Shown: in pieces, positions 1-64,000 of the stretch
Numbering within the stretch: the stretch's first letter is position 1
Layout of the letters: the number at the start of each line of letters is the position of its first letter
Source of the DNA: Sphingomicrobium marinum
GTDB taxonomy: Bacteria > Pseudomonadota > Alphaproteobacteria > Sphingomonadales > Sphingomonadaceae
Length of the DNA: 64,000 bases
NCBI RefSeq assembly: GCF_026157105.1
Contig: NZ_JANPVQ010000001.1
Span: 427,501-491,500 of the forward strand
Direction: 5' to 3'
Made by a program: the position numbers and the translations under genes
The notes under the pieces: generated by a model
Told to the model about the DNA's origin: nothing
The model's input: only the letters and a program-made list of their open reading frames with translations
Database searches by the model: none

Positions 1-58
1 GTTGAGGCGGAAGCGGTGCGATAATCATGCTCTTCTGCCCCTACGGAACTTTGCCTAT

Positions 59-87
59 TTGACGCGCGCTGATTGGTTAAGCATATC
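59..87 (+). promoter_or_regulatory. Possible promoter of etfBA
   Basis: A TTGACG hexamer at 59-64 is followed after 17 bases by CATATC at 82-87, a fair -35 and weak -10 for a housekeeping sigma factor, about 30 bases before the etfB start. The region upstream (1-58) shows no recognisable gene. This is pattern reading only. Confidence 0.3.
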
Positions 88-118
88 GCACCCAGATTTT
101 CTTCAGGAGAGCACCTTC

Positions 119-865
119 ATGAAACTGCTGGTCGCCGTCAAACGGGTGATCGATTATAACGTCAAGCCGCGCGTCAAAATGGACGGCTCGGGCGTCGATC
201 TCGCCAATGTCAAAATGAGCATGAACCCCTTCGATGAAATCGCCGTCGAGGAAGCCATCCGCCTCAAAGAAGCGGGCAAGGCCGAAGAAATCGTTGCGGT
301 ATCGATCGGCCCGGCAAAGGCGCAGGAAACGCTGCGCACCGCGCTGGCGATGGGCGCCGACCGCGCGATCCTCATCGAAACCGACGAGAATGTCGAACCG
401 CTCGGCGTCGCCAAGCTGCTCGCCAAGGTCACCGAGGAAGAGGGCCCCGATATGGTCATCCTTGGTAAGCAGGCGATCGATGACGACAGCAATGCCACCG
501 GCCAGATGCTGGCGGCGCTGCTCGACTGGCCGCAGGGCACCTTTGCCTCCAAGGTCGAACCCGATGGCGGCGCGGTCAGCGTCACCCGCGAGGTCGACGG
601 CGGTCTCGAAACGGTGAAGCTCCAACTGCCCGCCGTCGTCACCACCGACCTTCGCCTCAACGAGCCGCGCTATGCCTCGCTGCCCAACATCATGAAGGCC
701 AAGAAGAAGCCGCTCGATACCAAGTCGCCCAGCGATTACGGCGTCGATATCTCGCCGCGTCTCGAAACGCTCAACGTCGCTGAACCGCCCAAGCGCGAAG
801 CCGGGGACAAGGTCGACAGTGTCGATGAACTGGTCGCCAAACTCAAAGATCTGGGAGTCGCCTAA
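119..865 (+). CDS. etfB: Electron transfer flavoprotein subunit beta
   Basis: The product (248 aa) is the small subunit of the soluble ETF heterodimer, which takes electrons from acyl-CoA and related dehydrogenases and passes them to ETF-ubiquinone oxidoreductase. It has the family start [12 protein letters not shown], the AMP-binding [14 protein letters not shown] segment in the middle, and the ETF-beta signature [16 protein letters not shown] near residue 180, with the recognition-loop lysines (MKAKKKPL) just after. The frame stays open upstream, but the ATG at 119 was chosen because CAGGAG lies a few bases before it and it gives the normal family length. The etfA start follows its stop codon directly, so the two subunits are surely co-translated. 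Confidence 0.96.
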
Positions 866-1795
866 ATGAAGACGCTCGTACTCGTCGAACATGATGGCGC
901 CGTCGTAAAGGACGCCACCCTCGCTACGGTCACCGCCGCCAAGGCGCTGGGCGATGTCGATCTGCTTGTCGTCGGCAAGGATGTCGGCGGAGTCGCCGAT
1001 GCCGCCGCCAAGATCGATGGCGTCGGCACGGTCCACGTGGCCGATGGCGCGCACCTCGAACACCAGCTGGCCGAGGACGTCGCCCCCATAGTGATCGCCG
1101 CGATGGACAGCCATGATGCGTTTCTCGCGCCCGCAACGACGACCGGCAAGAACATCGCGCCGCGCGTCGCGGCAAAGCTCGATGTTGCGCAGATCAGCGA
1201 CATCATCGCGGTCGAATCGGACGACACCTTCAAGCGCCCGATCTATGCGGGTAACGCCATCGCGACGGTTAAATCGAACGATGCCAAGAAAGTCATCACC
1301 GTGCGCGGTACCGCGTTCGAAAAGGCCGCCACTGAGGGTGGATCTGGCAGCGTCGCAAGCATCGACGCGGGCGGCGACAGCCCCAAGAGCGAGTTCGTCT
1401 CGGCGCAGCTCAGCGAGGGCGATCGTCCCGAACTCACCAGCGCGGGTGTGATCGTTTCAGGTGGCCGCGCCTTCGGGTCGGAAGAGGATTTTCACAAGCT
1501 GCTCGATCCGCTCGCCGACAAACTCGGTGCAGCCGTGGGTGCCAGCCGCGCCGCAGTCGATGCGGGCTATGCCCCCAACGATTACCAGGTCGGGCAGACG
1601 GGCAAGATCGTGGCGCCAGAAGTCTATATCGCGATCGGCATTTCGGGCGCGATCCAGCACCTTGCCGGCATGAAGGATTCGAAGGTCATCGTGGCGATCA
1701 ACAAGGACGAAGAGGCCCCGATCTTCCAGGTCGCCGACATCGGCCTGGTGGCGGACCTGTTCACCGTGGTGCCCGAGCTTACCGAAAAGCTTTAG
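866..1795 (+). CDS. etfA: Electron transfer flavoprotein subunit alpha
   Basis: The product (309 aa) is the FAD-carrying subunit of ETF. An N-terminal ETF domain ([15 protein letters not shown]) is followed by the FAD-binding C-terminal domain, recognisable by [29 protein letters not shown], the [20 protein letters not shown] stretch and [19 protein letters not shown]. Length matches the family. The ATG abuts the etfB stop codon with no gap, giving a two-gene operon that ends at the hairpin at 1832-1860. Confidence 0.97.
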
Positions 1796-1831
1796 GGCTC
1801 CAGCGCCGCCGTACAGGCGCTCTAAGAAAAA

Positions 1832-1860
1832 AAGGCCCGCGCGGGGCACGCGCGGGCCTT
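1832..1860. terminator. Intrinsic terminator between convergent etfA and the next gene
   Basis: AAGGCCCGCG and CGCGGGCCTT form a 10-bp perfect stem around a 9-base loop. A run of A precedes it on the plus strand, so the T-run is read by minus-strand transcripts arriving from the gene at 1884-2600. For etfA the hairpin probably works as the convergent partner. Confidence 0.75.
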
Positions 1861-1883
1861 CGCTCCCGTTGGGGGGGCGGGGA

Positions 1884-2600
1884 CTAGTTGGCGTCGGCCC
1901 GGCCTTCTGCCTTGCCTTCACCGCGCGCCGAACCGCTGGCGCCGATCGAACCGGACAATGGCAGGGTCGAGGGGCTGACGCTGCCCGCGGCCTGACCCGC
2001 GGCATTCGCGGCCGCATTGGCCGCAGCCGAACCCGTCTGGCGGGTGCGTATAACAGCGCTGTTCGCCGCGCCCGTCGCCTTGGCCTGACCTTCAGCGGCT
2101 GCGTTGCCCGCGGCGCTGGCGGCGCCATTGGCGATGCCGGTCACGTCGTTAGTGCCAAGCGTATCGACGCCAAAGCTTGCGCTCTTGTTGGCCGATGCAT
2201 TGCCCGAGGCAGAACCACCGGCATTCATCCCGGCAGCCGATGTCGCACTGTTGGCGACGGCATCGACCGTGCCGGCAAGCCCGGCATTACCCGACGCCGA
2301 ACCGCTGCGCGCATCGACATTGCCATCGGCGTTACCCGACGCGTTCCCGGTCACCGAGCCGCTAACGCTGTTGGCGATGTTGCGGGTCGATCCGAGCAGG
2401 TCGCCGTTCGACAGCGTGCCGCCAAGGCCGCCGCGTCCGCTGAGCGTGCCGCGCGCGACATTACCGACCGTGCCGTCGACAACGCCGCCGACCGTACCGT
2501 TTACGGTGCCGCTCAGGTCGGGCACCAGCTGCGCCGAAGCGGGCGTGGCGGCAAGGCTGGCACCGGCCATCAGGGCAATAGTGATCATCTTGGTGTTCAT
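1884..2600 (-). CDS. Secreted low-complexity Gly/Ala/Asn/Ser-rich protein
   Basis: A 238-aa protein of unknown function. Residues 1-23 form a clear Sec signal peptide ending ATPASA; the mature chain starts QLVPDLSGTVNGTVGG and continues as a soft repeat of Gly, Ala, Ser, Asn, Asp, Val and Thr. I see one Phe and no Trp, Tyr or Cys in the mature part, so it is unlikely to have a compact hydrophobic core; a surface, matrix or fibre role is a guess. The mature start QLVPDL is repeated by the subtilase encoded just upstream (2694-4028), and both genes carry the same promoter-like motif as the divergent ECF sigma gene. That suggests one regulon and possibly protease and substrate or protease and partner. 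Confidence 0.75.
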   Translation of the reverse strand: MNTKMITIALMAGASLAATPASAQLVPDLSGTVNGTVGGVVDGTVGNVARGTLSGRGGLGGTLSNGDLLGSTRNIANSVSGSVTGNASGNADGNVDARSGSASGNAGLAGTVDAVANSATSAAGMNAGGSASGNASANKSASFGVDTLGTNDVTGIANGAASAAGNAAAEGQAKATGAANSAVIRTRQTGSAAANAAANAAGQAAGSVSPSTLPLSGSIGASGSARGEGKAEGRADAN

Positions 2601-2649
2601 CTGTATTCTCCTTCTTCCGCGCAGACCCTCCCGGGGTGCGCTACGTGAA

Positions 2650-2678
2650 GGAAACGACAGCCAATCGGCGCTTCATCC
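2650..2678 (-). promoter_or_regulatory. ECF-type promoter motif of the low-complexity protein gene
   Basis: Read on the minus strand this is GGATGAAGCG, 12 bases, then GTCGTTTCC overlapping the expected -10. The same arrangement (GGATGAAACG, 12 bases, CGTTTC) occurs in both directions at 4057-4088, in front of the subtilase and the ECF sigma gene. ECF promoters commonly have a GGAA-like -35 and a CGTT-like -10, so this is a good candidate for the target of the local sigma factor. Confidence 0.55.
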
Positions 2679-2693
2679 GCGAAAAGTCGAAAA

Positions 2694-4028
2694 TTATTTC
2701 GCGCCGACCTGATCGGGGTCGATCCGGCAGGGCATGCATACGATGCCGCGCCCGACGCGGCCCTTGCCCTTTATCGCCTCGCGACCAAGTGAAATGACAT
2801 TGCCGCGCGCAAGCAGCCGCGCGCTGGCGAGCGGCGCGGCAAAGCTGGTGCCGCGCACTTCGATATAGCCCCCGCCGGGGCGTGCCGCGGCAAGGTCTGC
2901 GCCGGGCGCTGCGAAGGCGAGATTGTCCGTGCGTCCGGCCTCGCGCAGGGCGCGGCCATGTTCATCGACGCCGGTGATCGCGACCACGCCGGGATAGGAT
3001 GCGGGGTAGGGATCGGGCGCGGCCGGGCCGTCATTGCCAACCGCAGCCACGACCTCGGCACCTTGGCGGCGTGCGCCCGCGATGGCGCGTTCGACCAGGG
3101 CGTTTCGCGGGCCGACCAGGCTGATGTTGATCACGTCCGCCTTCTCGGCCACCGCCCAGGCGATGGCATTGGCGATCGCCGACGCCGAGCCCGCCGCCGG
3201 GCTGCCGCCATAAATGTCAGCGACCAGCAGGCGCGTTCCCCGCGATGCGCCGCGAAACGCGCCATCGTTACCGACGACGAGCGAGGCGACCGCAGTGCCG
3301 TGGCCGGTCGGCACGACCTGACTGGCAAAGGCGCGCTGACGCAGATTTGCGGACGACAAGGAGGGATGCGATGCGACGCCGCCGTCGATGATGGCGATCG
3401 TCCCCGATGCAGCGCGCGGCTGGCCCATCGCCGCCGCGGCATTTGTCAGCGGCGAAAGGCCGCCGCCGGCGGGTTCGAAGACATGGTTATAGTCGATTAC
3501 CAGCTCGGGCGCGGCCTTGCGCAGCCGCTTGATGGCATCGCGTATGTCGTCGTCCTGCGCGGGGACCGCGAGCGTGACGAGCCGCACGCCGAGCGCATCG
3601 AGCCGGGTTTCCGCGATCGGGCTGAAACCGGCGGCGCGGGCGCGGGCAAGACCGGTCGCATCGGGATCGACCAGCAGCAACTCGCCGCGGCGGACCGGAT
3701 AGTCGTCGCGGTCGCTATCGAGTTCGGCTGGATAGTCATCGATCAGCTTTTCAAGCCGTGCTTCGCGCAGCCGCTGGAGATCGCGTCGCCCAAGCCGAGC
3801 CGAAATACCCGACTGGCCCACCCGGTTGAGGGTCGGTGTCGCAAGTTCGGCTGCCTGCGGTTCGCGCTCCAACAAGTCCCCGACCACGGGAATGTTGACG
3901 TTGGGCAAGGGCGGCAGGAGGCCGGGTCCGTTGGTCAGCCCGCCAAGATCGGGCACCAGCTGTGCCGACGCAGGGAGCGACAGCAAGGCCGCACAGGCGG
4001 CTATCAGGGGCAGACGATGAGTGGACAT
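2694..4028 (-). CDS. S8 family secreted serine peptidase (subtilase)
   Basis: A 444-aa exported subtilisin-like protease. Signal peptide 1-22 (LPASA), then QLVPDLGG, a Pro/Leu-rich stretch, a prodomain-like region to about residue 200, and the catalytic domain. The triad is visible: Asp at about 215 (IAIIDGG), His at about 243 (GHGTAVAS) and Ser at about 395 (GTSFAAP), with the oxyanion Asn at about 332 (AVGNDG). The C-terminus is short and ends with a CMPC pair that could bind metal or form a disulfide. It lies upstream of, and co-directional with, the low-complexity secreted protein that shares its mature N-terminus, and divergent from an ECF sigma factor. Confidence 0.92.
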   Translation of the reverse strand: MSTHRLPLIAACAALLSLPASAQLVPDLGGLTNGPGLLPPLPNVNIPVVGDLLEREPQAAELATPTLNRVGQSGISARLGRRDLQRLREARLEKLIDDYPAELDSDRDDYPVRRGELLLVDPDATGLARARAAGFSPIAETRLDALGVRLVTLAVPAQDDDIRDAIKRLRKAAPELVIDYNHVFEPAGGGLSPLTNAAAAMGQPRAASGTIAIIDGGVASHPSLSSANLRQRAFASQVVPTGHGTAVASLVVGNDGAFRGASRGTRLLVADIYGGSPAAGSASAIANAIAWAVAEKADVINISLVGPRNALVERAIAGARRQGAEVVAAVGNDGPAAPDPYPASYPGVVAITGVDEHGRALREAGRTDNLAFAAPGADLAAARPGGGYIEVRGTSFAAPLASARLLARGNVISLGREAIKGKGRVGRGIVCMPCRIDPDQVGAK

Positions 4029-4056
4029 GGTATTTTCCTATATTATGCATGGTCGC

Positions 4057-4088
4057 GGATGAAACGACAGCCGGCGCACGTTTCATCC
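4057..4088. promoter_or_regulatory. Symmetric divergent ECF promoter region
   Basis: GGATGAAACG at 4057-4066 and its exact complement CGTTTCATCC at 4079-4088 flank 12 bases. Because the motif is self-complementary, each strand reads GGATGAAACG-N12-CGTTTCATCC, so one site could serve as a promoter for both the sigma gene (start 4101) and the subtilase (start 4028). The arms could also act as an operator. The related minus-strand copy at 2650-2678 supports the promoter reading. Confidence 0.6.
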
Positions 4089-4100
4089 CCATGAGGTGCC

Positions 4101-4610
4101 ATGAATTCATCCTGTACGAGCTTCGAAGCCCAGTTTCGCGCGATCTATCCGCGCCTTCGTCGTTTTGCCTATTCGCTCACCAGCCAGTCGGCCGATGCCG
4201 ACGACTTGCTGCAACGTGCGAGCGAGCGCGCATTGCGCAATTTCGCCAAGTTCGAGCAGGGTACACGCTTCGACAGCTGGATGTTCCAGCTTACCCGCAA
4301 TCTTTGGATCGATACGGTCCGCGCGCGTGGACGCCGCGCCAACCGCGAGGTGCCCGAGGAAGCGGGGCTGGGCGTGGGTCACGATCCGCGCCCTGCCACG
4401 CATGCGGCGATCGATCTGCAAAAGGCGATGAACGCCATGGCGCAATTGCCCGAGGAGCAGCGCGAGATCGTCGCGCTCATCCTGGTCGATGGCATGGGAT
4501 ACCGCGAAACCGCCGAATTGCTCGACTTGCCGATCGGCACGGTCTCGAGCCGTCTCGTGCGGGGGCGCAAGGCACTCTTGGAAATGCTGGGCGAGGGAAA
4601 TGATGACTGA
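4101..4610 (+). CDS. ECF-family RNA polymerase sigma factor
   Basis: A 169-aa sigma-70 family protein with only regions 2 and 4, the ECF layout. Region 2 runs over residues 10-70 (LRRFAYSLTSQSADADDLLQ, FDSWMFQLTRNLWID) and region 4 over about 108-160 (LPEEQREIVALILVDGMGYR, then the helix-turn-helix TAELLDLPIGTVSSRL). It overlaps the following membrane protein, a probable anti-sigma factor, by 8 bases. Its own promoter region is shared with the divergent subtilase, which fits autoregulation plus control of the two secreted proteins. Which ECF group it belongs to cannot be told from reading. Confidence 0.92.
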   Translation: MNSSCTSFEAQFRAIYPRLRRFAYSLTSQSADADDLLQRASERALRNFAKFEQGTRFDSWMFQLTRNLWIDTVRARGRRANREVPEEAGLGVGHDPRPATHAAIDLQKAMNAMAQLPEEQREIVALILVDGMGYRETAELLDLPIGTVSSRLVRGRKALLEMLGEGNDD

Positions 4611-5262
4611 CGAAGAAGAATTTTTCGCCTGGCTCGACGGCGAACTGGATCCCGAGACTGCAGCACGCGTAGCCGCACGGGTCGACGCTGATCCTGCCTT
4701 GCAGGCATTGGCGGACGAGCATCGCGCAATGACCCGCGATCTGCGCGCTGCGTTCGATCCGGTGATGACTGCGGCGCCCGAAACGGCGGCAATGGAGCCC
4801 GCAGCGCCCTTGCCCGCCAATGATAACCGTCCCTGGTGGCGCGCCGCGGCGGCGGCCGCGGCCGTCGCGCTGGCGTTCGTTGGCGGCACGCAATTCGCAG
4901 GATCGCCCGGTCTGATCGACCATCGCGGCGGACAGATGGTGGCGACCGCTTCGCTGCACGAGGCGCTCGACCGCCAGCTTGCTTCGGCGCCTGAGGGCGA
5001 TATTCGGATCGGGGTCAGCTTTGCGCAGGCGGACGGCAGTTTTTGCCGCAGCTTCAGCGTCGCGGGCGATAGCGGCCTTGCCTGCCGAGACGGCGACGCT
5101 TGGCGGGTCGAGGGCCTGTTCTCGGGCGAAGACGTGGGCGGCGACTTCCGCATGGCGAGCGGCACCGATCCGCGCCTCGCCGCGCTGATCGATGCGCGCA
5201 TTGCAGGCGAACCACTGGACGCCGCGGCCGAAACGGCGGCGCGTGAGGCAGGCTGGCGTTAA
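4603..5262 (+). CDS. Probable anti-sigma factor (single-span membrane protein)
   Basis: A 219-aa protein with an acidic N-terminal helical segment (DEEEFFAWLDGELDPETA, typical of cytoplasmic anti-sigma heads), one Ala-rich membrane helix at about residues 78-97 (WWRAAAAAAAVALAFV), and a periplasmic domain of about 120 residues with two Cys. No zinc-binding HxxxCxxC motif is visible. The start at 4603 is preferred over the in-frame ATG at 4600 because the GAGGG at 4593-4597 is then properly spaced; either way it overlaps the sigma gene, a hallmark of a sigma/anti-sigma pair. The stop codon overlaps the convergent nhaA end. Confidence 0.75.
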   Translation: MTDEEEFFAWLDGELDPETAARVAARVDADPALQALADEHRAMTRDLRAAFDPVMTAAPETAAMEPAAPLPANDNRPWWRAAAAAAAVALAFVGGTQFAGSPGLIDHRGGQMVATASLHEALDRQLASAPEGDIRIGVSFAQADGSFCRSFSVAGDSGLACRDGDAWRVEGLFSGEDVGGDFRMASGTDPRLAALIDARIAGEPLDAAAETAAREAGWR

Positions 5263-6512
5263 GCCGTCTCGCTCACGCCTTTGCGTGCCTTTTCTTGGCG
5301 TTTGAGTTCATCGTCCGCGCAGAAGACGTCGCCCGCCTGCTCGATCTCTTCGGCGGTGGATGGCCGCGCATTGTTGAAGCGCAAGACGGCATAGCCGACC
5401 AGCGCCGACAACAGCGAGCCCATCAGCGTCCCGATTTTTGCGGCATCGATTTCGCTCGGATGCGCCGGGAAAGCCAACGCGCCGATGAACAGGCTCATCG
5501 TGAAGCCGATGCCGCACAGGATGGCGGCGCCGTAAATTTGCGCCCAGCGCGTGCCCCGCGGACGGCGGGCAAGCCGTGTCTTGCAGGCGAAATAGATCGT
5601 GCCGAACACGCCGATCTGCTTGCCGATGAACAAGCCGAGCATAATGCCCAGCGGCAGCGGTTCAAACAACGCGCTCATGTCGCTCGGCAACTCGACGCCG
5701 GCAGCGGCAAATCCGAAAATGGGCACGATGCCGAACATCACCCAGGGGTGGATATTATGCTCGAGCCGGCGCAGCGGGCTTGTTTCCTCGCCCTTGCCGA
5801 GCGGGATCGTCAGCGCTGCAAGCACACCGGCAATCGTTGCATGGACACCGCTGGCGAGGACCAGCAACCACAGGACGAAAAATCCGATAAGGAAGTAGCG
5901 CAGCTTGCGCACGCCGTAGAGCGCCATCGTCCCCATGACGGCCGTCACCGCGCCGGCACCCGCGAGCGCCAGCGTGTTGAGATCGGCGGTGTAGACCAGC
6001 GCAATGATGGCCACCGCACCGATATCATCAACGATGGCGATGGTGACGAGCAGGAGCTTGATGGCGGCGGGCGCATGCCGGCCAAGGATCGCCAGTACGC
6101 CGATGGCAAAGGCGATGTCGGTGGCCGCGGGGATCGCCCAGCCCGCCGAAAGGTGGGGATCGAACCCGACGACGGCGAGAAAGACGAGCGCTGGCACGGC
6201 CATGCCGCCAATGGCGGCGATGATCGGCAGGCGCCGTTCATCAGGTGTCGACAGGCGCCCCTCGAACCATTCGCGCTTCACTTCCAGCCCGACCAGCAAG
6301 AAGAAAACCGCCATCAACCCATCGACGATCCAATATTCGACGCTGAATTGCCCGAAACGGGGCATGGTCGGCCCGAATTTGAACTCGAGCAGGTCGTGAT
6401 AATAGTGGGCGAGCGGTGAATTAGCCGCGATCAGCGCAAGCGCGGCGGCGGCGATAAGTACCAAGCCGGCGCGTTTTTCTTCGGCCTGAATCTGTTGTGG
6501 GGTTTTTGCCAT
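5259..6512 (-). CDS. nhaA: Na+/H+ antiporter NhaA
   Basis: A 417-aa inner-membrane antiporter exchanging internal Na+ (or Li+) for external protons. The paired aspartates of the transport site are seen in TIAIVDDIGAVAIIALVY, and other family blocks are present (FFLLVGLEVKREWFEGRL, AIPAATDIAFAIGVLA, the late IGFTMSLFIGALAF helix). The N-terminus is slightly hydrophilic (MAKTPQQIQAEEKRAG) before the first helix. It converges with the anti-sigma gene (stop codons overlap) and is divergent from the TIR gene across 160 bases. Confidence 0.96.
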   Translation of the reverse strand: MAKTPQQIQAEEKRAGLVLIAAAALALIAANSPLAHYYHDLLEFKFGPTMPRFGQFSVEYWIVDGLMAVFFLLVGLEVKREWFEGRLSTPDERRLPIIAAIGGMAVPALVFLAVVGFDPHLSAGWAIPAATDIAFAIGVLAILGRHAPAAIKLLLVTIAIVDDIGAVAIIALVYTADLNTLALAGAGAVTAVMGTMALYGVRKLRYFLIGFFVLWLLVLASGVHATIAGVLAALTIPLGKGEETSPLRRLEHNIHPWVMFGIVPIFGFAAAGVELPSDMSALFEPLPLGIMLGLFIGKQIGVFGTIYFACKTRLARRPRGTRWAQIYGAAILCGIGFTMSLFIGALAFPAHPSEIDAAKIGTLMGSLLSALVGYAVLRFNNARPSTAEEIEQAGDVFCADDELKRQEKARKGVSETA

Positions 6513-6580
6513 GCGCGCTTCTTAGCCAGAGAAACGTCGCCGCGTCGATACAGTGCCGCGCTTTTTTCGCGGTTTTCCGT

Positions 6581-6613
6581 TTGCCAGCCGGTCCTATTAA
6601 CTATTATGTTAAT
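6581..6613 (+). promoter_or_regulatory. AT-rich promoter/operator before the TIR operon
   Basis: TTGCCA at 6581-6586, 15 bases, then TATTAT at 6602-6607 resemble -35 and -10 elements. TATTAT sits exactly between the arms of an inverted repeat, ATTAAC (6596-6601) and GTTAAT (6608-6613), so a repressor bound there would cover the -10. It is a clear AT island in GC-rich DNA, about 60 bases before the TIR gene start. Confidence 0.45.
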
Positions 6614-6672
6614 TGAGATTAGGCCGAGTCGCATAGCTGGTCTCTGTTGTTCTCATTCCGGATCGGGGGGGC

Positions 6673-8721
6673 ATGGACAAAAGCGGCGAATATCTGGCGT
6701 TCCTGAGCTACAGTCATCGCGACAAGCAGTTTGCGAACTGGCTGCACCGCGCGCTTGAATTTTATGCGCTGCCAAGCAGGCTCGTTGGGCGCGATAGCCG
6801 CCTTGGGCCAATTCCGCGCCGCATCCGCCCGATCTTCCGCGATCGTGAAGAGCTGGCGGCCGCCGAAAATCTCGGGCGGCGGCTGGAATCGGCGCTGGAA
6901 AATTCCAAGGCGCTGATCGTCCTGTGTTCGCCGGCTGCCGTCGCATCGCGCTGGACCAACGAGGAAATTGCGACCTTCAAGCGGGTCAATCCGGGCGCGC
7001 CGGTCTTGGCGGCCATCATCGACGGCGAACCGTTTGCCAGCGATATGGCGGGGCGCGAGGACGAAGAATGCTTCCCGCCCGCGCTTCGTTACAAGCTCGA
7101 CGCGGAAGGCCAGCTGACCGACCAGCGCGCCGAGCCTGTTGCCGCCGACTTCCGCGAAGAAGGCGACGGCAAGCGGCTTGGGAAACTGAAGCTGATCGCC
7201 GGATTGTTCGGGCTTGGCCTCGATGACCTCGTCCAGCGCGATGCGGCGCGGCGCAACAAGCGCTTCGCTTGGATCGCCGCAGCCTCCGCGCTCGGCATGG
7301 TCGGCACGACCGGTTTGTCACTCTACGCCATCGACCAGCGGGAAGAAGCGATTGAACAGCGCGAACAGGCCGATGGTCTGATCGAATTCATGCTGACCGA
7401 CCTGCGCGAGAAACTCGAGCCGGTCGGGCGGCTCGACGTGCTCGAAGCGGTCGGTGATCGCGCGCTCGATTATTATGCACAGCAGAAATTGGCCGATCTC
7501 GATGCAAACGCGCTGGGGCGGCGCTCGCGCGCGCTTCACCTGATGGGCGAGGTTTCGATGTTGCGCGGTGATAACAAGATGGCGCTTGAGGGCTTTCGCA
7601 ATGCGGCCGCTACGACGGAAGCGCTACTGGAGCGCCAGCGCGACGACTGGCAGCGGATTTATGATCACGCGCAAAGCGTCTTCTGGGTTGGTTATCTGGC
7701 TGACGAGCAGGGACGACAGGATGAGGCATTGGCGAGGTTTGTCGAATATCGCAATTTGACGGCGCGGCTGGTGGAAATAAAACCCGACGATCGGGCATCG
7801 CAACTGGAGGCCTCTTACGGGCCCATTAATCTTGGCTATGCCTATCGTAAGCACCGGCGGTATGACGAAGCACTGAGGGCCTTCGAAGAAGCCCAGAAGC
7901 GCCTTGCCGCGATCAACCCGCCCGATCGCGATACGTTGCTCACGATGGTACAGACCCACGCGCACAGCGCCACGATCTATACGTCTGACGGGCAGATCGA
8001 GAAATCGATAGATGCGAGGCAGCGTCAACTCGAGGCACTGGATCACGACTTGCTCGACCAGAGCGACGCGGCGGTAAGAGAAATGCGAGGATATGGAGAG
8101 GCCAATCTTTCCATGTCCCACTTCGTCCGAGGCGATTTGTCAAAAGCCGACGAATGTCTCGCCAAGGCAGAAGCAATCTTTGCCGATCTTTCGACCACAG
8201 AACCTGGCAACCAAGAATGGCGGGAAACACGCGCAAACTCGCTGGTAAGTCGAGGGCTGATCGAGCTTGCCCGTGGCGAGCGGACCGCAGCACGCGGAAG
8301 GGCGATCCAAGCGACCGCCGACATTCGAGCGCTGCTCCAAGGGTCGGCCGACGACGTATCTCTTCAAAAGAAGCTGTTGGCGGCGCTCATGTTATCGGTG
8401 CTCAGTGGGAATCCCGTTGACGCACAGGAAGCGCAAAGGCTGGTCGCAGACTTGCGGGGTGGCGGCGGATTTCGCGACGATATTCAGTCGCGGCACAATG
8501 CCGCGACTTTACTGATGGCGCTTGGCGATCGAGCTGGGACGCCGGCCGAACGCAACTCATTGTGGAGCAAGTCTCGCACCATCCTTGAGCAAGCGGACGT
8601 CACCAATCCCTTTATCGCCTTGCCCCGCGCCGCGCTTGATCGGCGAAGCGGCACGAACACCACAAAACTTCCGCCGGGGTTCGATCCCGACTCGGCATTC
8701 GGAGGCATTTTTCGGGATTGA
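6673..8721 (+). CDS. TIR-domain membrane protein with C-terminal TPR-like repeats
   Basis: A 682-aa protein. Residues 6-130 are a TIR domain: first strand and helix YLAFLSYSHRDKQFANWL, BB-loop-like FRDREEL (55-61), and the W-x-x-x-E motif W94-E98 whose Glu is the NADase residue in catalytic bacterial TIRs. After a linker one membrane helix spans about 198-220 (FAWIAAASALGMVGTTGLSL), then a conserved-looking juxtamembrane block (FMLTDLREKLEPVGRLDVLE) and about 400 residues of helical TPR-like repeats (SRALHLMGEVSMLRGDNKMA, YRKHRRYDEALRAFEEAQ). From topology the TIR is expected in the cytoplasm and the TPR part outside it. It heads a likely three-gene operon with a small unknown protein and a SLOG-like 4-TM protein. 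TIR NADase or cyclic ADP-ribose synthase activity is inferred, not shown. Confidence 0.85.
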   Translation: MDKSGEYLAFLSYSHRDKQFANWLHRALEFYALPSRLVGRDSRLGPIPRRIRPIFRDREELAAAENLGRRLESALENSKALIVLCSPAAVASRWTNEEIATFKRVNPGAPVLAAIIDGEPFASDMAGREDEECFPPALRYKLDAEGQLTDQRAEPVAADFREEGDGKRLGKLKLIAGLFGLGLDDLVQRDAARRNKRFAWIAAASALGMVGTTGLSLYAIDQREEAIEQREQADGLIEFMLTDLREKLEPVGRLDVLEAVGDRALDYYAQQKLADLDANALGRRSRALHLMGEVSMLRGDNKMALEGFRNAAATTEALLERQRDDWQRIYDHAQSVFWVGYLADEQGRQDEALARFVEYRNLTARLVEIKPDDRASQLEASYGPINLGYAYRKHRRYDEALRAFEEAQKRLAAINPPDRDTLLTMVQTHAHSATIYTSDGQIEKSIDARQRQLEALDHDLLDQSDAAVREMRGYGEANLSMSHFVRGDLSKADECLAKAEAIFADLSTTEPGNQEWRETRANSLVSRGLIELARGERTAARGRAIQATADIRALLQGSADDVSLQKKLLAALMLSVLSGNPVDAQEAQRLVADLRGGGGFRDDIQSRHNAATLLMALGDRAGTPAERNSLWSKSRTILEQADVTNPFIALPRAALDRRSGTNTTKLPPGFDPDSAFGGIFRD

Positions 8722-8739
8722 CGCACAGGGAGAAGAACA

Positions 8740-9114
8740 ATGGCAGACAAAGCAAGAATTACGGTCACCCAGCAATCCGACGGCAGTTATTCGGCGTCGA
8801 TTGGGCCTGACAGCATTACCCCCGATAGTAACAAGGACATTAAGCTCGACATCGACACGTCCGGCTGGATGTTTGATTCGCAAGTCAGTGCGCCGCCCGA
8901 GGCCAACGGTTGGACATCGATCGGGTCGGGTATCTACGTCGAAAATGGCTCGGATTTCTCGCTGAAGAACGACTCCAATTCGACCAAAGCAAAGATCAAC
9001 GACACCGGGGCCGACAGGAGCGTCCATCCGACGCACAGATATCTCGTGTGTCTTACCGATGGGACAAATCACATCAATACGGACCCCATCATCATCGATC
9101 GTGATGGTAATTAA
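8740..9114 (+). CDS. Small soluble protein of unknown function in the TIR/SLOG operon
   Basis: A 124-aa protein that I do not recognise. It has no signal peptide, no membrane segment and a composition rich in Asp, Asn, Ser, Thr and Ile, suggesting an all-beta fold (alternating stretches such as ARITVTQQSDGSYSASIG and NTDPIIIDRDGN). One Cys near the C-terminus. The start has a strong AGGGAGAAG site (8727-8735) only 18 bases after the TIR stop, so it is almost certainly co-transcribed with it. Position between a TIR and a SLOG protein makes a sensor, adaptor or ligand-handling role worth testing. Confidence 0.75.
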   Translation: MADKARITVTQQSDGSYSASIGPDSITPDSNKDIKLDIDTSGWMFDSQVSAPPEANGWTSIGSGIYVENGSDFSLKNDSNSTKAKINDTGADRSVHPTHRYLVCLTDGTNHINTDPIIIDRDGN

Positions 9115-9129
9115 GGTCTGATCGGCAAA

Positions 9130-9157
9130 GCAGGGCGCCGGGGTACTGGCGCCTTGC
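9130..9157 (+). other. Stem-loop between the small gene and the SLOG gene
   Basis: GCAGGGCGCC (9130-9139) pairs with GGCGCCTTGC (9148-9157) through 10 pairs including one G-U, with an 8-base loop. No T-run follows, so it is not a standard terminator. It lies in the 96-base gap inside the putative operon and may set the relative output of the SLOG gene or protect mRNA ends. Confidence 0.5.
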
Positions 9158-9210
9158 CTTCCACTTGGAAATGTGGCGTGCTCGGGTGATGCGAGGGGGC
9201 ATTTTCTAGC

Positions 9211-11016
9211 GTGACGTCATCGAGCAACCAATATCGCCCGCGGCTCACTTTGCGCTTCGGGATCACCGGGCACCGTCCGCCGCGGCTCGATCTTGCGCAT
9301 AGCGATACGATCCGCACCGCGTGTGCCGAAATCTTCAACGTGGCGCGCGGCTCGCTGGTCACACTGCACTCGGCGCACAAATCGGTGTTCTCTGATGTTA
9401 CGCCCGAAGTGAAACTTGTCACCTCGCTGGCGGAGGGCGCGGACGTGCTCGCAGCCGAAGCTGCGCTCGACACAGGCAACGCCATCGCCGCCTGCCTTCC
9501 TTTTCCGCAAGATGTCTACGCCAAGGACTTCGGGGCGGAGGAATGGGCGCGTACCGAAAAAATGCTCGCCGCCGCCGACACGGTGATGTCGATCGACGAT
9601 CATTCGCAGGGCGAGACTGCGGCCTACGAAGCGGCGGGGCGTGTCGTGCTGGCGCAATCCGATATCCTCATCGCCATCTGGGACGGGGAAGCAGCACGCG
9701 GACGCGGCGGCACGACGCAGGTCATCGCCGAAGCGGTGGCGCTGCACCAACCCGTCATCCACATCGATGCCAAGGGCAAGAAGCCCCCCGAACTGCTGTG
9801 GAGCGGGCTTCACGAAGCGGTGCCAGATCGCCCCTCGCTCGACGGGGTGCAGCGGGCCGATGCGCGTCTCGCGCTGCCGCACCTGATCGAGGCGTTATGC
9901 GCGCCGCCCGATGGCGACGATGCGGCCGAACTCGCCAGCTTCATCGCGCCGCAGCACAGCAAACCCAAATCGTCGCTCGGGTGGCCGCTGCTGCTGGCGG
10001 CAACGGGCGCCAAGCCGTGGAGCAGGATCTCGACCCGGGCGCCGACGGCGGACGATAGTGCCCGCTGGCTAAAGCCGCACACCGAACCGTTTGCCCAAAA
10101 TGGGCGCTACGGCGAACGACTCAATGGCAGCATGCTGTGCCGGTTCGGACGGGCAGATGCCCAGGCCAACGATTTCGCGCTGCGGTTCCGGTCGAGCTTC
10201 GTGACCAATTTCGCGATGGCGGGCCTTGCTGTCTTTCTTGCCTTGCTGGGCCTGCTCATTCCCGAAGCGAAGAAACTGCTCATCGCACTCGAACTGCTGG
10301 TGATCCTCCTGATCATCGCCAATACCCGTTTTGCCAATCGCCAGAATCTGCATCGCTGCTGGCTCGACCGGCGACATCTTGCCGAACGGCTTCGCTTGCT
10401 GGCGATGGCATCGCCGCTCGGACGGCTCAGCCTGCGCGATGTCGAGGACGGCACGACCCACCCGGGCTGGGTCAGCTGGTATGCGCGCGCTTCCGCACGC
10501 GAGCTGGGACTAGTGCGCGCGACCTTCGATCGCGCCTATCTGCAAAAGGTGCGCGGCGTGATGCTCTCGTTGATCGACGAGCAGCTGGGCTACCACAAAG
10601 GTAATGCCCATTCGATGCACCATGCCAACCACCAGCTGCACCGCGCCGGCGACCTGCTGTTCGTCGGCACGATCATCGCTTGCGTCACCTATCTCGCGAT
10701 CAGCTTCGGCTTCGGCAAGGTGGGCGATGTTTTTGGCATGAGCGGCACGGGATTGGTGACCTTCATCACCGCCCTGTTCCCGGCGCTGGCGGCGGCGCTG
10801 TATGGCATCCGCATGCAGGGCGACTTCGCAGCGACTGGCGAACGCTCGGCGGCAATCTCCCACCAGCTCGGCAAGCTGCGCAATGCGCTGGACGCTGACC
10901 CGCTATCCTTCGACCGGCTGGCAGAACGCTCGCGGCGACTTGGCGAGATCATGTTATCCGAAGTGCAGCAGTGGCACCTGCATTACGAAACGCGGCCGAT
11001 GACGCTGCCGGGCTAA
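9211..11016 (+). CDS. SLOG-like domain protein with four C-terminal membrane helices (SLATT-like)
   Basis: A 601-aa protein. The N-terminal 200 residues look like a SLOG/LOG-type Rossmannoid domain: first strand and loop RLTLRFGITGHRPPRL (GITGHR at 17-22), SLAEGADVLAAEAAL, and the late SDILIAIWDGEAARGRGGTT loop before a helix. Two hydrophobic hairpins follow at about 331-373 and 480-537, separated by a helical block (WLDRRHLAERLRLLAMASPL) that recalls SLATT 2-TM effector domains, and ending in a helical tail. SLOG modules are known to bind nucleotide-derived ligands, and SLATT domains are predicted pore-type effectors. The start is GTG at 9211 with GAGGGGG upstream; no in-frame ATG exists before about residue 118. 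Confidence 0.7.
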   Translation: MTSSSNQYRPRLTLRFGITGHRPPRLDLAHSDTIRTACAEIFNVARGSLVTLHSAHKSVFSDVTPEVKLVTSLAEGADVLAAEAALDTGNAIAACLPFPQDVYAKDFGAEEWARTEKMLAAADTVMSIDDHSQGETAAYEAAGRVVLAQSDILIAIWDGEAARGRGGTTQVIAEAVALHQPVIHIDAKGKKPPELLWSGLHEAVPDRPSLDGVQRADARLALPHLIEALCAPPDGDDAAELASFIAPQHSKPKSSLGWPLLLAATGAKPWSRISTRAPTADDSARWLKPHTEPFAQNGRYGERLNGSMLCRFGRADAQANDFALRFRSSFVTNFAMAGLAVFLALLGLLIPEAKKLLIALELLVILLIIANTRFANRQNLHRCWLDRRHLAERLRLLAMASPLGRLSLRDVEDGTTHPGWVSWYARASARELGLVRATFDRAYLQKVRGVMLSLIDEQLGYHKGNAHSMHHANHQLHRAGDLLFVGTIIACVTYLAISFGFGKVGDVFGMSGTGLVTFITALFPALAAALYGIRMQGDFAATGERSAAISHQLGKLRNALDADPLSFDRLAERSRRLGEIMLSEVQQWHLHYETRPMTLPG

Positions 11017-11026
11017 AGGGGCCCGG

Positions 11027-11473
11027 CTAGCGCTTCTTGCGCGGCCTCCGCCCTTTAAGGTGCCAGAATTTTTCCATGTAAAGATAGGTCATCGACGCGG
11101 TCCAGCCGACCATTACAAGCCCGTTCAGGGCAGACACACCCGCAATGATGCGGATCGCGCCTGTCGGTATAAGGTCGCCTATACCGAGCGTGGTGTAGCT
11201 TGTGACGGAGAAATAGAAGGCATCGCCAAGGTCATGGCCTACAGGGCCATCAATGCTGCCGAAACCGCCAAGCCGCTCAAGCCAGAGAAAGGCGACCGCA
11301 TATAGAAGGCAATGTGCGAGGTGGCTGACGAGCGCTGCGGTGAGCATGATGATGATCCGCATGCGCGGCGGCACCCGCAAATGGGTCAGGTTGTTCGAAG
11401 TGAAGCGCAGCACCTCGTAATGGATCGCGATGGTCGCAGCGACGAGGACGAGACAGACGAGCGCGGTGAGCAT
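11027..11473 (-). CDS. Potassium-channel-like pore protein
   Basis: A 148-aa membrane protein with three hydrophobic helices (about 3-23, 39-67, 105-130) and a K+ channel selectivity filter TLGIGD at residues 95-100, preceded by the pore helix FYFSVTSY. The C-terminus is basic (KGRRPRKKR). No RCK or cyclic-nucleotide domain follows, so it looks like a minimal ion-channel family member. The ATG at 11473 was chosen because anything longer would be antisense to the DUF4212 gene; no strong ribosome site is visible. It converges with the SLOG gene and is divergent from the symporter operon. Confidence 0.8.
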   Translation of the reverse strand: MLTALVCLVLVAATIAIHYEVLRFTSNNLTHLRVPPRMRIIIMLTAALVSHLAHCLLYAVAFLWLERLGGFGSIDGPVGHDLGDAFYFSVTSYTTLGIGDLIPTGAIRIIAGVSALNGLVMVGWTASMTYLYMEKFWHLKGRRPRKKR

Positions 11474-11566
11474 AGGCGTTGGCTTAGCAGCGAGGACGGC
11501 AAACGTCACGATGGCTTGGCCACGCGACAAACCCTGCCTAATACGGTCGACGAGGGGGAGGCGCCG

Positions 11567-11836
11567 ATGCACGATGATAGCGAAGAGGGCAACGCGCAGC
11601 GCAATGCCTATTGGCGCGCCAACATCCGCTTGCTGCTCATCCTGCTGTCGATCTGGTTCGCGGTGTCGTTCGGTGCGGGGATCCTGCTGCGCGAATGGCT
11701 CGACCAGTGGCGCATCGGTGGCTATCCGCTCGGCTTCTGGTTCGCCCAGCAAGGCAGCATATACGCCTTCATCGTCCTGATCGTCGTCTACGTCCGCCGG
11801 ATGGAGCGGATCGAGCGCGAGCATCGTGACGAATAA
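11567..11836 (+). CDS. DUF4212 sodium/substrate symporter small subunit
   Basis: An 89-aa membrane protein with two hydrophobic helices (LLLILLSIWFAVSFGAGILL and IYAFIVLIVVYV) around the family block YPLGFWFAQQGSI, and a charged C-terminal tail (RMERIEREHRDE). This matches the small subunit that accompanies a class of sodium:solute symporters. The ATG at 11567 has CGAGGGGGAG upstream. Its stop codon abuts the start of the large symporter gene. Confidence 0.88.
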   Translation: MHDDSEEGNAQRNAYWRANIRLLLILLSIWFAVSFGAGILLREWLDQWRIGGYPLGFWFAQQGSIYAFIVLIVVYVRRMERIEREHRDE

Positions 11837-13579
11837 ATGGAGACGCAAACCCTCATCTATATCTTCGTCGCGCTGAGCTTCGCGCTTTATATCGGAATTG
11901 CGGTTTGGTCGCGCGCCGGGTCGACCGATGAATTCTATGTTGCCGGCGGCGGCGTGAACCCAGTGGTCAATGGCATGGCAACCGCCGCCGACTGGATGAG
12001 CGCGGCCAGCTTCATCTCGATGGCGGGACTGATCGCGTTCCTCGGCTATGACGGATCGGTCTATCTGATGGGCTGGACAGGCGGCTACGTGCTGCTGGCA
12101 CTGCTACTTGCGCCTTATCTGCGCAAATTCGGGCAGTTCACCGTCCCCGACTTCATCGGGACGCGCTATTACAGCAAGACCGCGCGCGTGGTGGCGGTGA
12201 TCTGCCTCATCTTCATCAGTTTCACCTATATCGCGGGACAGATGCGCGGGGTCGGCATCGTCTTCTCGCGCTTCCTCGACGTACCGATCACGATCGGCGT
12301 GATTGCGGGCATGGGGATCGTTTTCGTCTACGCCGTCCTGGGCGGGATGAAGGGCATTACCTACACGCAGGTTGCGCAATATTGCGTGCTGATCTTCGCG
12401 TATCTGGTGCCCGCCTTTTTCATCAGCTTCATGGTGACGGGCAATCCGGTGCCGCAACTCGGGCTGGGATCGAGCGTCGAAGGCGGCACCTATTTTCTCG
12501 ACAGGCTCGATGCGACGCTGATCGATCTGGGCTTCGCCGCTTACACCGACGGCTCGAAATCCACTATCGACGTCTTCTGCATCACTGCGGCGCTGATGAT
12601 CGGCACGGCCGGATTGCCGCACGTGATCGTGCGCTTTTTCACCGTGCCCAAGGCTTCCGATGCGCGCCGGTCGGCGGGATGGGCGCTGGTGTTTATCGCC
12701 TTGCTTTACACGACCGCTCCCGCGGTCGGCGCCTTCGCTCGTGCCAACTTCGTCGATAGCGTCAACGGCACCGAATATAGCGAGGCACCGGGGTGGTTCA
12801 CCAACTGGGAAGCCAATGACCTCATCGCGTTTCGCGACAAGAATGGCGACGGCGTGATGCAGGTGCGCGCAGGCGATGCCTTCGAGGGCGCGCCTATCTT
12901 CACCGAGGAGACAGGCGCATCGGGCGAACGCGTCGTTTCCAACGCTGCCGCAGACGGCGACAACGAAGTCTATGTCGACCGTGACATCATGGTGCTGGCC
13001 AATCCTGAAATAGCCAACCTGCCCGGATGGGTCATCGCGCTGGTTGCGGCGGGCGGGTTGGCAGCTGCGCTATCGACCGCGGCGGGGCTGCTGCTGGTGA
13101 TTTCGAGCTCGGTCAGCCATGATTTGCTTAAGCGCACCTTCCGCCCCGACATTAGTGAGAAAGGCGAACTGCGCGCGGCGCGGATCGCGATTACCGCGGC
13201 GATCCTGGTGGCCGGGTATCTGGGGATCAATCCGCCTGGTTTTGTGGCGCAGGTCGTGGCGTTCGCCTTCGGATTGGCGGCAGCCTCGCTCTTCCCGGCA
13301 ATCTTCATGGGCATCTTCATCAAGGGGATGAACCGCGAAGGCGCCATTGCGGGGATGGTGGCAGGCCTGTCGGTCACCTTTCTCTACATCGCTTGGTTCA
13401 AGCTATGGAACCCGGCCGTCAACACGGCGGACAATTGGTGGTTCGGCATTTCGCCCGAAGGCATCGGCGTGTTCGGCATGCTGGTCAATTTCGCGGTTGC
13501 GTTCGCCGTGCGCGGCATGACCGCGCCCACCCCCGATGACGTGCGTGCGATGGTCGATGACATTCGCGTAATCCGCTAA
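11837..13579 (+). CDS. Sodium:solute symporter family protein (large subunit)
   Basis: A 580-aa transporter of the SSS family with about 13 membrane helices, resembling acetate/pyruvate-type permeases. Typical blocks are WSRAGSTDEFYVAGGGVNPV near the N-terminus, MATAADWMSAASFISMAG in helix 2 and AALSTAAGLLLVISSS in the sodium-site helix. About 80 residues of hydrophilic insert (residues 310-385) lie between helices, as in the subclass paired with DUF4212 proteins. Substrate cannot be fixed from sequence; a short monocarboxylate is the usual guess. It is directly coupled to the DUF4212 gene. Confidence 0.88.
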   Translation: METQTLIYIFVALSFALYIGIAVWSRAGSTDEFYVAGGGVNPVVNGMATAADWMSAASFISMAGLIAFLGYDGSVYLMGWTGGYVLLALLLAPYLRKFGQFTVPDFIGTRYYSKTARVVAVICLIFISFTYIAGQMRGVGIVFSRFLDVPITIGVIAGMGIVFVYAVLGGMKGITYTQVAQYCVLIFAYLVPAFFISFMVTGNPVPQLGLGSSVEGGTYFLDRLDATLIDLGFAAYTDGSKSTIDVFCITAALMIGTAGLPHVIVRFFTVPKASDARRSAGWALVFIALLYTTAPAVGAFARANFVDSVNGTEYSEAPGWFTNWEANDLIAFRDKNGDGVMQVRAGDAFEGAPIFTEETGASGERVVSNAAADGDNEVYVDRDIMVLANPEIANLPGWVIALVAAGGLAAALSTAAGLLLVISSSVSHDLLKRTFRPDISEKGELRAARIAITAAILVAGYLGINPPGFVAQVVAFAFGLAAASLFPAIFMGIFIKGMNREGAIAGMVAGLSVTFLYIAWFKLWNPAVNTADNWWFGISPEGIGVFGMLVNFAVAFAVRGMTAPTPDDVRAMVDDIRVIR

Positions 13580-13592
13580 GTCGGCAGCGCCA

Positions 13593-14984
13593 TCAGCTTT
13601 TGAGATACTCTCGTGCGGCCTTGATCTGCGCGCGCACCTGATCCGGCGCCGTGCCACCGAAACTCGTGCGGCTGGCAACGGAGCTTTCGACACCGAGCAC
13701 CTGTAGCGCTGCCTCGTCAAGGCGTCCGTCGATCGCTTGCAGATCGTCAATCGACAACTCTTCCAGCGCCACGCCCTTGCCCTCCGCCGCCGCCACAGCG
13801 GTGCCGGCGATGTGATGGGCTTCGCGGAACGGGACGCCCTGTTCGCGAACCAGCCAGTCGGCAAGGTCGGTTGCCGTGGCATGGCCTGCCCGCGCCGCCT
13901 CCAGCATCGCCTCGGGAACGAACTCCAGATCGGTTACCATACCGCGCATGGCTTCGAGGCACAGCGTCAGCAACTCGCGCGCCTCGAACAGCGGCGGTTT
14001 GTCGTTCTGCAGGTCCTTGGCATAGGCCAGCGGCAAGCCTTTGAGCATCGTCGCCATCGACACCAGCGCGCCGAGAATGCGCCCCGCGTGGCCGCGCACC
14101 AACTCGGCGGCGTCGGGGTTGCGCTTTTGCGGCATGATCGAGCTACCGGTCGACCAGGCGTCGGGCAGTTTGACGAAGCCATAGGGCTGACTTGCCCAGA
14201 TGATGATCTCTTCGGCGAGCCGCGACAGATGCAGCGCGCACGCCGATGCGGCCATGACATAATCGAGCGCAAAATCACGGTCGCTGACGGCGTCGATCGA
14301 ATTGCGACAGGGACTATCGAAACCAAGCGCCTGTGCCGTCATGTCGCGATCAATGGGGTAGGAGGTGCCCGCGAGCGCCGCGGCACCGAGCGGGCACTGA
14401 TTCATCCGATTACGCGCGTCGGCAAAGCGCGAGCGATCGCGCACCGCCATTTCGAAATAGGCAAGCAGGTGATGGCCGAGCGTTACCGGCTGGCCCGACT
14501 GGAGGTGGGTGAAGCCCGGCATGATCGTCTCGGCATGCTCTTCGGCGCGATCCAGCAGCGCTTCCTGAAAAGCGACCAGTAACGAGTTGGCCTCGTCGCA
14601 GGCCTCGCGGACGAACAGGCGCAAATCGGTGGTGACCTGGTCATTGCGCGAGCGCGCGGTGTGCAGCCGTCCGGCATCGGGGCCGATCAGTTCGGCGAGC
14701 CGCGATTCCACGTGCATATGGATGTCTTCGAGCGCGGGGTTCTCGACGATGCCGTCGCGTTCAAATTCGGTCTCGATCTTGTCGAGCCCGTTGCTGATTT
14801 TCTGCGCTGCCTCGTCATCGATGATGTTCTGCGCCTGCAGCATCGCGACGTGCACCTTGCTGGCTTCGATGTCCTGCCGCCACAAATGTTTGTCGAAGGA
14901 GATAGACGCGTTGATCGTTTCCATGACCTTGTGCGCGGCGCCCCGAAAGCGGCCGCCCCACATCTTGTTGGCGTCGTCCCTCAT
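13593..14984 (-). CDS. argH: Argininosuccinate lyase
   Basis: A 463-aa cytoplasmic enzyme that splits argininosuccinate to arginine and fumarate, the last step of arginine synthesis. It begins with the characteristic MWGGRF (residues 8-13), carries HMHVESRL and [16 protein letters not shown], and the fumarase/aspartase superfamily signature [12 protein letters not shown] containing the catalytic Ser loop. Length is normal. Its ATG overlaps the argG stop as ATGA, so argG and argH are translationally coupled. Confidence 0.97.
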
Positions 14985-16207
14985 GTCAGCTTGGCCCGCT
15001 GCTTAGCCAGCGTGCGCAGACGCAGCGCGCGCAGCCTTATGAACCCCTCGGCATCCTTCTGGTCATAGTCGCCTGTCCCCTCCTCGAACGTGACGAGGTC
15101 TTCATCGTAGAGCGAATAGGGGCTGGTGCGGCCGATCACCGTGGCATTGCCCTTGTAGAGTTTCATCGTCACCTCGCCCGTCACCGCGCCCTGGCTGGCA
15201 TCGATCGCGGCCTGCAACATTTCGCGCTCGGGTGCAAACCACAGGCCGTCATAGACCAGCTTTGCATAACGCGGCATCAATTCGTCCTTAAGGTGCATCG
15301 CGCCTGCATCGAGCGTGAGCGATTCCATGCCCCGGCGCGCCGCCGAAAGCACGGTGCCGCCCGGCGTTTCGTAGATGCCGCGCGATTTCATGCCGACCTG
15401 CCGGTTTTCGACCATATCGAGGCGGCCGATACCGTTCGAGCCGCCAAGCGCGTTAAGTTTCGTAAGCAAGGTTGCGGGGCTCATGGCCTCGCCATCGATC
15501 GAGACCGGATCGCCGGCTTCGAAGCCGATCTTGACGATGGTCGGCGCGTCGGGCGCGTCTTCGGGCGCCACGGTCCGCTGGAAGACATATTCGGGCGCAT
15601 CGACCGCAGGATCTTCCAGCACGCGGCCCTCGGACGAACTGTGCAGCAGGTTCGCATCAATCGAGAACGGCGCCTCGCCGCGCTTGTCCTTTGTGATGGG
15701 GATCTGGTTGGCCTCGGCAAAATCGATCAGGTCGCTGCGCGAGGCAAAGTCCCAGTCGCGCCACGGCGCGATCACCGTGATGTCGGGGTCGAGCGCGTAA
15801 TAGCCGAGCTCGAAGCGGACCTGGTCGTTGCCCTTCCCGGTCGCACCATGACAGACCGCGTCGGCGCCGACCTTGCGCGCGACATCGACTTGCCACTTGC
15901 TGATCAGCGGACGCGCGATCGCGGTGCCGAGGAGATACTGCCCTTCATAGAGCGCATTGGCGCGAAACATCGGGAAGACGAAGTTGCGGACGAATTCCTC
16001 GCGTAGGTCCTCGATGAAGATGTTATCAGGCTTGATGCCGAGCATTTCCGCCTTGCGGCGCGCTTCCTCCACCTCGCCGCCCTGCCCCAGATCGGCGGTA
16101 AAGGTCACGACCTCGGCGCAGTATTCGGTCTGGAGCCACTTGAGCATGATCGACGTGTCGAGCCCGCCCGAATAGGCAAGCACGATCTTCTTGGGTGTCT
16201 TGGTCAT
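14981..16207 (-). CDS. argG: Argininosuccinate synthase
   Basis: A 408-aa ATP-dependent enzyme joining citrulline and aspartate. The PP-loop [15 protein letters not shown] lies at the N-terminus, followed by [22 protein letters not shown] and the citrulline-binding region YETPGGTVL. The start at 16207 (MTKTPKK) is chosen over an upstream in-frame ATG at 16225, since homologous proteins start near the PP-loop. About 160 bases of leader separate it from tRNA-Phe upstream. Confidence 0.96.
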
Positions 16208-16314
16208 CGCGTATCCATCAGGCATGCAAGCGCGCCGAGTTCAAGCGTGACGCGCGTTTCATCGCGCCCGCTTGTGCATAAGATCACGAGAAAACCCAAT
16301 ATGCTTGTGACATC

Positions 16315-16336
16315 AGCACGCATTCGCTGGCGTGCT
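16315..16336 (-). other. Hairpin downstream of tRNA-Phe
   Basis: AGCACGC and GCGTGCT form a 7-bp stem with an 8-base loop, 29 bases past the tRNA 3' end on the minus strand. A GGGTTTTC stretch follows some 20 bases later. It may end tRNA-Phe transcription or be part of the argG leader; support is weak. Confidence 0.3.
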
Positions 16337-16364
16337 TGCAAGCGATCTGATGAGGGGAGGGGAG

Positions 16365-16440
16365 TGGTGCCTAGGGACGGGATCGAACCGCCGACACTGC
16401 GATTTTCAGTCGCATGCTCTACCAACTGAGCTACCTAGGC
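16365..16440 (-). tRNA. tRNA-Phe (anticodon GAA)
   Basis: Read on the minus strand the cloverleaf is complete: acceptor GCCTAGG pairs with CCTAGGC, the D-arm has AGCTCAGTTGGTAGAGC, the anticodon stem TGCGA/TCGCA holds loop CTGAAAA with anticodon GAA, and the T-arm has GGTTCGATCC. The 3' CCA is encoded. It is the first element of the minus-strand stretch downstream of yacG. Confidence 0.97.
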
Positions 16441-16484
16441 GCGCAGGCGTCCGCAAAGGATTGCGGCGTTAGCGAGGGCGCCGT

Positions 16485-16667
16485 CTAGCCGCCCTCGCTT
16501 TCGCTGTCCACCCCTGTTTGCGGGACCGGAGGCCCCGGGATGCGATAGCCATCGCCAAGCCAGTTCAGCAGGTCGCGATCCTTGCAGCCGCGGCTGCAGA
16601 AGGGGCGGTATTCTTTGGTGGTCGGCTTGCCGCAAACGGGGCAATCGCTGTCAGCTTTTTTGGGCAT
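16485..16667 (-). CDS. yacG: DNA gyrase inhibitor YacG family zinc protein
   Basis: A 60-aa protein with the YacG four-cysteine zinc site: CPVCGKP near residue 9 and FCSRGCKDRDL near 22-33, followed by NWLGDGYRIPG. YacG binds the GyrB C-terminal region in E. coli; the role in alphaproteobacteria is less clear. The ATG at 16667 overlaps the end of the RNase E/G-like gene by 17 bases in another frame; an ATG six codons earlier (16685) is the alternative. Confidence 0.9.
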   Translation of the reverse strand: MPKKADSDCPVCGKPTTKEYRPFCSRGCKDRDLLNWLGDGYRIPGPPVPQTGVDSESEGG

Positions 16668-17559
16668 AGGCGCCTGACATGGCAAGCGCGGGGTCGGCCT
16701 TCAAGGTGACCGTGCCGCCGACCTTTCGCGCCAGCTGATCGCGCCATTCGGGACGGATCGCCGCGATGACGGCAGGGTGCGCCGTCAGCGTGACGGCGCC
16801 TACTTCGCGTTCGGCGCGGCGCATCAGGGCGCGCGCTTCGAAGGCGGCGCGATCCTGTGCCAGCTCGATCAGCGACGCGCGGGTGCGCGGGCGTACGATC
16901 TGGACCAGCCCAAAACCGTTCATCGCGGTGCGTTCGAACGGTTTGGGCAGGTAGTCGTCGATGATCTGGCCGATCTGCTGACGCTCCGCCTTGCCCTCGA
17001 TGGTGGGGAAATCGATCGCGATGCTGCCGCCGATGTCGAGACGGCGGATGGCCCGCGCGCTGGACCATGCCGCCATCTGCGCCAGCTTGTCGGGTACCAG
17101 CCAACCATCGACATCGATGACGGTCATCGCGGCGGTGCTCTCGGTCCGCAATTCGCCGCCGTCGAACGCGATGATGCCGCTGCGCGCTTCTTCGATGAGA
17201 TCGTCCCACGCGTCGATCGTGCCGGGCGTGCCCTCGGCCAGCGGCGGTGCCGGCCGCACGGCGTTGTCGCTCTGCTTGGCGAGCGGGCGCTTCCACGGTT
17301 CGCTGCCCGATTGTTCGCGCACGATCTCGATGCGGATCGCAGCGCCTTCGCTGATCCCGCTGGCACCGCGGGGCAGCAGGAACTCCTGTCCCTCGGCTTC
17401 GACGACCACCCGGGGAGCGATCGACTTCAGCGTGGCATCGAGGACGGTTCCGGGTGCGATGGTCCCGTCGCGGCGGACGCGGGCCTCGATGATCTCGCCG
17501 TTTTCAACCAGCGCGGCGCGGGTTTCGCCGATGCCGTCCTCGATAATCCACTCAGGCAA
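16651..17559 (-). CDS. Short RNase E/G-like ribonuclease
   Basis: A 302-aa protein related to the catalytic part of RNase E/G but much shorter than RNase G (about 490 aa). An S1-like N-terminal portion is followed by the DNase-I-like subdomain with both expected metal-site aspartates, seen in AMTVIDVDG and SIAIDFPTIEG, then RPRTRASLIE. The zinc-link CPxC that bridges the RNase E dimer is missing, and the protein ends shortly after the catalytic region. It sits between maf and yacG, a common alphaproteobacterial order, and overlaps both. Confidence 0.85.
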   Translation of the reverse strand: MPEWIIEDGIGETRAALVENGEIIEARVRRDGTIAPGTVLDATLKSIAPRVVVEAEGQEFLLPRGASGISEGAAIRIEIVREQSGSEPWKRPLAKQSDNAVRPAPPLAEGTPGTIDAWDDLIEEARSGIIAFDGGELRTESTAAMTVIDVDGWLVPDKLAQMAAWSSARAIRRLDIGGSIAIDFPTIEGKAERQQIGQIIDDYLPKPFERTAMNGFGLVQIVRPRTRASLIELAQDRAAFEARALMRRAEREVGAVTLTAHPAVIAAIRPEWRDQLARKVGGTVTLKADPALAMSGAYAQKS

Positions 17560-18124
17560 GGGGATAGCCCGCGGCTTTCAGCATGTTGCGGGTCTCGCCA
17601 AGCGGCAGTCCGACAACGTTGGAATAGCTGCCCGCGATATGGCGGACATAGACCTCGCCGTAGCCCTGCAGCGCGTAGCCGCCGGCCTTGCCCTTCCATT
17701 CGCCGTGCGCGGCGTAGAAGTCGATCTCGTCGGGTGACAGGCGCTTCATCGCGATCATCGTTTCAACAAGGCGCGAGCGCATCTGGCCTTGCGGATCGAT
17801 CACCGCGACACCGGTCAGCACCTTGTGGCGGCGGCCCGACAGCAGCGCCATGCACTCGCGCAGCGTCGCTTCGTCTTCGACCTTGGGCAGGATGCGGCGC
17901 CCGACTGCGACGACGGTGTCGGCGGCAAGGATGACCGCGCCATCGTGCTTGGGCGCTATTGCCTGCGCCTTTTCCTCTGCCAGGCGGACGGCATGCGGGC
18001 GCGGCGTTTCGCCTTTGCGAGGGGCCTCGTCGATCTCCGCCGGATCGACGACATCCGGCGTCACGCCGATACGCGCGAGCAGGTCGCGGCGGCGCGGGCT
18101 CGCCGAGGCGAGGACGAGTTTCAC
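17552..18124 (-). CDS. maf: Maf family nucleoside triphosphate pyrophosphatase
   Basis: A 190-aa house-cleaning enzyme hydrolysing non-canonical or selected NTPs to NMP and PPi. It shows the N-terminal LASASPRRRDLLARIG substrate loop, LAADTVVAVGRRILPKVED with the catalytic Asp, and LSGRRHKVLTGVAV, plus the late GYALQGYG segment. It overlaps the next gene by 8 bases and follows infA closely, so infA, maf, the RNase and yacG look like one operon. Confidence 0.95.
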   Translation of the reverse strand: MKLVLASASPRRRDLLARIGVTPDVVDPAEIDEAPRKGETPRPHAVRLAEEKAQAIAPKHDGAVILAADTVVAVGRRILPKVEDEATLRECMALLSGRRHKVLTGVAVIDPQGQMRSRLVETMIAMKRLSPDEIDFYAAHGEWKGKAGGYALQGYGEVYVRHIAGSYSNVVGLPLGETRNMLKAAGYPLA

Positions 18125-18128
18125 AGGC

Positions 18129-18347
18129 TTACTTGAAGCGATAGGTAATACGACCCTTGGTGAGGTCGTACGGGGTCAGTTCGACGAGCACTTCGTCGCC
18201 GGTCAGCACGCGGATGCGGTTCTTGCGCATCTTGCCTGCCGTGTGTCCGAGGATCTCGTGGCCATTCTCCAGCTCGACGCGGAACATTGCGTTGGGCAGC
18301 AGCTCGACCACCCGTCCCCGCATCTCGAGAAGTTCTTCTTTGGCCAT
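18129..18347 (-). CDS. infA: Translation initiation factor IF-1
   Basis: A 72-aa single S1/OB-fold protein that binds the ribosomal A site during initiation. The sequence [20 protein letters not shown] and the end GRITYRFK are diagnostic. The ATG at 18347 gives the exact family length; an AAAGGA site lies upstream. It is the first gene of the infA-maf-RNase-yacG run. Confidence 0.97.
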
Positions 18348-18429
18348 GAACATCCTTTTCGCGGTTATTGAGTGTGGACAGCCCCTTAGGGGAAGTGCGC
18401 GCCCAAGCCAAGTATCCGCGTCGTGCGCG

Positions 18430-20361
18430 TCAGGCCGGGTTGTGTTGCGCCAAGAACGCCGCCAGCCGTCGGAGGAAATCGTCGAACTCCTCTTCCTCGT
18501 CAAAGCCGTGTGCGGATTCCTCGTAGATCATCCAGTCGAACGGCTTTTCCGCTCGGTGCAGCGCTGCGATCATCTTCTCGCTCTGTTCGACCGGAACGAT
18601 GCGGTCCTTCTTGCCGTGGGCAATAAACATTGGGACCGCTAACCGACGGGCATAATTGAGGGGTGAAATATGGTCGAGGTCATCCATTGCATCGACATCG
18701 CCAGCAATCATGTCGCGCCAGAATTCAGTGTATCGGACGGGCACCAGCAACTTGCGATCATAACGGCGCATGGAGGCAAGGTCGCTGATGCCGGCATAGC
18801 TCACGGCGCAGCGAAAGCGTTCGGGAGCATCGATGGCGCCCCACATGGCGGCGTAGCCACCGTAGCTCGCGCCTGCGATACAGACGCGCTTCGGATCGAC
18901 GATGCCCTGCGCGGCAAGCCAGTCGATGCCGTCATACATGTCGGTCATCATGCCTGTCCCGAACTGCCCATATCCTTTCTCGACAAATTCGCGCCCGCGC
19001 CCGGTGGAGCCCCTGAAGTTTGGCTGCAGCACCGCGTAACCAAGCGACGCGATGAATTGGACCAGCGGATCGTAACTCCACGTATCGCGCGCGAAGGGGC
19101 CGCCATGAGGAAGCAGTACGAGGGGAAGATTGGTGGCCTCGCGGTCCTTGGGGAGAGTGAGATAGGCGTCAATCTCCAAGCCGTCGCGGGCACGATATTC
19201 GACATGCTGCACAGGCGAAAGTTGGTCAGGGTCAACGCGTTCGTACGGGTTGGCAATGACGTCCATGCGACCCGCGCCGATGTCGAGCAGATAGTAGAGT
19301 CCAGGATCGGCGCCCCGCGAGGAATGGATAATCATGCGGTTGCGGTCGCTGGCAAAGGAGGCGATGCGGTTCGCCATGCCGGGCAACGCGCGATCAATGC
19401 GCGCCTGGTGCCGTTTCATTTCTTCGTCCAACCAGTGGATTCGAGGTCGATCATCCTGGTATCGGATGCCGAGAACCGAGCCGCTTTCATTGTCGAGATA
19501 ATAGCTGTCGATGTCGTGAGTGGGATGTTCGAAAATGGGTTCGCCGATGCGGCCTCTCTGCAGATCGAACTCGTAGACGCCAAATCGTCCTTTCCGGTGA
19601 TTGCTGATTGCCGTCGAGGGAGCGTCGGTCAGTGACAGGAAGATACTTTCGACCATGATCTCGTCGTCACTGTCGCGTTGCAGATTGATCGTGATCCGCT
19701 TGAATTTGTCATCTTCATTGTCGCGATACTGGAGCGCGAAGTCGTTTGTCTTGCTATATTGAATAGCGGCTCTCACCACGCCGTCTCGATCGGCATACCA
19801 GTCCCAGACGCCGCGCATCTGGTGCTGGATTTGCTTGGACTTTCCGGTGGAAAGATCGACCCGCCTAATGGACGGATAATCGTTCTGGTCGTTCTGGCCC
19901 GCGACCAGCGCCCATTCGCCTGACCTGTCGACGTACACAAGGTCGCCAGAGTAGGTGCCGTTGAATTCGGGCGCCGCCTCGTAAGACCGATCAGCCGAGA
20001 TGTCATAGATGAAGAGACGGTCGGCAGGACGCGTAAAGCCGAATACCGGCTTGTACGTCTGCAGCTTGATCAAGAGGCGATCGTTTCCGGCCCAGCGGAG
20101 CGCCTGCAGTGGTGGTTCGCCCAGAAGGGCCTGTCGGATAACCGTCTGCGGATTTTCGGCGTCGAGGATGACGATCCGCTTTTCTTTCGCATCGTGCATG
20201 ACCAGGGCAATGCGGCTGCCATCTGGCGATAATCTGGGATTTGACCATTCCTGCTGCGCTGCGAAGTCCGCAGTCGTCATGCGTGTCGGGGCAGCATTCT
20301 GGCTGGCGGCAGGTGCCCCTATTCCAAGTATCCCAAGCAGTGCGACTAGAAAAAAACGCAT
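18430..20361 (-). CDS. S9 family (prolyl oligopeptidase-like) serine peptidase, exported
   Basis: A 643-aa protein with a signal peptide ([20 protein letters not shown]), an N-terminal beta-propeller-like region (repeats such as [16 protein letters not shown]), and an alpha/beta-hydrolase domain with nucleophile [12 protein letters not shown], acid HGKKDRIVP and histidine ESAHGF near the C-terminus. The family contains acylaminoacyl- and dipeptidyl-peptidases. The start at 20361 is chosen because the five residues before it do not extend the signal peptide sensibly. It lies downstream of the hppA terminator. Confidence 0.92.
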
Positions 20362-20404
20362 TACGCAACCCCCCAAACCCGTGCTGACCTGACGAAGCCT
20401 AACG

Positions 20405-20438
20405 AAAAAGGCCCCGCCGACAAGGGGTCGGCGAGGCC
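20405..20438 (-). terminator. Intrinsic terminator of hppA
   Basis: On the minus strand GGCCTCGCCGA and TCGGCGGGGCC pair (11 bp with one mismatch) and are followed by TTTTTCG. It starts 25 bases after the hppA stop codon. Confidence 0.85.
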
Positions 20439-20462
20439 TCGTTCGTTTGGTGCGAATGATCG

Positions 20463-22583
<2,121 letters not shown>

Positions 22584-22688
22584 GTATTCCCCCAGATAGA
22601 AAGAGGACGTCCGAGCGGACGTCATGCAGGGGGTTGTAACGGCTGGTGGGCGCTTGGCAAGCGCTTCAAAGCGCTCGATTAATGGGTG

Positions 22689-22781
22689 TTAGCCAAAGAG
22701 CAGGAGCGCGCAGCCCATGCCGCTCGCCAGGCCGGCGAGGCTAAGCGCTATCTGGCGCGGGTGAGGCAGGGCGATGTTCAT
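22689..22781 (-). CDS. Possible 30-residue hydrophobic peptide
   Basis: An ATG at 22781 opens a 30-codon frame ending at 22689, encoding MNIALPHPRQ followed by a hydrophobic stretch (IALSLAGLASGMGCALLLFG). It overlaps the 3' end of thiL by 41 bases in another frame. It could be a membrane micropeptide coupled to thiL, or chance; nothing else supports it. Confidence 0.3.
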   Translation of the reverse strand: MNIALPHPRQIALSLAGLASGMGCALLLFG

Positions 22782-23718
22782 GTCCCAAATGCTCCGGCAG
22801 CGGGATATCCTTGCCATCATGGAAGAGGGCCAGTCCCTCGCCATCGGCCAATGTCCCGACGCGGGTGAAGATCGTCCCGGGAGGTAAAGATTTGCTTAAC
22901 TTTTGACCTTTTCCGGGGGGAAGCGCGGCAAGCAGCGCATAATCGTCGCCGCCCGTCGCGGCGAACAGACGCGCCTTTCGGTTCTTGCCGCGCGCTTTGG
23001 TGAAGGCTGCGCTCATCGGCAGGTGCGCAAGGTCGATATTCGCACGGCACAGGCTGGCCATCGCCAGCCGCGTGGCATCGAGAAGCAGGCCGTCGGACAC
23101 GTCCATCATCGCGTTGGCATGCGGCGCGATCATCTTCCCTGCGGCCAGCTGGGGCACCGGCCGGCGGTAGATGTCGACCAGCGCGCCGGCGGCCTCGGCA
23201 TCCTCGACAAGTTGCGCCAACCCCGCCATCGAATCGCCCAGCGTGCCCACGACCCACAATTCATCGCCCGGCAACCCGCCGTCCCGCGTGGGGACGTGGG
23301 CAGGGGCCTTGCCGATCGCGGTCAGCCCCAGCACGCGCGGCGCACCCGCAGGCAGCGCGATTGTATCCCCGCCGATGAGCGGTAGGCCGTAACTCTCGCA
23401 CGCCGCATCTAGACCGGTAAGGAAGCGATCCTCCCACTCGCCAGCGGCCATGCCTTCGGCAGGTGGGGCCATGGTGAGCGACAAGAGCGCCCCCATCGGC
23501 TCGGCGCCCTTGGCGGCCAGATCGGACAGGTTCACCGCCGCCAGCTTCCACCCGACGCTCTCGGGCGGATCGTCGGCGCGATAATGGACGCCCTCGGCAA
23601 TCGTATCGTGGGTATAGATGCGGCCGTCGAGATGCGCGGTGTCGTCGGTCAGACCGCGCGCCGCCGGATGCCGCGCCATTGCGGCAAGACGGGCGATCAT
23701 CCTGAGCTCGCTGTTCAT
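22741..23718 (-). CDS. thiL: Thiamine-monophosphate kinase
   Basis: A 325-aa enzyme phosphorylating thiamine phosphate to the active cofactor thiamine diphosphate. Family features are DDTAHLDGRIYTHDTIAEGV near the start, KLAAVNLSDLAAKGAEP, GGDTIALP and the late MMDVSDGLLLDATRLA and ATGGDDYALLAALP. The ATG at 23718 gives normal length; the longer open frame upstream is antisense to the divergent esterase gene. Only 60 bases separate the two divergent starts. Confidence 0.93.
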   Translation of the reverse strand: MNSELRMIARLAAMARHPAARGLTDDTAHLDGRIYTHDTIAEGVHYRADDPPESVGWKLAAVNLSDLAAKGAEPMGALLSLTMAPPAEGMAAGEWEDRFLTGLDAACESYGLPLIGGDTIALPAGAPRVLGLTAIGKAPAHVPTRDGGLPGDELWVVGTLGDSMAGLAQLVEDAEAAGALVDIYRRPVPQLAAGKMIAPHANAMMDVSDGLLLDATRLAMASLCRANIDLAHLPMSAAFTKARGKNRKARLFAATGGDDYALLAALPPGKGQKLSKSLPPGTIFTRVGTLADGEGLALFHDGKDIPLPEHLGHEHRPASPAPDSA

Positions 23719-23778
23719 GGCTTGGCAGGGCGGGGTGTCTGGGGCATCGTCAGCGTTCTTCGCACGGAGAGGGACGAT

Positions 23779-24732
23779 ATGCCAACCACGCTCGCCGCCT
23801 TGATCGCCGCCACGCTTGCCGGCAGCCCGCCGGTGCTGACCGACATTACGTATGGCGATGCGGACGTCGCGATAAGCGCGGGACGTATCCTCTCGCTCGA
23901 TGTCGGTCCGGCGCCGTGGGGCGAGGAGCTGGAGACCTGGGTCTGGCTGCCGCCTTCCTACGAGAGCGGGGACGCCAGGCGCTATCCGGTGCTCTACATG
24001 CATGATGGCCAGAACCTCTTCGATCCGGCGCTGACCAACTACAACAAGGAATGGGGGATGGATGAGGCCATTGCGCGCATGGCCGCCAATGGCGACCTGC
24101 GCGAATGGATCGTCGTGGGGGTGCGCAGCCCCAAGCAGCGCTATCTCACGCTGTTCCCGCAAAAACTGGTCGACCATCTGCCCGACGCGATGACCAGCGG
24201 CTTCGATGAATTTGCCGAAGGGGGTGAATTCAGCCGTGAGGCGCTGAAGGGCGATGCCTATCTCGCGCATCTCACCCAGCGGCTGAAGCCCGCCGTCGAT
24301 CGTATCTTTCGCACGCTGCCCGGGCCTGAAGACACGGCGGTGATGGGGTCGTCGATGGGCGGGCTGATGAGCCTATATGCGATCGCCGAATATCCGGACG
24401 TCTTTGGACAGGCCGCAGCCGTTTCGATCCATTATCCGCTCGGCAACCCGATGACGGGTGACGTTGAAGCATCGACCACGGCGTGGCAGGCCTATCTGGC
24501 GACGACCAATCTCGATCCGGCGACGAACCGCATCTACATGGATCACGGCACCGCGACGCTCGATCAATGGTATCCACCTTATGCCGACGCGTTCGACGCG
24601 ATGATGGCGCGCCATGGCTGGGACCAGTCGAATTACATGAGCCGCCGCTTTACCGGCGCGGAACATGATGAGCGCGCGTGGCGCGAGCGGGTCGATATTC
24701 CGCTCGCTTTCCTCGACCGCGAAGATCCTTAA
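23779..24732 (+). CDS. Alpha/beta hydrolase of the esterase D / enterochelin-esterase type
   Basis: A 317-aa hydrolase, likely exported (weak N-terminal hydrophobic segment MPTTLAALIAATLAGSPP). Family blocks: YPVLYMHDGQNLFD, WIVVGVRSPKQRY, nucleophile MGSSMGGLMSLYA, and a late HDERAWRERVD carrying the likely catalytic His. Substrate unknown; members cleave esters or siderophore trilactones. GGAGAGGGA lies before the ATG. The end overlaps the convergent nusB stop by three or four bases. Confidence 0.82.
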   Translation: MPTTLAALIAATLAGSPPVLTDITYGDADVAISAGRILSLDVGPAPWGEELETWVWLPPSYESGDARRYPVLYMHDGQNLFDPALTNYNKEWGMDEAIARMAANGDLREWIVVGVRSPKQRYLTLFPQKLVDHLPDAMTSGFDEFAEGGEFSREALKGDAYLAHLTQRLKPAVDRIFRTLPGPEDTAVMGSSMGGLMSLYAIAEYPDVFGQAAAVSIHYPLGNPMTGDVEASTTAWQAYLATTNLDPATNRIYMDHGTATLDQWYPPYADAFDAMMARHGWDQSNYMSRRFTGAEHDERAWRERVDIPLAFLDREDP

Positions 24733-25175
24733 GCGCGAACCTCGGCGGCGATGGCGTCGAGCAGGCCGTTGACGAAACCCTTTTCCTTCTTGTCGTAGAA
24801 GGCGTCGGCGACGTCGAGATACTCGTCGATCACGGTCGCGCGCGGCACATCGGCGCGGGCGAGCAGCTCGTAGGTCCCGGCGCGCAGTAGCGCGCGCATC
24901 GGCTTGTCGAGGCGATCGAGCGACCAGCCTTCGGCCAGCTTGCCTGCGATCTTCTCGTCAATCTCTTCCTTGCGCGCGAGGACGCCGGCGACGATGTCGT
25001 CGAAGAATAGCACTTCGGCCTCGGCATATTGCACGTCCTCGATCGTCGCGCCGAGGCGATGCTCGTGGAATTCGTGGATCAGCTTGGCCGTCGGCGTGCC
25101 TTCCATGTCCTGCTGGTACAGGGCCTGGACGGCGGCTAGGCGCGCGGCGCTACGCGATTGGGAACGAGCGTTCAT
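24729..25175 (-). CDS. nusB: Transcription antitermination factor NusB
   Basis: A 148-aa all-helical RNA-binding protein that with S10 (NusE) binds boxA and promotes rRNA antitermination. The Arg-rich N-terminus SRSAARLAAVQALYQQDMEG and the late VIDEYLDVADAFYDKKEKGFVN are typical. It stands alone here, convergent with the esterase gene and divergent from a DUF2332 gene. Confidence 0.94.
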   Translation of the reverse strand: MNARSQSRSAARLAAVQALYQQDMEGTPTAKLIHEFHEHRLGATIEDVQYAEAEVLFFDDIVAGVLARKEEIDEKIAGKLAEGWSLDRLDKPMRALLRAGTYELLARADVPRATVIDEYLDVADAFYDKKEKGFVNGLLDAIAAEVRA

Positions 25176-25244
25176 GATGGCGCGCGCTTTAGGGGCGCGG
25201 ACACCACTTGCGCAAGCCCTGCGTCAGGCGCAGGCTTTAAATCG

Positions 25245-26279
25245 ATGGACGTCATGGCCGCCTTTGCCAACCAGGTGGACTATTGCCGCGCCAACGAGGC
25301 GCCGGTGACGGCAGCAATTGTCGCCGCGGTAGCCAAGGCGCTGCGAACTACCACCGCTTTCGGGATCACCGCGCTCGAATGGCCCGGCGATCCGCAAGCT
25401 GACGGCCTGCCGCTGCGCTGCGCCGCCGCGCTTCGTTCGCTCCATCTGGAAGGCAAGGCGCGCATCCTCGATCCGATCTATCGCGGGACGGCGGAGCCCG
25501 AGGAGGCCGAAGCCGCGGTTGCCGCGATGCTGGCCATGCACGGCGATGCGCTGCTCCCCTGGCTCGACGGGCCGCCGCAAACCAATGAGGCGGGCCGTTC
25601 GGCCGGCTATATCGCCGCGATGCTGTGGCTGGCCGCACAGGGACTGCCCCCGCGCTTCGAGCTGATCGAATTCGGGTCATCGGCGGGAATCAACCTCATG
25701 CTGGACCGCTATGCGTATGACCTGGGCGGCGTGCGTGTCGGCCCATATGATGCCGCACTGACGATCAAGCCGGAATGGCGCGGGTCACCGCCGCCCTCGC
25801 TAGACATCGAGATCCTTTCGGCATGGGGCTGCGATGTCGCGCCGATCGACCTGACGCGCGAAAGCGGGCGGCGCCGGCTGGAAGCCTATATCTGGCCCGA
25901 GCAAAAGGAGCGGCTCGACCGATTGCAAAAGGTCGCCGCCGCAGCGCGCGCCAAGCCGCCCAACCTAGTCGAGGCCGAAGCCGCCGATTTCGTCGAAGCC
26001 CAGCTATCGCGCCCGCAAGATGATGGCGTCACCCGCCTGCTCGTCCATTCGATCACGTGGCAATATCTGCCGCGCAAAAGCCAGGAGCGGATCGGCGAGG
26101 CGATGGCACGTGCCGGTTCGCGCGCGGCGCCAGACCGACCGCTCGGTTGGGTGCAGCTGGAAGCCGATCGCCAAATACTGCGCCACGTGCTGGAGGTGCA
26201 ATATTGGCCCGGCGGCGGCGAGACGAGGCGGTTGGCCGAGGCGCATGCGCACGGCCGCTGGCTCGAGTGGCAGGGCTAG
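25245..26279 (+). CDS. DUF2332 domain-containing protein
   Basis: A 344-aa soluble protein of the DUF2332 family, function unknown. The conserved-looking centre is a Rossmann-like ELIEFGSSAGINLMLDRYAY segment that resembles an SAM- or nucleotide-binding loop, with SAGYIAAMLWLAA before it and LVHSITWQYLP after it. The start at 25245 (MDVMAAF) or at 25254 is possible. It lies between divergent nusB and the convergent hydrolase gene. Confidence 0.85.
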   Translation: MDVMAAFANQVDYCRANEAPVTAAIVAAVAKALRTTTAFGITALEWPGDPQADGLPLRCAAALRSLHLEGKARILDPIYRGTAEPEEAEAAVAAMLAMHGDALLPWLDGPPQTNEAGRSAGYIAAMLWLAAQGLPPRFELIEFGSSAGINLMLDRYAYDLGGVRVGPYDAALTIKPEWRGSPPPSLDIEILSAWGCDVAPIDLTRESGRRRLEAYIWPEQKERLDRLQKVAAAARAKPPNLVEAEAADFVEAQLSRPQDDGVTRLLVHSITWQYLPRKSQERIGEAMARAGSRAAPDRPLGWVQLEADRQILRHVLEVQYWPGGGETRRLAEAHAHGRWLEWQG

Positions 26280-27157
26280 AGGAAGTCGCGGAGCGCGGCG
26301 GCGACGGGCTCGGGCTTTTCCCACACCGCGAAATGACCGGCATCCTCGATCCTTTCGATTGAGAGATCGTCGATCAGGCCTTCAAGCCCTTCGAGCTGAC
26401 ACGGCAACAGCGCCTTGTCCTGCATGCCCCAGATGATTTTCATCGGGACATGAATGTCGGGCACGCCGGTCAGCACCCAGTCGGGATAGTCGGCGCGCTC
26501 ATCGATCGCGGGGACTTCGATCGGGCTCATGCGATACCATGCCAACATGCCTTCGAGTGCGCCGTCGCCCGACCATTCATCGATGTAGGCCTTGCGCTCC
26601 TCGTCGGGAATCGCCGCTAGGTCGACGTGCGGTGAAAAGCTTTTCTCGAAAAACGCCTCCATCCCCATGTCGCGGATATGGTCTTCCATCCCGGTCTCGC
26701 GAAAGCGGCGGATATACTGGCTCGCGGCGCGCTGGTCCGGGTCGTCGATGATGGTTTTCTGGAAGATCAGCGGATGGGGCGAATTGAGGATGGCAAGCTT
26801 GTTGATGTGCGGGCCGCCGCGGATCGCCGCCGCCCACGCCACCGCACCGCCCCAATCATGGCCGACCAGCGCGAACTTGTCATGACCGAGCGATTGGGCA
26901 AGCGCGAGCAGGTCGGCGACCAGCTTGTCGACGCGATAGTCGCCCAGATCATGCGGTTTGTCCGAACCGGCAAAGCCGCGCTGGTCGGGCATGATCAGGC
27001 GGTATTCATCCTCGAGCCGCGGGACCATTTCGCGCCAGGTGCGATGCGATTCCGGGAAACCGTGGAGCAGGATGACAGGCGGCGCATCTTCCGGCCCCGC
27101 CGCGGCGACATTGAGCGTGACGCCGGTCGGCAGGTCGATGCGCCGCTGCTCGATCAC
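26276..27157 (-). CDS. Alpha/beta hydrolase, epoxide-hydrolase-like
   Basis: A 293-aa hydrolase with oxyanion motif HGFPESHRTWREMV, nucleophile elbow GHDWGGAVAWA (Asp nucleophile as in epoxide hydrolases and haloalkane dehalogenases) and a late ERIEDAGHFAVWEKP with the catalytic His. The GTG start at 27157 overlaps the pirin stop as GTGA, which also gives the usual family N-terminus; the longer frame would run antisense-like through the pirin gene. It is the third gene of bolA-pirin-hydrolase. Confidence 0.87.
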   Translation of the reverse strand: MIEQRRIDLPTGVTLNVAAAGPEDAPPVILLHGFPESHRTWREMVPRLEDEYRLIMPDQRGFAGSDKPHDLGDYRVDKLVADLLALAQSLGHDKFALVGHDWGGAVAWAAAIRGGPHINKLAILNSPHPLIFQKTIIDDPDQRAASQYIRRFRETGMEDHIRDMGMEAFFEKSFSPHVDLAAIPDEERKAYIDEWSGDGALEGMLAWYRMSPIEVPAIDERADYPDWVLTGVPDIHVPMKIIWGMQDKALLPCQLEGLEGLIDDLSIERIEDAGHFAVWEKPEPVAAALRDFL

Positions 27158-28038
27158 GGGTAGCTCACCGTCTTGGGGACCTCGGGGATCGGAATGCGCT
27201 CCTGCTCGTCGCCCGGCACCACGGGGAAGCGGCGCTCCTGCCAGTCTTCCTTGGCCTGGTTGATGCGATCGCGGCTCGAGGACACGAAGTTCCACCAGAC
27301 ATGGCGCTTGGTCGTAAAGGCTTCGCCGCCCAGCAGCATCGCGCGGCCTTTGCCGCCCAGCGTTGCCGCATGACCCGGTGCCAGGACATATAGCGTGAAG
27401 GGTTCGAGCCGCTGGCCGTCGAGCGATACGTCGCCCTCGGTCGCAAGCACGGCGCGCTCGTCAGCCTCGGCGTCAATCGGCACCTTGCCGCCGCCAAGGA
27501 CAATGTCGGCATAGATTGTCGCGCTGTGCTGCGGCGTTGCGGCGCTCGCGCCCCACAGCGTGCCCATCAGCACGCGGGCGCTGGCGCCCTCGGTCTCGAT
27601 CAGCGGCAGGTCGGTTTCGGCGACATGGTCGAAGGCGGGGTCGATTTCTTCCTTGCCGTCGGGCAGCGCGAGCCAGGTCTGCATCCCGTAGAGCCGCGGG
27701 CCGGCGTCGCGCTCTTCTTGCGGCGAGCGTTCCGAATGCACAATGCCTTTGCCCGCGGTCATCAGGTTGATCGCGCCGGGACGGATGACCATCGAACTGC
27801 CGATACTGTCGCGATGATGGATCGCGCCCTCGAACAGGTAGGTCACGGTGGCGAGGTTGATGTGCGGGTGCGGGCGCACATCCATGCCTTGCCCCGTTTC
27901 CATCTGCGCGGGTCCGAACTCGTCGACGAAGATGAAGGGGCCGACCATCGTGCGCGGGCGGCTCGGCAGCACGCGGCGCACCTTGAAGTCGCCAAGATCG
28001 TGGACGGTCGGGGTGATTTCCTTGACGGTTTCCATCAC
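27154..28038 (-). CDS. Pirin family protein
   Basis: A 294-aa bicupin. The N-terminal cupin holds the metal ligands and motif MDVRPHPHINLATVTYLFEG, AIHHRDSIGS and AGKGIVHSER; the C-terminal pirin domain follows. Bacterial pirins are quercetin dioxygenase-like or regulatory redox proteins; which applies here is unknown. It is coupled to bolA upstream (ATGA overlap) and to the hydrolase downstream (GTGA overlap). Confidence 0.93.
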   Translation of the reverse strand: MMETVKEITPTVHDLGDFKVRRVLPSRPRTMVGPFIFVDEFGPAQMETGQGMDVRPHPHINLATVTYLFEGAIHHRDSIGSSMVIRPGAINLMTAGKGIVHSERSPQEERDAGPRLYGMQTWLALPDGKEEIDPAFDHVAETDLPLIETEGASARVLMGTLWGASAATPQHSATIYADIVLGGGKVPIDAEADERAVLATEGDVSLDGQRLEPFTLYVLAPGHAATLGGKGRAMLLGGEAFTTKRHVWWNFVSSSRDRINQAKEDWQERRFPVVPGDEQERIPIPEVPKTVSYP

Positions 28039-28322
28039 CTCTCTCCCGGCGCGGTGGCCTTAATGCGCAGCGCATGGATCTGGCGATCCATCAGCGCGCC
28101 CAGTGCCTGGTAGACCAGGCGCTGGCGTTGCACCCTGTTCAGTCCTTCGAAACGCGGGCTTTCGATGACGACGGTGAAGTGGCTTTCGCCCGAACCGTCA
28201 TGGCCGGCATGGCCGACATGCTGGTCGCTATCGTTGTGGACGGCGAGGTGCGTGGGCTCGAGCGTGGCCTCGAGGCGGCGGGTCATTTCGGTGGCGACAG
28301 GACCGGTAGCGTGATCATTCAT
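28035..28322 (-). CDS. bolA: BolA family protein
   Basis: A 95-aa protein of the BolA family, partners of monothiol glutaredoxins in iron-sulfur cluster handling. It has the GSGESHFTVVIESPRFEGLN core with the conserved His and the RVQRQRLVYQAL helix. The ATG at 28322 lies only 18 bases from the divergent DnaJ-domain gene start. Confidence 0.93.
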   Translation of the reverse strand: MNDHATGPVATEMTRRLEATLEPTHLAVHNDSDQHVGHAGHDGSGESHFTVVIESPRFEGLNRVQRQRLVYQALGALMDRQIHALRIKATAPGER

Positions 28323-28326
28323 CGCG

Positions 28327-28336
28327 CCTATATAGG
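28327..28336. promoter_or_regulatory. Palindromic TATATA between divergent starts
   Basis: CCTATATAGG is a perfect 10-base palindrome centred in the 18-base gap between bolA and the DnaJ-domain gene. TATATA at 28329-28334 would place transcription starts about seven bases away, at the A of the ATG on each side. No good -35 is seen on either strand. Confidence 0.35.
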
Positions 28337-28340
28337 GAGA

Positions 28341-28916
28341 ATGGGACGCAAAGCCTATGATGGACGGGTCGAAGAACCGGGGATGTGCGCGGTCGAGGGC
28401 TGCCATGAGCCTGGCGAGTATCGCGCGCCGGTCACCCCGTCGGGGTTTGACGGGCCGGGTGCGCATGTCCTGATGTGCCTTGCACATGTGCGCGAGCATA
28501 ATGCCGAGTGGGACTATTTTCGTGGCATGAGCCCCGAGGAAATTCTCGAAGAGCAATCGCCCATTCCGCGGCGCGAGCGGCGGGTTCGACAGTTCGCTTA
28601 TGCGCGCGGCAGCGATCCTGGTCCCGCATGGGCCGATTTCGACGATCCGCTCGACGCCATCGCGGCGCGCTTTCGCGATTCAGGCTCGATGCGACAGGCG
28701 CGGGCCCGCAGTCGGTTCTCGGGCGCGGAACAGCATGCGCTCGGCGTGCTCGACCTCGGGCCCGAAGCCACCCTGCATGACGTGCGCGGGCGCTACTCGG
28801 TCTTGGTGCGGCAATACCATCCCGATCGCAATGGCGGCGATCGCAGTTTCGAGACACGGCTTAATCGCGTGATCGAGGCTTATCAAACGCTGCGTAAGTC
28901 GCCCGCCTTCAGCTAG
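28341..28916 (+). CDS. DnaJ-domain protein
   Basis: A 191-aa protein with a Cys-containing N-terminal part (MCAVEGCHEPGEY and a later MCLAHVREH, together a possible zinc site), a middle linker, and a C-terminal J-domain whose HPD triad is in VRQYHPDRNGG. It would stimulate a DnaK-type ATPase. Homologues beside cobS, cobT and bolA are common in alphaproteobacteria. The ATG has TAGGGAGA upstream. Confidence 0.88.
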   Translation: MGRKAYDGRVEEPGMCAVEGCHEPGEYRAPVTPSGFDGPGAHVLMCLAHVREHNAEWDYFRGMSPEEILEEQSPIPRRERRVRQFAYARGSDPGPAWADFDDPLDAIAARFRDSGSMRQARARSRFSGAEQHALGVLDLGPEATLHDVRGRYSVLVRQYHPDRNGGDRSFETRLNRVIEAYQTLRKSPAFS

Positions 28917-29039
28917 GCCGCGCCCTCACTTACCGTTCGTCCGACAACAGAAATCGGGGCTAAATTTGTTTCAGGTCTGGAACGGATGTTGCGACAACTC
29001 GTTCTACCGCTGACACATTTCCAAAAACCGGAGAGAATT

Positions 29040-29324
29040 ATGAAGAAGATGATGATTGCCGCGATCGCTGGCGGTTTCGCGTTGACAGCCTGCGATGGCC
29101 CCCGTGAAGAGATCGGTGAAGAGCAGGATGACGTCCTGGAAGCGCAGGGCGAGGTCATTGACGAACAGGCTGAGCTGGCAGAAGCACAAGCCGATCTTGC
29201 CGAAGAAAAGGCCGATGTCGCGGAAGCGCGCGGCGATGCGCCTGGCGCTGCCACCATGGAGCAGAAAGCCGAAAACCTCGAAGACAAGGCCGAACAGCTC
29301 GAAGACAAAGCTGACGGCATCTAA
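29040..29324 (+). CDS. Small acidic coiled-coil lipoprotein
   Basis: A 94-aa protein with a lipoprotein signal peptide (MKKMMIAAIAGGFALTAC, lipobox LTAC). The mature part is almost entirely charged Ala/Glu/Lys/Gln/Asp heptads (ELAEAQADLAEEKADVAEAR) and should form one long coiled coil. It may be a surface or periplasmic spacer; no specific family is recognised. It stands alone, followed by a good terminator. Confidence 0.8.
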   Translation: MKKMMIAAIAGGFALTACDGPREEIGEEQDDVLEAQGEVIDEQAELAEAQADLAEEKADVAEARGDAPGAATMEQKAENLEDKAEQLEDKADGI

Positions 29325-29333
29325 TCACCGTGC

Positions 29334-29369
29334 GCGCCTGACGAGGACTGTTCCCCGTCAGGCGCTTTT
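29334..29369 (+). terminator. Intrinsic terminator of the acidic lipoprotein gene
   Basis: GCGCCTGACG and CGTCAGGCGC form a 10-bp perfect stem with a 12-base loop, followed by TTTT, ten bases after the stop codon. Confidence 0.88.
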
Positions 29370-29389
29370 CAATCCATCCGGTTGTTGCG

Positions 29390-30106
29390 TCAATCGACCG
29401 GCTTTAGCGCAAACGCCACCGATACGCTGACTGTATCGCGGTTGAGCCCCGGCTGCACCGGCGGGGCACTGACAGGCGGCGGCGCGGCCTGAACCGCCAT
29501 TTCGGCCATCGCATCCACCGGCCACGGGCCGCCCTGCTGCTGGCCATTGTCACGTATCGTCAGGATACGGTCTACCTCAAGCCCGGCCGCCTCTGCATAG
29601 GCATCGGCGCGGATTCGGGCATTCTGATACGCTTCGGCATAGGCCGATTTGGTCGCGGCTTCGCGATCCGAAATGACGAGCTGCGGCCCGCCGATCGCGT
29701 TGGCACCCAGCTCGGTCGCGCGTGTGATTGCTTCGCCGGCGCGTTCGACATCCTTCATCCGCACCTCGAGAATGTTGGACGCCCGATACCGGCCGCGATC
29801 CTTGCCATAGTCGATCCGGCCGAGCTGGATCGTCTGCGTGCGCAGCATGTCTTCCTCGATCCCGAAGTCCTTCAGCATCGCGGTAACCTCGGCCATCTTC
29901 TCGGCGTTCAGGCGGCTGGCTTCGCGCGCGGAGCCGGCAAGGATTTCGACGCCCAGGCTGAAGCGCGCTTCATCGGGCACCGTTTCGGATTGGCCGGTGG
30001 CGCTGACCGTTAGCAGCGTCTCGTCGCGGTCGACGCCGCGCGGATCGGCGGGAGCCTGCGAGCAGGCTGCAAGCGCAGCCAAGGGAATGACAGTTAGAAT
30101 ACGCAT
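29390..30106 (-). CDS. SIMPL-domain (DUF541) lipoprotein
   Basis: A 238-aa exported protein with a lipobox (LAALAAC) after MRILTVIPLAA and the SIMPL/DUF541 fold: LLTVSATGQSETVPDEARFS, then ASRLNAEKMAEVTAMLKDFG and a late ILTIRDNGQQQGG, ending DTVSVSVAFALKP. These periplasmic proteins are linked to oxidative stress protection in some bacteria. The start at 30106 is set by the signal peptide. Confidence 0.9.
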   Translation of the reverse strand: MRILTVIPLAALAACSQAPADPRGVDRDETLLTVSATGQSETVPDEARFSLGVEILAGSAREASRLNAEKMAEVTAMLKDFGIEEDMLRTQTIQLGRIDYGKDRGRYRASNILEVRMKDVERAGEAITRATELGANAIGGPQLVISDREAATKSAYAEAYQNARIRADAYAEAAGLEVDRILTIRDNGQQQGGPWPVDAMAEMAVQAAPPPVSAPPVQPGLNRDTVSVSVAFALKPVD

Positions 30107-30175
30107 GGAAAAAGCCCTTTCCTGTAAACAAGATCGCAAGTCTCGCGCTGCCCACTTTGCCATGGGCTGAATGGA

Positions 30176-31027
30176 TCAGGCTTTCGGTGCCTGTCCCTGC
30201 CGGAACGCCCAGCGAAGCGTTCGCGCAGTGGCGAGCGTGCCAATGCGCGCCGGCATCGCGCCCAAGCGCGGCTTGTCGAGGTAGAGCATGCGGCGCGCAA
30301 AGTCGGGCAGCATCGTCACGGCTTCGGCGGCAATCATCTGCTGGAGCGCGCGCGGCGTGCCTTCGGGGCGCTGCGAGAGGACCAGCCGGGCGACCTCGCG
30401 CGCCTTTGGCGATGGGCGAAGGTCGCGCTTCAGGTCATCGAAGATAGCCGTCGCCTGCGCTTGCGTCCGGGGCACCGGATCGGCGCCGAGCTTTTCGGCG
30501 ACCAGCGCGAACTGGTCGAAATATTTGTCGCGCGCAACGCGGCTCATTTGCGGATCGACGTAGCGCATGTAGCCGGCAAGGAAGCTCTGCGCCCCGACGA
30601 CGTGAACCCACGCCAGCGTGCGGGGGTCGCGCGCGTCATAGGGGGTGCCATCGGGCAAGGTGCCGCTGACTTCGGCGTGGATGCGATTGATCCGATCGAT
30701 CGCTGCCTGCGCCTCGTCGCGGTGGGCGAAGGTGGTGACCGCGATGAACCGCGCCGTGCGCTTGAGGCGCCCGTGCATGTCGGCGCGAAAGTCTGAAAAA
30801 TCGAGCACGCCTTGTAGCGCATGCGGATGCAGCATCTGGAGGAGCAGGCTGCGCACCCCTCCAACGAGCATCCCGACCACATCGGCATGGACGAGGCGGA
30901 TCGGACTATCCTTCTCGAACCAGGCGTCGTCGGACGGCGGTGTGGGCGCTTCACCCTTGGCGGGATCGTTGAAAATTCCGCGGACATGGGTGACGAGACG
31001 CTCGCGCAATGGCTCAAATGGGCTCAT
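30176..31027 (-). CDS. Oxygenase MpaB family (DUF2236) protein
   Basis: A 283-aa protein of the DUF2236/MpaB family, relatives of latex-clearing protein with a b-type haem. Conserved blocks are LLLQMLHPHALQGVLDFSDF, ATTFAHRDEAQAAI-like VTTFAHRDEA, and LAWVHVVGAQSFLAGYMRYV. The candidate haem or iron His residues are those in MLHPHA and WVHVVG. The ATG at 31027 is preferred; one at 31063 would add 12 residues. Confidence 0.85.
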   Translation of the reverse strand: MSPFEPLRERLVTHVRGIFNDPAKGEAPTPPSDDAWFEKDSPIRLVHADVVGMLVGGVRSLLLQMLHPHALQGVLDFSDFRADMHGRLKRTARFIAVTTFAHRDEAQAAIDRINRIHAEVSGTLPDGTPYDARDPRTLAWVHVVGAQSFLAGYMRYVDPQMSRVARDKYFDQFALVAEKLGADPVPRTQAQATAIFDDLKRDLRPSPKAREVARLVLSQRPEGTPRALQQMIAAEAVTMLPDFARRMLYLDKPRLGAMPARIGTLATARTLRWAFRQGQAPKA

Positions 31028-31121
31028 GCACTTGATATAGGTCGCGGTGAAGCGTCCCGCCATGTGGATACGAGGCGGTCACGCTGCGCCGCCATACCAA
31101 CGCCGAACCGCAGCTAGTCGA

Positions 31122-31472
31122 TCACTGATCGACGATCGGCGAGAATCCGCCATAGATCATGCGCTTGCCGTCGAACGGGGGTTCTTGGTGCGGCTGGTCC
31201 TGCATCCATTCTTCCATCGCCTTCCAGCCGGCGTCGCGGGTTTCCTTGTCGGGCCATTCGACCCAGCTGAAGATCGTCTTCTCGCCATTTTCGGCAAGCA
31301 CGGCGGTGTGAAAATCGTTTTGCTTGCCTTCAGGGCAGTCGTCCTCGACCGACTCGACGACGCGCAGGGCTCCCCATTCCTTGAACTTGGGGGCCATTTC
31401 TTCGGCCATCGTCTTATAGGCATCGATTTTGCCCGGCGGGACCGGGATCAGGTAGCCATCCACATAAGCCAT
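31122..31472 (-). CDS. DUF1428 domain-containing protein
   Basis: A 116-aa ferredoxin-like (dimeric alpha/beta barrel type) protein of the DUF1428 family: it opens MAYVDGYLIPVPPGK and has FSWVEWPDKETRDAGW in the middle and GKRMIYGGF near the end. Function unknown. It follows the tandem-VOC gene by 12 bases, so the two are likely co-expressed. Confidence 0.92.
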   Translation of the reverse strand: MAYVDGYLIPVPPGKIDAYKTMAEEMAPKFKEWGALRVVESVEDDCPEGKQNDFHTAVLAENGEKTIFSWVEWPDKETRDAGWKAMEEWMQDQPHQEPPFDGKRMIYGGFSPIVDQ

Positions 31473-31484
31473 TTTTGCTCTCCT

Positions 31485-32258
31485 CTAGCGCGGCCCGACA
31501 ACGCAGAAGACCGCCTTTTGCGGGTCCATCCCGAACATGATGACGTCGCCGCCGGGAATTTCGTGTGGCCCGAACATGACCTCGCCGCCGGCTTTCTTGG
31601 TGCGTTCGACAGCGGCTTCGACGCCGTCCGACCACCAGTAGTAGTTCCACACCGGCGGGAAGCTTTCGCCCGGGTCCATCATGCCGCCGATCGAGCGACC
31701 AGCCTGGTCGAACATCTGGTAGGGTCCGTCGGGCATGTCCATGCGCTCGCCCTTCGACCAGCCGGCAACCGCCTCATAGAAAGAGAGGCTCTTGTCGATA
31801 TCGGGCGTCCCCAGCTCGTGCCAGCCGACATGGCCTTTCTTGTTCTCGGCGCTGTAGGCATGGCTGCCCTCGTCGCTATCGCCGCGCATGATGTAGAAAG
31901 GTGCGCCGTGCGGATCCGCCACCATCGCGAACCGTCCAACACCGGGGATATCGCGCGGGCCAACATGGACCGCACCGCCTTTGGCCTCCACCTTTTTGGC
32001 GCTGGCGTCGACATCGTCGACACCGACATAGCCAAGCCAGACCGGGCGCGCGCCCCCCGCCTTCATGTCATCGTCCAGTTCCATCATGCCCGCAACTTCG
32101 CTGCCGTCGGGGGCCGAAAGCAGCCAGTAAGTCGGTCCTTCGCTCATCCCGCTTTCCTTGGCGCTCAGCCCGACGACATCGGCATAGAATTCGGCCGCGC
32201 CCTGCGCATCGTCGGTTAGCAATTCGTACCAGATATAGTCGCCGTGATTGTCGGACAT
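31485..32258 (-). CDS. Tandem VOC-domain protein (glyoxalase superfamily)
   Basis: A 257-aa protein made of two vicinal-oxygen-chelate modules, the first from ELLTDDAQGAAEFYADVVGL to about residue 125 and the second from WHELGTPDIDKSLSFYEAVA to the C-terminus. Metal ligands differ between modules and the substrate is unknown; members include glyoxalases, dioxygenases and resistance proteins. It is upstream of the DUF1428 gene in the same direction. Confidence 0.9.
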   Translation of the reverse strand: MSDNHGDYIWYELLTDDAQGAAEFYADVVGLSAKESGMSEGPTYWLLSAPDGSEVAGMMELDDDMKAGGARPVWLGYVGVDDVDASAKKVEAKGGAVHVGPRDIPGVGRFAMVADPHGAPFYIMRGDSDEGSHAYSAENKKGHVGWHELGTPDIDKSLSFYEAVAGWSKGERMDMPDGPYQMFDQAGRSIGGMMDPGESFPPVWNYYWWSDGVEAAVERTKKAGGEVMFGPHEIPGGDVIMFGMDPQKAVFCVVGPR

Positions 32259-32370
32259 GATGCGCTTCTCCCTCTGGCAATCCGATTTGCCATAGCATTG
32301 GTCTTGGAGTCGCCCCTAGGGCCAAAGGGAAGCATTGTGACGGCGCAGCAAAGTCACTAAGTCTGCACCC

Positions 32371-33375
32371 ATGAACGATATCCCCAACGCTTCCGAAACC
32401 AGCCGCGCCAACACGATCCTTGCCGCCCCCGACAAGATGGTGAAGGTGCGCGAGGCGTTCGGCATCGACAGCGACATGGAAGTGCCGGCCTTCAGCGAGG
32501 CCGACGAGCGTGTTCCCGATCTCGACGCCGCCTATGTCTTCGATCCCGACACCACGCTCGCGATAGCGGCTGGCTTTGCACACAACCGCCGCGTGATGGT
32601 CCAGGGCTATCACGGGACGGGCAAATCCACCCATATCGAGCAGGTCGCCGCGCGGCTCAATTGGCCGCTCATCCGCATCAACCTCGATGCGCATATTTCG
32701 CGGATCGACCTGATCGGGCGCGACGCCATTGTGCTCAAAGACGGCCAGCAGGTCACCGAATTCAAGGAAGGCCTGCTCCCCTGGTGCCTCCAGCATCCGG
32801 TCGCGCTGGTGTTCGACGAATATGATGCCGGTCGCCCCGACGTGATGTTCGTGATCCAGCGCGTGCTGGAAACCGAAGGCAAACTGACCCTTCTGGACCA
32901 GAACAAGGTCATCCGCCCCGATCCCTATTTCCGCATGTTCGCAACGACCAATACGGTCGGGCTTGGCGATACGACGGGCCTCTATCACGGCACGCAGGCG
33001 ATCAACCAGGGCCAGATGGACCGCTGGAATATCGTCACGACGCTCAACTACCTGCCGGCAGAAACCGAAGCGCAAATCGTGCTCGCCAAGTCGGGCGAGT
33101 ATGACAAGCCTGAGGGCAAGGAGGTCGTCGAAAAGATGATCAAGGTCGCGGACCTTTCGCGTCAGGGCTTCATCAATGGCGATATCTCGACCGTGATGAG
33201 CCCGCGTACCGTGATCAGCTGGGCGCAGAACGCGCTGATCTTCGGCAATGTCGGTTTTGCCTTTCGCGTCAGCTTCCTCAACAAGTGCGACGAGGCAGAG
33301 CGCGGCATCATCGCCGAATATTACCAGCGCGTCTTCGGCGAGGACCTGCCCGAGAGCGTAGCCAGCAGGGCCTGA
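32371..33375 (+). CDS. cobS: CobS-like AAA+ ATPase (cobaltochelatase subunit family)
   Basis: A 334-aa MoxR/CobS-type AAA+ ATPase. Walker [16 protein letters not shown], Walker [17 protein letters not shown], sensor [17 protein letters not shown] and the C-terminal block [16 protein letters not shown] match CobS closely. In aerobic cobalamin synthesis CobS and CobT drive CobN to insert cobalt into hydrogenobyrinate diamide. No other cobalamin gene is in the window, so a different client is possible. It overlaps cobT by one base. Confidence 0.93.
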
Positions 33376-35186
33376 TGGCCGAACCCGATCCCTTAGACAA
33401 ATTCCGCCGCGCGCTTGCCGGTGCGGCGCGGGCGATCGCGCGCGATCCCGAGGTAGAAATCGGCTTCGCCGCCTCGGGCACGCAAAAGTCCATCGGGCGC
33501 AGTGCGACGGTCGTGTCGCCCGGCGCCGACCTCGCCCCCAAGCTTGTGGCCGAAGCACGCGGCGCCGCCGATGCGCTGGCCTTGAAGCTGCGGCATCATG
33601 ACGCGGCGCTGCATGGCAAACAGGCGCCGTTCGACCTGGAATCGCGCGCGGTTTTCGACGCGCTAGAAGATGCCCGGGTCGAAGCGCTTGGGGCCAAGCG
33701 ATACCCGGGCGTAAAGGCCAATCTTTCGGCGCATGTCGAGGCGCGCACCAGGACGGACGGCATCACGCGTGCGCGCACAGCCGAAGAGGTGCCGCTTGAA
33801 ACCGCGATCGGTCTCATTGCCCGCGAAAGACTGACCGGCGAAGCGCCGCCGCAAAGTGCCGCTGCCGGTCTCGCCTTGGTGCGTGACTGGATCGAAGAGA
33901 AAGCGGGCGCCGAACTCGACGCGTTGTCGCTGTCGATCGACGACCAGCAGGCGTTCGCAACGCTATCGCGCCGATTGCTAGAGGACCTCGACCTTCCGCT
34001 CGATGATCCCAATGACGAGGACGAACCGGAAGAGTCCGAGGGTGAGGAAGACGAACCTGACAGCGGCGAGGATGATGAAGGTGAGGACGACCTGCCCGAT
34101 GGCGGCGAGCAGGATCAGCGCGGCGAAGAAGAAGAAGGCGATGACGAGGAGGCGGACAGCGAGGCCGACGATAGCGAGCTCGACGAAGAAGCCGGTAATG
34201 AGGGCGATGACAGCCAGCAGCCGCGCCAGTCGCCGCGCCGCAATATCGGCGAAGCCCCGCAGACCGGGTACAAGGCGTTCACCACGCGGCATGACGAAAC
34301 AGTCCACGCGGACGAGCTTTGCGAAACCGACGAGCTCGAGCGGCTGCGCGCCTATCTCGACGGGCAGGTCAGTAACCAGTCGGGCGTGGTGACGCGGCTT
34401 GCGAACCGCCTCCAGCGCCGGTTGATGGCGCAGCAGGCGCGCAGCTGGGATTTCGACCAGGAAGAGGGGCTGCTCGACGCGGCGCGTCTGGCCCGCGTGG
34501 TCGCCGCACCTGCGCATAACCTGTCCTACAAGATCGAGCGCGATACCGAATTCAAGGACACTGTCGTCAGCCTACTAATCGATAATAGCGGTTCGATGCG
34601 CGGACGCCCGATCGCGATCGCCGCGACGTGCGCGGATATCCTTGCGCATACGCTCGAGCGGTGCGGGGTGAAGGCGGAAATCCTCGGCTTCACGACGCGC
34701 GCCTGGAAGGGTGGCCTCAGCCGCGAAGACTGGCTTGCCGAAGGGCGCCCCGCTAACCCCGGACGCCTCAATGACCTGCGGCACATCATCTACAAGCAGG
34801 CGGACGAGCCTTACCGCCATGCCAAGCGGCAACTTGGCCTGATGATGCGCGAGGGGTTGCTCAAAGAAAATATCGACGGCGAGGCGCTGCTGTGGGCGCA
34901 TCAGCGGCTGATCCAACGTCCCGAAGAGCGACGCATCCTGATGGTGATTTCGGACGGCGCACCGGTCGACGATTCGACCGGCTCGGCCAATGGCGGCGCC
35001 TATCTCGAGAGCCACTTGCGCAGCGTCATCGACTGGATCGAAACCCGCTCACCCGTCGAACTATCGGCGATCGGTATCGGCCATGACGTGACGCGCTATT
35101 ACAAGCGCGCGGTAACGATCATGGATGCCGAGCAATTGGGCGGCGCGATGGTCGACCAGTTGGCCGGGCTGTTCGACCTGACCTGA
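33375..35186 (+). CDS. cobT: CobT-like von Willebrand A protein (cobaltochelatase subunit family)
   Basis: A 603-aa partner of CobS. It has an N-terminal helical domain, a very acidic linker at about residues 207-280 (runs of Glu and Asp), and a C-terminal vWA domain with MIDAS motif [13 protein letters not shown] and [13 protein letters not shown]. The ATG at 33375 overlaps the cobS stop (TGATG), so the two are translationally coupled. Length and layout match CobT; whether it serves CobN or another substrate is open. Confidence 0.93.
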
Positions 35187-35195
35187 GGCTTGGAA

Positions 35196-35234
35196 TAAAA
35201 AAATGGCCCGACACGAAAGACGCCGTGTCGGGCC
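35196..35234 (-). terminator. Intrinsic terminator of rpmB, convergent with cobT
   Basis: GGCCCGACAC (35205-35214) and GTGTCGGGCC (35225-35234) form a 10-bp stem with a 10-base loop. The minus strand continues into ATTTTTTTATT, so it is a proper terminator for transcripts from rpmB, although about 250 bases downstream of its stop. It may also stop cobT transcripts. Confidence 0.8.
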
Positions 35235-35481
35235 TCCCTCGATACGCGACGCGAGGGAAACGGGAAGATCAGGGAAAAAAGGGGAGAAAACCCTGTCTTG
35301 CTTGACACTTATGCCCGATTCGCCGTTCATGGTCGCTGAATATGGTCGTCAGCGTTCATTAAGCTAAAAGGTCAGTTTTTTCAGATAGTTACGCTATCGA
35401 AACCGTCGTCCGAGGCGGACGCACGAAAACCGAGCCGCCCGTGCAGGCGACCCGGCCGAAATCTTCGTAAATTCGAGTGCC

Positions 35482-35772
35482 TTAGTTGGCGGCTTTCTGC
35501 GCCTTGGCGATCTCGCGCTTGAGCTTCTGCACGCGCGGGCTGAGCTTGTCGTCGCTGGTCTTGGCGAGCCAGTTGTCGAGGCCGCCGACATGTTCGACCG
35601 AACGCAGACCGTTGGTCGACACGCGCAGCTTGACGCGGCGGTCGAGGGTCTCGCTCAGCAGGGTGACGTTCTGCAGGTTGGGCAGAAAGACACGCTTGGT
35701 CTTGTTGTTGGCGTGGGAAACATTATTCCCCACCAGCCGGCCCTTGCCGGTCAGTTCGCAAACACGCGACAT
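35482..35772 (-). CDS. rpmB: 50S ribosomal protein L28
   Basis: A 96-aa ribosomal protein. [20 protein letters not shown] is diagnostic, followed by [13 protein letters not shown] and [13 protein letters not shown]. The start at 35772 gives the family N-terminus. Between its stop and the terminator near 35234 lies about 250 bases of AT-richer DNA with a TTGACA at 35302 but no convincing -10 or gene. Confidence 0.97.
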
Positions 35773-35952
35773 AATATCTATCCTGGTTGCGGGACGCACT
35801 CGCCGTCCCGTGAAAACGCGCCCCGTTACCGTTCATGGGCCAGCGCGTCAACCGATTCGGCGCTAGCGGGTTCGTTTCGCACCCTTTATGTCGGGAACGC
35901 GACCCAGAGGGGTCACGTTGATGGATTGGTTCGGCAAACGAAGGAGGAACAA

Positions 35953-36156
35953 GTGCGGGTGCTGATCGTCGCTCTTGCCATTGTCGCTATCGGAATCGGT
36001 CTGCTCGTCTGGAGCGGAAAGCTGGATGACGAGGAACCTGCTGTGCAGGCGAACGAGAATGCGCAGGATCGGTTTGAACTCGATAGCGGCATGGCCTCCG
36101 AAAACGACCCCTCTTCTACACAGCCCGCTGCCAACGAGACGCGGAACGGCCCCTGA
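35953..36156 (+). CDS. Small single-span membrane protein with GTG start
   Basis: A 67-aa protein starting at GTG 35953 just after a near-perfect AAGGAGGA site (35941-35948). Residues 1-20 are a membrane anchor (VRVLIVALAIVAIGIGLLVW) and the rest is hydrophilic, acidic and Ser/Asn/Gln-rich. No family recognised. The next gene, tadA, begins 45 bases later, so they may be co-transcribed. The ribosome site is the main support. Confidence 0.6.
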   Translation: MRVLIVALAIVAIGIGLLVWSGKLDDEEPAVQANENAQDRFELDSGMASENDPSSTQPAANETRNGP

Positions 36157-36201
36157 TCGCGCAGCTTGAGCATTGCCGCGCGCCGCGCTAGCGCCGCGCG
36201 C

Positions 36202-36660
36202 ATGACCTTTCCCCTGCCAGATCCGATGCGCCGGGCACTTGCCCTTGCCGCCGAAGCGGCTGCGGCAGGCGAGGTGCCGGTCGGCGCGGTCGTCACGGAC
36301 GCGCATGGGACCATCGTCGCCGAAGCCTGCAACTCCATGCGCACCGGCAACGATCCGACCGCCCACGCGGAAGTGGCGGCGCTGCGCGCTGCGGGCGCTG
36401 CCCTTGGCACGTCGCGGCTCGATGGTCATCAATTGTGGGTCACGCTCGAGCCTTGTGCGATGTGCGCCGGGGCGATCGCACTGGCGCGGATCGACAAGCT
36501 CGTCTTTGCGGCCGAGGATCCAAAGGGCGGTGCGGTTCTCCACGGCCCGCGCTTCTTCAGCCAGCCCACCTGCCATCATCGTCCCGATGTCATGAGCGGT
36601 ATCGGGGAGGCGGAATCCGCAGCATTGCTCAAGGAATTTTTTGCCGCGCGCAGGGCATGA
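36202..36660 (+). CDS. tadA: tRNA-specific adenosine deaminase (nucleoside deaminase family)
   Basis: A 152-aa zinc deaminase that makes inosine at the wobble position of tRNA-Arg(ACG). The zinc/proton motif H55-A-E57 lies in DPTAHAEVAALRAAG and the PCxxC motif (C85, C88) in TLEPCAMCAGAIALARID; the following VFAAEDPKGGAV is typical of TadA. Relatives include guanine and cytosine deaminases, but the fit to TadA is good. The ATG at 36202 was chosen for length. Confidence 0.88.
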   Translation: MTFPLPDPMRRALALAAEAAAAGEVPVGAVVTDAHGTIVAEACNSMRTGNDPTAHAEVAALRAAGAALGTSRLDGHQLWVTLEPCAMCAGAIALARIDKLVFAAEDPKGGAVLHGPRFFSQPTCHHRPDVMSGIGEAESAALLKEFFAARRA

Positions 36661-36691
36661 AAAAAGGGCGCCGCATCGCTGCAGCGCCCTT
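36661..36691. terminator. Bidirectional terminator between tadA and the OmpA-family gene
   Basis: AAGGGCGC and GCGCCCTT pair around a 12-base loop; the minus-strand copy is followed by TTTTT, so it mainly ends the OmpA-family lipoprotein transcript 30 bases past its stop. Confidence 0.78.
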
Positions 36692-36720
36692 CCTCAGACT
36701 GATCGGTCAGGATTAGGCGA

Positions 36721-37416
36721 TCAGTAACCGTATCCGGCATCCTGGACGTCATCCTGGGTCACAGGAACGACGCGGATTTCGACGCGGCGGTTGGCTTCGC
36801 GCTTGGCCGGCGTGTCGTCCGGGTTGTAGATGAGCTGCGTTTCGCCATAGCCATAAGTGGCCATGCGCGCCTGCTCGACACCCTGGCGGCTCAGATAGTT
36901 TGCGACCGACGCGGCGCGCCGCTCGGACAGCGCCTGGTTGTAGCTATCGCTACCGGTGCTGTCGGTATGGCCGAGCACGTCGATATAGGTCTGGTTATAT
37001 TCGCGCAGCGTCTGCGCAACCTGGTTGAGCGTTTGCTGGAACTGCGGCTTTACCGTCGACGAATCGGTGTCGAAGGTAATGCCCGACGGCATGCGCAGCA
37101 GCAGGTCGTCGCCCTGGCGGACAACCTCGACGCCCGTGCCTTCGGTGGCTTTTTCGAGCTCGCGCTGCTGGCGGTCCATATACTGGCCTACCGCACCGCC
37201 CGCGACAGCACCGATGCCGGCACCGATGATCTTGGCGGTACGATCGTTGCGGCCACCGATAAGGTCGCCCAGCAGGTAGCCGCCCAGTGCGCCTGCAGCG
37301 GCGCCCGCGGCGGTCCGCCACTGGAATTCCTTCTCTCCTGTATTGGGGTTGGTTACGCAGCCGCCAAGCGCAAGCGCGCTCGCTGCAACGGCAAGGGTAA
37401 TCTTCTTCGTCAGCAT
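36721..37416 (-). CDS. OmpA-family outer-membrane lipoprotein with glycine zipper
   Basis: A 231-aa protein: lipoprotein signal (MLTKKITLAVAASALALGGC, lipobox LGGC), a glycine-zipper membrane-associating region (AAGAAAGALGGYLLGDLIGG, then IIGAGIGAVAGGAVGQYMD), and a C-terminal OmpA/peptidoglycan-binding domain with GHTDSTGSDSYNQALSERRA and YGETQLIYNPDDTPAKREAN. It should tether outer membrane and peptidoglycan, as Pal or YiaD do. Start at 37416 chosen by signal peptide and GGGAGA site. Confidence 0.92.
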   Translation of the reverse strand: MLTKKITLAVAASALALGGCVTNPNTGEKEFQWRTAAGAAAGALGGYLLGDLIGGRNDRTAKIIGAGIGAVAGGAVGQYMDRQQRELEKATEGTGVEVVRQGDDLLLRMPSGITFDTDSSTVKPQFQQTLNQVAQTLREYNQTYIDVLGHTDSTGSDSYNQALSERRAASVANYLSRQGVEQARMATYGYGETQLIYNPDDTPAKREANRRVEIRVVPVTQDDVQDAGYGY

Positions 37417-37567
37417 CCTGTTTCTCCCGTGATGCAAAATTCTGTCGACGCATCAACAGCAGGGCTCTTGAACAGTTCCGTGCATGAACGATTCGTGGCC
37501 GTATCGTTCAGGCAATTCACCGTGCGTGCTTGTCGTAACGTCGCAACCGGCGCTAGAGAGGGCGGGC

Positions 37568-38887
37568 ATGACCGCCTCCTTCCCAACGCTCGACGTCCTC
37601 GGCATCTTCTTGCTCATCCTGCTCAACGGCATTCTGTCGATGAGCGAGCTGGCCATCGTCTCCGCGCGCGAGGCGCGGCTCAAGACCATGGCCAAGGAAG
37701 GGTCCAAAGGCGCGGCGACCGCGCTCGAACTGGCCGCGCAGCCGGGGCGTTTTCTTTCGACCGTCCAGATCGGCATCACGTTGATCGGCATCCTTGCAGG
37801 CGCGCTGTCAGGCGCGCGGCTGGGCGAACCTGCCAGCGCCTGGCTTGCGTCGATGGGCTTTGCCGAAGAGACGGCGCAGGCCTTCGGTTATGGCGGCGTC
37901 ATCGTGTTGACGACTTATGCGAGCCTCGTCATCGGCGAACTGGTGCCCAAGCAGTTCGCGCTGCGCACGCCTGAACCGATCGCGGCGACCGTGGCGCGGC
38001 CGATGTACATATTGTCGCGCCTGACCGCGCCGTTGGTCTGGCTGCTCGACAGGACGAGCGCGCTCATCTTCACGATCGTCGGGATCAAGCGCGAGAGCGA
38101 GAAGATCGTGACCGCCGAGGAATTGCACCTCGTCGTTGCCGAAGCGCAGACTTCGGGTGTGCTCGAGGAGTCGGAGCGCGAATTCATTTCCGGCGTGGTG
38201 CGGCTTGCCGACCGGCCGGTGCGGGAAATCATGACGCCGCGTACCGAAATCGACTGGATCGACCTCGCCGCCAGCATTGAAGACATTCGCGAGGCGGTGA
38301 GCGACAGCCCGCACAGTCGCCTGCCCGTTGCGAACGGTTCGGTCGACGATATCATCGGGGTTGTCTCGTCGCGTACCCTCCTGGTCGAACTGCTCGAAGG
38401 TCGCGAAATCAATCTTACGGCGCTCGCTCAGCCCGCGCCGATCATTCCCGATCTGATGGACGCCATGGACGCGCTCGGGACGCTGCGCGCTGCCGATGTG
38501 CCGCTGGCGCTGGTCCACGACGAATATGGCCATCTCGACGGTATCGTGACGCCGGGGTCGATCCTCACCGCGCTGGCGGGCCAATTCGCGCATGACGACG
38601 AGGATCCCGAGCCGCTGCGCGAGCGCGAAGATGGCAGCTGGTCGGTATCGGGCACCGCGCCGGCGGACCGGCTGGCCGAACAACTGGGCTTCGATCTTCC
38701 GGCCGACCGGGACTATGGCACGGCGGCAGGATTCGCCCTGTCGGTGCTGCGCCGCCTTCCCTCAGAAGGCGAACGCTTCCAGCATGGCGGGTGGGTGTTC
38801 GAAGTGCTCGATATGGACGGGCGGCGCATCGACAAGCTGATCGCCTCGCGGCCGCTCAAGAAGCGCCGCCGCGTCCGCAAGACCTAA
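37568..38887 (+). CDS. CorC/HlyC-type hemolysin family membrane protein (DUF21-CBS)
   Basis: A 439-aa protein with a DUF21/CNNM membrane domain (FLLILLNGILSMSELAIVSA, three to four helices), a CBS pair (VREIMTPRTEIDWIDL and GIVTPGSILTALAG) and a C-terminal CorC_HlyC domain (AGFALSVLRRLPSEGERFQH). The family is linked to Mg2+/Co2+ efflux or Na+/Mg2+ exchange rather than haemolysis. The ATG at 37568 begins the membrane domain. Its end overlaps the stop of the convergent HhH gene by three bases. Confidence 0.9.
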   Translation: MTASFPTLDVLGIFLLILLNGILSMSELAIVSAREARLKTMAKEGSKGAATALELAAQPGRFLSTVQIGITLIGILAGALSGARLGEPASAWLASMGFAEETAQAFGYGGVIVLTTYASLVIGELVPKQFALRTPEPIAATVARPMYILSRLTAPLVWLLDRTSALIFTIVGIKRESEKIVTAEELHLVVAEAQTSGVLEESEREFISGVVRLADRPVREIMTPRTEIDWIDLAASIEDIREAVSDSPHSRLPVANGSVDDIIGVVSSRTLLVELLEGREINLTALAQPAPIIPDLMDAMDALGTLRAADVPLALVHDEYGHLDGIVTPGSILTALAGQFAHDDEDPEPLREREDGSWSVSGTAPADRLAEQLGFDLPADRDYGTAAGFALSVLRRLPSEGERFQHGGWVFEVLDMDGRRIDKLIASRPLKKRRRVRKT

Positions 38888-39384
38888 AGCTTGCCGAACT
38901 TGGCCTCGTAGCCGGCGGTGTTGCCGCGGGCGAGATAGGCTGCCTGCTCGACGACCCGGTCGCGCTTGAGACGTCCGGAAAAGGCGCCAAGTTTCTCATC
39001 GATCGCTTCGAGCTGCGTGTCGCTCAGTTTGGAAATCTGGTCGTAGGTGGTGAGGCCCATACTGCTGAGCGTCGAAGCCAGCTTGGGGCCGACGCCTTTC
39101 AAAGCAGTAAGATCGTCGGGATCGCCGTTGGCGCCCGGCAGGTTCTCGTGCACGTCCGCATCGAGCAGTTGCCCGGCAATGTCGGCCGTCCCTGCCGCAG
39201 CCGCGTCGACGATGGTGTTGCCTTCGCCGCCATCCGCGCTCTTCGATTGCATGTGCGGGCGCTTGGGCGTGTCGTCCGACAGCGAGATACGCTGCTTGGG
39301 TCGAAAGGCGAGATAGCCGACGATCAGCCCGATGACGAGCGCGGCCAGGATGACGGGCCAGTACAGCGAGATCAGTTCTTGCAT
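38884..39384 (-). CDS. Membrane-anchored helix-hairpin-helix protein
   Basis: A 166-aa protein with an N-terminal membrane helix (LYWPVILAALVIGLIVGYLA), an acidic low-complexity middle, and a C-terminal HhH module LTALKGVGPKLASTLSSMGL of the kind found in nucleic-acid binding or protein-assembly domains. An ALKGVGPK loop binds DNA backbone in many HhH proteins, so membrane-bound nucleic-acid contact is possible. It is the last gene of purD, small membrane protein, HhH. Confidence 0.82.
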   Translation of the reverse strand: MQELISLYWPVILAALVIGLIVGYLAFRPKQRISLSDDTPKRPHMQSKSADGGEGNTIVDAAAAGTADIAGQLLDADVHENLPGANGDPDDLTALKGVGPKLASTLSSMGLTTYDQISKLSDTQLEAIDEKLGAFSGRLKRDRVVEQAAYLARGNTAGYEAKFGKL

Positions 39385-39391
39385 GGTTTCC

Positions 39392-39838
39392 TCAAATATA
39401 GTCGTTGCGCCGCGCGTGACGCCGCAGCGCATGGAGATAGGCCAGCATGATGCCCAGTGCATAGGCTGCCAGCGCGGCTAGTTCGATTTCGACGATCATC
39501 GGCAGCATCGGTTCCCCGCGCACCGTGCCGCCTTCCTCGCTCCACCAGTTCACATCGCCGATCGAGGGGACCTGGTCGAGGATCAGCACCAACTGTTCGC
39601 GTTGGAAATCGTCCGCGGTCCCGGCCAGCCAGAGCCGGCGTTCTACCGGATCGCGCGCCGTCATCACGGCGACCTGCCCATCCATTTCCCAGTTGACCAG
39701 CGCCTGATTGCCGATGCTTTCGGTGTAGGCGACGTAGCGCGCCGCGCCGTTGCCGAGCGGGCCATGCCACAGCGCGGCAAGCGCCAGGACGAACGCGAAA
39801 CCGGCAAAGAAAAGGGTGCGGGGAGCAAGGCGTGTCAT
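39392..39838 (-). CDS. Two-span membrane protein with periplasmic domain
   Basis: A 148-aa protein with hydrophobic helices near both ends (TLFFAGFAFVLALAALW and ELAALAAYALGIMLAYLHAL) and a 70-residue periplasmic part between them (ALVNWEMDGQVAVMTARDPV, then LWLAGTADDFQREQLVLILD) whose pattern loosely recalls a BON-like fold. No name can be given. ATGA overlap with the purD stop shows translational coupling. Confidence 0.75.
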   Translation of the reverse strand: MTRLAPRTLFFAGFAFVLALAALWHGPLGNGAARYVAYTESIGNQALVNWEMDGQVAVMTARDPVERRLWLAGTADDFQREQLVLILDQVPSIGDVNWWSEEGGTVRGEPMLPMIVEIELAALAAYALGIMLAYLHALRRHARRNDYI

Positions 39839-41091
39839 GACCGACGTTGTAACTCTCGCCACCCGATATCGCTCCGATGGAAGCCGTCTGCGAAATCGAT
39901 CTTGTCGAGCGCGGCATAGGTCGCGTCGCGGGCTTGCTGCAGGTCTTCGCCCGCTGCGGTGACGGCAAGGACGCGGCCGCCCGAGGCGCGGAGTGTTTCG
40001 CCGTCGAGCACGGTGCCCGCCTGGAAGACGATCGCCCCGTCGGCTTCGGCGTCTTCGAGCCCGGTGATCTTACCGCCTTTTTTGGGCGTCCCGGGATAGC
40101 CCTCGGCAGCAATGATGACGGTCATCGTATGCGCGTCCTCGAGCGTGGGATCGGGCATGTCGGCGAGGTCGCCGGTCGCCACGGCATGCAGCATGGCGGC
40201 GAAATCATCAGCGATGCGCGGCATGATCGCTTCGCATTCGGGATCGCCGAAGCGAACATTATATTCGATGAGCTTGGGGCCGTCCTCGGTCAGCATCAGG
40301 CCGGCATATAAAATGCCGCGAAACGGCATACCTTCATCGGCCATGGCGTCGGCGGTTCGCTGGACGACCTCCTCCATCGCCCGCCGGGCCAGATCATCGT
40401 CGAGGACGGGTGCGGGCGAATAGGCGCCCATGCCGCCGGTGTTGGGGCCGGTATCGCCTTCGCCGACCTGTTTGTGATCCTGCGCCGAGGCGAGGAAACG
40501 GGTGCTCCTGCCGTCGACCAGCGCGAACAGGCTGGCTTCTTCGCCCGATAGAAATTCCTCGATGACCAGCGGGCCTTCGCCGGCCGCCTCGATCGCGGCC
40601 TCGGCTTCGTCGCGGCTGGTCGCAACGGTGACGCCCTTGCCAGCGGCAAGCCCGTCCGCCTTGATGACGACGGGGCAGCCGAACTTGTCGAGCGCCGCGA
40701 GGGCTTCATCGGCTTTCTCGGTGCGGACATAGGCAGCGGTCGGGATATCGTGGCGGGCGCACAGGTCCTTGGTGAAGCCCTTTGAGCCTTCGAGCTGCGC
40801 CGCCTTGGCACTGGGGCCGAAACAGGCAATTCCGGCTTCGTCGAGAGCGTCGGCAACGCCATTGCACAACGGGGCTTCGGGGCCGATCACGACCAGGTCT
40901 GCCTCGATGTCTTTGGCGAGCGCGACGATGGCGTCATTGTCATTGGCGTCGACCTGACGCAGTGCGTGCGCCCATCGAGCCATGCCCGGGTTGCCCGGGG
41001 CGGCAACCAGTCTTTCGCAAGAGGGTGATTGCGAAAGCCGCCAGCACAGCGCATCTTCGCGTCCGCCCGACCCGATAAGAAGGATATTCAT
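39835..41091 (-). CDS. purD: Phosphoribosylamine-glycine ligase (GARS)
   Basis: A 418-aa ATP-grasp enzyme of purine synthesis, joining glycine to phosphoribosylamine. MNILLIGSGGREDALCWRL, VVIGPEAPLCNGVADAL, VIKADGLAAGKGVTVA, EEFLSGEEASLFALVDG and NVRFGDPECEAIMPRI are the standard blocks. The start codon shares two bases with the start codon of divergent xseA, so its promoter must lie inside xseA. Confidence 0.97.
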   Translation of the reverse strand: MNILLIGSGGREDALCWRLSQSPSCERLVAAPGNPGMARWAHALRQVDANDNDAIVALAKDIEADLVVIGPEAPLCNGVADALDEAGIACFGPSAKAAQLEGSKGFTKDLCARHDIPTAAYVRTEKADEALAALDKFGCPVVIKADGLAAGKGVTVATSRDEAEAAIEAAGEGPLVIEEFLSGEEASLFALVDGRSTRFLASAQDHKQVGEGDTGPNTGGMGAYSPAPVLDDDLARRAMEEVVQRTADAMADEGMPFRGILYAGLMLTEDGPKLIEYNVRFGDPECEAIMPRIADDFAAMLHAVATGDLADMPDPTLEDAHTMTVIIAAEGYPGTPKKGGKITGLEDAEADGAIVFQAGTVLDGETLRASGGRVLAVTAAGEDLQQARDATYAALDKIDFADGFHRSDIGWRELQRRS

Positions 41092-42529
41092 GACTGCTGG
41101 TTCGCCTTTTGATGCCCGTGATGATGATGCGGCTGGCTTGGTAGCGAAGGATCAGGCCGGCGACAACGACGCGCCGCTCACGGTCAGCGAAATTTCGCAG
41201 GCGCTCAAGCGAACGGTCGAAGGCAGCTTCAGCCACGTGCGGATCAGGGGCGAGATTTCGGGGTGGAAACGCGCCGTCTCGGGCCATTGTTATTTCACGC
41301 TGAAGGACGAAGCAGCGAACCTCGATGCGGTGCTATGGCGCGGGCAGGCCGGACGGCTCGCCTTTGCGCCCGAAGACGGCGCCGAAGTGATCGCCACCGG
41401 CAAGCTCACGACCTACCCAGGTCGCTCCAAGTACCAGGTCAGCGTGTCGAGCCTCGAACTGGCGGGCGAGGGCGCGCTGATGGCGCTGCTCGAGAAACGC
41501 AAGGCCAAGCTTGCGGCGGAAGGCCTGTTCGCGCCAGAGCGCAAGCGCGAGCTTCCCTACCTTCCGCGCACGATTGCCGTCGTGACGTCGCCGACCGGCG
41601 CGGTAATCCGCGACATTTTGCACCGCCTGGCCGATCGCTTTCCGACGCGGGTACTGGTGTGGCCGGTGCCGGTGCAAGGTGAGGCGGCGGCACCCGCGGT
41701 GGCAGCGGCCATTCGCGGCATTTCGGCGATGCAAGCCGGCGGCGCGCTGCCGCGGCCCGACCTTCTTATCGTGGCGCGCGGCGGTGGTTCGATCGAGGAC
41801 CTTTGGGCCTTCAACGAGGAAGACGTCGTGCGCGCCGCCGCCGACTGCACGATCCCCCTGATCAGCGCGGTCGGGCACGAGACCGACACCACGCTTATCG
41901 ATTACGTGTCGGATCGGCGCGCACCGACTCCTACGGCCGCTGCCGAAATGGCGGTGCCGGTACGCCGCGAACTGGCGGCCTATGTCAGCGAACTGGCGCT
42001 ACGCGGGTCGCGCGGCCTCTTGCGACTACTGACCCGCGCGGGCGAAAAACTGGGACTGGTCGCGGCGCGGCTGCCGACCCTGTCGACCTTGGTCGACCAG
42101 CGTTCGCAGCGGCTCGACGATCTGGGCGAACGCCTGAAAGGCGCGCTGGCGGCACGGGCCAGCAGCGCGCGCGCAGACTTATCGGCGGTGTCGGGAAGGC
42201 TGCAACCGCGGCTGCTAAAGGCGCGGGTCGATGCTGCCGATGAAAAGCTTGCGGGGCTGTGGCGACTGGCGATGCTCGCGCACCCGGATCGGCCGCTCAA
42301 GAAAGGCTATGCCCGTGTCAACGGCGCTGCGGGCGAGGTCGTAACCAGCGCGCACGCTGCCAAGGCGCAGCCAAGGCTCGTCCTACATTTTGCCGACGGC
42401 GAGGTCGGCGCGACGCCCGACGGGGGCACGCCGACCAAGCGACCGGTTGCGAAGAAGCGCAGGTCTCCCTACGTGAAGCCGGGTCAGCCGGGACTGTTCG
42501 ACGATCCCGGCGCAGATGGAGACGCGTAG
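41090..42529 (+). CDS. xseA: Exodeoxyribonuclease VII large subunit
   Basis: A 479-aa nuclease subunit. The OB-fold N-terminal domain (EGSFSHVRIRGEISGWKRAV, GHCYFTLKDE) is followed by the catalytic region with AVVTSPTGAVIRDILHRLAD, RGGGSIEDLWAFNEEDVVRA and SAVGHETDTTLIDYVSDRRA, then a coiled-coil tail. The ATG at 41090 has AGAAGGA upstream inside the purD 5' end. No xseB is in the window. DUF2093 gene follows directly. Confidence 0.95.
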   Translation: MTAGSPFDARDDDAAGLVAKDQAGDNDAPLTVSEISQALKRTVEGSFSHVRIRGEISGWKRAVSGHCYFTLKDEAANLDAVLWRGQAGRLAFAPEDGAEVIATGKLTTYPGRSKYQVSVSSLELAGEGALMALLEKRKAKLAAEGLFAPERKRELPYLPRTIAVVTSPTGAVIRDILHRLADRFPTRVLVWPVPVQGEAAAPAVAAAIRGISAMQAGGALPRPDLLIVARGGGSIEDLWAFNEEDVVRAAADCTIPLISAVGHETDTTLIDYVSDRRAPTPTAAAEMAVPVRRELAAYVSELALRGSRGLLRLLTRAGEKLGLVAARLPTLSTLVDQRSQRLDDLGERLKGALAARASSARADLSAVSGRLQPRLLKARVDAADEKLAGLWRLAMLAHPDRPLKKGYARVNGAAGEVVTSAHAAKAQPRLVLHFADGEVGATPDGGTPTKRPVAKKRRSPYVKPGQPGLFDDPGADGDA

Positions 42530-42739
42530 ATGTTGATGGGTGGCCGCGGCCGCGAAGCACGGGTGCATTATCTCGACGGGACCTTCCGGCTCCTGTCGTC
42601 GGGCGATCATGTGCGCTGCGCCGTCACCGGCGTCGAGATTCCACTTGCCGAACTCCGCTACTGGTCGGTGCTCCGGCAGGAAGCTTACGCCGATGCGGCG
42701 GCAAGCCTGGCAGCCGCGCAGCGATCCATCAGCCAATAG
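42530..42739 (+). CDS. DUF2093 domain-containing protein
   Basis: A 69-aa protein of the DUF2093 family, commonly found right behind xseA in alphaproteobacteria. The core is ARVHYLDGTFRLLSSGDHVR and CAVTGVEIPLAELRYWSV. Function unknown. The ATG follows the xseA stop directly; a second ATG at 42536 is possible. Confidence 0.9.
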   Translation: MLMGGRGREARVHYLDGTFRLLSSGDHVRCAVTGVEIPLAELRYWSVLRQEAYADAAASLAAAQRSISQ

Positions 42740-42742
42740 CGC

Positions 42743-43246
42743 CTAGCGAAGGCGCCGCGCCTTGAACGATCGGCGGCCTTCGATCTTCAGGTCGTAACTT
42801 CCCAGCGTCCCCTTCGAAACGGTGACCTTGGTCCCGGACTTGGGCGTGGAGCCCACCCGGCGATCGTCGATCTGCACCCACACCGAACCATCCTCGGATT
42901 CCACCAGCAGCTTGTCGTAGGCGTCGAATTGGGCGCGGCTGATCGTGAACTCGACCTCGTTAAGCTTGTCGTCGTCCCCGAGCAGACCGGCAAAGTTGGG
43001 CGTGGAGAAGCCGAACAGTTCGCGCTGCGCGGCCTCGGCCTGTTCCTTGCTGACCACGACCACTTCGTCGGTCTCGATCGCGGCGTCGAGCGCGGCGGCT
43101 TCACGGTCGAAACAGGCCAGTCGTTCGGCATCCCCCGCAATGGTCCGGCAGGCGACGACGCGCTGGACTTCGGTGGGCGCGGCATCCTGGGCGATGGCAG
43201 CGCCGGGAATCGCCAGTATGGCGATGGGAACAATGGTACGAATCAC
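42743..43246 (-). CDS. Periplasmic protein of unknown function
   Basis: A 167-aa exported protein (signal peptide MIRTIVPIAILAIPGAAIAQ). The mature start has VVACRTIAGDAERLACFDRE, a Cys-pair motif seen in a number of small periplasmic proteins, and the C-terminal half is beta-rich (SVWVQIDDRRVGSTPKSGTK), perhaps an SH3- or OB-like fold. No function can be given. It converges with the DUF2093 gene. Confidence 0.75.
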   Translation of the reverse strand: MIRTIVPIAILAIPGAAIAQDAAPTEVQRVVACRTIAGDAERLACFDREAAALDAAIETDEVVVVSKEQAEAAQRELFGFSTPNFAGLLGDDDKLNEVEFTISRAQFDAYDKLLVESEDGSVWVQIDDRRVGSTPKSGTKVTVSKGTLGSYDLKIEGRRSFKARRLR

Positions 43247-43472
43247 GATGACCGTCTCCTCTTGGCAGGTCGGTTTGGCGTCAAACTATCGTCAAGCGTG
43301 GGCGGTGCAGCAAGTGCAATTGGCGGCGTAGGTGCGAAAACGCCGGAATTGGGCGAAAATTTGGCGAAAAATGACGTTGTGGTCGAAAAGTCACAGGTTC
43401 GTCACGAATATCTTCGCAGGGCGTCACTAGCATTGCGTCGGTCATGCTGTTTCTCTTAGACGTGGCCCGATG

Positions 43473-43520
43473 CCGGAATGGGTTTCCGGTATGTGATGCT
43501 TCATGCGCTTCGGGGCGCAT
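43473..43520 (+). other. Two consecutive hairpins in the TonB receptor leader
   Basis: CCGGAA/TTCCGG (43473-43478 and 43484-43489, 5-base loop) and ATGCGC/GCGCAT (43503-43508 and 43515-43520, 6-base loop) lie one after another just ahead of the AAGGGGAA ribosome site of the receptor gene. They could stabilise a highly translated mRNA or take part in control. Confidence 0.45.
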
Positions 43521-43537
43521 ATACGAAGGGGAACATA

Positions 43538-46500
43538 ATGAAGAAGTTTAGCAAGAACTCGCTGCTTGCGAGTACGGTAATTGCCTCGATGGCATTTACC
43601 GCTCCTGCATTTGCGCAGGATCAGGACATGGATGACGCTTCGGGTCCGGTCGAAGGTACCGATCCTGAAGTTGGCGCACTGGGCCAAGAAACCCAGGGCG
43701 ACATCATCGTCACGGGTACGCGTATTGCGCGTCCGAACGTGGAGAGCGCTAGCCCGGTTACCGTGGTTAGCAACGAAGCGATCGCGGCCGTTGGTACGAC
43801 CCGCCTTGAAGATCTCGTCAACTCGCTGCCGCAGGTGACGCCTGGCCAGACCGCGTTCGTTTCGAACGGTGCGACTGGTACGGCAACCGTCAACCTGCGT
43901 GGCCTCGGCACCGCCCGGACCCTGGTCCTGGTCAACGGCCGTCGCCTCCAGCCGGGTGACCCGTTCCTTCCCGTGGCCGACCTTAACCAGATCCCGGCCG
44001 CGCTCGTCGAGCGTGTCGAAGTTCTGACCGGCGGTGCATCGTCGACCTACGGTGCCGACGCTGTGGCCGGCGTTGTCAACTTCATCATGGACACCGACTT
44101 TGAAGGTGTGCAGCTGGACGTGACCTACGGTGTCTACCAGCACAACAACGACAACGACACGGTCCTCGATCCCGATGGTCCGCGTCCGACGATCCGCGAC
44201 ATGCTTGACGCACGCGGCTTCGACATTCCCGATGGCAACGTCGTTGACGGCGCCACCTTCGATGCTCAGCTGTCGATCGGTGCCGGTTTCGATGACGGCC
44301 GCGGTAACGTTGTTGCCTATGTCGGCTATCGTGACATCGAGCCCATCCTCCAGGGTGCGCGCGATCACTCGGCTTGCGCCACGCAGCGCCTGAGCTCGGG
44401 TGCATGGCGTTGCGGTGGTTCGTCGAACGCCATCAACACCACCATCTCGGATCCGGCCTTCGACCTGTTCGGTTCGCTCGTCGGTGACGGTTCGGACGAC
44501 TTCTCGGGTGCGTTCGTTCCGTACAACTATGCTCCGGTGAACTTCTTCCAGCGCGACAACACGCGTTGGACGGCTGGTGCCTTCGCGAACTACGAAATTT
44601 CGGAAAACGTCGAAGCCTACGCCGAATTCATGTTCATGGATGACCGTTCGAACGGTCGTATCGCCGAATCGGGCACGTTCTTCTTCGAACCGTATCCGAT
44701 CGTCTGCGGTGACAACCCGGCAACGCCCGAAGTTGAAACGCGCAGCGCGCTGCTCAACGACGCGCAGGCGGCAACGCTCTGCGGCCTGATCGACGGCAAC
44801 GCCGATCGCGGTGACCCCGATGCCGACGGCGTCGTTCCGCTCTACTTCGGTAAGCGTAACGTCGAAGGTGGTGAGCGTAACGCTGACCTCCGTCACACCG
44901 GCTACCGCGCCGTTGGTGGTGTCCGCGGCGACATCACGGATCGCTTCAGCTACGATGTGAGTGCCCAGTTCGGTACGACCATCTACAAGAACGCCTACAC
45001 CAACGACTTCTCGGCCTCGCGTCTGCGTCAGGCAGTCCAGGCAATTGAAGTCGACGGTCAGGTGGTCTGCGCCGATCCGACGGCTCGCGCCAATGGCTGT
45101 GTGCCCTACAACCCGTTCCAGGGTTCGGGCCTCGTCAACGATCCGCGTAACGGCATCACCCAGGGCGCACTGAACTATGTGTCGATCCCGGGCGTGCAGA
45201 CTGGCGAAACCGAAGAATTCGTGGTTACCGGTTATCTCACCGGCGAACTCTTCAACATCTCGCCGATCGAGCCGGTCACGGCGGTTATCGGTGCGGAACA
45301 CCGTACCGAACTGCTCAACCTCGACTCGGACGTCGTGTTCGAAACGGGTGACCTCACCGGTCAGGGCGGCGCATCGCCGTCGGTCGAAGGTAGCTTCGAA
45401 GTCCAAGACATCTTCGCCGAGCTTCTGCTCCCGATCATCGTCGACGGCGTCGTTGACCGCTTCTCGATCGAAGCCGGTTATCGCTTCTCGAGCTACTCGA
45501 CGGGTGCGGAAACCGACACTTACAAGATCGCTGCCGAACTGGCGCCGGTCCCCGAGCTGAAGATCCGTGGTGGTTACAACCGCGCGGTTCGTGCGGCGAA
45601 CATCCTCGAGCTGTTCACCCCGCAGTCGCTTGGTCTGTGGTCGGGTACCGATCCCTGCGGTGGCGCAACGCCGGAATTCACGCTGGCTCAGTGTCAGAAC
45701 ACCGGTGTGACCGCGGCGCAGTATGGTTCGATCGCGCTTTCGCCGGCCGACCAGTACAACGCCATCTACGGTGGTAACCCGAACGTCGATCCGGAAACGG
45801 CCGATACCTACACGGTTGGTGTCGTGCTCCAGGGCGGCGACTTCGTGCCGGGCTTCGTTGCCACGGTCGACTACTTCCAGATCGACGTCGAAGGTGCGAT
45901 TACCAATATCGCTCCGGAAACGATCCTTCGTCAGTGTGCGACTACGGCTAACCCCGACTTCTGTTCGCTCGTCACGCGTTCGCCTGCCTCGGGCAGCCTC
46001 TGGGCTGGTCAGCAGGGCTTCATCGTGGCGACGCAGCAGAACATCGGTGGTCTCGGAACCGAAGGTGTGGACATCGGCCTCAGCTACAACCGTAGCGTTG
46101 GCCCGGGTCGTATGAACCTCGACCTGACCGGCACGTACTTGCTGGAAAGCTACACCGACGTCGGCGTGGCTGCTGAAGGCGGCGACGGCATCACCGATTG
46201 CGTTGGCTACCACGGTTCGTTCTGTGGCTTCCCGACGCCGGAATGGCGCCACACGCTGCGTGCGGCCTACAACTTCGACAGCGGTGTCGGCCTCTCGTTC
46301 CGCTGGCGCTATATCGGTGAAGTCGAGAACGACACGTTCATCGACGATCCGGATCGCCAGTTCTCGGGCGACGGCGTGTCGGACGTGAACATCGATGCTT
46401 ACAGCTTCTTCGATGCCAGCGTTAACTTCGACGTTACCGACGAGTTCGGCTTCCGCGTCGGTGTGAACAACATCCTCGATACCGATCCGCCGATCATCAC

Positions 46501-46594
46501 CTCGGCCTTCGGTACCGACAACGCCAACACCTGGGCCGGTACCTACGACCCGGTTGGCCGTTACATCTTCATCAACGCTTCGCTTAGCTTCTAA
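43538..46594 (+). CDS. TonB-dependent outer-membrane receptor
   Basis: A 1018-aa outer-membrane transporter. Signal peptide (MAFTAPAFAQ), a hydrophilic leader, a TonB-box-like DIIVTGTRIARPNVESASP, the plug (LEDLVNSLPQV, VNLRGLGTARTLVLVNGRRL, GGASSTYGADAVAGVVNFIM) and a 22-strand barrel ending in Phe (YIFINASLSF). Residues NILDTDPPIITSAFG near the end match the Caulobacter/Sphingomonas class that imports sugars or peptides rather than iron. The gene uses GGT, CGT and GTT codons far more than its neighbours, as highly expressed genes do. The TPR/2OG oxygenase gene downstream is a frequent companion. Confidence 0.95.
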   Translation: MKKFSKNSLLASTVIASMAFTAPAFAQDQDMDDASGPVEGTDPEVGALGQETQGDIIVTGTRIARPNVESASPVTVVSNEAIAAVGTTRLEDLVNSLPQVTPGQTAFVSNGATGTATVNLRGLGTARTLVLVNGRRLQPGDPFLPVADLNQIPAALVERVEVLTGGASSTYGADAVAGVVNFIMDTDFEGVQLDVTYGVYQHNNDNDTVLDPDGPRPTIRDMLDARGFDIPDGNVVDGATFDAQLSIGAGFDDGRGNVVAYVGYRDIEPILQGARDHSACATQRLSSGAWRCGGSSNAINTTISDPAFDLFGSLVGDGSDDFSGAFVPYNYAPVNFFQRDNTRWTAGAFANYEISENVEAYAEFMFMDDRSNGRIAESGTFFFEPYPIVCGDNPATPEVETRSALLNDAQAATLCGLIDGNADRGDPDADGVVPLYFGKRNVEGGERNADLRHTGYRAVGGVRGDITDRFSYDVSAQFGTTIYKNAYTNDFSASRLRQAVQAIEVDGQVVCADPTARANGCVPYNPFQGSGLVNDPRNGITQGALNYVSIPGVQTGETEEFVVTGYLTGELFNISPIEPVTAVIGAEHRTELLNLDSDVVFETGDLTGQGGASPSVEGSFEVQDIFAELLLPIIVDGVVDRFSIEAGYRFSSYSTGAETDTYKIAAELAPVPELKIRGGYNRAVRAANILELFTPQSLGLWSGTDPCGGATPEFTLAQCQNTGVTAAQYGSIALSPADQYNAIYGGNPNVDPETADTYTVGVVLQGGDFVPGFVATVDYFQIDVEGAITNIAPETILRQCATTANPDFCSLVTRSPASGSLWAGQQGFIVATQQNIGGLGTEGVDIGLSYNRSVGPGRMNLDLTGTYLLESYTDVGVAAEGGDGITDCVGYHGSFCGFPTPEWRHTLRAAYNFDSGVGLSFRWRYIGEVENDTFIDDPDRQFSGDGVSDVNIDAYSFFDASVNFDVTDEFGFRVGVNNILDTDPPIITSAFGTDNANTWAGTYDPVGRYIFINASLSF

Positions 46595-46615
46595 GCGGAC
46601 GTTCGAAGAAAGAGA

Positions 46616-46643
46616 GGGCGGGGCCTTGCGGCTCCGCCCTTTT
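46616..46643 (+). terminator. Intrinsic terminator of the TonB receptor gene
   Basis: GGGCGGGGCC and GGCTCCGCCC pair over 10 positions (one G-U) with a TTGC loop, followed by TTTT, 22 bases after the stop codon. Confidence 0.85.
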
Positions 46644-46700
46644 CTTATGCGCTAACGGCGCTCACCTCGAACGTACTGACAGTTTTGTGGCAGACCCGCC

Positions 46701-48137
46701 TCAGCGCGGGACGACGTCGAATGCGACGGTCAGTCGCTCGCCGGCATCGAACGGCATGGTGCCGTGCCAGAAAATCGACGGGAACAGCGCGAGCTTAAGC
46801 GGCGCGGGTTCGATATAGGTGATCGGCTCCGACGCGTCCTTGACCCAGCTCGGCGGCGCACCAATTTGCAGCCAGCCTTTCCGATCCGCATTCCCCGCAA
46901 TCTCTTGCGGCAGGTCGACATAGAGCGCCGAGCTGATCCAGCCATGGCTGTGGATATGCGCGACGTGATGCCCTTGTGGTCGCAGGCGGATCGACCAGCT
47001 TCCCTCGAAGCGAAAGGAGTCGCGTGGGCGCGACAGGAAGGGGTGGCCCTGTTCGGGCGGCGATAGTGCCCCGATAAAGTCGCGCACGGCGCTGCGGATC
47101 GCAGCGCGCAATCCGATAATCGGCGCTTCGCGGCGCTTGAGCAGCGGACCCATGGTTTGCGTGCCGCCGCGCGGACTCTGACCCAGCGGCGGAGCCGAAC
47201 CCCTATGCAAGTTTGCGAGGTGCGCGGCCAATTCGGTGCGATCCGCTTCGGTCAGATCGATGGACTGTTCGGCAAACAGGCTGGTACCGCGGTGAAACCA
47301 CTCGGAGCGGGGGTCGTCGGTGGCGCGCAAGGCGGCGCCAAGCCAGGCCCAGCATTCGCCATGATTGTGGCGTGTTGCCCCGGGTGCAGCAAAGCGCGCT
47401 GCGAGATCGGGTCGGCCATAGCGCATCGCATGGCGTGCCCGCGTTGCATCGAAATCAGGGTTGTCGACTTTGGCCAGCGCGCCGAACAGGGCGTCGGCCT
47501 CCTGCGGCATGCCAAGCTCGCTATAGCCATCGGCGGCGACCATCGCGATGAGACCCGATTGGGGAAACCGCTTCATGGCCACGCCGATGTCCGCGGGAAG
47601 CCGGTCATGCGCTTCCATTGCCTTGACCGTGCCGAGCCAGGCCGCGTGCAATGCTTCGTTCTGTTGCTGCTTCCCGACCGCTGCATCGAAGCTGGCGAGC
47701 GGGGCGTCGTCTCCTTGGGTCCAGCGAAGCTGCGCCAGGGCCTGATGGCCGGCGAGCCAGCCAGGCGCCTGTTCGATGCATTCTGCCATCATGGCGATCG
47801 CCGCCTCCGCGTCGCCTTCGAGTTCCAGCGCACCCGCCAGTTGCAAGCGTCGCGGATCATCGGCGGGCGCGTCTTCGAGCAGCGTAGCCATTTCAGGTGC
47901 AACGGCACGCCCTGTCTCGGACCAAAGTTGAAGCGCCGCAAACCGGCGCTGCGCATCGGGCCCGCTGGCCTCGAGGAGCTTGGCCCCAAGATCGCTCCTG
48001 TCGATACTGCGTGCTGCATCGACCCATGGTTGTAGACGTGCCGGCGGGGCGTCGATTGCCTGTACTAACAGGTCGGCGACAGCGGCCTCGTCATCGCGGC
48101 GTAGTGCGTCGTTCAGTCTGTCTTCAGCCGATGCCAT
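46701..48137 (-). CDS. TPR protein with C-terminal putative 2OG-Fe(II) oxygenase domain
   Basis: A 478-aa protein. About 290 residues of helical TPR-like repeats lead to a 2OG-Fe(II) dioxygenase-type domain: FEGSWSIRLRPQGHHVAHIH, HGWISSALYVDLP, then LALFPSIFWHGTMPF and LTVAFDVVP. The clustered His residues, WHGT His and final Arg are candidate iron and co-substrate ligands. No signal peptide. Substrate is unknown; this family often accompanies TonB receptors of Sphingomonadales and Caulobacterales. Confidence 0.85.
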   Translation of the reverse strand: MASAEDRLNDALRRDDEAAVADLLVQAIDAPPARLQPWVDAARSIDRSDLGAKLLEASGPDAQRRFAALQLWSETGRAVAPEMATLLEDAPADDPRRLQLAGALELEGDAEAAIAMMAECIEQAPGWLAGHQALAQLRWTQGDDAPLASFDAAVGKQQQNEALHAAWLGTVKAMEAHDRLPADIGVAMKRFPQSGLIAMVAADGYSELGMPQEADALFGALAKVDNPDFDATRARHAMRYGRPDLAARFAAPGATRHNHGECWAWLGAALRATDDPRSEWFHRGTSLFAEQSIDLTEADRTELAAHLANLHRGSAPPLGQSPRGGTQTMGPLLKRREAPIIGLRAAIRSAVRDFIGALSPPEQGHPFLSRPRDSFRFEGSWSIRLRPQGHHVAHIHSHGWISSALYVDLPQEIAGNADRKGWLQIGAPPSWVKDASEPITYIEPAPLKLALFPSIFWHGTMPFDAGERLTVAFDVVPR

Positions 48138-48330
48138 ATTGAATGCAACAGTGTCGTCCGTGTGGCGGCAAGTAAAGCGCGGTGGTGCTATTCTGCCAAC
48201 GGCATTGCGATACGCTGGACGCCATGGCGGGAATACAGTATTTTACCGCGGCTATTTCGGTCGGTCCCGCGCTGTGACAAGAGGCCGACCGGCGGCGCGT
48301 AAATCGGCGTCGCCAAGAGGGAGACGAGTG

Positions 48331-48615
48331 ATGAAGCATATCAAACTGATCGCCTGCATCGTGGCAGCGCCGCTGATGATCGCGGCCGCAGGGCCAGAGG
48401 AAGAAGCAGCTGCAGCTGCAGCTGCCGAAAAGCAGCAGGCCGAAGCGGGCGCCGATGACCGTAACGTCATGGTCTGCAAGAAGTTCGATCCGCCCACGGG
48501 GACGCGCGCGGCGCGCAAGCGCCAGATTTGCAAGTCCAAGGCCGAATGGGAAATGATGGAGAAGGAAGCTTACGACACGGTCGATCGCGTCCAGCGTAAG
48601 CCTTACCAGCGGTAG
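48331..48615 (+). CDS. Exported small Cys-containing protein, first of two tandem paralogues
   Basis: A 94-aa exported protein (signal peptide MKHIKLIACIVAAPLMIAAA), then GPEEEAAAAAAAEKQQAEAG and a conserved C-terminal half with MVCKKFDPPTGTR, RQICKSKAEWEMMEKE and DRVQRKP. Two Cys (VCKK and QICK) may form a disulfide or bind metal. Its neighbour at 48622-48933 is a clear paralogue. Function unknown. A GTG directly before the ATG is a minor alternative start. Confidence 0.8.
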   Translation: MKHIKLIACIVAAPLMIAAAGPEEEAAAAAAAEKQQAEAGADDRNVMVCKKFDPPTGTRAARKRQICKSKAEWEMMEKEAYDTVDRVQRKPYQR

Positions 48616-48621
48616 CCCGCC

Positions 48622-48933
48622 ATGTTGCAGCAACTCGCGCTCTACGTCGTCATCCCCTTGACCGCCCTCGCGACGATCGCCGCATCAGGACCTGAAGAAG
48701 AAGCTGCGGCAGCCGCTGCTGCCGAGCGCATGCAGGCAGAAGCCGGGCAGAGCGATCGCAACGCGATGGTCTGCAAGAAGTTTCCGCCGCCGACTGGCAC
48801 CCGTTTGCGCGCGCGGCAAATCTGTAAGACGCAGGCGGAATGGGACCTGATGGAAAAGGATACGCAAGACACGCTCGACCGTGTCCAACGCAAGCCCTGC
48901 GCGGGCAATGCGGCAAGCGGGGCCTGCAATTAA
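48622..48933 (+). CDS. Exported small Cys-containing protein, second tandem paralogue
   Basis: A 103-aa protein with the same plan: hydrophobic leader, ASGPEEEAAAAAAAERMQAE, MVCKKFPPPTGTRLRARQIC, KTQAEWDLMEKDTQDTLDRV and QRKP, plus an extra C-terminal tail with two more Cys. The gap from the first copy is only six bases, so this is a local duplication that has diverged in leader and tail. Function unknown. Confidence 0.8.
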   Translation: MLQQLALYVVIPLTALATIAASGPEEEAAAAAAAERMQAEAGQSDRNAMVCKKFPPPTGTRLRARQICKTQAEWDLMEKDTQDTLDRVQRKPCAGNAASGACN

Positions 48934-48940
48934 GTCAGCG

Positions 48941-49774
48941 CTAGGCGCGGCGCCCGAATATCGACCAGGCGATCGGCGCATCGCGTGAGTCGCGAAACAC
49001 TGATATTCCCTCGGCCTTGAAGGCCGTGCCTAACCGGTCGAGCCATTCTTCAGGCTTGTCCACGGCAGCCTTATGCAGCGCGCCCAGGATCGCGCGTTCG
49101 CCTTTCGCCAAGCGCTCGAATTCATCCCATGCTTCGGCGCGGTCGCCCGTCGCATTCACCATTGATTGGCCAAGCCCGCGCGCGACCTCGTCGACTACGT
49201 CCTTGCGCTCGGCATGGAGGCGAATGTCGAACATGGCCTTGGCGAGCGCCTGCTTCTCGCCAGCGACATAGGCTTCGCGCACATTGTCCGCAGTGACCGC
49301 GTCCAGCACTTTGGCGCGCGCGGCATTGTTGGCAACCACCGCGCTTTCGCCGTGGTGGACGATGAACGCGAACGGCGCGCCGGGGCGAAGAACGCGGGCG
49401 AGTTCGGGACCGACCTTGGCGGGATCGCCATATTCGATGCCGAACTGGCTGACGGCGCCGTCGAGGCTGGCGTGTTCGAAGGGCATCTTTGCCATATCGA
49501 CGCCCGACTTGAGCTCGACACGTTCTTGCTCGGTGCTGGGAACGTCGGCAAAGTCGACGCCCGTCACGCTGATCTGGTCGTTCGCTTCGGCCATACGCCG
49601 CGCCACGATCCCGCCGCCGCAGGCGAGGTCGACGACGTGCGATGGCGCGTCGAAATTACCCGCGAAAGTCGTCCAGTATTGCTGCAGCCGCGTATTGGCG
49701 TCGACCGCGCCAGGCAGGCAGGCGCCGTCGCCAAGACCGTGCTGCCAGAAGATGTTCCATGCGTCCTTGCTCAT
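48941..49774 (-). CDS. Class I SAM-dependent methyltransferase
   Basis: A 277-aa enzyme with the SAM-binding motif I HVVDLACGGGIVARRMAEAN, acidic motif SVTGVDFADVPS and motif post-I VSQFGIEYGDP. The C-terminal half is helical. Substrate unknown. The ATG at 49774 has GGAGG five bases upstream, favouring it over the ATG at 49786. It is downstream of cysDNC in the same direction. Confidence 0.87.
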   Translation of the reverse strand: MSKDAWNIFWQHGLGDGACLPGAVDANTRLQQYWTTFAGNFDAPSHVVDLACGGGIVARRMAEANDQISVTGVDFADVPSTEQERVELKSGVDMAKMPFEHASLDGAVSQFGIEYGDPAKVGPELARVLRPGAPFAFIVHHGESAVVANNAARAKVLDAVTADNVREAYVAGEKQALAKAMFDIRLHAERKDVVDEVARGLGQSMVNATGDRAEAWDEFERLAKGERAILGALHKAAVDKPEEWLDRLGTAFKAEGISVFRDSRDAPIAWSIFGRRA

Positions 49775-49816
49775 GCGCGCCTCCATGGCGCATGGCGGGC
49801 GCGGCGTGAAGAGGGT

Positions 49817-51526
49817 TTAGAGCAGTCCGTCCGCCTTTAACCGGGCCACCACCATGGCGGCGCACGCCTCGGCACTATGTTCGGCTGCGGGCAGGACGAG
49901 GTCGGGCTCCTCGGGTGGCTCATAGGGGCTCGAGATGCCGGTGAAGTCGGCGATTTCCCCGGCGCGGGCCTTGGCATAAAGACCCTTGGCATCGCGCGCT
50001 TCGGCAACATCGAGCGGGGTGTCGACATGAACTTCGTAGAAAAGATGGTCCCCGGCGGCCCGGCGCGCACGGATACGGTCGTCGCGGAACGGGCTGATGA
50101 AAGCGGTCAGCACGATCAGTCCCGCGTCCGCCATCAGCTTGGCGACTTCGCCGATGCGGCGGATATTCTCGATGCGATCGGCCTCGGAGAAGGACAGGTC
50201 CTTGTTGAGCCCGAGCCGCAAGTTGTCGCCATCGAGGAGGAAGCTGTGCTTGCCGAGCCGCGCCAGCTCTTCCTCGACCAGGTTGGCGATGGTCGATTTG
50301 CCCGCACCCGACAGGCCGGTGAGCCAAATGATGGCCGGCTTCTGTCCCATCAGGTCAGCGCGCCGGGACCGGTCCACGATAAGCGGTTGGCGCTCGACGT
50401 TGCGTGTCAGCGGTCGCTCGATGCGGCCTGCCGCCACGGTGCCGCCGCTATTTTCGTCGATCAGGATGAAGCGGGCGAGCGCCTCGTCGCCCGTCGCGTA
50501 CGCGAGTGGGCCGGCAAGCTGGATTTCCGCCAGACCGATATCGTTGGTGTCGAGCGTTTCAGCGGGCACTTGCGTGCCGTCGGATAGCGCCACCACGTAT
50601 CGCGGCGCGCGGACGCGTGCGCCGATCGTGGCGCTGCCCAGCTTGAGGGCATAGCGGCGGCCGGGAACCAGCGGATCGTCGCCCAGCCACGCGATCAGCG
50701 CCTCAACCTGGTCAGCGGTTTCGAGCGGTGCGTCCGGAGGGCCAAGAACGTCGCCCCGCCCACAGTCGATGTCCCGGTCAAGGCAGACCCTGCCGGTGCC
50801 GACTTGCGCAATCACGGCCTCCTTTGCCGCAGGCTGGATGAGCACGGTCTGCCCCTTCTCGAAGGCGAAGGGGCCGAGTAACCAGCGCTTGCCTTCGGCA
50901 TCCTTTTGGACGAGCTGTACGGGAGCGTGGGGCTGCGACGATTGTTCGATTTCCGCGCATTTGAGCCACTCTGTAAGGGTTGGGCCATCGAACCAGGTAA
51001 GGCTGGCGGGTTCGATGACGTTTGCCCCCGAAAGCCCCGAGACGGGTAGAGCGGTCCAGCGCAAAATATCCGCAGTCGCTGCGAAGGCAGCAAAGTCGGC
51101 CACGACTTTCTCGAAGACGTCGCGCGCAAAGTCGACCGCGTCCATCTTGGTCACGACGAGTGCGAAGGTTCGTACGCCCGCCAGACGCGTCAACCGCGCA
51201 TGGCGCCGAGTCTGGTCGCTCACGCCCTGGGTCGCATCGACGATCAGCAATGCGACGTCGGCGTTGGCGGCGCCCGACACCATGTTGCGAACATATTGCT
51301 CATGCCCGGGTGCATCGAGGAATCGGATGCGGCGACCATCGAGATCGAGCTGGCGGTGCGCGATGTCGATGGTTATGCCCTGCTCGCGCTCGGCTTCAAG
51401 GCCATCGAAGGCGTTGGCGAAATCATCGCCATCCGCGCCCACGCCATGCAGCGCGAACAGGTGCCCGAGCAAGGTGGACTTGCCATCGTCGACGCTGCCG
51501 CAGGTCAGGACCGACAGGACATCCAT
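49817..51526 (-). CDS. cysNC: Bifunctional sulfate adenylyltransferase subunit 1 / APS kinase
   Basis: A 569-aa fusion. The N-terminal GTPase part (CysN) has [14 protein letters not shown] (G1), [12 protein letters not shown] (G3) and TKMDAVDF (G4); the C-terminal APS kinase (CysC) starts near residue 390 with [35 protein letters not shown] and [10 protein letters not shown]. With CysD it turns sulfate into PAPS. Its ATG follows the cysD stop with no gap. Confidence 0.96.
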
Positions 51527-52411
51527 CTAAAAATAGCCCTCGCGTTTCTTGGCTTCCAGCGCATGGTCACCGCCCTCGCGGTCGATCAGCCGGCCCGCGC
51601 GTTCGTCGCGGTCGGTGGCGTGCAGTTCGGCGAGGATCTTCTCCAGCGTGTCGGCGTCGCTCTCGATGGCACCGGTGAGCGGATAGCAGCCGAGTGTGCG
51701 GAAACGGACCTTGCGCGTCTGCGCCTTGCCACCGTCCGGCAACCTGTCGTCATCGACCATGATAAGCTGGCCGCCGCGCTCGATCACGGCGCGATTGGCG
51801 GCGAAATAGAGCGGCGATATCTCAATATTTTCGCGCTTGATGTAGGACCAGATATCCTTTTCTGTCCAATGGCTTAGCGGGAAAACGCGGAAGGTCTCGC
51901 CGTGCGGCGCGCAAAAATTGAACAGGTTCCAAGGTTCGGGGCGCTGGCGCCGCGGGTTCCAATTGCCAGCGGCATCGCGGACCGAAACGATGCGTTCCTT
52001 GGCGCGCGATTTCTCCTCGTCGCGGCGAGCGCCCCCGAAGGCGACGTCGAAGCCATGCTTGGCGAGGGCCTGGCGCAGCCCCTCGGTTTTCCACAACTCG
52101 GTATGCCGCGCGCCATGGTCGAACGGATTGATGCCTTCGCGCTCGGCGTCTGCATTCTTGTGCACGATGAGGTCGACATCGGGTTCGGCTGCCAGATTAT
52201 CGCGGGCTTCGTACATCGCCTTGAATTTCCACGTCGTGTCGACGTGAAGCAGCGGGAAGGGCAGCGTCAGAAATGCCTTGCGGGCAAGGTGCAGCATGAC
52301 CGCCGAATCCTTGCCCAGCGAATAGAGCATTACCGGGCGGGCGGCCTCGGCCACCGCCTCGCGCAGGATAAAGATGCTTTCGGCCTCGAGCCGATCGAGA
52401 AGGTCGCCCAT
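51527..52411 (-). CDS. cysD: Sulfate adenylyltransferase subunit 2
   Basis: A 294-aa ATP sulfurylase catalytic subunit of the PP-loop family: [55 protein letters not shown] and [20 protein letters not shown]. It pairs with cysNC to make APS and PAPS. No CysH, CysI or CysJ is in the window. It is divergent from a TPR-sulfotransferase gene (69-base gap). Confidence 0.97.
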
Positions 52412-52480
52412 CGCTTGTCGGGCCTAGCAGGGAAATGCGGCGCTTTCCATTTGCCGCGTGCGCCGCCATTGTCCGGCGCG

Positions 52481-53878
52481 ATGAGCGACACGCCGGATAC
52501 CCGTATTGCGACCTTGCGCACTTTGCTCGCCGCGGATCCCGACCGGCCCGATGACTGGTATGATCTCGGGCTGCTGTTGAAGCGGGCGCGGCGCTACGAG
52601 GAGGCGCTGGAGGCCTATGCCGAAGCGTTGAAGCGCAATGTGGAGCGTCCCGAGGAAGTCTGGCTCAACCGCGCCGTGATTCACGCCGAAGCGCTGGGCG
52701 ATCCCGAACAGGCGGCGGCCGAATTGGAAAAGGCGATCGCGCTCAACCCGAACTATGCCTCGGCGTGGCTCAACCTTGGCAACCTGAACGAGGATCGCGG
52801 TGCGCGCGAGGAAGCCCGGCGCGCCTATGCCAAAGCGCGCGCGGCCGATCCGCAGGACGCCATGGCGCTGATGCGACTGGCCGAGGTCACGACGTTCAAG
52901 AGCGTCGACGATCCGATGATCGCGGGCATGCGCCAGATGGCGGCGCATCCCTCGGTTCCCGCGATCGGACGCGCCGATCTCAATTTCACCTTGGGCAAGG
53001 TCTTGGACGCGCTGGAAGAGTATGACGCCGCGTGGGAGGCCTATGCCGCGGGCAATGCGGCGACAATCGAAATGGCCAAGGGTCCCTATGACGAGAGAGC
53101 CGTGGAAAAAGAGATTGACGGGCTGATCGAGACCTTCGGCGACCGGGGCGATCCGGCACCGCCAAGCGAAACGGCGCCAATCTTCATCCTTGGCATGTTT
53201 CGATCGGGTTCGACCTTGGCAGAGCGCATCCTGGCGGCGCATTCGGCGGTGACGGCGGGCGGCGAGCTCGAGCATTTGCCGGCGCTGATCGGCGATCATC
53301 TCCAGCCTTATCCGAAGGCCGCTGCCGGTCTGGATGCGTTGCGACATGCTGAGCTACGCGAGGCCTACTTGGCGGGCGTTCGTCGGCAGAAGTTCCCGCT
53401 CGCCGGGCTGACCGACAAGCGACCGGACAATTTCCTGCATATCGGGCTGATCAAGCGACTCTTTCCGAGCGCGAAGATCGTCCACACGGTCCGCGATCCA
53501 ATGGACAACGGGCTCAGCATCTATTTCGCGCATCTCCACCCCTCGATGCGCTACGCGCAGCGGCTGGAGAGCATCGCGCACTGGTATCGTCATTATGAGC
53601 GGCTGATGGACCATTGGCGCGGGCTCTATGGCGATGACATTCTCGACTTCAGCTACGACGCGCTGGTCGCCGATCCCAAGCCGCAGATCCGGCGCCTGCT
53701 GGACTTCCTCGATCTGCCCTTCGAGGACGCCTGCCTCAGACCGCATGCGGTGACGGGCGTGGTGCGCACCGCTTCGAGCTGGCAGGTGCGCGAGCCGCTT
53801 TACCGGCGCTCGTCGGGGCGCTGGCACAATTACGAACAGCAGCTCGCGCCGCTGCGCGAGGCGTTAGGCCGGGGTTAG
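52481..53878 (+). CDS. TPR-repeat sulfotransferase
   Basis: A 465-aa protein with N-terminal TPR repeats ([60 protein letters not shown]) and a C-terminal PAPS-dependent sulfotransferase domain with the 5'-phosphosulfate loop [33 protein letters not shown] (3'-phosphate loop) and a closing [20 protein letters not shown]. It would move sulfate from PAPS to a protein or glycan. Adjacent cysDNC supplies PAPS. Its end overlaps clpB by 15 bases. Confidence 0.9.
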
Positions 53879-56440
53879 CACCAGCTGGCCGTCGCCCTCG
53901 TCCACCTTCACCGTCATCCCGTCGCGAATATTGCCCGCAAGGATCTCGTCGGCGAGCGGATCCTGCAGGTATTTCTGGACCGCGCGCTTCAAGGGACGCG
54001 CGCCGTAGACCGGATCATAGCCGACACGGCCGAGCCATTCGCGCGCGCCGTCGGTAAGCTCGACGGTGATTTTCTTGTCGTCGAGCAGACGCTGCAGGCG
54101 GCGGACCTGGATATCGACGATGGGCGCCATGTGCGCCTGGCTGAGGCGGTGGAACAGCACGATCTCGTCGAGCCGGTTGAGGAATTCGGGACGGAAATGC
54201 CCGCGCACCGTTTCCATCACCTGGTCTTCGACGAGCTTGGGATCGGCATCCTCGTCCTGGCTCGCCAGATATTGGCTGCCGAGGTTCGAAGTGAGGATGA
54301 TGATCGTGTTGGTGAAGTCGACCGTGCGGCCCTGACCGTCGGTCAGGCGGCCATCATCGAGCACCTGCAACAGGATATTGAAGACGTCGTTATGCGCTTT
54401 TTCGACCTCGTCGAACAGCACGACCTGGTAGGGGCGCCGGCGCACCGCTTCGGTGAGGACGCCGCCCTCGTCATAGCCGACATAGCCCGGAGGCGCGCCG
54501 ACGAGGCGGGCGACCGAGTGCTTTTCCATGAACTCGCTCATGTCGATGCGCACCATCGCGTCCGAATCGTCAAACAGGAATTCGGCGAGCGCCTTGGTCA
54601 GTTCGGTTTTACCGACGCCGGTGGGGCCGAGGAACAGGAAGGAGCCCAACGGGCGGCCCGGATCCTGCAGGCCGGCGCGGCTGCGGCGTACGGCCTTGGC
54701 GACCGCGTTGATCGCTTCTTCCTGCCCGATGACGCGCTTGCCGATCAGTTTTTCCATCTGGAGCAGCTTTTCGCGCTCGCCCTCCATCATCTTTTCGATG
54801 GGGATGCCGGTGGCGCGGGCGACGACCGCGGCAATGTCCTCTTCGGTGACTTCTTCGCGCAGCATCGCGCCTTCGGTTTCGGTCGTGGCGGCCTCGAGCT
54901 TTTTCTCGAGTTCGGGAATGCGGCCATATTGCAGCTCGCCCGCCTTCGCGAGATCGCCTTCGCGCTGCGCTTGCTCGAGCTCGATGCGTGCCTGGTCGAG
55001 CGATGCCTTGAGGTCGCCCTCGGCGTCGATCTTTTCCTTTTCGGCGCGCCAGCGCTGGGTCAGTTCGGCCGACTGCTGTTCGAGCTCGGCGAGGTTTTTC
55101 TCGAGCTTTTCGAGCCGATCCTTCGAGCCCTGGTCGGTTTCCTTCTTGAGCGCCTCGCGTTCGATCTTCAGCTGGATGATCTGGCGGTCGAGATTCTCGA
55201 TTTCCTCGGGCTTGGATTCGACTTCCATACGCAGCCGGCTCGCGGCTTCGTCCATGAGGTCGATGGCCTTGTCGGGCAGGAAGCGGTCGGTGACGTAGCG
55301 GTTGGACAGGGTGGCGGCGGCCACGATCGCGGGATCGGTGATCCGCACGCCGTGATGCAGTTCGTATTTCTCTTTGAGACCGCGCAGGATCGAGATGGTG
55401 TCGGCTACCGTGGGCTCCTCGATCATCACCGGCTGGAAACGGCGTTCGAGCGCGGCGTCCTTCTCGACATGCTTGCTATATTCATCGAGCGTCGTCGCGC
55501 CGATGACATGCAGTTCGCCGCGCGACAAAGCGGGTTTGAGCAAATTGCCCGCATCCATCGCGCCCTCGCTCTTGCCCGCGCCGACGATGTTGTGGAGCTC
55601 GTCGATGAACAGGACGATCTGGCCATCCGACTGCTTCACCTCGTCGATCACGCCTTTGAGGCGCTCCTCGAACTCGCCGCGATATTTTGCGCCCGCGATG
55701 AGCGCGCCCATGTCGAGGCTCATCAGCGTGCGATCTTTCAGACCGTCGGGCACGTCGCCATTGGCGATGCGCAGCGCAAGCCCCTCCGCGATGGCGGTCT
55801 TGCCGACCCCAGGCTCGCCGATCAGGACAGGATTGTTCTTGGTGCGACGTGCCAGCACCTGGATGGTGCGGCGGATTTCTTCGTCGCGTCCGATGACCGG
55901 ATCAAGCTTGCCCTCGCGCGCCCGTTCGGTGAGGTCGACCGCATATTTCTTCAATGCATCGTAACGATCTTCGGCGTTTTGCGTGTCGGCGGTGCGCCCG
56001 CCGCGAAGATCGTTGATCGCGCTGTTGAGCGCCTGCGCCTTCAGCCCGGCATCTTCGAGCGCCTTGCCGACATCGCCTTTCGACAGGAGTGCGCCGAGCA
56101 GCAGCCGTTCGACCGTGACATAGCTGTCGCCGGCTTTCTCGGCGACTTCCTGCGCCTTGTCGAGCAGGCGCATCGTGTCGCCATCAACACCGGGCGCGCG
56201 CGTCGCACCCGACCCGGTGACGGTCGGGATCTTGTCGACCAGTGCATCGATATTGCGCTTGGCCGCCTTGGCATCGCCCCCGGCGGCGTTGATGAGCCCG
56301 GCCGCCATGCCCTGCTCGTCATCGAGCAGCGCCTTCACAAGGTGCGGCGGAGTAATCTGTTGGTGGTTCTCGCGCGCCGCGATGGTCTGTGCTGCCTGTA
56401 GGAAGCCACGCGCGCGTTCGGTGAGTTTATCAAGGTCCAT
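53864..56440 (-). CDS. clpB: ATP-dependent chaperone ClpB
   Basis: An 858-aa Hsp100 disaggregase: N-terminal Clp repeat domain, NBD1 with Walker [16 protein letters not shown] and Walker [21 protein letters not shown], a coiled-coil middle domain at about 410-525 ([14 protein letters not shown]-type), NBD2 with [20 protein letters not shown], and the C-terminal tail. It works with DnaK to rescue aggregated proteins. The leader holds a striking dyad (56447-56479) over its ribosome site. Confidence 0.97.
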
Positions 56441-56446
56441 GACAAG

Positions 56447-56479
56447 CCCCTAAATCAGTGTTCAACACTGATGTAGGGG
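56447..56479 (-). promoter_or_regulatory. Perfect dyad over the clpB ribosome site: RNA thermometer or operator
   Basis: On the minus strand CCCCTA, C, ATCAGTGTT, G, AACACTGAT, T, TAGGGG. The inner 19 bases are a perfect palindrome and the outer arms extend it. The AGGGG near the 3' end is the only good ribosome site for clpB (six bases before the ATG), so in RNA it would be paired with CCCCU. The same DNA carries CCCCTACAT behind a CTTGCC with 13 bases between, similar to sigma-32 -10 and -35 elements, which would place the transcription start inside the dyad. So an operator or heat promoter is the rival reading. Confidence 0.55.
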
Positions 56480-56506
56480 CCTCATACACTAAGGCAAGGG
56501 TCGCGC

Positions 56507-57187
56507 TTAATCGGCGGGGTCGTTGGGCTGGCTGCCCCGCGCCGCCTCGCGCCGGTCCCACGCGATGCGGCACTGGTCGCCGCCTTCGGCTTCGGAAATG
56601 CCCCACGTGCGATATTCCCACGTGTCGATATGGAAACGCAGCCCGACATAGACACCGAGACCTACATCATGCTGACGTCCCGAACGCGCATGCATGGTGC
56701 ACAGGCGGCTCATCATATCTGAGCGCTCGAATGGGTAGCGCGGCACCAGGTCGAGCGCGATGTTGCCCCGGTGGACCGAGCGCGCCGATCCGCCGGCACA
56801 GCTGTTGAGGTAGGGGTTGCGATAGACCGACACCGCTTCGACCTCGCCGACTACGGGTTTCACGTGGTCGCGCACATAGCGCAGCGTCTCGACCATGGCC
56901 GGCCAATAGACTTGCGGCGGCATTTCAAAGGCGGGCTGGCCGCAGTCGCGCCATTGGCTGGCGGTGCGCAGCAGCTGCCAGATGGGGACGACATCGCCCA
57001 CGCCTTCTGCCGACAGGAAGGCGTGATATTGCGCGACCCAAGCGGGATGCGCCGGATTGGCCGCGAGCCACGCATCGTAACCGGCGCGATCCTGGCCTGC
57101 CTCGATATAGTCGGCGGCAGGATCGGGGAGGCCGGCGTAGGCGGGCTGGGCGGCAAGCAGGCTGAGCGCAGCGGCGAGAAGCATCAT
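56507..57187 (-). CDS. Exported M15-family-like peptidase
   Basis: A 226-aa protein with signal peptide (AAALSLLAAQPAYA) and a domain like D-Ala-D-Ala carboxypeptidases of the M15 family: VYRNPYLNSCAGGSARSVHR, NIALDLVPR and a late FHIDTWEYRTWG. The His in SVHR, Asp in ALDL and His in FHID are the expected zinc ligands. It likely trims peptidoglycan peptides. Odd feature: a Cys pair near the metal site. It lies between clpB and a divergent PHA-system gene. Confidence 0.75.
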   Translation of the reverse strand: MMLLAAALSLLAAQPAYAGLPDPAADYIEAGQDRAGYDAWLAANPAHPAWVAQYHAFLSAEGVGDVVPIWQLLRTASQWRDCGQPAFEMPPQVYWPAMVETLRYVRDHVKPVVGEVEAVSVYRNPYLNSCAGGSARSVHRGNIALDLVPRYPFERSDMMSRLCTMHARSGRQHDVGLGVYVGLRFHIDTWEYRTWGISEAEGGDQCRIAWDRREAARGSQPNDPAD

Positions 57188-57237
57188 ATTCTTTCGACGA
57201 ACGGGTGTTGCAATGAGCCTATGCTAATCCCACCCTG

Positions 57238-57564
57238 ATGAACATGACCCAACCAATCGAACTCGATCTTCCCCACCAGCTGGGCAAAGACGAAGCCCGC
57301 CGCCGTATCGCCGACAATGTCGGCAGCCTCAAGGACCAGATGCCGGGCCAGGTGGCCGATGTCGCGCATGAATGGCGCGGCGATACGCTGCACCTGACGA
57401 TCGGCGCGCTGGGGCAGGAAGTGCTGGCCTCGGTCGACGTCCGCGAGGCCGATGTGCATCTCAAGGTCGAATTGCCGCCGATGCTGGCCTTTTTTGCAGG
57501 GCCGATCGCCGAAGCGCTCAAACGCAAGGGAAGCGATCTCCTGCTCGAAGACCGGCGCGACTAG
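57238..57564 (+). CDS. Polyhydroxyalkanoic acid system family protein
   Basis: A 108-aa soluble protein matching the family found with polyhydroxyalkanoate granules: the body has LDLPHQLGKDEARRRIADNV and VKVELPPMLAF-like LKVELPPMLAFFAGPIAEAL. Its exact role in PHA metabolism is not settled. A second ATG two codons later is possible. No PHA synthase gene is in the window. Confidence 0.85.
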   Translation: MNMTQPIELDLPHQLGKDEARRRIADNVGSLKDQMPGQVADVAHEWRGDTLHLTIGALGQEVLASVDVREADVHLKVELPPMLAFFAGPIAEALKRKGSDLLLEDRRD

Positions 57565-57615
57565 CCCTCTACAAAAATCGCCACTAGCATCGCCTCCCAA
57601 CAGGGGAGACCGTGC

Positions 57616-58926
57616 ATGCGCCATTTTGCGATCGTGGGTTCGGGACCGGCGGGCTTTTATACCGCCGAAGCGCTGGCCAAGGCCTACGGTGACCAGGCGC
57701 GCATCGATATCATCGACAAGCTGCCCGTACCGTACGGCCTGATTCGCTTTGGCGTCGCGCCCGATCACCAGTCGATCAAGAAAGTTTCTATGCGCTACGA
57801 CAAGGTGGCCGAGCAGGAGACGGTGCGCTTCGTCGGCAATGTCGCGATCGGCGATGCCGTGTCGGTCGATGAACTACGCGAACTTTACGATGCCGTGGTG
57901 ATGGCGACGGGCGCGCCCAACGATCGAAAGCTCGGCATCCCGGGCGAGGATTTGCCGGGCGTAATGGGCTCGGCCGCCTTTGTCGGCTGGTATAACGGCC
58001 ATCCCGATTTCGCGGATCTTGATCCCTCGTTCGATACGAGTGATGCGGTGGTGATCGGGGCTGGCAATGTGGCGCTCGATGTGGCGCGCATCCTGTCCAA
58101 GACGCGCTCCGAGTTCGAGGGCGCCGATATCGTCGCGCACGCGCTCGAGGCGCTGATGGGTAGCGACATCACCGACATTCACATTCTCGCACGCCGCGGG
58201 CCGCATCAGATCGCGATGACGCCCAAGGAACTGGGTGAGCTCGGACACCTCGATGCCTGCGCGCCCGAGGTCGACCCCCAAGATTTCCCGCCCGCCGATG
58301 CGGATGAGGCGCTGGAGGATCGCGGGCTTGCCAAATCGGTGGGCATCCTGCGTGATTATGCTCAAGACGGCGCCGCCAAGGCCAAGACGATACATTTCGA
58401 CTTCTTCGCGCGTCCGGTGCGGATCGAAGGTGATGGCAAGGCCGAGCGCGTGATCGTCGAGCGCACGCATATCGACGAGACCGGGCGCGCGCGCGGTACG
58501 GGCGACATGTACGAAGTGCCCGCGGGGCTTGTGGTCAGCTGCATCGGCTATTCCAGCCCGCAGATTGAGGGCATTCCTTACGACCATCGCGGCGGCAAAT
58601 ATCTCAACGAGAATGGTCGCATCGATGAGGGGCTCTACGCGGTCGGCTGGGCGCGGCGCGGGCCATCAGGCACGATCGGCACCAACCGTCCTGACGGCTA
58701 TGAAGTCGCCGGCGAAATCGAGGCGGCCATGCCCCCGGGCACGGGCGGCGACAAGGCCGGCGGAGCAGGGCTCGACGATTTGCTCGAGGAGCGCGACGTG
58801 CACGCCACCGACTTTGCCGACTGGCGCAAGATCGAGGCGGCGGAGGAAGCGGCGGCCCGCGACGGCGCGCCGCGCGAGAAGTTCATCAGCACCGAGGAAA
58901 TGCTGGCCCTGCTCGGCCACAAGTAA
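57616..58926 (+). CDS. FAD-dependent oxidoreductase, ferredoxin/adrenodoxin-NADP+ reductase-like
   Basis: A 436-aa flavoenzyme. N-terminal FAD site AIVGSGPAGFYTAEALAKAY, then PVPYGLIRFGVAPDHQSIKK (a hallmark of adrenodoxin-reductase/FprA type), NADP site VVIGAGNVALDVARIL and a closing YAVGWARRGPSGTIGTNRPD. It would move electrons between NADPH and a ferredoxin, for example for a P450. No partner ferredoxin is beside it. Confidence 0.93.
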   Translation: MRHFAIVGSGPAGFYTAEALAKAYGDQARIDIIDKLPVPYGLIRFGVAPDHQSIKKVSMRYDKVAEQETVRFVGNVAIGDAVSVDELRELYDAVVMATGAPNDRKLGIPGEDLPGVMGSAAFVGWYNGHPDFADLDPSFDTSDAVVIGAGNVALDVARILSKTRSEFEGADIVAHALEALMGSDITDIHILARRGPHQIAMTPKELGELGHLDACAPEVDPQDFPPADADEALEDRGLAKSVGILRDYAQDGAAKAKTIHFDFFARPVRIEGDGKAERVIVERTHIDETGRARGTGDMYEVPAGLVVSCIGYSSPQIEGIPYDHRGGKYLNENGRIDEGLYAVGWARRGPSGTIGTNRPDGYEVAGEIEAAMPPGTGGDKAGGAGLDDLLEERDVHATDFADWRKIEAAEEAAARDGAPREKFISTEEMLALLGHK

Positions 58927-59013
58927 GTCGGTGCTTGCAAGTGCGCTGTAGCGCGGCTAGGGAGCGCTTCGCCCTTGCCCCGGTCCACACGGACTTAGTA
59001 TCCGAGCATCAGT

Positions 59014-59090
59014 CGGGGAGTAGCTCAGCCTGGTAGAGCACTGTCTTCGGGAGGCAGGGGCCGGAGGTTCGAATCCTCTCTCCCCGACCA
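59014..59090 (+). tRNA. tRNA-Pro (anticodon CGG)
   Basis: The cloverleaf starts CGGGGAG and ends CTCCCCG-A-CCA with encoded CCA. D-arm TAGCTCAGCCTGGTAGAGCA, anticodon stem CTGTC/GGCAG around TTCGGGA giving CGG, and T-arm GGTTCGAATCC are all present. Confidence 0.96.
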
Positions 59091-59109
59091 TTCTCCAAAA
59101 TTGCTATCT

Positions 59110-59134
59110 GCGAACCGTGCGGGGCACGGTTTGC
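59110..59134 (+). other. Stem-loop behind tRNA-Pro
   Basis: GCGAACCGTGC and GCACGGTTTGC form an 11-bp stem (one G-U) with a GGG loop, 20 bases past the tRNA 3' end. No T-run follows; it may be a processing or weak termination signal. Confidence 0.4.
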
Positions 59135-59183
59135 GCTGAATTGAAAATGGTCGCCCACGGATATCGATCCGGGCTTTACGACG

Positions 59184-59212
59184 AAAAAAAGGCCGCCACG
59201 AAGACGGCCTTT
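59184..59212 (-). terminator. Intrinsic terminator of the DJ-1/PfpI gene
   Basis: AAAGGCCG and CGGCCTTT pair around a 9-base loop; on the minus strand the hairpin runs into a TTTTTTT tract. It lies about 20 bases past the stop codon of the gene at 59234-59929. Confidence 0.82.
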
Positions 59213-59233
59213 CTCTCCATTATTTCTATCGCC

Positions 59234-59929
59234 TCAGGCAGGCTCTTTCTGTTCAGCCAGCACGCGCAGCAGCGCTTCAGCGGTAGGCGCGCTGGAAGGC
59301 GGGTTCTGACCGGTGACAAGCAGGCCATCGGTCACCACGTGTGGCGTAAAGTCGTCCGAACAACTGAAGTTTCCGCCCTGTTGGCGAAGTACGTCTTCCA
59401 GCAGGAAGGGAACGGTGTCGGTGAGGCCGACGGCTTCCTCTTCGCTATTGGTGAAGCCGGTCAGCTTGCGGCCCTTGGCAATCGGTTCACCCGCTTCGGA
59501 CACCACATTCTTGAGCACCGCGGGTGCATGACAGACAAGGGCGACGGGCGTATCGTTGGCTAGCGCGGTTTCTATGATGGTCTTGGAATCGCTGTCATTG
59601 ACGAGATCCCACAGTGGTCCGTGGCCGCCCGGGTAGAAAATGCCATCATATTGGCTGACATCAATGTCTGCGAGAATGCGGGTTGAATCGAATGCAGCCT
59701 GTGCTTCCGGGTCGTTTCTAAAGCGGCGCGTTGCTTCGGTCTCGCTGTCATCGCCTTCCGATCGCGGGTCGATAGGCGGCTGACCGCCCTTCGGGCTGGC
59801 GAGCGCAACTTCATGGCCCGCATCCTTGATCGCATAATATGGAGCTGCAAATTCTTCGAGCCAGATGCCGGTTTTTTCGCCAGTGTCGCCGAGTTCGCCG
59901 TGGCTGGTCATTACCATCAGGATTTTCAT
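59234..59929 (-). CDS. DJ-1/PfpI family protein (type 1 glutamine amidotransferase-like)
   Basis: A 231-aa cytoplasmic protein of the DJ-1/PfpI superfamily, closest by eye to Hsp31/glyoxalase III-like members. The nucleophile elbow ALVCHAPAVLKNV holds Cys133 and His134, and Glu18 (DTGEKTGIWLEEF) is the usual acidic partner; FYPGGHGPLWDL is the conserved loop. It may detoxify methylglyoxal or act as chaperone. Start at 59929 chosen by family length; a terminator follows. Confidence 0.9.
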   Translation of the reverse strand: MKILMVMTSHGELGDTGEKTGIWLEEFAAPYYAIKDAGHEVALASPKGGQPPIDPRSEGDDSETEATRRFRNDPEAQAAFDSTRILADIDVSQYDGIFYPGGHGPLWDLVNDSDSKTIIETALANDTPVALVCHAPAVLKNVVSEAGEPIAKGRKLTGFTNSEEEAVGLTDTVPFLLEDVLRQQGGNFSCSDDFTPHVVTDGLLVTGQNPPSSAPTAEALLRVLAEQKEPA

Positions 59930-60022
59930 GTCTATTCTCCTATGTCTCCTTTCCAACGCGCGAAGGCGGGCTCCGATGCAGGCGATCCGTGCATTCGTGC
60001 TTTAACCGCGTTAGTTGGGGGC

Positions 60023-60733
60023 ATGGACCAACAGAACATCGAAATCAGCGGTCGCTTTTGCGGCCCCGATGGGATGGCCAATGGCGGCTACGTGTCGGGT
60101 CTCGTCGCTGAAGCGATCGGTGGTCCCGCGAAGGTTCGCCTGCATGCACCCACACCGCTCGACAAGGAGATCGAGCTGGTTAGTGACGCAGCGGGCGCAC
60201 GGCTTATGGACGGCGACAAGATGCTGGTCGAAGGAGAGCCGCTGGGCAAGCCGCTCGATCTCGACCCGATCCCTTCGCCGCCAACCGATGCGCTGATCGA
60301 GGACTGCCGCGTCCGTTTCCCGCCGCCGTCCGAGCATATGGCGCCGCGCTGTTTCGTCTGCGGTACCGAGCGCGACCCGGACGATGCGCTGCACATTTGC
60401 GGCGGCTTCGAACCCGAACATGCGCGCGCGGCCGATCACTGGGTGCCCGCCAGCGATCTTGCAGGCGACGATGGCCTGGTGGCCACCCGCTACCTTTGGG
60501 CGGCGCTCGATTGCCCGTCTTATTTCGGCGCCGGCATCGGCACCGCGATGGCGCTTCTTGCCGGCATGGCAGCGCGGATCGTGCGCCACCCGCGCGCGGG
60601 CGAAAAGCTGCGTGTGACCGGTTGGCCGATCCACAGCGAAGGGCGCAAATACCATTCGGGCAGCGTCATCCACGATGCCGATGGCAAGGTCATCGCCGCG
60701 GCGCGAACGCTGTGGGTCAAGGTCCAAGCCTGA
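60023..60733 (+). CDS. Hotdog-fold thioesterase-like protein
   Basis: A 236-aa protein that appears to carry two hotdog-like halves: the first has FCGPDGMANGGYVSGLVAEA, a helix typical of acyl-CoA thioesterases, and the second ends with SGSVIHDADGKVIAAARTLW. A CFVCGTERDPDDALHICG segment in the middle holds three Cys and could bind a metal. Substrate unknown. It stands alone between divergent and co-directional neighbours. Confidence 0.72.
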   Translation: MDQQNIEISGRFCGPDGMANGGYVSGLVAEAIGGPAKVRLHAPTPLDKEIELVSDAAGARLMDGDKMLVEGEPLGKPLDLDPIPSPPTDALIEDCRVRFPPPSEHMAPRCFVCGTERDPDDALHICGGFEPEHARAADHWVPASDLAGDDGLVATRYLWAALDCPSYFGAGIGTAMALLAGMAARIVRHPRAGEKLRVTGWPIHSEGRKYHSGSVIHDADGKVIAAARTLWVKVQA

Positions 60734-60924
60734 CACAGGGCGTCTTCGCGAATTGTCGGCCCTGCAAAAACCTGCCATGCAGGGGCCGCGCCTGAGATTT
60801 CGCCGGATGATCGCGGGCGCGAACATGCTTGGTTTAGCTTTGCCGCGCGGCACTAAACTGTTCACATCTGCGAACCACCCTGCTCGGTCCGCGTGGCGTA
60901 TCCATCGACAGGGGGTACGCAGGA

Positions 60925-62280
60925 ATGAGAAGTCTGGTTTGGGTCGGCGCGTTGGCCGCTACAATCCCCGTACATCTGGCAACGGTTTCGCCCGCGCGGG
61001 CGGACGACTGCCTGCTCGACACGAACAATGACGGCAATGCCGACAGCAATGTCGACACCGACAAGGGCGCCAATTCGAATGGCGAGGATGACAATCTTGC
61101 CTGCGGCGCGGGTTCGACTGCGACGGGCAACCGCGCCACCTCGGTCGGCGCGCAAAGCACGGCGAGCGGAGACGACGCGCTTGCGACCGGCTTTGCTGCC
61201 GCAGCATCGGCTGAACGCGCCGTTGCGCTCGGTAGCGCCAGCGCTGCATCGGGTGTCGGAGGGATCGCGATCGGCGGCGACAGCAGGCCGATTGACGCCT
61301 TTGCCGACAGCAACGGCGCGGGCGCGCAGGCAGTGGCGGACTATGCGCTGGCGCTTGGCGTCGACAGCAAGGCTTCGGGCGTGCGCTCGACCGCGATCGC
61401 GATCGGGTCGATTGCGTCGGGCGCCGAGGCGACCTCGATCGGCTTCCTGGCATCGGCAAGCGGCGCGGAAGGGCTCGCGCTGGGCCGCCGGACCGAAGCG
61501 ACCGTATTTCGCGCCACGGCCATCGGATCGAGTGCGCGGGCGACGGGGGTCAACTCGATGTCGATCGGGCGCGGCACGCTGGCCAGCGCCACCAACGCGA
61601 CCGCCATCGGCGAGGTCGCGCAGGCCACCAATATCGCGGCGACTGCGGTGGGCTCCAACGCGCGCGCCAGCGGGGAGGGGGCGACCGCCGTGGGCCGCTC
61701 GGCCAATGTTACCCGCAGTCTGAGCACCGCGGTGGGTTACCAGGCGGCGGCGATCCATTCGGTCGCCACTGCGATCGGTGCCAACGCGACAACGACACGC
61801 GACAAGCAGGTAATGCTGGGCGGCGCTGGGTCGAGCATCGCGATCGGCGATATCGATGCTTCCACGCTAGCGCAGGTGGGCCCGGTCGATGTCGTGACGA
61901 TCGATGCCAGCGGGACGCTCGGGCGCGGCGCGGCGGCGAGCGCGGCGGCGGTCGATCGCATGAACCTTGCGTTCCAGGGCACGATGCTGGCGCACGAAGC
62001 CGACATCGCCGCGCTGCAGGTTCAGGTCGACCGGCTGGTGGAGGTCGATCGCCAGCATGAAGGCGGGATCGCCGCCGCGATGGCGCTGGGCGGCATGATG
62101 GTCGTGCCCAATAGCGACGTCTCCTTAAGCGGGAACGTCTCGACCTATCGCGGGGAGACAGGTTTTGCTGCCGGACTGACCGCGCGTATCGCACCCAAAA
62201 CGTATGTGTCCGCAGGCTATGCCGGGTCTAGCGAAGGCGGCTCGAACGGCGGACGCGTGGGCGTTGCGATCGGGTTCTAA
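60925..62280 (+). CDS. YadA-like trimeric autotransporter adhesin (first copy)
   Basis: A 451-aa surface protein. Signal peptide to about residue 26 (SPARA), a Cys-flanked acidic module DDCLLDTNNDGNADSNVDTD with a Ca-binding-like DxNxDG pattern and LACG, then about 18 YadA-head-type repeats of 14 residues or so (ATAIGEVAQATNIAATAVGS), a neck/coiled stalk, and a short YadA membrane anchor (GGIAAAMALGGMMVVPNSDV, VGVAIGF at the end). Such trimers stick to surfaces or other cells. A second copy starts 264 bases later. Confidence 0.88.
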   Translation: MRSLVWVGALAATIPVHLATVSPARADDCLLDTNNDGNADSNVDTDKGANSNGEDDNLACGAGSTATGNRATSVGAQSTASGDDALATGFAAAASAERAVALGSASAASGVGGIAIGGDSRPIDAFADSNGAGAQAVADYALALGVDSKASGVRSTAIAIGSIASGAEATSIGFLASASGAEGLALGRRTEATVFRATAIGSSARATGVNSMSIGRGTLASATNATAIGEVAQATNIAATAVGSNARASGEGATAVGRSANVTRSLSTAVGYQAAAIHSVATAIGANATTTRDKQVMLGGAGSSIAIGDIDASTLAQVGPVDVVTIDASGTLGRGAAASAAAVDRMNLAFQGTMLAHEADIAALQVQVDRLVEVDRQHEGGIAAAMALGGMMVVPNSDVSLSGNVSTYRGETGFAAGLTARIAPKTYVSAGYAGSSEGGSNGGRVGVAIGF

Positions 62281-62544
62281 GCCAGAACTCACCCGGTTCG
62301 AGTGGCTGCACAAGGGCACCGCGTGGATGTCCATTGCTTACGCAGGGCATGCGCGTGCGTTTGTGATCTGCGTCAACTTATGGCATGAAATGCGCACGGC
62401 CTCGATGGAGAGAAGCGACGAGAAGCCGCTCATCAGATGGCCGCAACAGGGACGCTTCGGGGGGAAGTAAGCTTCTATGTTGAAAGCGTAAGAGTTTCAG
62501 CTCGGCCTTCGTCGCGTGCCCATTGCAGAAGGGGTACGGACATC

Positions 62545-64000
62545 ATGAAGTTTGGTTGGAAAACCACAGTTGCAATCGCAGCGATGGCGACGGTGCCATT
62601 CGCTTTTTCGACAGAAGCAGTAGCCGATGAATGCCTCATCGACTCCGCCGAAGATCTCTTGGCCGATAACGTCGGGACCTCGGACACTGGAAACGAAACA
62701 ACGACACTCGCATGCGGTCGAAACGCGCAAGTGAACGCTCCGCGCCAGACGGCGATCGGGGTGGGTGCACTGGGCACGATCACGGCCACGGCCGCGACCG
62801 CCGTTGGTTCCGAAGCTTATGCAGACGGTAACGGCAGTGTCGCCCTGGGGGGTGACCTCAACAACAATGGTCGTGGGGCAAACACCGAGGCCGACTTCGC
62901 GATCGCCATTGGCGCCGACGCTGTTGCTGGGATCAATTCGCTTGACGACAATGTAGGAGTCGGCGCGATCGCTATGGGCTATTTGGCACAAGCGCTGGAC
63001 GATTTCAGCGTGGCCATTGGACGATCGTCCATATCCAACAGTCAGTCCTCAATCGCGCTGGGGTACGAGTCACAAGCACTTAACGATGGCAGCGTAGCAA
63101 TGGGTCGGGCCTCACTATCAAATGGCTTCAATTCTATTGCGCTGGGATACGCCACCCGAGCATCGGCAACAGGGGCGACAGCACTTGGAGGAAGCAAGGA
63201 TGTGTTCACCCTTGGTGCGCAAGCCTTGGCTGACTTTTCGACGGCTCTTGGAGCAGAGAGCTATGCAGTCGGAGTCAACTCGACCGCAGTCGGGGCTCGT
63301 TCAAGAGCAACCGGCAAAGCCGGCATCGCCATCGGCGGGGACAGCGACGCCGCAGATCCGTTTAGCGATGATGACGGCTTCGGCGCTCAGGCGAGCGGCA
63401 ACTATTCAATGGCGATGGGCGTGGACGCTAACGCCAGTAATACCAGCGCAACGGCAATCGGTCGCCTCGCGGTTTCCTCGGGCGCAGACGCGACGGCGGT
63501 AGGCTTCTTCTCGGAAAGTTCGGGATCGGAAAGCACGGCGCTTGGTCGGCGCACGCAGGCGACGGTGTACCGCGCGACCGCCATCGGTACGAGCTCGACG
63601 GCCACGGGCGTGCAATCGCTCGCGATCGGTCGCGCCGCCAATGCCACCGCGACCAATGCGACCGCGATCGGTGAAGTGGCACAGGCGACCAACATCGCCG
63701 CGGTGGCCGTGGGTTCGAACGCCCAGTCGGGCGGCGAAGGATCGACCGCGGTCGGCCGCAGCGCGGTCGTCACGCGCAGCCAGAGTACCGCGGTTGGCTA
63801 CCAGGCCAACGTCACGCATGCGGTGGCGACCGCCATCGGCGCCAACGCAACAACCACGCGCGACAAGCAGGTCATGATCGGCGGCGCGGGATCGAGCGTC
63901 ACCATCGGCGACATGACCGCCTCGACGGCCGCGCAGGTCGGCCCGGTCGATGTCGTCACCGTCGATGCCAGCGGGACGCTGGGGCGCGGGGCCGCTGCCA
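62545..64000 (+). CDS. YadA-like trimeric autotransporter adhesin (second copy, cut by window end)
   Basis: A partial 485-codon frame, still open at base 64000. Signal peptide MKFGWKTTVAIAAMATVPFA, a Cys-flanked acidic N-module (ADECLIDSAED, LACG) like the first copy, then many head repeats. From about residue 275 it parallels the first copy closely at protein level (ATAIGEVAQATNIAA, RDKQVM, QVGPVDVVT) though many synonymous bases differ. Its first 850 bases use more A/T-ending codons (TCA, AGA, CTA, GGA) than the rest. Both leaders share a GGGGTACG element just before the ATG. Confidence 0.85.
   Translation, partial: MKFGWKTTVAIAAMATVPFAFSTEAVADECLIDSAEDLLADNVGTSDTGNETTTLACGRNAQVNAPRQTAIGVGALGTITATAATAVGSEAYADGNGSVALGGDLNNNGRGANTEADFAIAIGADAVAGINSLDDNVGVGAIAMGYLAQALDDFSVAIGRSSISNSQSSIALGYESQALNDGSVAMGRASLSNGFNSIALGYATRASATGATALGGSKDVFTLGAQALADFSTALGAESYAVGVNSTAVGARSRATGKAGIAIGGDSDAADPFSDDDGFGAQASGNYSMAMGVDANASNTSATAIGRLAVSSGADATAVGFFSESSGSESTALGRRTQATVYRATAIGTSSTATGVQSLAIGRAANATATNATAIGEVAQATNIAAVAVGSNAQSGGEGSTAVGRSAVVTRSQSTAVGYQANVTHAVATAIGANATTTRDKQVMIGGAGSSVTIGDMTASTAAQVGPVDVVTVDASGTLGRGAAA

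Follow-up and report, generated by a model that had tools for sequence, protein, structure and literature searches.

Four genes lie between positions 1884 and 5262 of the window, by which we mean the whole 64,000-nucleotide stretch of Sphingomicrobium marinum DNA analyzed here. On the forward strand, a gene for a 169-aa ECF sigma factor (4101-4610) is followed by one for an anti-sigma factor (4600-5262), and 11 nt are common to the two, from the anti-sigma start (4600) to the sigma stop codon (4608-4610). Divergently, on the reverse strand, lie the gene for a secreted S8 subtilase zymogen (2694-4028) and a gene for a low-complexity secreted protein of 238 aa that is rich in Gly, Ala, Ser, and Asn (1884-2600). 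A hairpin resembling an intrinsic terminator, with a 13-bp stem and then a T run, is located 3′ of the low-complexity gene (1831-1861, reverse strand). The sigma/anti-sigma overlap, the divergent subtilase, and the low-complexity gene were each found as the original prediction had described them. Elsewhere in the window, beside nhaA, a forward-strand gene (6673-8718) encodes a protein of 682 aa with TPR repeats and, at its N-terminus, a TIR domain (TIR_2, ThsB_TIR); 3′ of it are a gene for a 124-aa protein and then a 601-aa ORF (9211-11016), both without a Pfam match.

The four proteins of the locus

The sigma factor has regions 2 and 4 but lacks regions 1 and 3 (Pfam Sigma70_r2 and Sigma70_r4_2; NCBIfam TIGR02937 above cut-off), which places it among the ECF (group 4) sigma factors. 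The AlphaFold model of the anti-sigma factor (pLDDT 85; residue numbers refer to the 219-aa form that begins at 4603) shows a helical domain in the cytoplasm, a transmembrane (TM) helix at residues ~77-95, and an exported alpha/beta domain with no fold match in the PDB. With its co-encoded sigma factor, this is the predicted architecture of a membrane anti-sigma factor. Cys148 and Cys161, both in the exported domain, are invariant across 41 aligned homologues. A zinc-binding (ZAS) anti-sigma factor was rejected, as these are the sole cysteines and the cytoplasmic domain has no HxxxCxxC. An EcfG/NepR/PhyR system was rejected as well. The geometry of the module promoter described below resembles the EcfG promoter of S. 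melonis, GGAAC-N17-20-GTT (PMC6599016), but its -35 element is GGATGAA and not GGAAC, the regulon is very small, and in place of NepR/PhyR there is a membrane anti-sigma factor with an exported domain, similarity to NepR reaching only E=0.022. By description, not by sequence, the sigma/anti-sigma pair resembles Swit_3836/Swit_3837 of Sphingomonas wittichii RW1, an ECF sigma-24 factor and a putative transmembrane anti-sigma factor that are induced by NaCl (PMC3238334). By analogy, this induction offers a lead to the signal that the module may sense.

The subtilase precursor comprises, in order, a signal peptide, a disordered extension that starts with QLVPDL, a prodomain (~80-188), a catalytic domain, and a C-terminal C431xxC434. 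In the structural model (pLDDT 83), residues 1-55 are disordered and residues 190-206 form a flexible linker. Asp215, His243, Asn332, Ser395, Cys431, and Cys434 are invariant among 34 homologues; the invariant Asp215/His243/Ser395, a match to Pfam PF00082, and the subtilisin fold match place the protein in family S8. Its best PDB match was unprocessed pro-subtilisin E (3whi). A T7SS mycosin (TIGR03921; 95 bits versus a cut-off of 279) and a cyanobactin PatA protease (54 versus a cut-off of 421) were rejected. The invariant catalytic residues and the match of prodomain and catalytic domain to pro-subtilisin E are as in other secreted S8 subtilisins, whereas the disordered QL-starting extension before the prodomain, the C-terminal CxxC, and the constant sigma/anti-sigma linkage are not.

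The low-complexity protein, hereafter the glycine-rich protein, had no Pfam or NCBIfam match and was described by alignment. The beginning of its predicted mature form is GxxxG rich, and D-x-RSGSAS and GLAG motifs were conserved among 31 aligned co-located homologues. The homologues at L052, L053, L054, L056, and L057 have an extra C-terminal PRC-barrel-like stretch that the window protein is without; a PRC-barrel-like Pfam match, below threshold, was found only in the homologue from genome G116.

Predicted promoters and conservation of the module

The motif GGATGAA-n-CG-N12-CGTTTC occurs exactly at 4057-4084 (forward strand), 4061-4088 (reverse strand), and 2651-2678 (reverse strand). The original prediction had placed this motif before the sigma, subtilase, and low-complexity genes, and an exact copy does precede each of them. 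However, the first two copies belong to a single palindrome, read on its two strands, and the physical sites therefore number two, not three. This 32-bp palindrome, GGATGAAACG-N12-CGTTTCATCC (4057-4088, both strands), is predicted to be a divergent pair of sigma-dependent promoters: its forward strand faces the sigma gene, its reverse strand faces the subtilase gene, and the -35 element of either strand overlaps the -10 element of the opposite strand. A second predicted sigma-dependent promoter, the nonpalindromic GGATGAAGCG-N12-CGTTTC (2651-2678, reverse strand), begins 16 bp past the subtilase stop codon and precedes the glycine-rich gene.

When the whole 2.24-Mb host genome was searched, as had been proposed with the prediction, the motif proved not to be common: there were three exact matches, every one at the sigma/subtilase locus, and the palindrome was present as a sole copy. 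Chance origin was rejected, since a motif with 15 specified bases is expected ~0.004 times per host genome (a uniform-base estimate). The one match with a single mismatch straddled the start codon of a transporter-like, unrelated ORF. The looser pattern GGATKAA-N15-CGTT gave no further convincing site in the host genome, adding only one, which again covers a start codon, that of an unrelated ORF, and a larger regulon in the host was rejected on this basis. The conserved, near-exclusive motif is probably the sigma factor's own promoter.

Of 301 genomes from the order, 29 have the perfect palindrome, in a single copy each except for two in G277. This genome, from the same genus, carries the subtilase twice and has two palindromic promoters, both complete (L106; C1:1954851 and C1:2671546). 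The subtilase-side motif was present at 37 of 45 loci and the GGATGAA form of the sigma-side motif at 30 of 45; seven subtilase-side sites read TTAATCC, which is the GGATTAA form on the sigma side. An equivalently placed promoter for the glycine-rich gene was found in 21 of the 23 complete loci within the genus and in 4 of 19 outside it. In a scan of 71 genomes of the genus, nearly all motif sites in module-positive genomes fell at the module, and module-negative genomes had at most one or two sites, which were scattered. At L114 and L115 (G404 and G357), a subtilase homologue lacks an adjacent sigma gene, yet a GGATGAA-type site lies past the subtilase stop codon. At the distant loci L199-L203, where GGATGAA is absent, the region upstream of the sigma gene appears on inspection by eye to contain inverted TTATTCC / GGAATAA elements, perhaps another symmetrical promoter pair.

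The gene set is conserved along with its promoters. A subtilase search of 121 Sphingomonadaceae genomes gave 43 matches, and sigma and anti-sigma genes adjoined the subtilase in all of the best 30 of these 43 loci. A profile search for the anti-sigma factor in 121 Sphingomonadaceae genomes found 39 positive genomes, and the subtilase was present in all 39; the four subtilase-only genomes had weak matches. Directly after the subtilase, a Gly/Ala/Ser-rich secreted protein was encoded in 20 of the 20 neighborhoods read at 15 kb. Of 71 genomes in the genus, 25 encode the subtilase next to a sigma gene, and the presence of the module is therefore patchy. Full-length relatives of the anti-sigma factor also occur in other alphaproteobacterial families. 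In three loci from two of these families (f46 and f70), the divergent subtilase is retained together with the identical palindrome, and one locus in each family encodes a downstream protein with QLLGGGG or QVLGGSG. More distant loci have a different promoter, no GGATGAA palindrome, and, where read, no recognized glycine-rich gene or C-terminal CxxC. Since these loci keep the sigma factor, anti-sigma factor, and subtilase, not every version of the module needs the missing parts. A single-protein scan of genome contigs gave only one match, a 93%-identical MAG. No description of the four-gene module was found in the literature; it may have been listed earlier within the ECF classification.

The nearly locus-restricted, conserved promoter and the predicted TM helix and exported two-Cys domain of the anti-sigma factor strongly support, at the level of sequence, the original view of the locus as an autoregulated envelope system. 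As in RpoE-RseA and SigW-RsiW, the sigma factor has only sigma2 and sigma4, a membrane anti-sigma factor is co-encoded, and autoregulation is predicted to operate through conserved -35/-10 elements. Unlike in those systems, the host regulon is apparently the locus itself, the predicted output comprises two secreted proteins, a pro-subtilase and a Gly/Ala/Ser-rich protein, and the putative promoters for autoregulation and for output lie on opposite strands of one palindrome. The invariant pairing of subtilase and anti-sigma factor, and the exported domain and TM helix of the latter, would also suit a self-amplifying circuit in which the subtilase is a feedback (site-1) protease that cuts the exported domain, with the glycine-rich protein as a competing substrate or brake. 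However, most of the subtilase is predicted to be produced once sigma is active, making it an unlikely primary sensor, and we think such a feedback role improbable.

N-termini of the two secreted proteins

Cleavage after the predicted AxA site would yield mature proteins starting QLVPDLGG (subtilase) and QLVPDLSG (glycine-rich protein), the QLVPDL codons lying at 3945-3962 and 2514-2531, respectively, both on the reverse strand. The genome-wide search suggested with the original prediction found QLVPDL-coding DNA only twice in the host, in these two genes; neither of the two outcomes that had been named as refuting the prediction was therefore obtained. In 38 genomes, both proteins have Q at position 1; L occupies position 2 in 35 of 38 subtilases and in 35 of 38 partners, and L or V predominates at position 3. 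Q at +1 is partly selected by the calling of cleavage sites, and L at +2 and +3 is free of such selection. From residue 4 the two families diverge, with mostly P in the subtilase and G in the partner.

As background, signal peptides were collected from sixteen 20-kb host samples, the window, and 20 neighborhoods with a regex predictor, not SignalP. In the 20 neighborhoods, 28 of 29 module proteins start with Q-L/I after the AxA site, compared with none of nine neighboring proteins cut between AxA and Q, and all 28 proteins with such a start are subtilases or glycine-rich proteins. The host sample held seven other proteins with AxA before Q, none with L second, and a Q-L-(L/V) start was absent from all 16 other signal peptides of this type sampled. 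A generic signal peptide with Q after AxA was rejected as the cause, since Q at +1 is common and Q-L/I is found only in these two proteins.

An exact QLVPDL shared by the pair is confined to the host and one 93%-identical relative. In another relative, G247, the subtilase has QLIPDLG and the partner QLVGNLGG, which suggests that the partner's likeness to QLVPDL arose recently. This likeness, together with similarity in the window DNA that covers the end of the signal peptide and the QLVPD codons, could reflect common ancestry or a short gene conversion between the leader and Gly-rich linker of the two adjacent genes, without a present role as a tag. The DNA match is short and patchy, however, and Q-L-(L/V) is kept in both genes across dozens of genera while the linkers otherwise diverge, which suggests constraint. 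We regard this explanation as possible but doubtful.

N-termini from the same genome were more alike than shuffled pairs over the first 5 to 6 residues (P=0.0002), a likeness that weakens to P=0.04-0.16, also given as P=0.04-0.06, once the window lineage is set aside and that is drawn from related genomes that are not independent. The original prediction had taken the shared N-terminus to be a sorting, processing, or docking tag, perhaps one by which the subtilase recognizes its partner through the sequence that its own precursor carries. This proposal can draw on the same-genome likeness and on the presence of Q-L-(L/V) in both proteins across genera and its absence from other sampled secreted proteins; set against it are the weakening of that likeness outside the window lineage, the divergence of the families from residue 4, and the position of the subtilase copy ahead of a removable prodomain. 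Because QLVPDL precedes the prodomain in the model, the autoprocessed, active enzyme should lose it. A tag read by the subtilase is in our judgment quite unlikely. What survives of the proposal is the short start: judged from these alignments, the real shared feature is Q-L-(L/V), conserved in both proteins in about 35 of 38 genomes and specific to them among the sampled signal peptides, and exact QLVPDL identity is lineage specific. Q-L-(L/V) probably matters for export or maturation.

A proposed circuit

We consider it fairly probable that the locus is a dedicated, self-contained ECF sigma module that combines anti-sigma release, a palindromic promoter, and a paired secreted protease and glycine-rich protein. 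At rest, the membrane anti-sigma factor would hold the sigma factor, and an envelope signal at its exported Cys-containing domain would release it. Sigma-bound RNA polymerase would then use one palindrome to transcribe its own operon or, divergently, the gene for the secreted pro-subtilase, and would transcribe the glycine-rich gene from the second promoter copy; conservation of the sequence strongly supports both steps. Outside the cytoplasm, the subtilase and the glycine-rich protein would act as a pair, a cooperation whose basis is their co-location and predicted co-regulation. Maturation of the subtilase would remove the prodomain plus the QL-starting extension, and the most likely task of the enzyme would be to mature, trim, or turn over its glycine-rich partner, or proteins of the envelope, when the same stress acts. 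Q-L-(L/V) would most likely aid export or maturation of both proteins and would not be a mark on the active protease; candidate roles are the choice of signal peptidase, pyroglutamate capping, and docking of propeptide and partner at the same site. A further and speculative idea, to which we give little credence, is that Q-L-(L/V) on propeptide and partner is a code that directs a co-encoded protease and substrate to the same site of maturation or assembly. If true, alphaproteobacterial envelopes would have an N-terminal pairing signal of a kind not described before.

The module would be a minimal ECF circuit whose regulon of three promoters appears to be complete; within it, a single symmetrical DNA element is predicted to serve as autoregulatory and output promoter together. 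In dozens of genera it also links one particular protease with an uncharacterized family of secreted proteins rich in Gly, Ala, and Ser, and one locus may thus make it testable what these low-complexity proteins do and what the conserved Q-L start is for.

Follow-up and report, generated by a model that had tools for sequence, protein, structure and literature searches.

A conserved TIR and SLOG-SLATT gene pair in Sphingomicrobium marinum: a candidate Thoeris-like relay

In the window analyzed here (the whole stretch of 64,000 nucleotides from Sphingomicrobium marinum), the conserved core of the locus is a TIR gene paired with a gene for a SLOG-SLATT protein, often accompanied by a gene for a K+-channel-like protein. 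The pairing is probably real because it was found again in dozens of related bacteria and in some distant ones. Judging from sequence and from a predicted structure, it is moderately likely that the two proteins form a Thoeris-like relay in which an ADP-ribose derivative made by the TIR protein gates a SLOG-tethered membrane effector.

The cassette consists of three neighboring open reading frames on the + strand at positions 6673-11016, the same coordinates as given in an earlier note on this DNA. The first (P0001, 6673..8721) encodes a TIR-TM-TPR protein of 682 residues, the second (P0002, 8740..9114) a 124-residue beta-sandwich protein of a fast-diverging family, and the third (P0003, 9211..11016) a protein of 601 residues with a SLOG domain and two membrane hairpins. 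The intergenic gaps are 18 bp between the TIR gene and the small gene and 96 bp between the small gene and the SLOG gene; given these distances, “operon-like” seems a fair description of the run. A promoter and terminator scan of the locus gave no signal exceeding that of shuffled sequence. On the - strand at 11027..11473, and convergent with the SLOG-SLATT gene, lies a gene for a 148-residue K+-channel-like pore protein, recognized by its family match (Ion_trans_2) and by the neighborhood survey. Such a gene was present in 19 of the 79 loci, and its product is probably an accessory component.

P0001 was characterized by Pfam matches, alignment, the position of its transmembrane (TM) segment and profile mapping. 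Residues 10-118 match TIR_2 (E=2e-12) and ThsB_TIR (E=1.9e-10), and the C-terminal part is TPR-like (Pfam TPR_2, E=1.4e-7). The WxxxE motif had been placed correctly at W94 and E98, both of which are invariant in the alignment of 30 relatives. In profile matches to plant TIR structures, E98 occupies profile position 118, which corresponds to E86 of Roq1 and E158 of RPP1, the catalytic glutamate of plant TIR NADases. The glutamate for NAD cleavage is thus present and invariant in the alignment, and P0001, with its TIR fold and this conserved residue, is by sequence a putative catalytic TIR NADase. The TM segment at residues 199-217 is of only moderate hydrophobicity (mean 1.36); most relatives have a TM segment at the same place, with a positive N-terminal flank.

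The SLOG domain of P0003 covers approximately residues 1-235, and its GITGHR motif (residues 17-22, encoded at 9259..9276 on the + strand) is strongly conserved, with G17, G20, H21 and R22 invariant among 31 aligned proteins. A GxGGT motif is conserved as well as GITGHR in the family alignment. An AlphaFold2 model of P0003 (pLDDT 87) had YpsA as its best PDB match (E=4e-4, probability 1.0), followed by DprA and LOG proteins (1rcu, 5zi9). The N-terminal domain is therefore identified from its predicted structure as a YpsA-like SLOG domain, as the earlier note had proposed. The model combines the defining features of the SLOG superfamily, namely a predicted Rossmannoid fold, an N-terminal G-rich motif and a GG-T motif; searched against solved structures as a sequence profile, P0003 hit no SLOG structure. 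The proposed fusion of this domain to two membrane hairpins was also borne out, since P0003 contains four hydrophobic segments at residues 332-350, 356-374, 482-500 and 515-533. The first hairpin (332-374) is DUF4231-like and the second (482-533) is SLATT_1-like. Among the SLATT and DUF4231 models, P0003 itself matched SLATT_3 alone, below the cut-off (E=0.007). A Caballeronia relative (L140) passes the SLATT_1 cut-off over two stretches (45.3 versus 41 bits), relatives L110 and L140 pass that of DUF4231, and relative L159 falls slightly under the SLATT_1 cut-off, also over two stretches (38.4 bits).

Linkage was surveyed in a sample dominated by one genus. A TIR gene lay within 4 kb of the SLOG-SLATT gene in 31 of 33 same-genus loci, 23 of 38 same-family loci and five of nine more distant loci, where about 2.5, 1.2 and 0.35 loci, respectively, were expected by chance. 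The SLOG-SLATT gene was found with strong E-values in 51 of the 71 genomes of the genus, and co-occurrence within the genus (41/4/10/16) was significant (Fisher p=3.7e-6). Thus, the pairing is conserved far above chance, in agreement with the idea that the genes are co-conserved. For example, the genome of L159, which lies outside the class, carries a TIR-TPR, small protein and SLOG-SLATT cassette in the same order, and on a Caballeronia plasmid the SLOG-SLATT gene stands alongside a TIR gene and a gene for an nSTAND1-WD40 protein. On the tree of SLOG-SLATT proteins, at least 19 changes in the label of the TIR partner were counted, the SLOG-SLATT protein itself being retained. With 14 TIR genes but a single SLOG-SLATT gene in the source genome, the pairing need not be private. 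Outside the genus, no TIR gene was detected near approximately 40% of SLOG-SLATT loci, and some of these have patatin, RyR, caspase-like or trypsin-like neighbors instead; a caspase-domain gene lies near the SLOG-SLATT gene of relative L126.

P0002 was described from its relatives, structure comparison and nonsynonymous divergence (dN). No family in the Pfam, NCBIfam or PADLOC profiles matched it over the curated cut-off, and its family was named after a C-terminal DPII-type motif. This type of small protein was found with the TIR-TPR branch only. Consequently, the three-gene system first proposed holds for its TIR and SLOG-SLATT core and not for the small protein as a general member. Among near relatives, dN of the small protein is more than 10 times that of the SLOG part, and its dN/dS of 0.29, being at most 1, indicates fast evolution with no sign of positive selection. 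Three candidate identities were set aside: Phage_TAC_10, which matched below the Pfam cut-off (E=0.007) and had no support from relatives of P0002; MakD (6tct), a structural similarity that is suggestive only (E=5e-3, TM 0.52, rmsd 7.9); and PixA/AidA, a presumed link for which the literature brought no support.

In the relay that we favor, the membrane-anchored TIR protein would be both sensor and enzyme, its TPR part being triggered and its cytosolic TIR domain then cleaving NAD+. The TIR fold and invariant catalytic glutamate suggest that the product would be an ADP-ribose derivative. The SLOG domain of P0003, recognized by predicted fold, may bind this product as a receptor and not as an enzyme. 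Binding would then rearrange or cluster the DUF4231/SLATT hairpins so that the inner membrane is permeabilized or depolarized, and the neighboring K+-channel-like protein may contribute to the ionic response or determine it. Because the small protein is linked exclusively to TIR-TPR proteins and evolves fast, it could be a specificity factor, an inhibitor or a ligand that tunes or triggers the TIR-TPR sensor. This logic from TIR through SLOG to membrane, already suggested for the locus, is well supported as an inference because the genes are co-conserved, the N-terminal domain is predicted to be SLOG and the catalytic glutamate is invariant. Counting against the relay are the SLOG-SLATT loci outside the genus that lack a TIR gene close by, the near-complete genomes that keep TIR-TPR and the small protein with no close SLOG-SLATT gene, and the 14 TIR genes of the source genome. 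A more elaborate version, which we regard as unlikely, is a receptor-type pathway and a regulated counterpart of suicidal Thoeris. Here a periplasmic TPR ectodomain would read a hypervariable small protein or ligand, the cytosolic TIR would make an ADP-ribose isomer, and a SLOG-gated channel with its K+ channel partner would give a graded ionic response, with perhaps a single SLOG-SLATT receptor for many TIR sensors in each cell.

The purpose of the relay can be read in more than one way. It is quite possible that the same mechanism, with which this reading is compatible, serves physiological stress or ion homeostasis (envelope, osmotic, K+) and not antiviral defense. The locus is chromosomal and mostly inherited in place, and most copies in the genus occupy fixed chromosomal slots among housekeeping genes, beside ispG/EamA or nhaA. 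This reading is also favored by the presence of the SLOG-SLATT gene in most genomes of the genus, by the linked K+-channel-like gene and by variant loci with TIR-FHA, a Ser/Thr kinase and PP2C. In addition, 50,697 phage records gave zero matches and 72,556 plasmid records gave four, which favors the same reading and led us to reject a mobile origin. However, the divergence of the small protein suggests conflict, sensors swap often, the genome is TIR-rich, and all bacterial TIR-effector pairs known to us are antiphage. PADLOC models gave only weak TIR-domain matches, and the NCBIfam models for Thoeris type III ThcB4 and FxsC were far under cut-off. Of the signaling or defense role first suggested, signaling stands as an inference, while defense is less supported, given the fixed slots, the lack of matches in phage records and the few in plasmid records. 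Phage infection is a plausible trigger of the TIR sensor, and so is envelope or osmotic stress.

It is rather unlikely that the TIR protein acts as the effector itself, depleting NAD+ when triggered, with the SLOG-SLATT protein as a regulator, immunity factor or independent second output. TIR NADases acting directly as effectors are established (PMC12847820), and three near-complete genomes (G065, G066 and G068) keep the TIR-TPR and small protein genes but lack the SLOG-SLATT gene or have only a distant form of it. However, the association outlasts the many changes of partner label and extends beyond the class; therefore, a signal-receptor pair fits better than two independent effectors. An enzymatic SLOG domain, a LOG-like phosphoribohydrolase or ADPR-processing enzyme that would remove the TIR signal and make P0003 a signal terminator, is quite unlikely. 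Its structural relatives include LOG enzymes, and viral SLOGs have been proposed to degrade such signals (PMC9503650), but the catalytic glutamate of the LOG-type PGGxGTxxE motif is absent, its position being V, I or T in the family alignment, and the top structural match is YpsA and not a LOG enzyme. Lastly, although descent keeps genes together in close relatives and one genus dominates the sample, chance or historical neighborhood with no common function is very improbable and close to refuted, as linkage recurs with different TIR types, slots and genera and beyond the class.

The favored relay has features in common with several known systems. As in Thoeris generally, a TIR gene stands beside an effector gene with a predicted nucleotide-binding domain, here suggested by the SLOG fold. 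As in type I (ThsB TIR and ThsA SIR2-SLOG), that domain is a SLOG, here a predicted receptor. In type II (ThsB and TM-macro ThsA), a soluble domain likewise reads the TIR signal and drives membrane segments (PMC11204291), the signal being His-ADPR (PMC12847820). By Pfam and NCBIfam, however, P0003 has neither a SIR2 nor a macro domain, so the architecture does differ from both types, as had been noted. Its output is two membrane hairpins where type I has SIR2, the TIR protein is membrane-anchored with a TPR part, and the small protein and channel genes are extra. Its receptor has a different fold from that of type II, the soluble domain precedes four TM segments, and the ligand is probably different. 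Type IV has a caspase-like effector, whereas Pfam identified no caspase in the window cassette. A possible parallel in described architecture is with TRPM2-type channels, in which membrane segments are joined to a soluble domain that is SLOG-like and senses ligands of the ADPR type; their TRP pore is not what the SLATT hairpins are.

Burroughs, Aravind and colleagues predicted nucleotide-signal systems with a SLOG sensor and a SLATT 2TM membrane effector, and TIR-SLATT neighborhoods have been described in firmicute phages (PMC9503650). Compared with the predictions as described there, SLOG, DUF4231 and SLATT_1 are here in one protein, and the partners are a TIR-TM-TPR protein and a small beta protein. 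The claim that the system is undescribed is less supported, since TIR-SLATT and TIR-SLOG pairings were already predicted and partly described (PMC9503650, PMC7159879). As far as the account in PMC13232231, which cites the Yirmiya 2025 preprint on TIR-effector pairs such as Thoeris type VI, extends, type VI likewise involves TIR-based cADPR signaling in bacteria, and the cassette may overlap with it or with other newer pairs.

With this conserved cassette, the prediction that TIR-made nucleotides act through SLOG domains to gate SLATT-type membrane effectors can be examined in a concrete case, and a partner protein that evolves fast and a gene for a K+-channel-like protein are tied to the pathway. 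If the prediction is true, TIR signaling would extend to a receptor in which SLOG and membrane parts are fused, and two to four genes would suffice to test how a TIR signal reaches the membrane potential.

The three open reading frames described in the earlier note were all found at the window locus: a TIR-TM-TPR protein (682 aa, 6673..8721, plus strand), a small protein (124 aa, 8740..9114, plus strand) and a SLOG-SLATT protein (601 aa, 9211..11016, plus strand). The TIR domain occupies residues 10-118 (Pfam TIR_2, 2e-12; ThsB_TIR, 1.9e-10), and Pfam also places TPR repeats in this protein. W94 and E98 of the proposed WxxxE motif are invariant, both being present in 30 of 30 aligned TIR-TPR family members. 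E98, position 118 in profile coordinates, aligns with Roq1 E86 and RPP1 E158, the catalytic glutamates of these NADases, provided the equal-length profile matches (75-124 to Roq1 43-92; 84-122 to RPP1 124-162) are ungapped. The segment at residues 199-217, C-terminal of the TIR domain, is moderately hydrophobic in the window protein; most of the 30-sequence family has a hydrophobic segment there, and its N-terminal flank is net positive. Because of this charge, the TIR domain is predicted to be cytosolic and the TPR part extracytoplasmic.

For the 601-aa protein, an AlphaFold2 model (mean pLDDT 87) has B. subtilis YpsA as its top PDB match (E=4e-4, probability 1.0), with DprA and LOG-type proteins next, a resemblance that bears out the SLOG-like N-domain; its BFVD matches include viral SLOG proteins. 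All 31 aligned proteins share residues G17, G20-R22, G76, D78, W157-G159, G164 and G166-T168. LOG enzymes have a Glu three residues past the T of PGGxGTxxE. Because our alignment has V, I or T in place of this Glu, the SLOG domain is more likely a receptor than a LOG enzyme. The two membrane hairpins were also recovered, as four hydrophobic segments. SLATT models match the window protein weakly. Since a Caballeronia relative exceeds the curated SLATT_1 cut-off in two stretches and relatives at two fetched neighbourhoods (L110, L140) exceed that of DUF4231, the predicted domain order is SLOG, DUF4231-like, SLATT_1-like.

A survey of the genus, the family and genomes outside it found the TIR and SLOG-SLATT genes co-conserved beyond this genome. 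TIR-TPR homologues were present in 45 of 71 genus genomes and SLOG-SLATT proteins, at strong E-values, in 51; 41 genomes have both and 16 neither (Fisher p=3.7e-6, the genomes being non-independent by kinship). Of the fetched loci, 31 of 33 in the genus and 23 of 38 elsewhere in the family have a TIR gene no more than 4 kb from the SLOG-SLATT gene. Outside the family the count is 3 of 9 by the TIR model and 5 of 9 once Pfam matches are added (TIR-FGE at L152, SIR2-TIR at L153). Chance expectations, using generous assumed TIR counts, are ~2.5, ~1.2 and ~0.35, respectively. Relatives' genes were called by a simple script and TIRs detected by a home-made profile, spot-checked with Pfam. At L071, L072 and L073 the usual slot holds TIR-TPR and the small protein, then an S1/P1 nuclease gene, the SLOG-SLATT gene missing between.

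What speaks most strongly for a signal-receptor pair is that sensors swap around a constant SLOG-SLATT protein. Its partners fall into several types: TIR-TPR accompanied by the small protein; TIR-FHA together with a Ser/Thr kinase and PP2C (L056, L062-L066, L114, L135, L139); other TIR-TPR proteins; TIR-FGE; SIR2-TIR adjoining an nSTAND1 protein; and, on a Caballeronia plasmid, a TIR adjoining an nSTAND1-WD40 protein. A FastTree of 79 SLOG-SLATT proteins needs no fewer than 19 switches of partner label, against a mean of 41 after shuffling; deep placements in this tree are uncertain owing to long branches. At L159, in a genome outside the class, TIR-TPR, small protein and SLOG-SLATT stand in the window's order. 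The window's own genome (G000) has 14 TIR-domain genes in 2.24 Mb versus one SLOG-SLATT gene, several of them in tandem arrays of TIR-TM proteins; examples are L172, L173 and L177 (C1:953067-957359, 996412-1003526 and 1817761-1819862). At L179 (G000:C1:2049619 region) a TIR-FHA protein adjoins a Ser/Thr kinase without SLOG-SLATT alongside, a variant linked to SLOG-SLATT in other genomes.

Convergent with the SLOG-SLATT gene is a gene absent from the earlier list of system genes (11027-11473, minus strand). A 141-residue part of its 148-aa product matches Ion_trans_2 (E=4.6e-11), and the protein resembles solved K+ channels. Subfamily matches below 1e-20 occur in 8 of 121 family genomes, 7 of the 8 adjoining a SLOG-SLATT gene. 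The channel gene is adjacent, in both orientations, in 19 of 79 SLOG-SLATT loci, and its label changes 8 times on the same tree. It is a probable accessory component of the cassette.

By the tree labels, the small protein adjoins TIR-TPR at 25 of 29 TIR-TPR-type SLOG-SLATT loci and 0 of 50 others, and it still accompanies TIR-TPR in loci lacking the SLOG-SLATT gene. Its family has a common C-terminal DPII-type motif; the gene is duplicated in some loci, and some copies have a C-terminal TM. Second copies at L047:8119-8622 and L049:2348-2866 carry a lipoprotein-type signal and adjoin a first copy without one. The window protein is a predicted beta-sandwich (pLDDT 83), its nearest structure being a weak match, V. 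cholerae MakD. Identity to the nearest relative is 65%, compared with 92% for the TIR protein and 96-97% for the SLOG and SLATT parts; dN is 0.30 (SLOG, 0.018) and dN/dS 0.29. We infer that it may be a specificity or regulatory factor for the sensor. Many copies have no signal peptide, which is unaccounted for if the TPR part is periplasmic.

Antiphage defence is a candidate role for several reasons. First, TIR-effector pairs have known roles of this kind (PMC12847820, PMC11204291). Secondly, the small protein evolves fast. Third, the sensors swap. However, the chromosomal flanks, and the zero phage and four plasmid records matching the SLOG-SLATT protein, are atypical of a mobile defence island. 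In most genus members one flank consists of ispG/EamA-type genes and the other of Band_7, abhydrolase, S1/P1 nuclease or asparaginase genes; the window copy adjoins nhaA and a sodium/solute symporter. RyR-domain genes adjoin SLOG-SLATT at L155 and L156 (one RyR fused to TrkA_N) and patatin-like phospholipase genes at L154 and L156, with no TIR detected at these loci. The RyR neighbours would fit, circumstantially, an ADPR-type ligand for SLOG-SLATT, in that 2'cADPR and 3'cADPR are bound or cleaved by RyR-domain proteins of phages (PMC13232231). At L126:3377-5476 a caspase-domain protein (699 aa, Peptidase_C14) is encoded two genes away from SLOG-SLATT.

Neither PADLOC nor NCBIfam has a name for this system, and SLOG-SLATT or TM-SLOG as an effector term is absent from the papers searched. 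"Undescribed" is too strong for the concept: SLATT as an ADPR-regulated membrane effector, and TIR-SLATT neighbourhoods, are already published (PMC9503650, PMC7159879). The cassette shares the logic of Thoeris, but its effector differs from those of types I, II and IV; for types I and II this agrees with the difference from SIR2-SLOG and TM-macro architectures noted earlier. Against the literature and databases searched, it is best filed as a Thoeris-like variant and not as a wholly new system.
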